Shown here piece after piece: positions 1 to 29,784 of a stretch of 29,784 bases of DNA. The notes below the pieces were generated by a model. It did not search any database. It was given only the letters and a program-made list of their open reading frames with translations, and was not told the DNA's origin. The position numbers and the translations under genes are program-made. Origin of the DNA: a virus; the IMG/VR virus record IMGVR_UViG_3300035698_000329, positions 1-29,784 of that record. One strand, written 5' to 3'. The first letter of the stretch is position 1. Each line of letters starts with the position of its first letter.

Positions 1-681
1 GATTTTTACGTCGAGAACATCCCGGTTCTGCATGAAGCTGATCTCGGGCTGGTTGCGCCAGTTAGGTTTCCGCGTGAACAGTTCGCGGCCCTCGAAGGTC
101 TCCGTGGCCGTCCCGTCATACGTTTCGATCTGCCGACCGGGGATCACTTCGAAGCGGTTGGTGGCCGTCCAGATGGTCTCTGTCGCCGCGCTCACCGTCA
201 CGCTCTCAGGGAAGCGTACCGGGAGGGCTTTGTGGACCATGGTGCCGACCGGGTAGGCGACCGAGATCGCCTCGTTCACTGTGACTGTGGTGCCGGTCTT
301 CCCGGTGATCGTAAGCAGGTCCTCATGGGTGGCGGTGGTGGCGATGATGATACCCCCGACTTCCATCCAATCCGGGGTAGCCTCGAACGTGAGCGTGCTA
401 CCCGAGGCTGCGGCCACGGACGTAGGTTCGCCCAACCACTCAGCCCGGACGGCGATCTCGGTGCCGTGTCCAGAGGTCAGGTCAGCCCGGAGCCGCGTGA
501 TGTCTGTCCGCGTCATGAGGGTAGCCAAGGTGGTGGCCTGCCGTGCTGTCTGCCGTGTGGCTTCCCGCTGCTCGTGGCCGTCGCGGGACTCAATGATGCT
601 GGTCCTGAAGCTGTACTCAGAGACGACCGGCGTTGACCAGTTCGCACGGGGCGAGAAGATGGGGGCGTTGCGTGTGAGCAT
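1..681 (-). CDS. Tail protein, C-terminus cut by window edge
   Basis: An open frame runs leftward from ATG 681 off the window end, giving 227 residues with no stop. It begins MLTRNAPIFSPRANWSTPV and continues with a segment like SIIESRDGHEQREATRQTAR. An Arg/Glu-rich N-terminus after a W-x-x-P stretch is the pattern of minor tail proteins that follow the tape measure in siphovirus tail modules. The rest looks beta-rich (many Thr, Val and Gly). The start overlaps the tape-measure stop as TAATG, so the two are likely translationally coupled. The position next to the tape measure suggests a distal-tail or tail-tip component. The family assignment is inference, because no catalytic motif is visible. 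Confidence 0.7.
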   Translation of the reverse strand, partial: MLTRNAPIFSPRANWSTPVVSEYSFRTSIIESRDGHEQREATRQTARQATTLATLMTRTDITRLRADLTSGHGTEIAVRAEWLGEPTSVAAASGSTLTFEATPDWMEVGGIIIATTATHEDLLTITGKTGTTVTVNEAISVAYPVGTMVHKALPVRFPESVTVSAATETIWTATNRFEVIPGRQIETYDGTATETFEGRELFTRKPNWRNQPEISFMQNRDVLDVKI

Positions 682-3600
682 TATCCGAGTGCTGCCTTGA
701 TCTCTGTCCGTGAGCCTCTGATTGCGTTGACCAGAACCTCTTGCCCCATGGGGCTTGAGAGCGCCCGGTCGAGCACCTCTTCGGAGTCGAACGTGTTGAT
801 GATGGTCGTGCCACCCTTGGGCTGTGCTGGCCCCTGTGCGCCGCCGCCGTTGAGCATGTGGCGCGGATCATCCCGGGTCAGCATCTCTTCGCCCTTCTCA
901 GCGATGATGGGCACCTCTCCGGGACGCAAGCCGATCAAGCCGCCTTGGTGGTGGCGTGCCGCGCCTGCGAACATGGCCGGGCTGACCCGGCGTGTGCTGT
1001 TGCCCGAACCGGCTCGGCTGCTGCCGATCAATCCGCCTGTGTGTGCCGTACCGATGCCGATCAGGCTGCCGAAGCCAGTGCCCCCGAAGGCCGCTCTCAG
1101 GGCGTTGAAGATCGCCTGTTTGATGATCATCTGAGCGATCTGGATCAGGAAGTCAGAGGCGAACTTGAGGAAGGCGTCACGGGCTGCTTCACCCACGCTC
1201 TGACCTTCAGCTACGCTCTGAGCGAACGTGTCGAACGCACTTGCCAGACCGTTGAGGAACAGGTCCCCAACCTTGTCCCATTGCAGGTAAGCGTTCTTGG
1301 CCTCGTTGCCGAAGTTCTGGGTTTCCAGCTTGGCTGTTTCCAGCTTGGCGATGGCCGCGTCTGCCTCCGAACCGCCGACCGCACCCCAGAGCCTCTGGGT
1401 GTTCTCGATAGCTGCCAGAAGTTCCGCGTTGATCTCGCCGATCTTCAGCTTCAGGTTCTCTTCCTGCTCCGTGTTCCCTTGTTCCTTGGCGAGTTCGATC
1501 TGATCGAGCAAGGCCGAGCGTTGACCTAAGAGGTTGTTGACCTCCTGCTCCGCTTCCTTTGCCTTTTCGCTGGCTGTGGTAGAGTTCTTCTTCGCCTGTT
1601 CGAGGTCGAAGACCGCCGCCGTCTGCTGCTTGACCTGCTCCAACTCGGCAGCCGTGATGTTGGGGTCGTCTGCCTTGGCTGACCGGATGGCCTCTTCGAT
1701 TGCGGCCTGCCGCTCCTTGCCCCGGTTGATCAACTCCTGTTGGGTGACGGCGAACTGGCCGTCCGCGATGGTCGCGGCTGTGGACTCACGCTGGCTTGCC
1801 GCCTCTTCGGCTTTCTTCTCGGCAGCCTTGCGGCTCTCTTCTGCCTGCTTTTTCTGAGCGTCAACGACGCCCTCTGCCAAAGTGAGTTCGGTCTCCGAGA
1901 TGCCGACCTTACGCTGAGCCCAAGCGATCACTTGCTCCCGCGTCTTACCTTCGAGGATAGACTTGTTCGCGTTGATCTGGCCCGAGGACAACACGGCTGA
2001 CGCTTGCGTGCCGGGAGCCGAGTTGATCAGCTTGGCAGCACCGCCGGGTCCGAGGAAGTGAGACAGGTACAAGTTCGCGTCCGTGATCGCAGCCCCGGCG
2101 GAACGCAGATGCTTCGCGTTCTCTTCGAGGTAATACTTGACCATCTGACGGCTGATACCCGCGTCCTTGCGGAGTTCCAGAATAGCCGCGTTGGACATCC
2201 CCGTGGCTTGGCCGGGGAAATACTGCTTGAACATACGGAGCCATGTGGACTCGATGAACTGTCCGAGGCCCGTAGCCGAGGACAACGGGTTCTTGGCATT
2301 GGGGTCGCCGCCGGACTCTACTCCGATGATCCGGTCTACCAGAGAGCCACCGACAAAATCGTTATCGAGGCCGGTCTGCGCAGCAGCGGCAGCCTTCATA
2401 GCCGCTTCGACCTCGGTCATGCTGCCCGCCAGCTTGATCGCTTTTTCGAGCATATTGTCGAGGGCTTTGGACTCGTCGAGGTACTCCAACTCACGGGAGA
2501 TGCCGGGGATCGTTTCCTTGATCTCCTTCATGGCGTCGTCGAACTTCTTGGCCTTCTCGGAAGCCGTCTCCATGGACGCTTCGGATTTCTTGAGCGTTCC
2601 GTTCAGTTCTTCCAGAGCGGCTGTCTGCTCTTCGACCGAGCCCGTCATGGCGATGATCACCAGTTCGGCCCGGCGTACAGCGTCGGCTTTGTTTTTAATG
2701 TCAGAGGCAGCCGCAACGAGGCCCTCGGCATAGCGCCGGTTGGCGATGCTGCCGTCGTTGAAGTTCTCCGAGATAGCGTCGATCTCGTCGGCCAGATCGG
2801 TCATCTCGATCTCGCCACGGTTGGCCGCCGCGATCACATCGTCGATTGCGTCTACGAAGTCTTTGGACGCCCCGCGACCGAGGTTCTTGCCGAAGAACCG
2901 CGTGGCGAACGAGCCACCGTTCTGATCCTCGACCGTGTTGAACACAGCGATGGCGTCTTCGAATCCCTCTTGCAGTTCGCGCAAGTTCTTACGAGCGTCG
3001 GTGATCTTCAGGGCCTTGCCAATGCGCTCCCCGAACTTGTCAACTTCCCGGGCTGCTGCGTCGTATGAGTTCTTGACCTGATCGACAATCCGCTCGTGCT
3101 CGATCATCGCCTCGGTGGCATTGGTGGCGGACGTGGCCCAGAGGGAAACCCCTGCTGCAACACCTGCTACCAGCAAGCCGATGCCCGTGGTGGACAAGAG
3201 CGTCAGCAGGGCCACACGGACCCGGCCAATCGCGCCTGTCAGGATAGCCATCTTACCGGCTGCCCCGGTGGCTGCGTTGCCTGTAAGCGACACGCCCCGT
3301 GCAGCCTCAAGCGAAGACCGACCGAGGTCCCTCATGCCTGTTGCGATGGCGAGGGCCACAGGGGCCAGCTTCATCCCCGCAAAAGCTGCGAGGACGGTGA
3401 TCAAGACGCGGAAGTTCTCGATAGCAAAACCGACGAAGTTGACGACCTTGCCGAGGCCCGCTGATACCCGAGCCGCGAAGTCTTGGAAGTCGGCGGTCTT
3501 CAGGGTCTCTACCAGCGTGTCTACCAGATCGGTGAAGGCGTCGAGGAACCCAGCCTCTCCGAACCGGAGGAACGCTTCGAACGCTTCATTGGACAGACGG

Positions 3601-4691
3601 CCCAAGGATGCGCTGGTCGAGGACAGAGCGCCTGCCAGACCCGGACCAAAGCGTTTCTGAAGTTCTTCAGCGAACGGCAGCAAGGCGTCAGAGGTGACTT
3701 CCCCCTGCTCCATCATCTTGATAAGTTCGTCGGTTCCTACGCCCAAACCATCGGCCATGAGACGAATCGCGCCCGGAAGTCGATCTCCAAGCTGCTGGCG
3801 CAATTCTTCCATTTGTACGGCACCCTTGGAGACGATTTGCGTCAGCGCAGTGAAGACGCCCGCCATCTCTTCGGTCGAGTTTTTGTTGACCCGAGCGGAC
3901 TCGGCAACGGCTGTGAAAATCTTCCGGGTAGCCTCACCTTCGAGGCGCGTGTTCTGCGTGGCGATGGAGAACTTGGAATACTCTGTCGCCAGAACCCCGA
4001 ACGAGATGCCGAGCCGGTCAGCCGTGCGCCGCAAGAAGTCGAGTTCCTGTGCGGCCAGTGCTGTGTCACCGCCTGTGGCGACCGTCAGACGGGCCTGAGC
4101 GGCCTCAAGCTGCTGATAGGCGTCCACGGTGCTCTTGAGCGTCTGGATGACCGCAAACAAGCCGCCATAGGCTGCCACAAGGGACAGGACCTCGCCCCGG
4201 ATGCGCTGAAGCAGACCGAGCGACTTGCGGTTGTCTCCGTAGAACTGACGATACGCTGCCGCAAGGCGACCCCCTGAAGAGGCTGCCTTCTCGTTGGCCG
4301 CTGCGGCTTTCCGGGCTTCCCGTTCGTACCGGGACATGCCTGAAGCTGCTCTCTCGGTCGTGCTGTAAATCTTGTTCAGAGACGCTTGGCTCGAAGCGGC
4401 TGCCTGCGCGTTCTTCTGAAGCGCCTGTGCCGTGCGTGCGAGGATTGCTTGGAAGCGGGCCTGCGTGCCGTTGATGCTTTCGATGTCTTGCCCGGTGTCG
4501 CGGTAGGTGCGACCCATGAGTTCCAGCGCCTCTCTCTGGGAGATGTACTCTTGCTTGGCTGAAGCCCCTGCCACCTTAGTCCGGGCGAACGCCTCGGCCA
4601 TCGCACGGGTAGGCACACCGACCTTGCCGATGTTGGTTGCCAGCTTCGTGGCTTCCGTGCTCAGGTTGGCGTACTCACGCTTGGCTTCCAA
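681..4691 (-). CDS. Tape measure protein, C-terminal part, with SLT domain
   Basis: The 1,336-residue frame holds most of a siphovirus tape measure protein. Residues about 195-345 match the tape-measure N-terminal domain pattern (a segment including RLTVATGGDTALAAQELDFL, then GVFTALTQIVSKGAVQMEEL and QQLGDRLPGA). Hydrophobic helices follow at about 410-520. A soluble lytic transglycosylase-like domain lies at about 780-900: GVESGGDP with the likely catalytic Glu792, then SSATGLGQFIESTW. Long Glu/Lys/Ala coiled coil follows, then a Gly-rich C-terminus. The frame opens at 4766, and the listed start is a TTG at 4691 with no clear ribosome site. It continues the 4724-5716 frame after a frameshift, so this is probably not an independent protein. 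The protein sets tail length, and the SLT domain could cut peptidoglycan during DNA entry. Confidence 0.88.
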   Translation of the reverse strand: MEAKREYANLSTEATKLATNIGKVGVPTRAMAEAFARTKVAGASAKQEYISQREALELMGRTYRDTGQDIESINGTQARFQAILARTAQALQKNAQAAASSQASLNKIYSTTERAASGMSRYEREARKAAAANEKAASSGGRLAAAYRQFYGDNRKSLGLLQRIRGEVLSLVAAYGGLFAVIQTLKSTVDAYQQLEAAQARLTVATGGDTALAAQELDFLRRTADRLGISFGVLATEYSKFSIATQNTRLEGEATRKIFTAVAESARVNKNSTEEMAGVFTALTQIVSKGAVQMEELRQQLGDRLPGAIRLMADGLGVGTDELIKMMEQGEVTSDALLPFAEELQKRFGPGLAGALSSTSASLGRLSNEAFEAFLRFGEAGFLDAFTDLVDTLVETLKTADFQDFAARVSAGLGKVVNFVGFAIENFRVLITVLAAFAGMKLAPVALAIATGMRDLGRSSLEAARGVSLTGNAATGAAGKMAILTGAIGRVRVALLTLLSTTGIGLLVAGVAAGVSLWATSATNATEAMIEHERIVDQVKNSYDAAAREVDKFGERIGKALKITDARKNLRELQEGFEDAIAVFNTVEDQNGGSFATRFFGKNLGRGASKDFVDAIDDVIAAANRGEIEMTDLADEIDAISENFNDGSIANRRYAEGLVAAASDIKNKADAVRRAELVIIAMTGSVEEQTAALEELNGTLKKSEASMETASEKAKKFDDAMKEIKETIPGISRELEYLDESKALDNMLEKAIKLAGSMTEVEAAMKAAAAAQTGLDNDFVGGSLVDRIIGVESGGDPNAKNPLSSATGLGQFIESTWLRMFKQYFPGQATGMSNAAILELRKDAGISRQMVKYYLEENAKHLRSAGAAITDANLYLSHFLGPGGAAKLINSAPGTQASAVLSSGQINANKSILEGKTREQVIAWAQRKVGISETELTLAEGVVDAQKKQAEESRKAAEKKAEEAASQRESTAATIADGQFAVTQQELINRGKERQAAIEEAIRSAKADDPNITAAELEQVKQQTAAVFDLEQAKKNSTTASEKAKEAEQEVNNLLGQRSALLDQIELAKEQGNTEQEENLKLKIGEINAELLAAIENTQRLWGAVGGSEADAAIAKLETAKLETQNFGNEAKNAYLQWDKVGDLFLNGLASAFDTFAQSVAEGQSVGEAARDAFLKFASDFLIQIAQMIIKQAIFNALRAAFGGTGFGSLIGIGTAHTGGLIGSSRAGSGNSTRRVSPAMFAGAARHHQGGLIGLRPGEVPIIAEKGEEMLTRDDPRHMLNGGGAQGPAQPKGGTTIINTFDSEEVLDRALSSPMGQEVLVNAIRGSRTEIKAALG

Positions 4692-4723
4692 GGTGCTCCG
4701 GCGCTGATCCTTGAGTTCCTGCG

Positions 4724-5716
4724 TCAGCTTGCCGAACGACTGCCCGGAGAGTTTCTCAGCGCCGCGTCAGCTTGCCCGGCAGCTTGTGCCAGTTCGACGT
4801 AGTTCCCTTCGGCCTTGGCGAGAACCTGCTCTTGCTGTCCGATGGCCTTGGTGGCCCCGGCGAATTTCGTTTGCAGCTTGCCCTGCTCCCGACCGAGCGC
4901 GGCTGATTGCGCCGACACAGAGGTCAGGTTGTCTTTGATCTGGCCGAGCACCTTCTCCTGCCGGGCTACGGTGCCTGCCGCTTCCTCGGACTGCGCGGAG
5001 AAGATCGCCATGGCTGATCCGGCTGCGCGGACCTTGCCGCCGATCTCACCGTACTCTGTGGTCAGCTTGTCCAGCTTCGACGCCTGCCGGTCTACCGAGG
5101 TAGCCGCCGCGTCAAAAGATGCCTGCAAGGTGCGGCTCGGTGCGGCTGTTGCTCCGATACGATCCCCGAGGTCTGCGTACTTGGCTTTGGCTTTGTCGAG
5201 GGCCGCGCTCTGGCGTTCGATCAGGCCGGGCAGCTTTGACTGCCGGGCCGAGAACTTGTCCTGCGCTGCGGACGCCTGAGCGTAAGAGGCTGCCAGTTCT
5301 TTCTGGTCCTGCTTGGCTGCTTTGATCGACGACTTCTGCCGGTCAAGGGCAGCTTTGGCCCCGTCCTGCTTGGATGCGAATTTCTTGGCTGCATCGCCTG
5401 TACGCTCAAGCTGGTCTTCCAACTTGGCTGCGTCCACACGAGCCGCGTCCAGAGAGTCTTCCAGACGAAGCAAACCCCCCTCGGCTGAGCGGAGTTCGGA
5501 GTTCAGCTTACCGGAGATGTCCAGCCCGCCGATGCTCTTCTGAAGGGTAGAAATAGCAGCGCCAAGCTGACCTAGGGAGGACTCAGTCTTGTTGGCGCTG
5601 CCATCCACGCCCTTAGAGGCGTTGGTGAAGTCTTCGAGTGCAGCGGTGATCTGGTCAAGGACCTTCTTGGCCTCGTCCTTTGCGCTGATTACTAGATCGA
5701 CATTTCTGCGGGCCAT
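4724..5716 (-). CDS. Tape measure protein, N-terminal part (frame ends early)
   Basis: This 330-residue frame starts MARRNVDLVISAKDEAKKVL, a typical tape-measure N-terminus. It is almost entirely predicted coiled coil made of Ala, Lys, Gln, Ser and Asp heptads. Its ATG follows the stop of the tail-chaperone T frame directly (TGA then ATG, no gap). It ends in a short out-of-register tail at TGA 4726-4724. Just before that, the same heptad-like sequence resumes in another frame as AEKLSGQSFGKLTQELKDQ and continues into the 681-4691 frame. A -1 shift, or restoration of one missing base near 4759-4766, would give one protein of about 1,677 residues. That would be a normal length for a long-tailed siphovirus tape measure. 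Confidence 0.85.
   Translation of the reverse strand: MARRNVDLVISAKDEAKKVLDQITAALEDFTNASKGVDGSANKTESSLGQLGAAISTLQKSIGGLDISGKLNSELRSAEGGLLRLEDSLDAARVDAAKLEDQLERTGDAAKKFASKQDGAKAALDRQKSSIKAAKQDQKELAASYAQASAAQDKFSARQSKLPGLIERQSAALDKAKAKYADLGDRIGATAAPSRTLQASFDAAATSVDRQASKLDKLTTEYGEIGGKVRAAGSAMAIFSAQSEEAAGTVARQEKVLGQIKDNLTSVSAQSAALGREQGKLQTKFAGATKAIGQQEQVLAKAEGNYVELAQAAGQADAALRNSPGSRSAS
4727..4766 (-). other. Interval holding the tape-measure frameshift
   Basis: The upstream tape-measure frame closes at TGA 4726-4724. The downstream frame is closed above by TGA 4769-4767, so any junction must lie between these points. Around 4757-4766 the coding strand reads GCGGCGCTGAG. One extra G (GCGGCGGCTGAG) would join the frames as Asp-Ala-Ala-Ala-Glu-Lys-Leu, fitting the heptads. 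No canonical X-XXY-YYZ slippery heptamer is visible, so a real mutation or a base error in a GC repeat is more likely than programmed shifting. Confidence 0.7.
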
Positions 5717-6417
5717 TCACTGTTCCTTGACGAAGAGGCCCTCTCTGGGCTTGACCTGCACGTTAAGCTGTTTTGTCATCTTTGAAAACTCCCCCCGTGC
5801 TGGCTTCGAAAGTAAGGAGTGTACGGCAAGCCGAGTAAGCTGGCTCTCCGTGATGATGATGTTGTTCTGCCTCTCTTCGACAAGAGCCGCCTCGTCTCCG
5901 AGGCGACCCAATGGATAGTCCATGGCAGCGGCGTGGCCTGCCGAGATCAGGAGGCTCGCCTGCCTTCTGACCCCCCAATACCACTCAGAGAACTCAACGG
6001 CGCTACCTCCGTCAGAACCCCAGAGACCGCCGTTATCATTCGTCTGAGGGATTCGATCAGCTTTTTTACTTCGGCCTCCGAGTAGAACGTCTCGTGGAAG
6101 ATCGCTTCGATCAATTCGATCTGAACTGGTGTCGGCAATTGCGAGGCGACCTTGACCATCTCGGGGTCATACTCGTCGGCAGCAAGAGCGATAGCCGCAG
6201 CGACCACATCGGGCAGGTCGGAGACAAAGGTCACGATTGCCTTCTTGGTGTCCCCTTCAAACGCGCCGTCAGTGACCTTGCCAAAAATCAGGACCATCTC
6301 AGGACCGAAGTCTTGAGCGGCTACCATAAGGTCAGAGCCGGAAATACCGCGAACAGAGATTTCCTGATCGCGGTATTTCACGGTGGTCCGGTGGATTGTA
6401 ATGTCGCGCAGTCCCAT
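5717..6417 (-). CDS. Tail assembly chaperone G-T fusion (programmed -1 frameshift)
   Basis: Upstream of the tape measure, two overlapping frames have the lambda G/GT layout. The G frame (6417-5947) is read to codon 149 at the run GGGGGG (5976-5971). A -1 slip there continues with GTC into a frame that stays open to 5717, adding about 84 residues (VRRQASLLISAGH..., then MDYPLGRLGDEAALVEER, ending LFVKEQ) for a fusion of about 233. The T frame has no convincing independent start except an in-frame ATG at 5923. In this family both G and GT bind the tape measure and help tail-tube polymerisation, and the ratio is set by frameshifting. Assignment rests on position between tail tube and tape measure plus the slippery run. 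Confidence 0.75.
5947..6417 (-). CDS. Tail assembly chaperone G (unshifted product)
   Basis: A 156-residue protein begins MGLRDITIHRTTVKYRDQEI, and a good AAGGA ribosome site sits upstream of the ATG. It lies directly downstream of the major tail protein and upstream of the tape measure, where siphoviruses encode their tail assembly chaperone. The middle (residues about 40-110) is a small helical domain with acidic stretches, in keeping with the family. The protein ends GIGGSEGRRAS when ribosomes do not shift. It should be the more abundant of the two products and is expected to be absent from mature virions. Function is inferred from position and layout, since the family is poorly conserved. 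Confidence 0.8.
   Translation of the reverse strand: MGLRDITIHRTTVKYRDQEISVRGISGSDLMVAAQDFGPEMVLIFGKVTDGAFEGDTKKAIVTFVSDLPDVVAAAIALAADEYDPEMVKVASQLPTPVQIELIEAIFHETFYSEAEVKKLIESLRRMITAVSGVLTEVAPLSSLSGIGGSEGRRAS
5971..5976 (-). promoter_or_regulatory. Slippery G6 run for -1 frameshift
   Basis: The coding strand reads ATT GGG GGG TCA in the G frame. The six-G run lies seven codons before the G stop codon. A -1 shift moves the ribosome into the T frame, which is open from here to the tape-measure start. Runs of G are known slippery sites in phage tail-chaperone genes. A perfect tandem slip would want a G before the run, but here it is T, so re-pairing of one tRNA would be imperfect. Confidence 0.7.
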
Positions 6418-6428
6418 GCCAGTTTTCC

Positions 6429-7205
6429 TTAGCTAAGTGTCGGTGTGCCGTCGCGGTAGATCGCTTCGCCAACCGTGGGTTTCAGAATTTCGAGAGCCAG
6501 CGGAATCTGCTGCCACTCGTCGCCCTTCAGAGCGTAGTCACCGTTCGGTGTGATCTTCACGTAAGGCATGAAGAATACCGCATCGGCACCCTTGGGGTTC
6601 TTCGTGACGTACATCATCGCACCCTCAACCGGCTCGGAGCCGGAGATCACGCGGTCGCGGGAAGACCCGGCCACGGCGTAGGTAACTTCGATGTCCGCGT
6701 CGTCCACGGCCAACAGAGAACCTTCGATGAAGTTGACGATGCCGTTGAGCAGATCGACCGTGTAGTCGGTATCCGCGACCAGCGGGTCCGTGCCGTCCGA
6801 CAAAGCGAAGCCGGTGGCGTCGATGCCGAAGTAGCCAGCCGGGTTTGACGCGGAGATACCCAGCTTGTAGCTGTGGCCCGCGTTGATGGCGGTCAACGTC
6901 TCTGTGTCCGAAGCCACAGCGGCTTGCGTGACAACACTGTCGGAGCCAAAGAAGAACAGAGCGACGTTCTTAGGGTCGATGTTGTCCGTGGTCAGCGACC
7001 CGGTACGGTTGACTTCCAGAGGCACGGAGTCATCTTTTTCACGGATGCCCTCGTCTGAGGAATAGTGATCCAAGGTCTCGGACTCAATGGTCAGGGAGAA
7101 CTCGGGGGTGTTACCGATATAGAAGAAGCCATCTGGCGTCTGCGTCCCGGTTTTGAAACGAGCGAAGTGAACCTGACCACGCCCAAGGGTGTAATTGTTA
7201 GCCAT
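6429..7205 (-). CDS. Major tail tube protein
   Basis: A 258-residue protein begins MANNYTLGRGQVHFARFKTG and ends in PTLS. Its length, beta-rich composition and position (between the tail terminator and the tail chaperone) fit a siphovirus major tail protein. Typical traits are the early GRGQVHFARF segment, an IGNTPEFSLTIESET beta-hairpin region, and a C-terminal half containing GAMMYVTKNPKGADAVFFMP and a closing hairpin. It would polymerise as hexameric rings around the tape measure. AAAGG lies about 9 bases before the ATG, as expected for a highly expressed structural gene. The stop is 11 bases before the chaperone gene. Confidence 0.82.
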   Translation of the reverse strand: MANNYTLGRGQVHFARFKTGTQTPDGFFYIGNTPEFSLTIESETLDHYSSDEGIREKDDSVPLEVNRTGSLTTDNIDPKNVALFFFGSDSVVTQAAVASDTETLTAINAGHSYKLGISASNPAGYFGIDATGFALSDGTDPLVADTDYTVDLLNGIVNFIEGSLLAVDDADIEVTYAVAGSSRDRVISGSEPVEGAMMYVTKNPKGADAVFFMPYVKITPNGDYALKGDEWQQIPLALEILKPTVGEAIYRDGTPTLS

Positions 7206-7226
7206 GATGATGACCTTTCTTGCTGG

Positions 7227-7763
7227 TTAGACCGTATAAGGGTCTGTGACATCCTCGACTATATCGAGAACAATTAGTAGCCAAAAGTACGCCTTGGCTG
7301 AGATTTCATCGGGGGGCCGCACGACCCCGGTTCCGATGGCGACCCGCGTGACTTGGTTGAGAAGTCCGAAGGGACCGTCCTCCTGCTGTCTTGCGAGGAC
7401 CTTCTTGCTTTCCAAGGCCAGACGCTTCTTAACATCCGCCAAGGCGACGTGCGCCGGGTCTGTGGGGTTCAGCTTGTCGTCATCGACGAAGCCTTGCACC
7501 ATGAGTTCCCAGCCACCAGAGTTGTAGCCGGAGCCGTCTGGTGGGGGTATCTGATCGAGAGGAATAGGGCTTTCGAGAACCGACAACATCGGAACGGGGT
7601 CGCCCTCGCCGAAGATCGCCCGGCCCCGGAAGACCTTGTTGTCCTCGGTGCCCTCTGCGCCGGAGAAGTCCAGCACGTATCCCTCGGCAGGCGTGATCTC
7701 CCGAAGCACGTCACACATGCGCTTCATGATCTCAAGCCGAAGTGGGTATGCGATGGTGGCCAT
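7227..7763 (-). CDS. Tail terminator-like protein
   Basis: A 178-residue protein (MATIAYPLRLEIMKRMCDVL...) sits between the gpZ-like gene and the tail tube gene. Lambda-like phages place the tail terminator (gpU-like) there, which caps the growing tail and joins it to the head. The N-terminal amphipathic helix with Arg and Met residues followed by beta strands (KVFRGRAIFGEG, GGWELMVQGFVDDD) suits this fold. A GGAG ribosome site lies about 8 bases before the ATG. The start is one base from the stop of the preceding gene. The function is inferred from position and rough fold, and an unrelated connector is possible. Confidence 0.65.
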   Translation of the reverse strand: MATIAYPLRLEIMKRMCDVLREITPAEGYVLDFSGAEGTEDNKVFRGRAIFGEGDPVPMLSVLESPIPLDQIPPPDGSGYNSGGWELMVQGFVDDDKLNPTDPAHVALADVKKRLALESKKVLARQQEDGPFGLLNQVTRVAIGTGVVRPPDEISAKAYFWLLIVLDIVEDVTDPYTV

Positions 7764-7764
7764 T

Positions 7765-8382
7765 CTACAACTCCAAAAGCCTCAGAAACTCTTCTGATAG
7801 GTCCCGTTCTATCTCAGGTACGAGGTCTTTGGCAACGCCGGAGCCGTCGATGCTGCCGAACACCTGATCCACAGACGGGCCGTAGAGCAGGTAGAGCCCT
7901 TTCGATACGCGCCGGGCCGAGGTCTTGTTCGACAAGCGTTCGCCGGGCCGGAGCCTGATCGCTAGACCTAGGTTGAACTTGGTGGCGACATCGCTGGTGC
8001 CCTGCGGCAGCTTGAGCGGGAACACGCGCTTCATGAACCGAGCCTTGCCGGGTGCGACCTCGACGACCACACCAGCTTGTCCTATCCGGGGCGCGGATGT
8101 CAGGAAGCGTGCGAGGCTTGTGGGCCTACCGCGTGCGGTGATCTTGCCTTGCAGGTTGCCCGGAGACGCCTTCTGTGAGACGTACAGGCCCTTACCGCCC
8201 GGTGCCACGTATGAGGCAGGGAGGTTGACCTGATCCCGGATCAGCTTCGCGCCACGGGCACGCTTGTCTCTGGTGATCTTGTTGATCGCCCGGGAAGCAG
8301 CCTGTTTGATCTTGGTGGACGCGCCGTTGGCGAAGTCCAGATCGGTCAGCCCTTCGACGAATACCGCAAACTCTTCTGCCAT
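7765..8382 (-). CDS. Minor tail protein Z-like neck protein
   Basis: A 205-residue basic protein begins MAEEFAVFVEGLTDLDFANG. Residues 22-60 carry the helix KIKQAASRAINKITRDKRAR, which resembles the conserved start of lambda gpZ-type proteins (prophage minor tail protein Z). A middle region rich in Pro, Arg and Gly and a final segment with FGSIDGSGVAKDLVPEIERD also fit. In lambda, gpZ acts in tail completion and DNA passage. It follows the head-closure-type gene by four bases and precedes the terminator-like gene by one base, matching the usual neck-gene order. The ribosome site is weak, so coupling is likely. Confidence 0.72.
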   Translation of the reverse strand: MAEEFAVFVEGLTDLDFANGASTKIKQAASRAINKITRDKRARGAKLIRDQVNLPASYVAPGGKGLYVSQKASPGNLQGKITARGRPTSLARFLTSAPRIGQAGVVVEVAPGKARFMKRVFPLKLPQGTSDVATKFNLGLAIRLRPGERLSNKTSARRVSKGLYLLYGPSVDQVFGSIDGSGVAKDLVPEIERDLSEEFLRLLEL

Positions 8383-8386
8383 GTCA

Positions 8387-8779
8387 TCACGCGATCACAG
8401 TGCCATCGGGCAGCGTCTTACCCAACAGGTCGGCGGCAGACAGAGCGGAGACCTCGACCGTGGTGGTCAGGCCGTCCGGTGGTTTGACTGTCTCTACGAA
8501 GAATCCTTCGGTCGCCGAGAAGATGATCAGGCACTCCCGGCGAAGCGTTACGCCCTCAAGCTGCGAGTTCCAGAGCACGACCTCGGTAGGCCGCTCATGG
8601 GTCTCTGCGTATGAGAGGTTCGTTCCGGCGAGGTTGCCCGCGAGTTTGGACTCATCGTGACGCCGCGCAGTAATGGGGTCAGGCAACAGAGTGCCTGAGC
8701 GGTCGTAAAACGAGGCAGGACGGGCCATGAAGTCATGGAGCGCCTGCCTCGATCTGGCTTTGATTTCAGCCATAGACAT
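8387..8779 (-). CDS. Head-tail connector (head completion) protein
   Basis: A 130-residue protein starts MSMAEIKARSRQALHDFMA. The N-terminal amphipathic helix followed by a beta-rich body containing RPTEVVLWNSQLEG and FSATEGFFVETVKPPDG, with a closing LPDGTVIA, resembles small head-closure proteins of the lambda gpFII type. The position between the capsid-side small gene (8782-9138) and the gpZ-like gene supports a neck role. MSM gives two in-frame ATGs, and the second (8773) is equally possible. The stop of the upstream gene is 2 bases before the first ATG, suggesting coupled translation. No enzymatic motif is present. Confidence 0.6.
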   Translation of the reverse strand: MSMAEIKARSRQALHDFMARPASFYDRSGTLLPDPITARRHDESKLAGNLAGTNLSYAETHERPTEVVLWNSQLEGVTLRRECLIIFSATEGFFVETVKPPDGLTTTVEVSALSAADLLGKTLPDGTVIA

Positions 8780-8781
8780 GA

Positions 8782-9138
8782 TCAGACGAGGTTCTCGCCG
8801 TCGTCGTCTTTGCCTTCGCCTTCGTCTTTGCCTGCCTCGGGATCCGCTTTCTTGGCTGGGGCTTTCTTGGCCGGGGCTTTCTTGGCCGGAGCCGTCTTGC
8901 CGCTCACCTTGATCGGTGCGTTGCTCTTCTCGGTGTCCTTGACCAGAGCGATTGCGCTCTTGGACAAGAGTTCCTTACAAGTTTCGCTGTCCGGGTCGAT
9001 CTCGAACAAGGACTTCGCCGGAATGATTACAACCTTCGGAGGCGTGGGCGCGATGCCCTTGGACTTGTCGCCAGCCTTGCCGGGTGTCTCTGTGATGTGG
9101 ACCTCTGTGATCGCACGGTACGTTTTTAAAGCAGCCAT
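8782..9138 (-). CDS. Small capsid-module protein with Lys-Ala-Pro repeats
   Basis: A 118-residue protein starts MAALKTYRAITEVHITETPG, with GGGAG 8 bases before the ATG. Residues 1-75 look beta-rich (VVIIPAKSLFEIDPDSE). The C-terminal third is low complexity: three PAKKA-type repeats, encoded by near-identical 18-base units, then an acidic tail GKDEGEGKDDDGENLV. The position just after the major capsid gene suggests a head or connector accessory protein. Small capsid-module proteins with such basic-then-acidic tails occur in other phages. I do not recognise a family, and the function is unknown. Confidence 0.75.
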   Translation of the reverse strand: MAALKTYRAITEVHITETPGKAGDKSKGIAPTPPKVVIIPAKSLFEIDPDSETCKELLSKSAIALVKDTEKSNAPIKVSGKTAPAKKAPAKKAPAKKADPEAGKDEGEGKDDDGENLV

Positions 9139-9171
9139 TGAATAGTCTCCCTAGATGACTGTGGTTGGGTT

Positions 9172-9196
9172 GTGACGGCCCACCATGGGCCGTCAC
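9172..9196 (-). terminator. Strong hairpin downstream of major capsid gene (no U tract)
   Basis: A perfect 11-bp stem with a 3-base loop (GTGACGGCCCA, loop, TGGGCCGTCAC) lies between the capsid stop at 9205 and the next ATG at 9138. No T-run follows on the minus strand, so it is not a standard intrinsic terminator. It may act as a partial terminator, RNA-processing site or 3' stabiliser that keeps capsid mRNA more abundant than downstream messages. Confidence 0.7.
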
Positions 9197-9204
9197 TGGT
9201 GGTC

Positions 9205-10260
9205 TTAGACGACCCGTGCGCGGAAGGTTGCGTTCGGGTTGATCGGAACCATGAGGGGTGCCGACTGCGACATAACGAAGGTCGCGGAAGGGTCTTCCTG
9301 ATTCCACATCTTCGGGAAGATGGCGAGAGGCTGGAAGCCTGCCGACACGTCCTGAATTGCGCCAAAGCAACGGATGCCACTCACGCTCGGCGAGGTCAGT
9401 ACCACGTCCGCCGCGTTCATGAAGTCGGTGACGGTGCCGTCAGCCAACTCGTAGTAATCCGAATAGACATAGACCTCGGTCGTGCCGTTCAACTTACCGA
9501 CGTACTCAACATCCAGACCTTCCATCACGCCGAAGTTCAGATCGAGACCACCCTGCTGTGCAGGACGATAATCTGTCTTGATCAGATCGCGGATTTCGGC
9601 GTCTGCACGCATGATCTCCCATGCGTCGATGCCAACCGTCAGACGGTTCGCTACGCCGCCATGTTTCGCCCGGCGCATTGTCTTCTTCCACGTCTCAAGC
9701 AGAGACAGGATGGAGACGCCAGACTGACCCCAGCGTGAGCCACCGGTCAGTGTAACGGTGTGCCCTGCGGCCCGCTGGAAGTCCACGACCTTGCGAGGAT
9801 AGTTGTCGTCCTCAAGGGTCACGGAGCCATTCAGCACAGCTTCAGCAGCCATCCACTCCCAGCGACGTTCGATGGCTTCACGGTGCTGACGAAGGATGTC
9901 AGCCACGATTGCCTGATAACGCTGCTGCGGGCTCATGGGTGCGGAAGAGTTCAGTTCACCAAAGCCTGCTGCCCGGCGGATCACGCGGCTTGCGCTCACG
10001 GAGTCCTTGGGCTTGACGTAGGCCGGTTTCACCGAACCGCGCTCTTCGGCTGCGGAATAGATCGGAACACCCTGCGCGGTCGGTACGACCAGAGGCGCAA
10101 TCTTGCGGTTCTCTTGCAGCTTGGAGAAGTCGATCTCTTCGGTGTCGAACTGAATCGTCTGGCCGAAGCACAGACCAAGCCAATAGTTCGAGGGGGCTTC
10201 CATGTGGCGCATCGTACCCAGCAGGGTGGATGTGTCGTAAATGTTATTGGAAAGTGACAT
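9205..10260 (-). CDS. Major capsid protein, lambda gpE family
   Basis: A 351-residue protein begins MSLSNNIYDTSTLLGTMRHM. Length and patterns match the Phage_cap_E family: FGQTIQFDTEEIDFSKLQEN, RKIAPLVVPTAQG, the basic stretch around SVSASRVIRRAAGFGEL and the helix QRYQAIVADILRQHREAIER. A later AWEIMRADAEIRDLIK helix and a Pro-rich end near QSAPLMVPINPNATFRARVV also fit. The protein forms the HK97-fold icosahedral shell. It follows the decoration gene as in lambda (D then E). GAAAGG lies about 9 bases before the ATG. The gene is followed by a strong hairpin that may favour its message. Confidence 0.93.
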   Translation of the reverse strand: MSLSNNIYDTSTLLGTMRHMEAPSNYWLGLCFGQTIQFDTEEIDFSKLQENRKIAPLVVPTAQGVPIYSAAEERGSVKPAYVKPKDSVSASRVIRRAAGFGELNSSAPMSPQQRYQAIVADILRQHREAIERRWEWMAAEAVLNGSVTLEDDNYPRKVVDFQRAAGHTVTLTGGSRWGQSGVSILSLLETWKKTMRRAKHGGVANRLTVGIDAWEIMRADAEIRDLIKTDYRPAQQGGLDLNFGVMEGLDVEYVGKLNGTTEVYVYSDYYELADGTVTDFMNAADVVLTSPSVSGIRCFGAIQDVSAGFQPLAIFPKMWNQEDPSATFVMSQSAPLMVPINPNATFRARVV

Positions 10261-10307
10261 GCGGGTTAACCTTTCTTGCCTGTCAAACTGGTGTGATCAA
10301 ACCCGAC

Positions 10308-10745
10308 TTACGGGTAGATCGCATCCGAGTTGAATTTGCCCTTGGAGACGAAGATCGTCGGCGACACTGAGCCTTGGAAGGCAGCAGCTTTTTTCGCGTC
10401 CGTATCGTAGGTGGAATCCCAAGTCAGGGCGTCCATCTCGAAGTGGCCCATCACGTAGACAGACACGGAAGCCGTGTCGCCGTCAGCAATGGTGATCGGC
10501 ATGGCCGCGATGTAGTCGGCGGTGCCTGCATCTGGGGTGGCATTGTAATCGGCCAGTGCGCCCGCGCCATTCAGCACGTCGAGGAAGCCAATTTCAAGGT
10601 CATCGCCGGAAGCGGTGAACTGGACAACCTGAGTCGTCAGAGCGGGGGTGTCCCCGAACTGCCAATTCTGCTTGTTGCCCCATGATTCCTTAGCGAAGCC
10701 AGCGATGCCGGGCTCGGAATAAGGTACTTTGTTATCAACAGCCAT
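10308..10745 (-). CDS. Head decoration protein, lambda gpD family
   Basis: A 145-residue protein starts MAVDNKVPYSEPGIAGFAKE. It sits between the protease/scaffold gene and the major capsid gene, exactly where lambda gpD lies. Size and composition (Gly, Ala, Asp, Thr; beta strands such as ASVSVYVMGHFEMDALTW) agree with head decoration proteins, which trim the capsid surface as trimers and stabilise the expanded shell. It has a very good ribosome site, AGGAG about 8 bases before ATG. It is separated by 42 bases from the upstream gene and 47 from the capsid gene. The call rests mainly on synteny plus general sequence character. Confidence 0.82.
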   Translation of the reverse strand: MAVDNKVPYSEPGIAGFAKESWGNKQNWQFGDTPALTTQVVQFTASGDDLEIGFLDVLNGAGALADYNATPDAGTADYIAAMPITIADGDTASVSVYVMGHFEMDALTWDSTYDTDAKKAAAFQGSVSPTIFVSKGKFNSDAIYP

Positions 10746-10788
10746 GTGTTTATCTCCTGCTATTGAGAGGTGGTGCCGTTAATCCGGC

Positions 10789-11241
10789 TTACGAAGCACG
10801 CTGGGGGCGCATGTCCCGACCCGTGAGGGCCGCATACGAACCGAGCAGGTCGTTAGAGGTGGTGCCTTCAGCTTTCGGGTCGGAACCCTGCACTTCAGCG
10901 CCGATCTCAGGGCCGTCCATGTTTGCTGCAAAAGGGGTGGGGGCAGGGGCTTTGGGTGCTTCCTGCGTCGAGGCTGCGGGAGCCGCTGCGGGAGCAGCTT
11001 CCTTGGGCATCTTGCCGAGGGCTGTCACGGCTGCGTCTGCTGCCATGCCGGTGTCGGCCAGTGCGCGGGCAGCGGTCGGGCGATCTTTGGCCTCGTCGCT
11101 GTCCATAATGGCAGAAGTGCGTGTGCGCTCTGCCGTAGCACCTTCGTCGCGGGCAGCAGTAACCGCCGCGTCCATCTGTGCCTGAGTGATCTGACCGCCT
11201 TCGTTCTCGGCAGCCGGGGTCTTGGGTGTTGAGGTAGCCAT
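10789..11241 (-). CDS. Nu3-like scaffold from internal in-frame start
   Basis: Within the protease gene, ATG 11241 is preceded by GGAG with an ideal 6-base spacer. Translation from here gives a 150-residue protein starting MATSTPKTPAAENEGGQ, comprising exactly the Ala/Glu/Pro-rich scaffold region and none of the peptidase. Lambda makes its Nu3 scaffold this way from an in-frame start inside C. The site and the domain boundary agree, but use of the start is inference. Confidence 0.55.
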   Translation of the reverse strand: MATSTPKTPAAENEGGQITQAQMDAAVTAARDEGATAERTRTSAIMDSDEAKDRPTAARALADTGMAADAAVTALGKMPKEAAPAAAPAASTQEAPKAPAPTPFAANMDGPEIGAEVQGSDPKAEGTTSNDLLGSYAALTGRDMRPQRAS

Positions 11242-12105
11242 TGTGTGCTCCATCTCCGTTGCGGCCATCTGAAGTTCGGCCAGTTCATCGTTCATCGTAC
11301 CGACACGATCTGCGAAACCAACTTCCACAGCGTTCGATGCGTCGTAGGTAAGCGCCTCGGTATCCCGAACCGCTTGTTCTTCCATCCCTCGGTTGCTTGC
11401 CACAAGAGCGACAAACTCGCCGTAGGTACGGTCGATCTTTCCCTGAATACGATCTTTGGTCGCTTCAGGCAATGCTTCATAAGGGTTGCCGTCAACCTTG
11501 TGTTTACCGGCATAGATGAACGTGACTTTCACGCCCATCTTTTCCATGCGTCCACTCATGTCCATGTGCATGGTGACGATCCCGACCGAGCCGACCCCGC
11601 CTGACCGCGCAATGGTGATGCTGTCGGCTGCGGTGGCAAGGCTGTACGAAGCGGAATAGGAGTGGTCGTTCGCCACGGCCCGCATCGGCTTGGTGCCACG
11701 CATCGCCGCGATCTTCTCGACCAGTTCGAAGTTGCCCGCGACCTCGCCGCCGGGGCTGTCGTGGTCAAACACAATCGCATCGACATCTGGGTCTTCCATC
11801 CCGCGCTCGACCGCACGTTCGATGTACTGGTAGCCCGTCGCCATGGAGCCGAACTTGACCGACATCTTGTTCATGAGCACGCCCTTGACGGGGATGATCA
11901 GGGTGCGGGCTTGTACGTTGTACGGACGCAGCCACGCAACGAAGTCGTCGTCGTCGTCCCAGAAGTCATCGGTCAGCATGTTCTCCGAGAGCGCCATGGC
12001 CTCGGGGAACTTTTCGTGTGCCTGCATCTCGACGATACAGTTTGCGAAGAGGTCCTCGGAGCCCGGCTGCAAGAGAAGGGGGTTCTGGACCAGACGGGCC
12101 ATCAT
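10789..12105 (-). CDS. Capsid maturation protease / scaffold (S49, gpC-like)
   Basis: I chose ATG 12105 (MMARLVQNPLLLQPGSED) because GGTGGGG lies just upstream and it clears the portal stop at 12116. The product is 438 residues. Residues about 60-260 form an S49 (SppA/ClpP-fold) peptidase: VDAIVFDHDSPGGEV, then DHSYSASYSLATAADSI with the likely Ser nucleophile, SVGIVTMHMDMSGRMEKMG, and GKHKVDGNPYE with the likely Lys. The last 150 residues are a low-complexity, Ala/Glu/Pro-rich scaffold, as in lambda gpC/Nu3. The protein should cleave scaffold and portal or capsid partners during prohead maturation. An internal start for the scaffold alone is likely (see 10789-11241). Confidence 0.92.
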   Translation of the reverse strand: MMARLVQNPLLLQPGSEDLFANCIVEMQAHEKFPEAMALSENMLTDDFWDDDDDFVAWLRPYNVQARTLIIPVKGVLMNKMSVKFGSMATGYQYIERAVERGMEDPDVDAIVFDHDSPGGEVAGNFELVEKIAAMRGTKPMRAVANDHSYSASYSLATAADSITIARSGGVGSVGIVTMHMDMSGRMEKMGVKVTFIYAGKHKVDGNPYEALPEATKDRIQGKIDRTYGEFVALVASNRGMEEQAVRDTEALTYDASNAVEVGFADRVGTMNDELAELQMAATEMEHTMATSTPKTPAAENEGGQITQAQMDAAVTAARDEGATAERTRTSAIMDSDEAKDRPTAARALADTGMAADAAVTALGKMPKEAAPAAAPAASTQEAPKAPAPTPFAANMDGPEIGAEVQGSDPKAEGTTSNDLLGSYAALTGRDMRPQRAS

Positions 12106-12115
12106 GACCCCACCA

Positions 12116-13801
12116 TCATTCCTCGTCTGCATTGGCAATATCCTTGTCGTTGCTGTCGGCTTCCCGTGTCGTACCGGATGCCGCGTTGACGCTGTTGTCC
12201 TCGTAGAGTTCGATGTTGCGCGTGTCACGCTCTTTCGCCTCTCGTTCCAACTGAGCATAGACCTTACGCCAATCTTTGCCAAGGCGGCTGAGTTCGTCCT
12301 CGTGGGTGGACAGGCCGTACTTGATCCGAAGGACTGCTGCCTGCGTCTCTTTGAGTTCGTCGATCTGGCCGCGTGATGCCCCAATCCAATCCGCCTGAGT
12401 GAGGGCGTCGAACATGAGGTTCTGGTGTCCGTTGGTGTAGAGAAGACCCGCGTCGGAGGACGGGAAGGACTCGATCTGACCTTGGTTGATCGCCTCTTCC
12501 AGCCACAGCCGGTAGACATAGTTCGCCATGCGGTCGGCGACCTCTTTCTTCCGGGTCTGCATGAAGCGGTGCGTCTGCGCCATGGCTGCCCGAGCGGACG
12601 AGTAGTTCGTCTTCGAATAGTCCCGGCTCAGTTCCTCATAGGACACGTTGAGCGCGACCGCGATGTAGCGCAGCAGCGATGTCTCAAAGTCCTGACCAAC
12701 CCCGCCCGGCGTACCGGCAGGGGTAAGGTTCAGCTTGGTTCCCGGGAAGAGATGAGGTACACGCACGCCGTCGATCTGCATGTTCTTAGACGACCCCGTA
12801 TAGTCCGAGATCGCGGACAGATAATCCGTGGCGTAGTCGGTGATCGCGTTGGCCGTGTCGCCCGCGCCCATCTGCTGATAGACGACTTCCGGCGGCAGTT
12901 CTGATTCAATGCTGGCCGCATACGTCGCGTTGACCACGGCGTTCTGCAAGGTGACATCCCGGAACTTCTTGGTGATCGCCAGTTCGCGCAAGCTGGTCGA
13001 GATGTCCGACACTGCCCGGCTCTGATCGACGCGCTTTTCGTTCAGGATGTGGATGACCTGCTGACGGCCCCAAGGCTTCTGGAAGCCGACCTCTTTGTAG
13101 TCGAGGAAGTCGGGCTGGATCAGGTTCGGCATGTAGTCATGGGGGTGGTGCGTGCGGATAAACGCAGAGACCGGCCCGCCGTAACTGTCGAACCGGATGC
13201 CGCCTTTGACCCGGGGGTTGCTCATTTCTTGGAAGGGGGTGATCAGACGGTCGGGGTCGATCATCTGAATCGCTGTCTTGAACTCACGACGCTTGGTGTT
13301 GATCCACTCCGCTGTCGCCAGCACCTCGCCGCCGTAGACGAAGACGCCCACAGCCAGCCGGATCAGGGATGTCAGATCGGACTTGCGCCGAGCGTCCACC
13401 CAATTGTGGGGGCTCTCTGCCCAGACTTGGAACTTGCTCTCGATCTCTTCTTGGAACGCCTCGGCCTGATCGTCTGTCCAACCGAGAACCCGGACGTTGG
13501 GCTTCGCGTTGAGGACGTACATATGGCCGACAATCGCGTCCTTATGAAGCTGTTCGCCGCCCGCCACGTAGGCGTCATTGCGACCGAGGTCCCGGGACCG
13601 CGCATCTAGCATCGCCTTCTCGGGCAAGATGGCCGCGTCCGCTGATTGCAGCGGGGGAGACCATGTGTTGATCTGCTTGTCGAACTGAGCCGCGCCGTCA
13701 TACGCCCCGGAGAACGCCATCTGCTTGGCGTTGCCCCCGACCAGTTCGTCGAGGTCCTGTGCGATCTGCGCCTGCTCGGCGTTCAATACTTGGATGCCCA
13801 T
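12116..13801 (-). CDS. Portal protein, lambda gpB family
   Basis: A 561-residue protein starts MGIQVLNAEQAQIAQDLDEL. Features of the lambda portal family are an N-terminal arm with WSPPLQSADAAILPEK and LDARSRDLGRNDAYVAGGE. The wing and stem region contains MIDPDRLITPFQ, HHPHDYM and KPWGRQQVIHILNEKRVDQS. The long crown helix near LNVSYEELSRDYSKTNYSSA is highly characteristic. It forms the dodecameric ring through which DNA enters the head. Its ATG overlaps the gpW stop (TAATG). Its stop lies 10 bases before the protease start, matching the lambda order W-B-C. The C-terminus is acidic and contains several Asp/Glu/Asn residues. Confidence 0.94.
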   Translation of the reverse strand: MGIQVLNAEQAQIAQDLDELVGGNAKQMAFSGAYDGAAQFDKQINTWSPPLQSADAAILPEKAMLDARSRDLGRNDAYVAGGEQLHKDAIVGHMYVLNAKPNVRVLGWTDDQAEAFQEEIESKFQVWAESPHNWVDARRKSDLTSLIRLAVGVFVYGGEVLATAEWINTKRREFKTAIQMIDPDRLITPFQEMSNPRVKGGIRFDSYGGPVSAFIRTHHPHDYMPNLIQPDFLDYKEVGFQKPWGRQQVIHILNEKRVDQSRAVSDISTSLRELAITKKFRDVTLQNAVVNATYAASIESELPPEVVYQQMGAGDTANAITDYATDYLSAISDYTGSSKNMQIDGVRVPHLFPGTKLNLTPAGTPGGVGQDFETSLLRYIAVALNVSYEELSRDYSKTNYSSARAAMAQTHRFMQTRKKEVADRMANYVYRLWLEEAINQGQIESFPSSDAGLLYTNGHQNLMFDALTQADWIGASRGQIDELKETQAAVLRIKYGLSTHEDELSRLGKDWRKVYAQLEREAKERDTRNIELYEDNSVNAASGTTREADSNDKDIANADEE

Positions 13802-14040
13802 TATACCATGTTCACTCTCATTGGCCCGGTGACGGTAGTCACGCCGAGCGCCAATTTCAGTTCGTAGATATAGGCCCGCAACCGTCCTGCGTTCGCTGCC
13901 GTAAATTCTACGCGCTCACCATTCTGGTCCACGAAGGTCCGAGCCTGACCGCCCAAGAGCAGGTTGTGCAGCGCAGCCTGTGCTTCGCTTAGCTGCGTCG
14001 TGTAGAGCGTTCTTTCTTCTGCCGTCAGGGTCGTAGCCAT
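13801..14040 (-). CDS. Head-tail joining protein, lambda gpW family
   Basis: A 79-residue protein reads MATTLTAEERTLYTTQLSEA followed by a short helix, a beta-hairpin (RTFVDQNGERVEFTAAN) and a final helix (LRAYIYELKLALG). This helix-hairpin-helix order and length are those of gpW, which binds the portal and creates the adaptor surface for head completion. The position between large terminase and portal is diagnostic. GAGG lies 6 bases before the ATG. The final codons overlap the portal ATG, so translation is probably coupled. Confidence 0.88.
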   Translation of the reverse strand: MATTLTAEERTLYTTQLSEAQAALHNLLLGGQARTFVDQNGERVEFTAANAGRLRAYIYELKLALGVTTVTGPMRVNMV

Positions 14041-14048
14041 GTTCTACC

Positions 14049-16199
14049 TCATGCAAGATTTGATGCGAGGTCCTTCAGGGACCGTCGTGCTGTGCGTTCC
14101 GATGTGTAGGGCTTATCCTCTACTTCCGGGTCAAATACCAGATCGTTCATATCCCACTCTTCCGCCCAGAGAGGTGGGTCTTGCCAGTTAATATGCTCGA
14201 TATTGATGCTAGGCGTCAACTGCGCTGCCAGACAATAGGCCAGAAGGTCCCAGCTTTCGTTTCTGAAAGACTTCGGATTGAGCCAACCCTTCTGGGGGTC
14301 TCTGACCTCGACCGTCAGTTCGATGAAGAAATTGTCGTCCAGCCAATCGGGAAACAGGATGCCGTTGCCGGGCTCTATTCGGTCGAGCATGTTGTTCAAC
14401 GAATCCTTCACCAGATTGGTGTTGATGAAGAGCACAGGGACTTCGCCGCGTGCGCCCGCGTGCCTGTCTTTGCGCTGGCTGTCCGGGTACGAGATCATCG
14501 CCCGGGGAGCGGTCTTGGTCGATGCACCCTTGAGCAACAGGAACCGGCCAGCAAGGCCCGGACGCCAGCTATAATCGCCCTCGTCGCTGTCCTCGACCTC
14601 GTGACCCTCTTCGGAGCGGTCGCCCCACTTGAGCCAGCGGTAGAAGTCATAGGCGTTGGATGTCGTACCGGCTTTACCACCTGAGTCGCAGACCGTGAAG
14701 CGCACGCCCATCGCCCGACCGGAGCCGTCGATCAGGGGGTACGTCTTGTCCATGACCTCTTCGACCAGCAGCTTCCAATCTTCCGGGTGCGCCCCGGGGT
14801 TGACCCAGAATCTCTCGCCCTCGGAGTCGTGCCGCTTCGACTTGCGGATTTCGAACCGATCTACGACCGAGATGTCTTTGTTCGCGTGGATGCCGTGGAC
14901 CTGCACGACGAAGCGGTTCTTCTGCACGTCGATGCTGGCAATCAAGAAGCGGACGCCCACGGGCACCTGCCTGATCGCCAGAGGCTTCGCCCGTGCCTTC
15001 AGGACCTCGGGCACGCGGTCGTTGGTCATCGACTTCGGGGTATATGGTTTCCCCTGATCGGTGTTGATCGTCGTCTTCAGGGATTCCTCGGAGCCGTTGC
15101 TCTGATACTCCCGCTCGGCGGTGATGTAGTTGAAGACCAGCGTCTTCCAATCCGAGAACGCGGCAGCCACACCCTTGAGCCAGAACGAAGCGATGGTCGA
15201 GCGAATCGGCTGCCCGTGGATCACACCGTCTTGGTCGATGTCACAATTATCAGGCACCCAGCGACCATTGCGGTTCAACTCGTGCTTGCCCGGGCGACCG
15301 TCTACCGGATCGTGGTGGTAGATCGCGGAGCAGTGCGGGCAGCAGAGATGCGCTTCCTCGGCTGCCTTCATGGCGTCTTCGGTGTCTTCGTATTCCAGCA
15401 GTTCGAAGTCTGGCTCGAACCAATTCCGGCAATCCACGCACTGCCAATACCACAGCCGCCGGTCGCCTTGGTTGTAGATCGCCAAGATGCCCTGCGTCGG
15501 GGGAGCCTCGTGCTTCGTGGTCTTGATCCACTTAGGGTTGTCCACGGCATAACCCGGCGATGATTCAACCGCACACATGCCGTGACTGCGGAAGGTGGTC
15601 GCACGCTTACGGGCCAGAGAGAACGCCGAGCCCTCGCCGTCGATGTTGGCTGGCATACGGTCGTAGTCTGTGAGCCACAGACGAGGGATAGGCTTACCCG
15701 AGAGTTCGTTGATCGCGGGCCACGACATAGAGAGCATCATGCCGGAGCGATACTGCTTATCGTAGGTGTTGTCGCTCTGGGTGCCTGCCGCCAGCATGGC
15801 CCCAATATCAGGGCTGTGACGGTGCAGGCGATCTACCCGGCGAATACTGAAGTCACGAGATGTCGTCTGCGATGTCTGCACGATCATCATGTCCGCCGGG
15901 TCGCACTTGGCCGAGTACCCGACCCAATTGATAGCCATGTCGGTCTTCCCTGTCTGGGCAGGGCCAGCGAAACACATGGCCGTGAACTTCTGGCTTTGCA
16001 GCGTGTCCATCGGCTCGACTAGATATGGGGTCACAGAGTTCAGCCACTTACCCACATAGGAGCCGGGGTTGTTCAGATGCCGGTACTCTTCCGCCGACTC
16101 CGATACCGACATGCGCTGAGCAGGGCGGACGGCTTCAGCCGAGTCCAGAATGAGGGCCTCAAGGCTGATATTAAAGGAGGTCTGCGAAGTCATCTTCAT
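14049..16199 (-). CDS. terL: Terminase large subunit, lambda gpA family
   Basis: A 716-residue protein carries a packaging ATPase followed by a nuclease. Walker A is AGPAQTGKTDMAINW at about residue 85. The motif B region contains RLWLTDYDRMP, followed by CAVESSPG, the ATPase coupling segment of gpA-type terminases. A zinc-binding-like pair CVDC ... CPHC lies at about 255-290. The nuclease part includes FLIASIDVQKNRFVVQVHGI and RFTVCDSGGKAGT with candidate metal-binding Asp residues. The enzyme pumps DNA into proheads and cuts it; gpA-type enzymes usually cut at cos sites. It overlaps the small subunit stop by 29 bases and is followed 8 bases later by gpW. Confidence 0.94.
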   Translation of the reverse strand: MKMTSQTSFNISLEALILDSAEAVRPAQRMSVSESAEEYRHLNNPGSYVGKWLNSVTPYLVEPMDTLQSQKFTAMCFAGPAQTGKTDMAINWVGYSAKCDPADMMIVQTSQTTSRDFSIRRVDRLHRHSPDIGAMLAAGTQSDNTYDKQYRSGMMLSMSWPAINELSGKPIPRLWLTDYDRMPANIDGEGSAFSLARKRATTFRSHGMCAVESSPGYAVDNPKWIKTTKHEAPPTQGILAIYNQGDRRLWYWQCVDCRNWFEPDFELLEYEDTEDAMKAAEEAHLCCPHCSAIYHHDPVDGRPGKHELNRNGRWVPDNCDIDQDGVIHGQPIRSTIASFWLKGVAAAFSDWKTLVFNYITAEREYQSNGSEESLKTTINTDQGKPYTPKSMTNDRVPEVLKARAKPLAIRQVPVGVRFLIASIDVQKNRFVVQVHGIHANKDISVVDRFEIRKSKRHDSEGERFWVNPGAHPEDWKLLVEEVMDKTYPLIDGSGRAMGVRFTVCDSGGKAGTTSNAYDFYRWLKWGDRSEEGHEVEDSDEGDYSWRPGLAGRFLLLKGASTKTAPRAMISYPDSQRKDRHAGARGEVPVLFINTNLVKDSLNNMLDRIEPGNGILFPDWLDDNFFIELTVEVRDPQKGWLNPKSFRNESWDLLAYCLAAQLTPSINIEHINWQDPPLWAEEWDMNDLVFDPEVEDKPYTSERTARRSLKDLASNLA

Positions 16200-16857
16200 C
16201 TTGTTTTTCCTCTACCAGATCGGGGTTCAAGACGACCTGAATTTCCTCTTTCGCTTCTTTCAAGATCACCGACAACTCAGCCAACTGTGGGCCTGTCATC
16301 GTGTTCTCGGCGTTCTCTTTGAGCGCATCGAAGATGGTGGTTTGCAGCTTGTCGGTCATCGCGTTCAACAGGTCACGCTGATCCTCGGAGAGGCCGACCT
16401 GCCGTTCGATGGTGTCGCCCCAAAGCTGGATGGTGAATTTCATGGTCTGGAACATGGCCCCGATAGACGAGCGGATCGTCTCCGTGCGCCAAAGCTGACC
16501 CGCGTTCTCTTCCCACTTCTGCCGCTTCAACTGAGCGTCCCAGAAAGCGGTGTTGATCGCCGGGGGCAGGTCTTCCCGCTTGACCTGTGCGAGGATGTCT
16601 TCGATCTTGACCTTCGGTTCCACGAGGTATGCGGCAGCCGTGGACAGGTCGTACAAGTTCTGCGTCTGCGTCGTGCCGCGCGTGCGGTACTCTTTCACGG
16701 GGCAGTTCACCAAGAGCATCTTCGTCTTCTGGGGAGCCAGCTTGAAGGTCTGCGATAGGAACGCGACCGTGACGCCTTGGAGAGCACTGTCCGCCAGTAC
16801 GTTCTGGCTGGCCCCCTTGGCCGCTTGCTCTGCCAATCTCTTGTTGATGTTCGTCAT
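16171..16857 (-). CDS. terS: Terminase small subunit-like protein
   Basis: I start at ATG 16857 because it overlaps the helicase stop as ATGA and has AAGGCGG just upstream; the frame extends further back only inside the helicase. The 228-residue product begins MTNINKRLAEQAAKGASQNV. Residues 15-45 look like a short helix-turn-helix (SALQGVTVAFLSQTFKLAPQ), and YDLSTAAAYLVEPK lies near 70-85. A long helical middle and an acidic C-terminus (VEEKQDEDDFADLL) follow. This architecture and the location directly before the large subunit fit gpNu1/DUF1441-type small terminases, which recognise the packaging site. Family call is moderate; position is strong. Confidence 0.78.
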   Translation of the reverse strand: MTNINKRLAEQAAKGASQNVLADSALQGVTVAFLSQTFKLAPQKTKMLLVNCPVKEYRTRGTTQTQNLYDLSTAAAYLVEPKVKIEDILAQVKREDLPPAINTAFWDAQLKRQKWEENAGQLWRTETIRSSIGAMFQTMKFTIQLWGDTIERQVGLSEDQRDLLNAMTDKLQTTIFDALKENAENTMTGPQLAELSVILKEAKEEIQVVLNPDLVEEKQDEDDFADLL

Positions 16858-18350
16858 CTCGCCGCCTTTTTCAATCGTATCCTCACCGCCTCGGTGATCT
16901 GGTCTTGTGTCGCCCCGCGCTGCTTGAGCACTTCCAGAACGTCGTAGTCTCCGGTTCCGGCAGTCAGGATGCGGTGCAGAAACACCTTGTCCTCTTTCTG
17001 CCCAGACCGGTGCAGCCGCTTGATGAACTGCCGGTACAATTCCAGTGACCAAGTGAGCCCGTACCAGACTGCAATGTTGCTTGCTTTCTGGAAGTTGAGA
17101 CCGTGCCCGGCGCTGGCCGGATGGGTCACGAGCATCTTGATCTTACCGGCGTTCCAATCCCGCATGTCGTGGGGGCTATCCCCAAAAACTCTGCACCACG
17201 GAAACCTTTTCTTGATAGCATCTTTATCAAATTTGAAACTATAGGCAACTAGTATTGGCCTACCCGCTGCTTCTTCGACGATGGATTCCAACACGTCCGT
17301 CTTGTGGCTGTGGATTTTGAAGGCACTGTGGTCCTCCCGGTATAGGCTCCCGTTGGCGTACTGAAGCAGCTTCCCTGTGAGCACTCCGTTGTTCACCGCT
17401 TCGATGACCTCGGGCTCTCCCCACTTGTCGAGAACTTCGATGGCCGTCTCCCGCTCGAAGTCCTTGTACCCCTGCATCTCTTTCTTGGTCATGTGGACGA
17501 CGTGATCGACCGGGATCATCGGCGGCAGGTCGAGGTAGTCCTCTTCGCGCAGAGAGAAGAAGATGTCTTCGATGCTCTCCATGATCTCCCGCTCTGCATG
17601 GGGGAAGGGGCTGACCTTACCGGTGTACCTGTCCGTGGCAAACCACCGCCGCTTGTACGCTTCCATGGACGAGCCCAGACGATCCCCTTGGTCGATGGCG
17701 AAGATCGGGCCGAAGAGGTCGATCAGGCCGTTGGGGCTGGGGGTGCCAGAGAGTTCGATGATCTTCTTGGTCTTGCCGTGGACCCGGTGCAGCACACCGA
17801 GTTCCGTGAGACCGGGGTCGCCCACGGTGCCATCTTTGCGCGGCTGCGGGTTGGTCTGGGTGACGCCCTTCTTGAGTCTGCTGGCCTCGTCGTAGACGAT
17901 CATGTCGAACGACCACCGCTTCATGCCGATGCCCTTCAGGAGCCAGCGCAAGTTCTCTCGGTTGATGATCGTGATTCGGGCAGGCCGCTTGAGGGCTTCT
18001 CGCCGCTCGACCGGGGTGCCGGTGATGACTCGATAGGTGAGGTGCCGGGCGAAGTCCCACTTGGCGATCTCTTCCGGCCACGTTTCCTCGGCCACGCGCA
18101 ACGGGGCGATGATCAGGATGTTCTTGATCAGGCCCTTGGCGACGAGATGCTGAATCGCCCAGAGGACGGCAGCCGTCTTTCCAAGGCCCATCTCTGCGCC
18201 GATGTACGTGCCGGGCAGGTCGATCATCTTCTGCGCCATCCACTTCTGGTACGGGCGGAAGTGGGCGTAGGTCAGCACTTCTTCAGGAGGGCCGTACAGC
18301 AGTTCGATGGCTTCGATGTCTGTGAGGTGCTTGGGGTTTACGTGCTTCAT
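16854..18350 (-). CDS. SNF2/DEAD-like superfamily 2 helicase
   Basis: A 498-residue ATPase has clear SF2 motifs in order: motif I AEMGLGKTAAVLW (about 52-64), Ia IIAPLRVAEETWPEEI, II MIVYDEASRLKK (DEAS in place of DEAH), III ELSGTPSPNGL. The C-terminal half has ILVAYSFKFDKDAIKK, motif V VTHPASAGHGLNFQKAS and motif VI RQFIKRLHRSGQKEDKV. This is the compact SNF2-type helicase common in phage replication operons, probably a DNA translocase in replication or recombination. It sits between VRR-NUC and terminase, overlapping both neighbours by ATGA, so all three are one translational unit. Confidence 0.92.
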   Translation of the reverse strand: MKHVNPKHLTDIEAIELLYGPPEEVLTYAHFRPYQKWMAQKMIDLPGTYIGAEMGLGKTAAVLWAIQHLVAKGLIKNILIIAPLRVAEETWPEEIAKWDFARHLTYRVITGTPVERREALKRPARITIINRENLRWLLKGIGMKRWSFDMIVYDEASRLKKGVTQTNPQPRKDGTVGDPGLTELGVLHRVHGKTKKIIELSGTPSPNGLIDLFGPIFAIDQGDRLGSSMEAYKRRWFATDRYTGKVSPFPHAEREIMESIEDIFFSLREEDYLDLPPMIPVDHVVHMTKKEMQGYKDFERETAIEVLDKWGEPEVIEAVNNGVLTGKLLQYANGSLYREDHSAFKIHSHKTDVLESIVEEAAGRPILVAYSFKFDKDAIKKRFPWCRVFGDSPHDMRDWNAGKIKMLVTHPASAGHGLNFQKASNIAVWYGLTWSLELYRQFIKRLHRSGQKEDKVFLHRILTAGTGDYDVLEVLKQRGATQDQITEAVRIRLKKAAR

Positions 18351-18670
18351 TGTAGCATCCTATCTATGTCGCCGAGGGTAGGTCCGCCGTTGTGCCCCGG
18401 CAGCAGCCAGAGGATGCGCAAGGCGTCTTCCACGTTGTCGCAAACATGGACTTCCATGCCTGCCTTCCTCATGCGCTCGTGTTCCCTGATCTGGGAGAGC
18501 CGAGGCTTCTCCCCGGGGGCTTTGAACTCGATCCAGACGACGCCACGATCTTCCCTTGCGAACACACGATCCGGGGCACCCTTGCGCCCCGGCCACTGCA
18601 CTTTCCGGCAGAAATAGTCAGCGGCTTCCGCCCGCCTGACAACTGGCATTTCGACTGCTGCTTCTCTCAT
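18347..18670 (-). CDS. VRR-NUC domain nuclease
   Basis: The start at ATG 18670 gives 107 residues beginning MREAAVEMPVVRRAEAADYF; AAGGG lies just before it and it overlaps the upstream stop as ATGA. The core GAPDRVFAREDRGVVWIEFK is the VRR-NUC signature, with Asp in the PD pair and the Glu-x-Lys that bind metal. A Gln (RLSQIREHERMRKAG) follows. This is a PD-(D/E)XK fold nuclease of the minimal phage type, reported for related proteins to act on branched DNA. It precedes the SNF2 helicase, a pairing common in phages, suggesting joint action on replication or recombination intermediates. Confidence 0.9.
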   Translation of the reverse strand: MREAAVEMPVVRRAEAADYFCRKVQWPGRKGAPDRVFAREDRGVVWIEFKAPGEKPRLSQIREHERMRKAGMEVHVCDNVEDALRILWLLPGHNGGPTLGDIDRMLQ

Positions 18671-18822
18671 GGTCCCTTGTTCAGGACCTTGCAGACTTGC
18701 GCCGCGTGCTGGTTCCAACTGTTGAAGGTGATCCCTCCGGGCCGGTCGATTAGGCGGCGACCGTAGAACTGATCGCCCCGCTTTGCCAACCCGATGCCAA
18801 ACCCATCCCAGACATAGTGCAT
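18667..18822 (-). CDS. Small unknown protein (51 aa)
   Basis: The ATG at 18822 lies just after the polymerase stop at 18825, with a GGAAGGA ribosome site inside the end of the polymerase gene. The product begins MHYVWDGFGIGLAKRGDQFY and ends in KVLNKGP. It overlaps the next gene as ATGA. The tight overlaps on both sides and a good ribosome site argue that it is a real gene. It has several aromatic and Gly residues and no membrane segment. I do not recognise a family. Confidence 0.65.
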   Translation of the reverse strand: MHYVWDGFGIGLAKRGDQFYGRRLIDRPGGITFNSWNQHAAQVCKVLNKGP

Positions 18823-18824
18823 GA

Positions 18825-21707
18825 TCAATCCTTCCTGAAAACCTTGGTGGTGAATCCCGCTGAGCCTAGCGGAAGATCGGGAGCCCAGCGAGGGTGTTCT
18901 TCCATGCACTCGATCAAGAGCGCCAGATCGCGGTCGGCGTTGGCCTCTTCGGTCACACAGATGATTTGGTCATGGACATGGAGCCGGATGTCCAACTGAT
19001 ACCGCTTGTGCGCCAGCATCATGCCGTTCCCCAGCAGGTCGCGGCTGATCGCTTGGTCCACGTTCTCTGTCAGCTTGCCCGGGTGCGTCTGCTGCCTGAC
19101 CCACTGCTTGCGCTCGTTGAGCCCCATGTAGGTGATCGTGTCCTTCATGTCGCCCCACGGGGCCTTACGCTTCTCAATCTTCGGGTGCTTGTAGTGAAGG
19201 TGACGGCCCGAGGGCAGCTTGATCCGCATGTACGGACCCTTGATGTCAAACGTGACCTGATCGAACGGTACGGGCTTGCCTGTGCGGATGCACTTCATGG
19301 CCGCGTCTTGGATGGCGTACCAGTAAGTCTTGACCTCTTTGAACTCCCGGCGGAACGTGTCCACGCTCAGCTTGGACTCCTCTGGCGTGAAGTGCTTGAC
19401 GCCCATGCCCCAAGCGTACCCGAGCAGGCCGGTCGCTTCGATCTCGCCTGTCTTCTCGTCCTCGTAAATCTGCCCGGGGCCGAGCATGTAGCCACAGTTA
19501 TGGGCTACGAGGCAACCATCGTCCGTCAGGACCGCGAACCGGGCATAGTCCCCGGTATTCAGGATGTCCCAAGTGTCTGCGGTTTCTGTTTTGCTCGGAA
19601 CGAGTTGCAAGTCGCAAGTTCCCCCGTTCGTAGTGCCCGTCGTTATCCGTTCTATCGACTTCCAGCCTACCGTCCGCTCCGAGATCGTCAAAGACGTGCT
19701 CGACCCAATCGAAAGAGGTGCTGAAGCGCATGAGTATTCCACGCCCTCCGTAGTAGCGATAGTTGTGATCCTCGGGGTTCTCGCAACGCGATCTCGCAGC
19801 ATAGAAACGACCTGCGAGTACGTCGAAAAGTTCCGCTCCAATCCTCTTTCCGAGATCGGAGCGACGGTTAGCCGAAGCGCATCCGGTGCAACTTCTGGAT
19901 AATCCTCGCACGAGGTTTGGTCTTGGTATGACTCGTTCTCGACCACATTTGCAGGAGCAAAGAAATAGCTTTCCGGTGCTCCGGGAAGAACCTTTTCCTT
20001 CGAGAACACGCCATTCCCCATACCGAGAGCCGACTTGAACGTCGGTTGCTGGAACACCGATTGGCACTCTTGCCATCCTTCTTGCGTAAGAAACCTGTGA
20101 TCAGGAGTAGCATGTAACCCGGACCTACTCAACACTTCTTGGTGCCCTTTGAAAACAACACCTTCATGCCGTACCCACTTCGCCCCGTCATGCAACCAAT
20201 CGTCATGGCAGAGTTCCACGAGAGCCTTCCAGCCCCGATGGGTCAGCACAGGGGTCTCTCCCTTCAGGCAGCCGAGAACGCCCGGCTTTGCGATGGTCCG
20301 CTTGGCCCCGTCGCCCGCATAATACTCTGCGATCAGCTTGTCGTAGGGCTGGTGGAACAGGTAGGTGGCGAAGTCCACGTAGGGGTCTCTGCCATGCTCG
20401 AAGACCGCAAGAATTTTACGGCACCGAGCCATCCAACCGAGCACCCTGTTCTCGATTGCGTTGAGGTCGGCGTCGATGAACATCATGCCGTCCGGGGCCT
20501 GCGAGGCCGGGCGGATGCAAGAGGCCAGCACGTCGAAGGTGTTGGGGTAGATCAGTTCGATTGATTCTCTGTCCAGCTTGGCGATATTGGCCGCGTGGAT
20601 TTCGATGCCCTTCTCGTACCGCTTCTCCGGGCGTGGGAGGTTCTGCGCCTGAAAGAGGCGACCGGCCCAGCGTGCGGTTCTCTGCGCCCCGGCGAACTGC
20701 AAGGTGTAGCGGAGCAGCCCGGACTGACCGTTGCCCTCCGGGACCGTGGCCTTCTGCAAGGCGTGGAATTTCTTGATCGACGAGCGTGAGAGTTCGAGCC
20801 TCAGATCGAGGGTCTCCATGAGTTCCGTGTTATACTGGAACTCCATCCACTGCATCTCGTCCCAATGGTCTGGCTTCTGATCGAAGTACGACCGCGCCTG
20901 TTTGACGTGGCCCTTCTTCAGGTCGTCGAACGGGTAGCCTTGGGACTGCAACCACGGCAGCAATTGCTTAGGCGACATGGGGTTCGCAAGCCGGGTCAGT
21001 TCTTGCATCTGGCGGAAGCCGATGGCGTATGATTCGTCGTACAGCTTGACCGCGTTGTGGACCATCTCAAGGTTGATCGGCAGTCCGCGACGGTTGATCG
21101 TCTGGTCCAGTTCCCACAGTTCCCACTCGTGATCCGGGGGCGCGTAGGGGTCGATCAGTTTCTTGATCTCGTACTCTGCGTCCGTGTCACCACGGTTGTA
21201 TTCCAGATAGCCTTCCCAATCTTCGAGGGCCTGATACCAGTACGTTCTGATCATCTCGCCCATGGACGCTTTGCGCCGCGACTTCGTTTCCATGGAGAAC
21301 TTGCGCATCAGTTTGGAGCCTGTCGCCAGCTTCAGCTTATCCATGGGGATGCCGACCGCTGGGCCTGCCTTTGCAAGCTGGCCGGGGTACGCGCAAAGCT
21401 GGGCCATCGCCATGGTGCAGCGCCACTGTGACACGTCCACAGGTACACCCAGACAGTTCTCGGTGACGTTCATCTCAAAGGGGGCGTTCCATGCCCACTT
21501 CTGCACCTCTGGGTCCACCAGAGCCTCACCGAACCACTTGGGCATGTCCTGACCTTCAGCGGGTATCCACTGCTGCTGCCGGGTGCCGTTGAGGATGGGG
21601 GCCATCATGAGAACTTCGGTGCTCGGGTCGCGTGAGTACACGTCGGAGCCGACCTTCGTCAGATCGGTCTTGCTGAAGGTCTCATAGTCGAAGTTCAGGA
21701 TGTCCAT
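18825..21707 (-). CDS. Family A DNA polymerase interrupted by an intein
   Basis: The 960-residue precursor has a 479-residue N-extein, a 258-residue intein and a 223-residue C-extein. The spliced enzyme of 702 residues is the size of T7-type polymerases. The N-terminal 3'-5' exonuclease shows LNFDYETFS (Asp7, Glu9), AWNAPFEMNV and EYNRGDTDAEYEI. Polymerase motif A is MFIDADLNAIENRV (Asp412). Motif B is RTIAKPGVLG (Arg470, Lys474) continued after splicing by CGYMLGPG. Motif C is RLHVHDQIICVTEE. The intein splits motif B between Lys474 and the Tyr of CGY, so the precursor should be inactive until spliced. The start overlaps the upstream stop as TAATG, with AAGGA before it. Confidence 0.95.
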   Translation of the reverse strand: MDILNFDYETFSKTDLTKVGSDVYSRDPSTEVLMMAPILNGTRQQQWIPAEGQDMPKWFGEALVDPEVQKWAWNAPFEMNVTENCLGVPVDVSQWRCTMAMAQLCAYPGQLAKAGPAVGIPMDKLKLATGSKLMRKFSMETKSRRKASMGEMIRTYWYQALEDWEGYLEYNRGDTDAEYEIKKLIDPYAPPDHEWELWELDQTINRRGLPINLEMVHNAVKLYDESYAIGFRQMQELTRLANPMSPKQLLPWLQSQGYPFDDLKKGHVKQARSYFDQKPDHWDEMQWMEFQYNTELMETLDLRLELSRSSIKKFHALQKATVPEGNGQSGLLRYTLQFAGAQRTARWAGRLFQAQNLPRPEKRYEKGIEIHAANIAKLDRESIELIYPNTFDVLASCIRPASQAPDGMMFIDADLNAIENRVLGWMARCRKILAVFEHGRDPYVDFATYLFHQPYDKLIAEYYAGDGAKRTIAKPGVLGCLKGETPVLTHRGWKALVELCHDDWLHDGAKWVRHEGVVFKGHQEVLSRSGLHATPDHRFLTQEGWQECQSVFQQPTFKSALGMGNGVFSKEKVLPGAPESYFFAPANVVENESYQDQTSCEDYPEVAPDALRLTVAPISERGLERNFSTYSQVVSMLRDRVARTPRITTIATTEGVEYSCASAPLSIGSSTSLTISERTVGWKSIERITTGTTNGGTCDLQLVPSKTETADTWDILNTGDYARFAVLTDDGCLVAHNCGYMLGPGQIYEDEKTGEIEATGLLGYAWGMGVKHFTPEESKLSVDTFRREFKEVKTYWYAIQDAAMKCIRTGKPVPFDQVTFDIKGPYMRIKLPSGRHLHYKHPKIEKRKAPWGDMKDTITYMGLNERKQWVRQQTHPGKLTENVDQAISRDLLGNGMMLAHKRYQLDIRLHVHDQIICVTEEANADRDLALLIECMEEHPRWAPDLPLGSAGFTTKVFRKD
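19498..20076 (-). CDS. HNH homing endonuclease nested out of frame in the intein
   Basis: A 192-residue protein is read on the same strand as the polymerase but in another frame (codons begin at the third base of polymerase codons). Residues 14-26 are QVGSRYGEWRVLE. Cysteines C40, C42, C44, C63 and C66 (LCSCKCGRE ... SRSCTGC) form a zinc-ribbon-like start typical of phage HNH proteins. Residues 95-115 read RSRCENPEDHNYRYYGGRGI. The HNH-like core is VDRTDNDGHYERGNLRLATR with EQNRNRR after it. The TAA stop (19500-19498) overlaps the last two intein codons. It uses AGA, CGA and GGA codons often, unlike neighbours. ATG 20076 or GTG 20067 may start it. It likely cuts intein-free polymerase alleles. 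Confidence 0.9.
   Translation of the reverse strand: MARVPIGVPATDVQVGSRYGEWRVLEGKGSSRSTGKLFLCSCKCGRERVIPRPNLVRGLSRSCTGCASANRRSDLGKRIGAELFDVLAGRFYAARSRCENPEDHNYRYYGGRGILMRFSTSFDWVEHVFDDLGADGRLEVDRTDNDGHYERGNLRLATRSEQNRNRRHLGHPEYRGLCPVRGPDGRWLPRSP
20077..20083 (-). promoter_or_regulatory. Internal ribosome site for the nested HNH gene
   Basis: The coding strand reads AAGAAGG directly before ATG 20076, too close for that codon. The fourth HNH codon is GTG (20067), which is 9 bases from this site, a workable spacing. The site is itself inside intein codons just after block B. In the HNH frame a TGA lies eight codons above the ATG, so translation must begin, or shift frame, in this short interval. 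Confidence 0.6.
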
Positions 21708-21889
21708 TATGGCTTCCTTCTAATCAGGACTAGGAAGATTACCGCGATCACAAACATGGCAAAGGGCCACAAGAGGACTGTGCCCACATAGGTCACGTAG
21801 AGAGCCCGGTTCTTGGGCTTCCCCTTCTCGGTATGGTAGAGGTGAATCGTCATGAGCAAGCCGCCCATGATCCACAAAAACGGCGTCAT
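21707..21889 (-). CDS. Small two-helix membrane protein
   Basis: A 60-residue protein has two hydrophobic segments: PFLWIMGGLLMTIHLY (residues 3-18, short) and YVTYVGTVLLWPFAMFVIAV extended to about residue 55, with a polar loop HTEKGKPKNRA between and a basic end RRKP. Start and stop overlap its neighbours (ATGA with the upstream gene, TAATG with the polymerase), so it is embedded in the replication operon and probably translated by coupling. Size and topology resemble class II holins or small membrane anchors, but no lysis gene is nearby. The role is unknown. Confidence 0.7.
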   Translation of the reverse strand: MTPFLWIMGGLLMTIHLYHTEKGKPKNRALYVTYVGTVLLWPFAMFVIAVIFLVLIRRKP

Positions 21890-22158
21890 TCTACGATCCT
21901 CGTGCGGACGCGACGGCTGCTTTTCGTAGACCAGAACGTGCTGCCAACCCCGCTCAGGAGCGTGTGGCCGTCCTTGGTGTAGTGGGTGACGCCTGTGCAG
22001 AGAGCCCAGCCGTTGACGGGAAATTCTACCATCATTCCGGGCATCACAGATTTGGCTGACCGGGAGATGACCCGACCGGGACTCTCGACCCGGACCTCGG
22101 TGTTCTGCTTCAACACTTCGCGGAGTTCGTCGAAGATTTCTTCAAGAGTTCTTGGCAT
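21886..22158 (-). CDS. Hypothetical protein (90 aa)
   Basis: It begins MPRTLEEIFDELREVLKQNT, an acidic amphipathic helix, and then turns beta-rich and basic (VRVESPGRVISRSAKSVMPG, ending SSRRVRTRIVE). It lies between the single-strand binding protein gene and the small membrane protein gene and overlaps the latter as ATGA. I recognise no family. Its place in the replication operon hints at an accessory role, but that is inference. Confidence 0.7.
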   Translation of the reverse strand: MPRTLEEIFDELREVLKQNTEVRVESPGRVISRSAKSVMPGMMVEFPVNGWALCTGVTHYTKDGHTLLSGVGSTFWSTKSSRRVRTRIVE

Positions 22159-22184
22159 GTTTGGTCCCCATGCTGAGCGTGAAA

Positions 22185-22207
22185 GGGGGCCGGTTGCCCA
22201 GCCCCCC
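22185..22207 (-). terminator. Weak terminator-like hairpin after SSB gene
   Basis: GGGGGC (22185-22190) pairs with GCCCCC (22201-22206), with extra GG/CC pairing inside the loop. On the minus strand the stem is followed by TTTC only. It lies 8 bases beyond the SSB stop and may lower read-through into the next genes, leaving SSB message in excess. Confidence 0.45.
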
Positions 22208-22214
22208 CAGATGC

Positions 22215-22898
22215 TTAGATCAGGCTATCTTCGCCGTCGCCATCTGTGTCGATGTCGTCGTCAAGTTCGCCCTCGTAAGACACGTCATCATCATCCAACA
22301 GATCGTCAGGATCACCACCACGGTTAGCAAAGGGCTCCCCGTCACGGAGGTACTGGACGGTCGAGAAGGAAGCGTTGATGCGATTCGGCATCTTGCGCTT
22401 GGGGTCTTTCTTCTGGCCGTACAGTTCGATGATGCCGTTCACATAGCACCCAGCATACGGTGCTCCCTTCCGGCCTTCTTCAGCCTCGATCCACTTGTCA
22501 TCGCTGCCCTTGCGGTTGGTGATGACACGAGGCGGATACTTCGCCGGGGAAGAGGCAGACAGGATATAGTGTCCTGCGTACTCGTCCCGTGGCGTCTGGA
22601 AGTGGTCGTCGTTGTCCCCATCTTTGAAGCAGGTCATGGACGCGGGAATCTTCGGCCAATCGGCCTCGGTCTCGCCCCATGCTTTCCGCTTCGCTTCACG
22701 AGAACCTGCCTTGATCAGGGCCAAAGTCTGTTTCAAGTTCGGGTTGTCTTCCTTCGGAATCATCAGAACACAATTGAAGGTCTTACGGGTCGTCCCGTCG
22801 TCGTTCTCTTGCTCCTGCGGTTCGAAGATGTGAGGGAACGACAAGCGTGCCCCTTTTACAACAACGGTGCGCGGGTCTCTTTTCTTTTCAGTAGCCAT
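22215..22898 (-). CDS. Single-strand DNA binding protein, DUF2815/Enc34 type
   Basis: A 227-residue protein contains the family pattern VVVKGARLSFPHIFEPQE near the start, then FNCVLMIPKEDNPNLKQTLA. Further motifs are WPKIPASMTCFKDGD, a YILSASSPAKYPPRVITNR beta stretch and YAGCYVNGIIELYGQ. These mark the OB-fold of DUF2815 (Enc34 SSB) proteins. The last 45 residues are very acidic (DDLLDDDDVSYEGELDDDID...), like other SSB tails that recruit partners. It lies next to the DUF2800 nuclease, a usual pairing. The ribosome site is weak (GAAAG, A-rich). It should coat single-stranded DNA during replication and recombination. Confidence 0.92.
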   Translation of the reverse strand: MATEKKRDPRTVVVKGARLSFPHIFEPQEQENDDGTTRKTFNCVLMIPKEDNPNLKQTLALIKAGSREAKRKAWGETEADWPKIPASMTCFKDGDNDDHFQTPRDEYAGHYILSASSPAKYPPRVITNRKGSDDKWIEAEEGRKGAPYAGCYVNGIIELYGQKKDPKRKMPNRINASFSTVQYLRDGEPFANRGGDPDDLLDDDDVSYEGELDDDIDTDGDGEDSLI

Positions 22899-22916
22899 TT
22901 TTTTCGTTCTTTCGGG

Positions 22917-24236
22917 TTAAATGAGTTCATCGAACTCTGAGGGTGTTTCCTCGTACAACTCGTCCAGCAGATCGTCGTCGCTGGCTATCGCCATCCGAGG
23001 GTCTTGTTCGGGAACCAGTATCGGCTTGGAGTCGCCTTGGACCACATGCCTCTCGTACTTTATCTTGTACGCTGCCTTCCCTACTTCGTCCTCAATCATC
23101 GTTGGGGAGCGGAGTTTCTTGGTCCATGCCTCGGCTTTGAGTTCATGTTCCAGTAATATCTGTGCCTTCGCGTCGTCCTTCCATTTCCGAGCGCCTGAGC
23201 GGCCCGGTACGCGCTTCAGACCGGGAGTAGGCAAGCCCCGGGTCGCGTCTTCCATAGCCTCTTCGTGCAGAGACTTCAGCCAATCCGTGATCAGCTTCTC
23301 GTTCAGCAAAATCTGCGATCTCTGCTCCGGCGTCAAGGCCCTACGGTCTGCCAGTTCCGACTCGGCACCAACAGCCAGATCGTCTTCCAGTTCGTCCAAT
23401 TGCAGACCGATCATGTCCGAGACGTGCTCGATCCGGGCCTTGCATGTGTTGTGGAAAGCAGCCTTGCAGAACTTGCACTGCTTCTCTCCGGGTGTGCGCG
23501 GCTGACCGGGGATCAACGTCTGGTCAGCCAGCTTGCGGATGCGCTTCAGTTCCTTCAGCAGCGGGCCGAGCGTCGTGCGCCAGATGCCACCACCGCCGGG
23601 AGCCCGAGGCTGTTCGATGATGATGACCACCTCGATAGCGTCCCGTGCCTGCTCCCAAGAACTGTACTCGTCCTGCATGTCGCGGCTGCTCTCGTAGTGC
23701 TCGAAAAAGCGGTCTTCAGCAAACGTGTCCCAGACCCCACCAGTGTAGAGCGTGGCCTGTTCGTTGTGCTCGGGGGACACAGGCACGCCTGCTCCCCACT
23801 TCCAATCGAACGTGGACAGACGCCACTCCAAGGGGTTGATAACAAAGGCGTCTGCGGTGCCGCTCTCGTCGTCGCCAATCCAGTTTTCAAGGTTCACGCG
23901 CCGCTCGACATAGAGTTCAGCGCCCGGCGTGTCGGCCAGAGCCCAGACCACATCTAGGCCGGAGGGCATCTTGTTCGCCATCTCGGCGGTAAATTCGCGG
24001 TAGGCCCCATCTTCGCAGAGCATACGGTCGCCCACGAGGGGCCACGGGTCCAGACCAAGTTCGAGGCAGTCAGCCGCATAGTCGTGGAAGACCGTGCCCT
24101 GAATAGCTTCTTCGCCTGCCGTGTCTTCCAGACCTTCTTCCTCTTCCACAGAGCCGATGCAACGCACCCAGCGGTGCGCCGTCGAAGGCGAACGCTTGGA
24201 GTGGAAACCCGGTATCTTGATTGGTTCAGGAAGCAC
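22917..24236 (-). CDS. DUF2800 PD-(D/E)XK nuclease
   Basis: The family start HSKRSPSTAHRWVRCIGSVE is followed by EEAIQGTVFHDYAADCLELG. The catalytic region is ESGTADAFVINP and LSTFDWKWGAGVPVSPEHNE (Asp and Lys-type metal site), then QATLYTGG. A Cys cluster CKFCKAAFHNTC lies at about residue 260. This is the Cas4/RecB-like exonuclease family common in phage recombination operons with DUF2815. The open frame extends to a TTG at 24278 without a ribosome site. I prefer GTG 24236, with GGGAG about 10 bases upstream, giving 439 residues. The C-terminus is acidic. It probably processes DNA ends with the neighbouring SSB. Confidence 0.88.
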   Translation of the reverse strand: MLPEPIKIPGFHSKRSPSTAHRWVRCIGSVEEEEGLEDTAGEEAIQGTVFHDYAADCLELGLDPWPLVGDRMLCEDGAYREFTAEMANKMPSGLDVVWALADTPGAELYVERRVNLENWIGDDESGTADAFVINPLEWRLSTFDWKWGAGVPVSPEHNEQATLYTGGVWDTFAEDRFFEHYESSRDMQDEYSSWEQARDAIEVVIIIEQPRAPGGGGIWRTTLGPLLKELKRIRKLADQTLIPGQPRTPGEKQCKFCKAAFHNTCKARIEHVSDMIGLQLDELEDDLAVGAESELADRRALTPEQRSQILLNEKLITDWLKSLHEEAMEDATRGLPTPGLKRVPGRSGARKWKDDAKAQILLEHELKAEAWTKKLRSPTMIEDEVGKAAYKIKYERHVVQGDSKPILVPEQDPRMAIASDDDLLDELYEETPSEFDELI

Positions 24237-24299
24237 TATGCAAGGTCTCCCGAAGCAGGCTTCCCGTCTTTTTCCCAAGCGTGCCGTTGAAAACGATGG

Positions 24300-24608
24300 T
24301 CATCCGGCCACTTTCCTGAAACGGACTTCACCGCAGTCCCGGTTGCCAAAGAAATTGTCCACAGAGCGGACACACAGAACAGCGTTATCATCGCGCACAT
24401 GGGCAAGGCCCCACTGGTCCTTCTCGCCCAGCCAGCAGCACTCTACAATCCGGTAGATGTGTCCGTTTCCCGAGTGTTTATAGCGCGTGCCGACCAGATC
24501 GGTCGGGGCTGTCCGCATCCGCGTGTCGTGGGTTTCGTGGCTGAAATTCGGGTCTTTGGCTGCCGCCGGGGCCTTATGGTCTGAGCGGTCTTCCATGTGG
24601 TTCTGCAT
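24300..24608 (-). CDS. Small unknown protein (102 aa)
   Basis: The start ATG 24608 has AAAGG six bases upstream and begins MQNHMEDRSDHKAPAAAKDP. The first 30 residues are polar and disordered. The rest contains GTRYKHSGNGHIYRIVECCW and GLAHVRDDNAVLCVRSVDNF. The Y-K-H-x-G-x-x-Y pattern resembles DUF1653-like small beta domains, but the match is loose. The frame is open further upstream without a likely start. It sits between the Lys/Ala/Pro-rich early protein and the DUF2800 gene. Confidence 0.65.
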   Translation of the reverse strand: MQNHMEDRSDHKAPAAAKDPNFSHETHDTRMRTAPTDLVGTRYKHSGNGHIYRIVECCWLGEKDQWGLAHVRDDNAVLCVRSVDNFFGNRDCGEVRFRKVAG

Positions 24609-24636
24609 CTTATGCCTTTCGTCAAAGAGGAGTTTC

Positions 24637-24671
24637 GACCCTGCGCACGTCCCGTGACCGAACGCAGGGTC
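24637..24671 (-). other. Two-tier hairpin between early genes
   Basis: A perfect 9-bp outer stem (GACCCTGCG with CGCAGGGTC) encloses an inner CACG-TCC-CGTG stem. It lies in the 91-base gap between the first leftward gene (stop 24700) and the next ATG (24608). No U tract follows on the minus strand. It could be an attenuator, RNA processing or stability element, or a protein-binding site. Confidence 0.65.
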
Positions 24672-24699
24672 AGGATGCTCAGAGGCACCCAGAAGACGA

Positions 24700-25095
24700 C
24701 TACATGAGGTCGTCGCCCTCTTCTTCTTCACCGCCGAGGGGGTCTTCACCATTCTTGAACTGCTCCAAGAGACCGAGGGCCTCTTCGAAGTTGTCAGCGT
24801 CAAGGCTGGTGATACGATCCACATCGAAGTGCGCGATGATCTGCTTGACCACAGCCTTGGCTGCTTCGCGGTCATCCTTGTCCCCGGTCTTCAGGAACTC
24901 GCCGAACGCGGTGACGAGATCGTCCGGGCTCAAGGCTTTCTTGGTTGCGGCTTTCTTGGCCGGTGTTTTTGCAGGCGTCTTTGCCGGGGCTTTCGCCGGG
25001 GCTTTACCTGCGGGTTTTTCTGACGCGCCGCCGAGTGCTGCGGTGTTCGCTTCAACGGCTGCGGTCAGTGCGGTGATTGCTGCTTCAAGAGACAT
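24700..25095 (-). CDS. First leftward gene: H1-like Lys/Ala/Pro-rich protein
   Basis: The start ATG 25095 is preceded by AAAGGA at a good distance and gives 131 residues beginning MSLEAAITALTAAVEANTAA. An N-terminal helix is followed by a low-complexity PAKAPAKTPAKTPAKKAATK tract (about 33-54), resembling histone H1-like tails. A helical domain ALSPDDLVTAFGEFLKTGD to about 110 and an acidic end (GGEEEEGDDLM) follow. It is the first gene behind the leftward promoter. The basic tract suggests DNA contact and the acidic tail resembles SSB tails. No family is recognised. Confidence 0.75.
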   Translation of the reverse strand: MSLEAAITALTAAVEANTAALGGASEKPAGKAPAKAPAKTPAKTPAKKAATKKALSPDDLVTAFGEFLKTGDKDDREAAKAVVKQIIAHFDVDRITSLDADNFEEALGLLEQFKNGEDPLGGEEEEGDDLM

Positions 25096-25133
25096 GGTGG
25101 TCCTTTCCAAGGGTTTGTGTCTTCCGAGCCCCA

Positions 25134-25163
25134 GATATAAGGTTGGCCTATTAGGGTTGTCAA
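25134..25163 (-). promoter_or_regulatory. Leftward sigma70-type promoter
   Basis: On the minus strand a perfect TTGACA (-35, 25163-25158) is followed after 18 bases by TATATC (-10, 25139-25134; 4 of 6). Transcription would begin near 25127, about 30 bases before the ribosome site and ATG at 25095. It is the only clear promoter seen for the whole leftward cluster. Confidence 0.75.
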
Positions 25164-25166
25164 CCC
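25154..25166. promoter_or_regulatory. 13-bp palindrome, candidate operator
   Basis: GGGTTG-T-CAACCC is a perfect inverted repeat that contains the -35 boxes of both divergent promoters. A repressor bound here would block both. The adjacent HTH protein (25215-25508) is the obvious candidate, by inference from position. Confidence 0.65.
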
Positions 25167-25185
25167 CCTGTTGCCCATCTATATG
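25157..25185 (+). promoter_or_regulatory. Rightward sigma70-type promoter
   Basis: On the plus strand TTGTCA (25157-25162; 5 of 6 to consensus) is followed after exactly 17 bases by TATATG (25180-25185; 4 of 6). The start would lie near 25192, giving a leader of about 23 bases with GGAG before ATG 25215. Its -35 overlaps the leftward -35 on the other strand. Confidence 0.72.
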
Positions 25186-25214
25186 AGGGACAGGCCAGAA
25201 ATTTGGAGAATGAG

Positions 25215-25508
25215 ATGCCGACGTATAAAAGACCTGAAGACGCAGAGAGCGAACTGCACCAGCTTTTGCTCAAGGCCGTGCCCAAGAACAAGCATGGTAA
25301 CAAGACCCTCATGGAACTTGCAAGGCTGACCAACCTGTCCAAGTGGGCGATTCGGAAGTGGATCAACAACAACAAGTTCTCCCCGGAGCGTGCCCTTCAG
25401 ATCGTAGAGATTTCGAAGATCAAAGGCTGGGACGACGAAGGCAAACCGATTCTCGGCAACGCCCGTGTCAACATTAAAGATTTGCATCGTTTCGTTTACA
25501 AAGACTGA
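25215..25508 (+). CDS. Small HTH protein, candidate switch regulator
   Basis: ATG 25215 has GGAG 6 bases upstream; an upstream in-frame TTG (25203) overlaps that site and is unlikely. The 97-residue protein begins MPTYKRPEDAESELHQLLLK. Residues about 31-54 (TLMELARLTNLSKWAIRKWI) form a helix-turn-helix of the Cro/CI or YdaS-like type, in which a short first helix is followed by a recognition helix rich in Lys, Trp and Arg. It is the first gene of the rightward unit and lies beside a palindrome that overlaps both divergent promoters. It is a plausible autoregulator or Cro-like switch protein. Confidence 0.78.
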   Translation: MPTYKRPEDAESELHQLLLKAVPKNKHGNKTLMELARLTNLSKWAIRKWINNNKFSPERALQIVEISKIKGWDDEGKPILGNARVNIKDLHRFVYKD

Positions 25509-25532
25509 CCGCGAAGCCTATTCTGATCGAGT

Positions 25533-25550
25533 CACCTCCTGACATAGGTG
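25533..25550. repeat. Short inverted repeat before primase-helicase gene
   Basis: CACCT (25533-25537) and AGGTG (25546-25550) are inverted around 8 bases in the 68-base gap between the HTH gene and the primase-helicase gene. It may be a minor operator or RNA hairpin. It is short enough to be chance. Confidence 0.35.
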
Positions 25551-25576
25551 GGTTCAACTAATCATGGGATACAACT

Positions 25577-28378
25577 ATGACCGCCGGAAAAGCTAACGAT
25601 AACAGTACGATACTCTACTCCCTTGGTACAGGCGACAACCTCGGCAAGAGCAAGAACACCAAAGAGACCGTCAAGAAATTCAAGGCACGATTCTCTGAGC
25701 CTCTCGTCACGAAAGAGAAGTTCCACGAGTACAAAGCAGCCACGGACAAGCGTCAGCGTTACCTCAAGGGGCTCAACGGCTGGATGATGCGCGGGGCGGT
25801 CGAAGACGGCCAGAACCGGAATCGCAATTCGATCAGACCGAGCCAGATCATCACGCTCGACATCGACTATGCGACCCCTGAATTTGTCGAACTGCTGAAG
25901 GCTGGGGAAATACTCCCGGGCGTGCATCTGATCGCTCACTCGACCAGATCGCACACACCTGAGAACCCCCGTCTGCGAATCATCATCTTCCTCGAATCAT
26001 CTGTGAGCCGGGACCGCTATCAGGCCGCCAGCCGGATCGTGGCCTTCAACGCTGACCCGAACATGGAGTGGGTCGATAAGGTCTCATTCCGCCCCGCTCA
26101 GATGATGTATATGCCAACCGTGTCAACGGACATGCTGAAGCATTACATCTACTATGAGCAGCCGGGCGAACTGCTCGACCATGAAGAAGTGATCGACTCT
26201 TGGGAAGTGCTCAACGGCTCTGCTGACGACATCGGGAACCTGCCTCGGGCAAAGGGCGAAGATGAACTCCGGGAGACTGCTGAGCAGGCCGAAGACCCTC
26301 TGGATAAGAGGGGTCCGGTCGGAGACTTCTGCCGCACCTACTCCATCACCGAACTGGTCATGGGCCGGGAAGGGGAGCCGGGCATCCTTGCCGACTTCTA
26401 CGAGCCGGTCGAGTGGGCCAATGGCGCGATCTCCCGGATGACCTATATCGGCGGTTCCACCTCGAACGGTGCGGTCGTCTATGAGGACAAGTGGGTCTAT
26501 TCCCACCATGGCTCCGACCCCACAGCAGACATGCTGATCAACGCTTATGATCTCGTCCGCATCCACAAGTTCGGCAAAGAAGACAAGGACGCGGACTCTG
26601 ACACGCCTGTCTCCAAGCTGCCCTCAGAAAAGGCCATGTCCGCATACTTGAAGGGCGACAAGAACTTCAAAGCGACACAGGCTGAGTCCCGCTACAACTT
26701 GGAAGACATGATCACCGACGATGATGTCGATTACGAGGCCGACGACGGCATCGACGACGCTGAGAACGATGAACTGGACGACCTTCTGGGTGCTCCTATC
26801 GAGCAGGTCGCGGGATCGTCGCGGCTGCGCAAGTCTCACCGCCGGATGCTGGCCGAGACGCCTCCGAAGAAATGGATTGCCAAGGACCTGAGCCTGACCG
26901 ACGACGGCATTATCAAAGTCAACAGCCACAACGTCGGCACGATCTGTACGAACGATCCGAGGCTCTGGCGCAAGATCGGAAAGAACGACTTCAACTACCA
27001 GATCGTCATGACCGACGACATTAGGTCGAAGTCGAAGCCCGGCGAGAGCGTGACCGTCAAAGACCCGTACAACGGCGACCGCTGGCAGGACGAGTTCGAC
27101 GAGATTATCCGGGCCATGATCGAAGCCCCCGTGGACAAGGGCGGCTACGAGATCAACGTGCCGATGGAACGGATACGGCAGGGCGTCGGCATGGCCGCAC
27201 GGGCCAACAGGTTCCACCCTGTCCGTGAGCGCATCCTCGACCACGCAGAGAACGGAGAACCGGGCTTCGACCTCGAACGGGTGTTCATCGACTACTTTGG
27301 TGCGACCGAGGACACTGCCTACACGCGGCAAACATCCCGGCTCTTCATGATCGCCTCGGTCGCCCGTGTCTTCGAGCCCGGCTGCAAGTTCGACTTCGCC
27401 GTGATCTTCGAAGGTGTTCAGGGCATCGGTAAATCGACCGGGATCAAGCGTCTCTATGGACAGGAATACTTCGGCGAACTTGAGACCGATCTGGGCAACA
27501 AAAAAGAGATCGCTGAACACATGATGGGCAAGTGGGCTCTGGAACTGCCAGAACTGTCCTCCCTGTCCAAAGGTGACGCCAACAGCACGAAGTCATTTAT
27601 GTCGCGGCAGCATGACGACGTGCGCCTCTCCTACGAGAAGCATATGGCAGAGTTGCCGCGCCAGTGCGTGATCTTCGGTACGACCAATGACAGATCGTAC
27701 CTGAGAGACCCGACCGGGAACCGCCGCTTCTGGCCCATGGCGGTCAAAGCAGAGTACATCGACGCCAACACCATCATGAAGGCCAAGGCAAGCATCTGGC
27801 GTGCGGCCTACGAGGCGTATGTCGAGATGCGGGAAAGAACCCCGGTCGGCCTAGACCTGCCCCTGTACCTGACCGGGGAAGCCGCCGAGATCGCACTCGT
27901 GTTGCAAGAGGTCGCTCGTAAGAAAGAGATGTACGAGAACTGGATGGACCAAGCGGTAGAGTGGATGGACGAGGAAGTGGAATTGCAGGAACTTCTCAAC
28001 ACTGACGGGGCTGGTCTGTTGGATACGCACTACGAGGGCCTCGACATCGAGAAGACCATCGTTTGCCGGGTCTCTATCACACAGAAGGAACTGTTCCGCC
28101 ACGTTATGAACTTCAACAGGAACGGACCCGGCCAAGGGCAGGAGCACCTTGCGTTCCAGCAGTACGTCGAAGGCATGAAGAAGAACGGCTGGGTCCATGC
28201 GGAAACTAGGGTCCGCAAGAAAAAGGCCACGCGCTTGATCCGCCCCGACGCTACCAAGTCCGAACAGCGTACCGGCTTCCGGGTTATCGGCACGGCGCAA
28301 GCCCCCGAATCCGGGTATTCCCAAGTTGACCGTACCCAAGGGTATGGGGATGACGACGACGACAACGACCTTCTTTAA
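25577..28378 (+). CDS. Primase/helicase with VapE-family ATPase domain
   Basis: A 933-residue protein starts at ATG 25577 with GGGA 7 bases upstream. Its first 200 residues look like an archaeo-eukaryotic primase (PrimPol) fold: IITLDIDYATPE with the acidic pair, LIAHSTRSHTPENPRLRIII and VSFRPAQMMYMPTVS. A Glu/Asp-rich linker lies at about 370-420. The VapE-family P-loop domain follows: VIFEGVQGIGKSTGIKRLYG (Walker A, about 613), WALELPELSS, DDVRLSYEKH, CVIFGTTNDRSYLRDPTGNR and RRFWPM. Combined primase and SF3-like helicase proteins start replication in many phages. A C-terminal basic patch and a DDDDDNDLL end are seen. It probably acts at an origin, perhaps that at 29.3-29.7 kb. Confidence 0.9.
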   Translation: MTAGKANDNSTILYSLGTGDNLGKSKNTKETVKKFKARFSEPLVTKEKFHEYKAATDKRQRYLKGLNGWMMRGAVEDGQNRNRNSIRPSQIITLDIDYATPEFVELLKAGEILPGVHLIAHSTRSHTPENPRLRIIIFLESSVSRDRYQAASRIVAFNADPNMEWVDKVSFRPAQMMYMPTVSTDMLKHYIYYEQPGELLDHEEVIDSWEVLNGSADDIGNLPRAKGEDELRETAEQAEDPLDKRGPVGDFCRTYSITELVMGREGEPGILADFYEPVEWANGAISRMTYIGGSTSNGAVVYEDKWVYSHHGSDPTADMLINAYDLVRIHKFGKEDKDADSDTPVSKLPSEKAMSAYLKGDKNFKATQAESRYNLEDMITDDDVDYEADDGIDDAENDELDDLLGAPIEQVAGSSRLRKSHRRMLAETPPKKWIAKDLSLTDDGIIKVNSHNVGTICTNDPRLWRKIGKNDFNYQIVMTDDIRSKSKPGESVTVKDPYNGDRWQDEFDEIIRAMIEAPVDKGGYEINVPMERIRQGVGMAARANRFHPVRERILDHAENGEPGFDLERVFIDYFGATEDTAYTRQTSRLFMIASVARVFEPGCKFDFAVIFEGVQGIGKSTGIKRLYGQEYFGELETDLGNKKEIAEHMMGKWALELPELSSLSKGDANSTKSFMSRQHDDVRLSYEKHMAELPRQCVIFGTTNDRSYLRDPTGNRRFWPMAVKAEYIDANTIMKAKASIWRAAYEAYVEMRERTPVGLDLPLYLTGEAAEIALVLQEVARKKEMYENWMDQAVEWMDEEVELQELLNTDGAGLLDTHYEGLDIEKTIVCRVSITQKELFRHVMNFNRNGPGQGQEHLAFQQYVEGMKKNGWVHAETRVRKKKATRLIRPDATKSEQRTGFRVIGTAQAPESGYSQVDRTQGYGDDDDDNDLL

Positions 28379-28392
28379 CCTGATTAGGAGAC
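28377..28392 (+). repeat. Leader repeat, copy 1
   Basis: AACCTGATTAGGAGAC contains the ribosome site of the 28397 gene and overlaps the preceding stop. A copy with one difference precedes the 28818 gene. Confidence 0.6.
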
Positions 28393-28396
28393 GACC

Positions 28397-28696
28397 ATGA
28401 GAACTTCTGAAGAACAGATGTTTGGAAAAGACCTGCTGCCCAGAAAAGAGATGCCCGACGCGACCCGGCGGGAACTGACGAGACAGTGGTACGAGATGCG
28501 AGATGCTTTCGTTAAATCTCGTAGCAAAGTTCTGATCAAGGGGGTGCTGGCTCTGCATAACCCTTGTGAGGTTGCCGAGGACGCACTGGTGGCTTTTCTT
28601 GAGATCGAAGGCATCGCCGTTGAACGTGCCCTTGAAGAGTACCACGACAACAGGCACTCTCTCAACGACTACGCAGCCCTGAACTACCACGGGTAA
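28397..28696 (+). CDS. Small unknown protein (99 aa)
   Basis: ATG 28397 follows AGGAG with an acceptable spacer. The product begins MRTSEEQMFGKDLLPRKEMP and is mostly helical, with Arg/Glu-rich stretches (RRELTRQWYEMRDAFVKSRS) and a C-terminal AVERALEEYHDNRHSLNDYA. No family is recognised. It shares a nearly identical translation leader with the next gene, suggesting common expression. A dispersed AAATCCCCCAC repeat begins just after the stop codon. Confidence 0.7.
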   Translation: MRTSEEQMFGKDLLPRKEMPDATRRELTRQWYEMRDAFVKSRSKVLIKGVLALHNPCEVAEDALVAFLEIEGIAVERALEEYHDNRHSLNDYAALNYHG

Positions 28697-28705
28697 ATCC
28701 CCCAC
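28695..28705 (+). repeat. AAATCCCCCAC repeat, copy 1
   Basis: The 11-mer starts in the stop codon of the 28397 gene. Other copies lie at 29179-29189, 29273-29283 (inverted) and 29706-29716. Confidence 0.6.
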
Positions 28706-28724
28706 GTATCGGAAGCTGTGGGGG
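28699..28724 (+). other. Hairpin in intergenic gap
   Basis: CCCCCAC (28699-28705) pairs with GTGGGGG (28718-28724) around 12 bases. No T tract follows. It may be a weak transcription pause or RNA element in the 121-base gap to the next gene. Confidence 0.45.
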
Positions 28725-28797
28725 TTCCCCTGTGGGCACCACCGCCAAGACTGCGAGAGAGAGGGCTGCTCGTGGGTAAACAATCACTGGCCCTCAT

Positions 28798-28813
28798 AAC
28801 CTGACTAGGAGAC
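28798..28813 (+). repeat. Leader repeat, copy 2
   Basis: AACCTGACTAGGAGAC matches copy 1 at 15 of 16 bases and holds the ribosome site of the 28818 gene. Confidence 0.6.
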
Positions 28814-28817
28814 TATA

Positions 28818-29180
28818 ATGACTGCCACCACAAAAAGAGAACTCCCGTCCCCCCATGACATCGTTGAGGAAAATCACCGGATCGAACCAGAAGATGCCCT
28901 TCTTCTCCCCTACGGGGTCTGGCGGCTGGAAAGAGGGGGAGAGGTCCTCTTCAATCGGAAGTACAAGGCCATCGCCCGGCGGAACTCATGGGGGCGCAAC
29001 GCCAAAGTGATGGACGGGACACAGCATATCAGAGACTTCGACAAGGCCCCGTGCCGTGAACGCTATTTCCGGGACGACGGCAACAATAACCCCAAGGCGA
29101 ACCGTGCCTCGGTCTTGCGCTGCTACGTGATCCTCGGGACTTTCATGTCATCGGGGAAGATCGAAGGCTACCTGATCTAA
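28818..29180 (+). CDS. Small unknown protein (120 aa)
   Basis: ATG 28818 follows AGGAG at a good distance; the product begins MTATTKRELPSPHDIVEENH. The central part is basic and aromatic (RKYKAIARRNSWGRNAKVMD, FDKAPCRERYFRDDG), and the end is hydrophobic (RCYVILGTFMSSGKIEGYLI). No signal peptide or membrane helix is clear. No family is recognised. It is the last gene of the rightward unit, 28 bases before a strong terminator. Confidence 0.7.
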   Translation: MTATTKRELPSPHDIVEENHRIEPEDALLLPYGVWRLERGGEVLFNRKYKAIARRNSWGRNAKVMDGTQHIRDFDKAPCRERYFRDDGNNNPKANRASVLRCYVILGTFMSSGKIEGYLI

Positions 29181-29189
29181 ATCCCCCAC
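29179..29189 (+). repeat. AAATCCCCCAC repeat, copy 2
   Basis: It starts in the stop codon of the 28818 gene, in the same relation as copy 1 has to its upstream gene. Confidence 0.6.
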
Positions 29190-29208
29190 AGCGAAAACGA
29201 ACCATGAG

Positions 29209-29233
29209 AGGCTCCCCACGGGGGGCCTTTTTT
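29209..29233 (+). terminator. Intrinsic terminator of the rightward unit
   Basis: A GC-rich stem (GGCTCCC with GGGGGCC, one G-U pair, 4-base loop) is followed by six T. It lies 29 bases after the last rightward stop codon and is the best terminator in the window. Confidence 0.9.
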
Positions 29234-29272
29234 CGTTTCCACATTCCCCCGGGGTTTTTGGAGACTCCCCGT

Positions 29273-29283
29273 GTGGGGGATTT
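29273..29283 (-). repeat. AAATCCCCCAC repeat, copy 3 (inverted)
   Basis: The plus strand reads GTGGGGGATTT, the exact reverse complement of the other copies. Confidence 0.55.
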
Positions 29284-29336
29284 CCCCCGTGAGGGTGGGT
29301 ATTATAGTACCCCATCCCTGTGAGGGGGACTTTTTA

Positions 29337-29366
29337 CTGTCGAGGGGGGTCTGACCCCCTCGACAG
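29337..29366. repeat. Large inverted repeat built from two iteron-like units
   Basis: CTGTCGAGGGGGGT and ACCCCCTCGACAG face each other across a 3-base centre, giving a 13-bp stem. It could form a cruciform or RNA hairpin, and T-rich sequence follows on the plus strand. Confidence 0.7.
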
Positions 29367-29658
29367 CACTTTTCCCTTTATTATCAATGGTTTAACCCCC
29401 CTGTCGAGGTGTCGAGGGGGGTAGGGCAAACTTTTTAGCCCAGAGAGAATACAGAGAATATGGGGAGAGGATGGGCACGTATCGGTGGGTTTACCCCCCA
29501 TATGCCCCTTTTCCATCTCTGTGTACTTTTACCCCCCTTACCCCCTCGACAGCTATTATACCCCCTATTACTATATATATTATATATTGTTATTAAGTAG
29601 TTAGAAGGGGATGCTTCTGTCGATACCCCCCTCGACACCCCCTCGACACCCCTCGACA
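29338..29658. repeat. Iteron-like TGTCGAGGGG repeats (nine units)
   Basis: TGTCGA or its complement occurs at 29338, 29360, 29402, 29410, 29546, 29618, 29632, 29643 and 29653, mostly joined to a run of four to six G (or C). The last three are direct repeats 10-11 bases apart, one helical turn. TTCTGTCGA (29615-29623) and TCGACAGAA (29653-29661) bracket this group as an inverted repeat. Confidence 0.75.
29566..29597. other. AT-rich tract, candidate unwinding element
   Basis: About 30 bases of nearly pure A/T with alternating TA steps lie between iteron-like units at 29546 and 29618, standing out in GC-rich surroundings. Origins commonly pair such a tract with protein-binding repeats. Confidence 0.55.
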
Positions 29659-29705
29659 GAACCCCAGAAACCAAAAAATCCCCCTCAGAGCCCCCCGGAG
29701 ACTGA

Positions 29706-29716
29706 AAATCCCCCAC
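29706..29716 (+). repeat. AAATCCCCCAC repeat, copy 4
   Basis: It is followed by AGGGGGGAT, forming a small hairpin. A partial copy (AAATCCCCCTC) lies about 30 bases upstream. Confidence 0.55.
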
Positions 29717-29784
29717 AGGGGGGATATGGGTAATCAATGCTGACCTATTCACAAAACTCTGGGGGACCGGGGCTCAGCGCACCC

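What the first reader, a model, noticed from the sequence alone, without database searches (positions are those of the whole stretch)
19497..20270. Intein whose homing endonuclease is encoded out of frame inside it
The polymerase intein has blocks A, B, F and G but no endonuclease in its own frame. A complete 192-residue HNH-type endonuclease lies wholly inside it on the same strand in another frame. Known endonuclease-bearing inteins usually carry the enzyme in frame as a domain of the same protein. Here 579 of 774 bases are dual-coding, so one DNA segment would give both a splicing linker and a separate homing enzyme. I cannot check whether this layout has been described.
Basis: partly seen in the sequence, partly recalled or inferred. 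Interest (0 to 1): 0.96.

Follow-up and report, generated by a model that had tools for sequence, protein, structure and literature searches.

The report
Intein hiding an out-of-frame homing enzyme
A phage DNA polymerase gene carries a self-splicing insert whose DNA also spells, in another reading frame, a separate HNH-type endonuclease that probably copies the insert into new phages; the same two-in-one layout turned up in over a hundred phage and prophage loci, some of which have gone on to become split inteins.

Summary
Confirmed, and far more general than one window. The PolA gene (18825-21707, - strand) holds a 258-aa intein (19497-20270). A 189-aa HNH-family ORF (20067-19498) lies inside it in frame +2. 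The reported ATG at 20076 is probably not the start: the conserved start is the GTG at 20067. The intein frame folds as a Hint domain with a disordered linker; the HNH frame folds well. Among 91 distinct intact inteins found in viral contigs, every HNH found was out of frame (66 in +2, 25 in +1). Thirteen named phages show the same, including APSE-1, Sodalis SO-1 and Jersey-like Salmonella phages. So do 15 of 17 prophage loci; the other two are mini-inteins without HNH. Substitution phase switches from intein codon position 3 to HNH codon position 3 where the HNH frame begins, and both frames are constrained over blocks F/G. Some relatives are split: N-intein and C-intein are separate ORFs with the HNH between. 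Closest precedent: the ShiLan out-of-frame HNH insertion, which is not an intein. A 2025 preprint on 'non-canonical' actinophage inteins could not be read. Expression, splicing and cleavage are inferred. New variant of a known kind.

The parts
18825..21707 (-). Family A DNA polymerase ORF (960 aa) interrupted by the intein; N-extein 20271-21707, C-extein 18825-19496
   Evidence: PHROG 17 DNA polymerase E=8e-94; 79% aa identity to intein-free Synechococcus virus S-ESS1 polymerase
19497..20270 (-). Intein, 258 aa, read in the polymerase frame; inserted before Cys in KPGVLG^CGYMLGPG (polymerase motif B region)
   Evidence: RecA mini-intein profile match E=2e-5; Foldseek: the top 35 matches are intein or Hint-fold structures; empty site in S-ESS1
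20229..20270 (-). Block A CLKGETPVLTHRGW, nucleophile Cys1
   Evidence: invariant Cys1 in 70 relatives
20085..20120 (-). Block B GLHATPDHRFLT (TxxH)
   Evidence: T55 and H58 invariant
19605..20000 (-). Intein-frame linker, residues 91-222, predicted disordered; overlaps the HNH core
   Evidence: pLDDT under 50 over most of it; substitutions follow the HNH frame
19527..19574 (-). Block F (TWDILNTGDYARFAVL, residues 233-248)
   Evidence: D235, R244 invariant; pLDDT over 90
19497..19523 (-). Block G (DDGCLVAHN) with terminal His-Asn; the HNH stop codon TAA lies inside the His-Asn codons CATAAC
20077..20083 (-). Shine-Dalgarno-like AAGAAGG, 9 nt before the GTG; part of the intein codons for Gln-Glu-Gly-Trp
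   Evidence: duplex energy -7.9 kcal/mol, -7.6 to -10.0 in close relatives; not stronger than the intein's amino acids alone predict
19498..20067 (-). HNH-family endonuclease ORF, frame +2 to the intein, 189 aa from GTG (the open frame with the reported ATG begins at 20076)
   Evidence: PHROG 374 E=5e-30, 54 of 54 relatives match it; purifying selection in this frame; model pLDDT 81.5; conserved start
19879..19953 (-). Likely zinc-binding Cys cluster of the HNH protein (C42, C44, C63, C66 in 192-aa numbering)
   Evidence: C42, C44, C66 invariant, C63 at least 90%
19576..19761 (-). HNH core, Y106 to R167 (YYGGRGI ... LEVDRTDNDGHYERGNLRLATRSEQNRNRR)
   Evidence: R142, Y149, N153 invariant in 54 relatives

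Best explanation
This is a mobile intein in which the homing endonuclease is a separate protein encoded by the same DNA in a different reading frame, instead of a domain of the intein. Translation in the polymerase frame gives a precursor whose Hint splicing domain (residues 1-90 and 223-258) cuts itself out and rejoins the polymerase; the DNA in between is read only as a disordered linker that must merely stay open. Internal initiation at the GTG at 20067, on the same mRNA, gives a 189-aa HNH-family protein. That protein would cut intein-free polymerase alleles in co-infecting phages, and repair would copy the whole insert. Shown here: both frames, their conservation, the shift of substitution phase, the predicted folds, recurrence in many phages, and HNH identity that exceeds host-gene identity in several pairs. 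Inferred: splicing, internal initiation, cleavage, and that this HNH moves this intein.
For: Two frames with separate family matches: HNH frame PHROG 374 E=5e-30; intein frame matches RecA mini-intein structures at E=2e-5 as a profile and the intein fold in Foldseek. Intein-frame model: pLDDT about 90-96 for the first 80 residues and the last ~30, under 50 in most of the linker; HNH-frame model: 81.5. Recurrence: 77 viral loci with HNH in +2, 26 in +1, none in frame (66 + 25 = 91 distinct intact inteins); 13 named phages from about ten host genera; 15 of 17 prophage loci. Phase test on 26 independent pairs: before the HNH start, substitutions per codon at intein positions 1,2,3 are .19/.13/.40; over the HNH core they are .19/.13/.36 at HNH positions 1,2,3, so the peak moves onto intein position 2; over the last 40 codons .23/.13/.26, so both frames are constrained. 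Mobility: window vs L168 polymerase N-extein 45% identical but HNH 78%; L040 vs L053 74% and 96%; L032 vs L053 67% and 93%. Empty site in S-ESS1. Conserved start at intein nt 203 in the window and four relatives; L010 has a stop just before it. The conserved intein motifs WDGxEW and EGW themselves supply an SD-like stretch and an ATG/GTG in the +2 frame, which may explain why +2 recurs. Mini-inteins without HNH (133-135 aa, L190, L194) suggest that the overlapped DNA is dispensable for the intein.
Against: No transcript, protein, splicing or cleavage data. The canonical first His of the HNH motif is absent; the family has invariant Arg142, Tyr149 and Asn153 and a near-invariant Asp141 instead, so catalysis is not established. 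The SD-like site is no stronger than the intein's own amino acids predict, so it is not independent evidence of translation. The HNH model had no convincing match in solved structures; PacI appears only weakly (E=0.42, Z 4.2). Window vs L008 shows no excess of HNH over extein identity (74% vs 76%), as expected for vertical descent.
Confidence: 0.83

Rival explanations
1. The HNH ORF is intact but no longer serves this intein: it is a relic, or a nuclease that acts elsewhere, and the intein moves passively.
For: No assay; canonical HNH first His absent; one relative, L052, has the HNH frame broken by a stop.
Against: Purifying selection in the HNH frame over 26 independent pairs; the HNH is the best conserved part in pairs with diverged polymerases; loss is visible as deletion to mini-inteins.
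Confidence: 0.1
2. The HNH is made by ribosomal frameshifting from the intein frame, as an N-intein-HNH fusion, not by internal initiation.
For: The HNH frame overlaps an upstream translated frame, so frameshifting is possible in principle.
Against: No -1 slippery heptamer at the overlap in 12 loci examined; a conserved ATG/GTG with SD-like site in the window group and at intein nt 92 in the others; L010 has a stop directly before its GTG.
Confidence: 0.04
3. The insert is a group I intron carrying an HNH gene, as the Sodalis phage SO-1 record says (gp38/gp39).
For: SO-1 note 'type I self-splicing intron'; HNH genes are common in group I introns.
Against: No Rfam intron match in the window or in L001, L002, L005, L008, L168, L174; the intein frame is open throughout with invariant splicing residues and an intein fold.
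Confidence: 0.02
4. Assembly or sequencing error displaced an ordinary in-frame HNH domain.
For: Only possible for a single contig.
Against: Same layout in more than 100 loci, including finished phage genomes.
Confidence: 0.01

Closest known systems
ShiLan domain and Pacc40 gp60 insertion: out-of-frame HNH in phage methylases (Arsenault, Gosselin, Gogarten 2025, PMC11855218)
   Same: HNH endonuclease in another frame of an insert that stays open in the host-gene frame; ShiLan ends in TAAC with TAA as HNH stop, exactly as in the window group; HNH with zinc fingers; inferred to be homing
   Different: Authors found no intein or intron splicing domain in ShiLan. Here the host frame is a full intein with conserved splicing residues and a Hint fold. 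ShiLan may be a degenerate relative (my inference).
Hamiltonella phage APSE-1 P45/P46 and Sodalis phage SO-1 gp38/gp39 (GenBank annotations)
   Same: HNH CDS annotated inside the polymerase CDS in another frame; same intein and HNH families
   Different: The records do not call it an intein with a nested homing gene; SO-1 says intron. Whether the original papers say more could not be checked.
Fractured genes / split inteins with a free-standing endonuclease between the halves (Dassa et al. 2009, known to me; not readable here)
   Same: Relatives L033, L037, L052, L085, L115, L124 have N-intein ORF, HNH ORF, C-intein ORF
   Different: In the window the intein is still contiguous and the nuclease gene lies wholly inside it in another frame
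Canonical homing inteins (LAGLIDADG or in-frame HNH domain between blocks B and F)
   Same: Blocks A, B, F, G; nuclease coded between B and the C-terminus; mobile distribution
   Different: Nuclease is a separate protein in another frame and its gene runs over blocks F and G to the last codons

Membership tests
Intein (protein-splicing element) | Cys1/Ser1, block B TxxH, C-terminal His-Asn, Cys/Ser/Thr+1 | tested here: met
   Invariant in 70 relatives; window sequence
Intein (protein-splicing element) | Hint fold | tested here: met
   AF2 model; the top 35 Foldseek PDB matches are inteins or Hint-fold domains, probability up to 1.00 but E-values 3e-3 and weaker
Intein (protein-splicing element) | Intein-free homologs with a seamless extein at the same site | tested here: met
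   S-ESS1 KPGVLGCGY
Intein (protein-splicing element) | Splices in vivo or in vitro | not testable with these tools
   no experiment
HNH homing endonuclease | Profile match to phage HNH families | tested here: met
   PHROG 374 E=5e-30; 54 of 54 relatives match PHROG 374, 3377, 2081
HNH homing endonuclease | Canonical His-Asn-His triad | tested here: inconclusive
   No conserved first His; Asp141-Arg142, Tyr149 and Asn153 conserved instead
HNH homing endonuclease | beta-beta-alpha-metal fold | tested here: inconclusive
   Model pLDDT 81.5; only a weak match to PacI, Z 4.2
HNH homing endonuclease | Mobility: element more similar than its host genes | tested here: met
   W-L168 45% vs 78%; L040-L053 74% vs 96%; L032-L053 67% vs 93%
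HNH homing endonuclease | Cuts the intein-free allele | not testable with these tools
   no experiment
Canonical homing intein with in-frame endonuclease domain | Nuclease in the intein's own frame | tested here: not met
   None in frame among 103 contiguous loci, 13 named phages or 17 prophage loci
Group I intron with HNH ORF | Intron RNA fold | tested here: not met
   No Rfam match
ShiLan-type out-of-frame HNH insertion without splicing domain | No splicing domain in the host frame | tested here: not met
   Splicing domain present here

The most novel reading that the evidence does not exclude
Out-of-frame nesting of a homing gene is a general, so far unrecognised architecture of phage inteins with more than one origin (+1 and +2 frames). 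Because the nuclease no longer depends on the intein frame, the linker can gain stop codons while a new start arises before the C-intein. That would be the path from contiguous inteins to natural split inteins with a nuclease gene between the halves ('fractured genes'), caught here in all stages: mini-intein, nested, split.
Probability: 0.35. Interest if true: 0.87.

Novelty: new variant of a known kind. Interest (0 to 1): 0.76.

Why it matters
It changes what an 'endonuclease-free' intein means: many phage inteins that look like inteins without a nuclease carry a full homing gene in another frame, missed by annotation (for example in Jersey-like Salmonella phages). It gives a natural test bed for dual-coding evolution with a clear prediction for each codon position, and it offers a sequence-level series from contiguous to split inteins, whose origin is an open question. 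It also suggests that the ShiLan element could be a remnant of such inteins.

Tried and rejected
Group I intron: no Rfam hit. Frameshift fusion: no slippery heptamers. SD selected beyond the protein sequence: not supported, mean percentiles 0.36 and 0.56. Pfam on either frame: no hit for the intein or the HNH of the window; scattered weak Hint hits in relatives. NCBIfam intein_Nterm: weak in 23 of 70. HNH fold search in PDB by Foldseek and VIA-align: nothing convincing. Papers for APSE, Dassa 2009 and the Gosselin 2025 preprint were not held. The careful HNH tree did not finish; only the quick tree was used.

Full report
What is there. The window is a 29.8-kb virus record whose polymerase is nearest to that of Synechococcus virus S-ESS1 (79% aa identity, no intein). 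The polymerase gene 18825-21707 (-) contains a 258-aa insert, 19497-20270, read in frame, beginning CLKGETPVLTHRGW and ending LVAHN before Cys. Wholly inside it, in frame +2 and on the same strand, is an ORF matching PHROG 374 'HNH endonuclease' at E=5e-30. The other reading (polymerase frame) has no HNH match.

The host frame is an intein. In an alignment of 70 relatives, Cys1, Thr55 and His58 (block B), Asp235, Arg244, His257 and Asn258 are invariant. The profile matches RecA mini-intein structures (E=2e-5). The AlphaFold model has high confidence for about residues 1-88 and 226-258 and is disordered in between; the top 35 Foldseek matches are inteins or Hint-fold domains. The HNH frame gives a model with pLDDT 81.5.

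The start codon. The reported ATG (20076) is not shared: L088 and L168 have GTG there, and in L010 the HNH frame contains a stop after it. The window and its four close relatives share GTG or ATG at intein nt 203, window 20067, 9 nt after an SD-like AAGAAGG / GAGGG / GGAGGG. The product is 189 aa. Its stop codon TAA lies in the last His-Asn codons of the intein (CATAAC).

It is widespread. HMMs of the two intein ends and of the HNH were run on stop-to-stop ORFs of all loci. Of contiguous inteins, 77 have HNH in +2, 26 in +1, none in frame; 91 are distinct (66 in +2, 25 in +1). Thirteen named phages show it: SO-1, MR14, Vibrio 97.13, EBPR siphovirus 2, LP31, EP23, Ijeoma, templet, APSE-1, Javan101, Caulobacter RW, SFCi1, Gardnerella AB1. 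Among 17 bacterial-genome loci, 15 have it and two are mini-inteins of 133-135 aa without HNH. Host proteins are PolA at several sites, DNA helicases and a DnaB-like helicase. L014 and L066 carry two such inteins in one polymerase, one +2 and one +1. In a quick tree the +1 cases fall in two groups, one among free-standing HNH genes, so the layout probably arose more than once. The loci were found by a motif of the intein (WDGxEW), so the counts describe this intein family, not all inteins.

Both frames are selected. With the HNH protein fixed and synonymous codons shuffled, the expected number of loci with an open intein frame is 0.93 of 91. Caveat: these loci were selected as open, and about seven others are split. 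The better test is phase (26 independent pairs). In the intein before the HNH starts, substitutions per codon at intein positions 1, 2, 3 are .19.13.40. In the HNH core, at HNH positions 1, 2, 3, they are .19.13.36, so the fast position is now intein position 2. In the last 40 codons, where blocks F and G overlap the HNH tail, HNH positions 1 and 3 are similar (.23.26): both frames hold. So the linker is largely free as a protein, and the HNH is not.

It moves. Window and L168 polymerases are 45% identical over the N-extein but their HNH is 78% identical; L040/L053 74% and 96%; L032/L053 67% and 93%. S-ESS1 provides the empty site KPGVLG^CGYMLG.

How it works, most likely. The precursor splices by its Hint domain; the HNH is made by internal initiation on the same mRNA and drives homing. 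The conserved WDGxEW and EGW motifs of the intein contain, in the +2 frame, SD-like sequence and a start codon: a start codon at nt 92 is present in all 66 +2 inteins, although in the window a stop closes that frame before nt 170. The SD strength is fully explained by the intein's amino acids. I read this as a ready-made start that makes +2 a favoured frame (inference).

Split relatives. L033 has seven stops in the linker, an N-intein ORF, an intact HNH ORF and a C-intein ORF with ATG and SD-like AAGGA. L037, L052, L085, L115 and L124 have heavily interrupted linkers and the same three-ORF order. L069 is split with a GIY-YIG-like ORF between the halves (my reading of the translation). This series suggests a route from nested to split inteins.

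What is known. The ShiLan domain is an out-of-frame HNH in a methylase without a splicing domain (PMC11855218). Its authors cite a preprint on actinophage inteins with 'non-canonical architecture' that is not held; it may describe something similar. GenBank records of APSE-1 and SO-1 already list the HNH inside the polymerase. I found no held paper that describes an intein with its nuclease in another frame. Hence 'new variant of a known kind'.

Noticed in passing
L069:3200-4010: Split PolA intein with no HNH; between the halves, out of frame, lies an ORF with GIY-YIG-like motifs (GIYRIKN...VYIGQS), so the layout is not limited to HNH.
   Followed up: partly
L037, L052, L085:1718-3852: One polymerase carries a split intein upstream (HNH overlapping both halves) and a contiguous intein with nested +2 HNH downstream; in L052 the downstream HNH frame is broken by a stop.
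   Followed up: partly
L014:3001-5250; L066:3001-5166: Two inteins in one polymerase gene, each with its own out-of-frame HNH, one in +2 and one in +1.
   Followed up: partly
L190:3001-3399; L194:685-1089; L183:2186-2587: Mini-inteins of about 134 aa of the same family without HNH, probably deletion derivatives.
   Followed up: no
L006:4440-4660: The S-ESS1 polymerase is annotated as two overlapping CDS with a frame change near locus 4647; a sequencing error or real frameshift.
   Followed up: no
window 19497-19500: The window group's intein ends in TAAC with TAA as HNH stop, the same ending reported for the ShiLan domain; ShiLan may be a remnant of such an intein.
   Followed up: no
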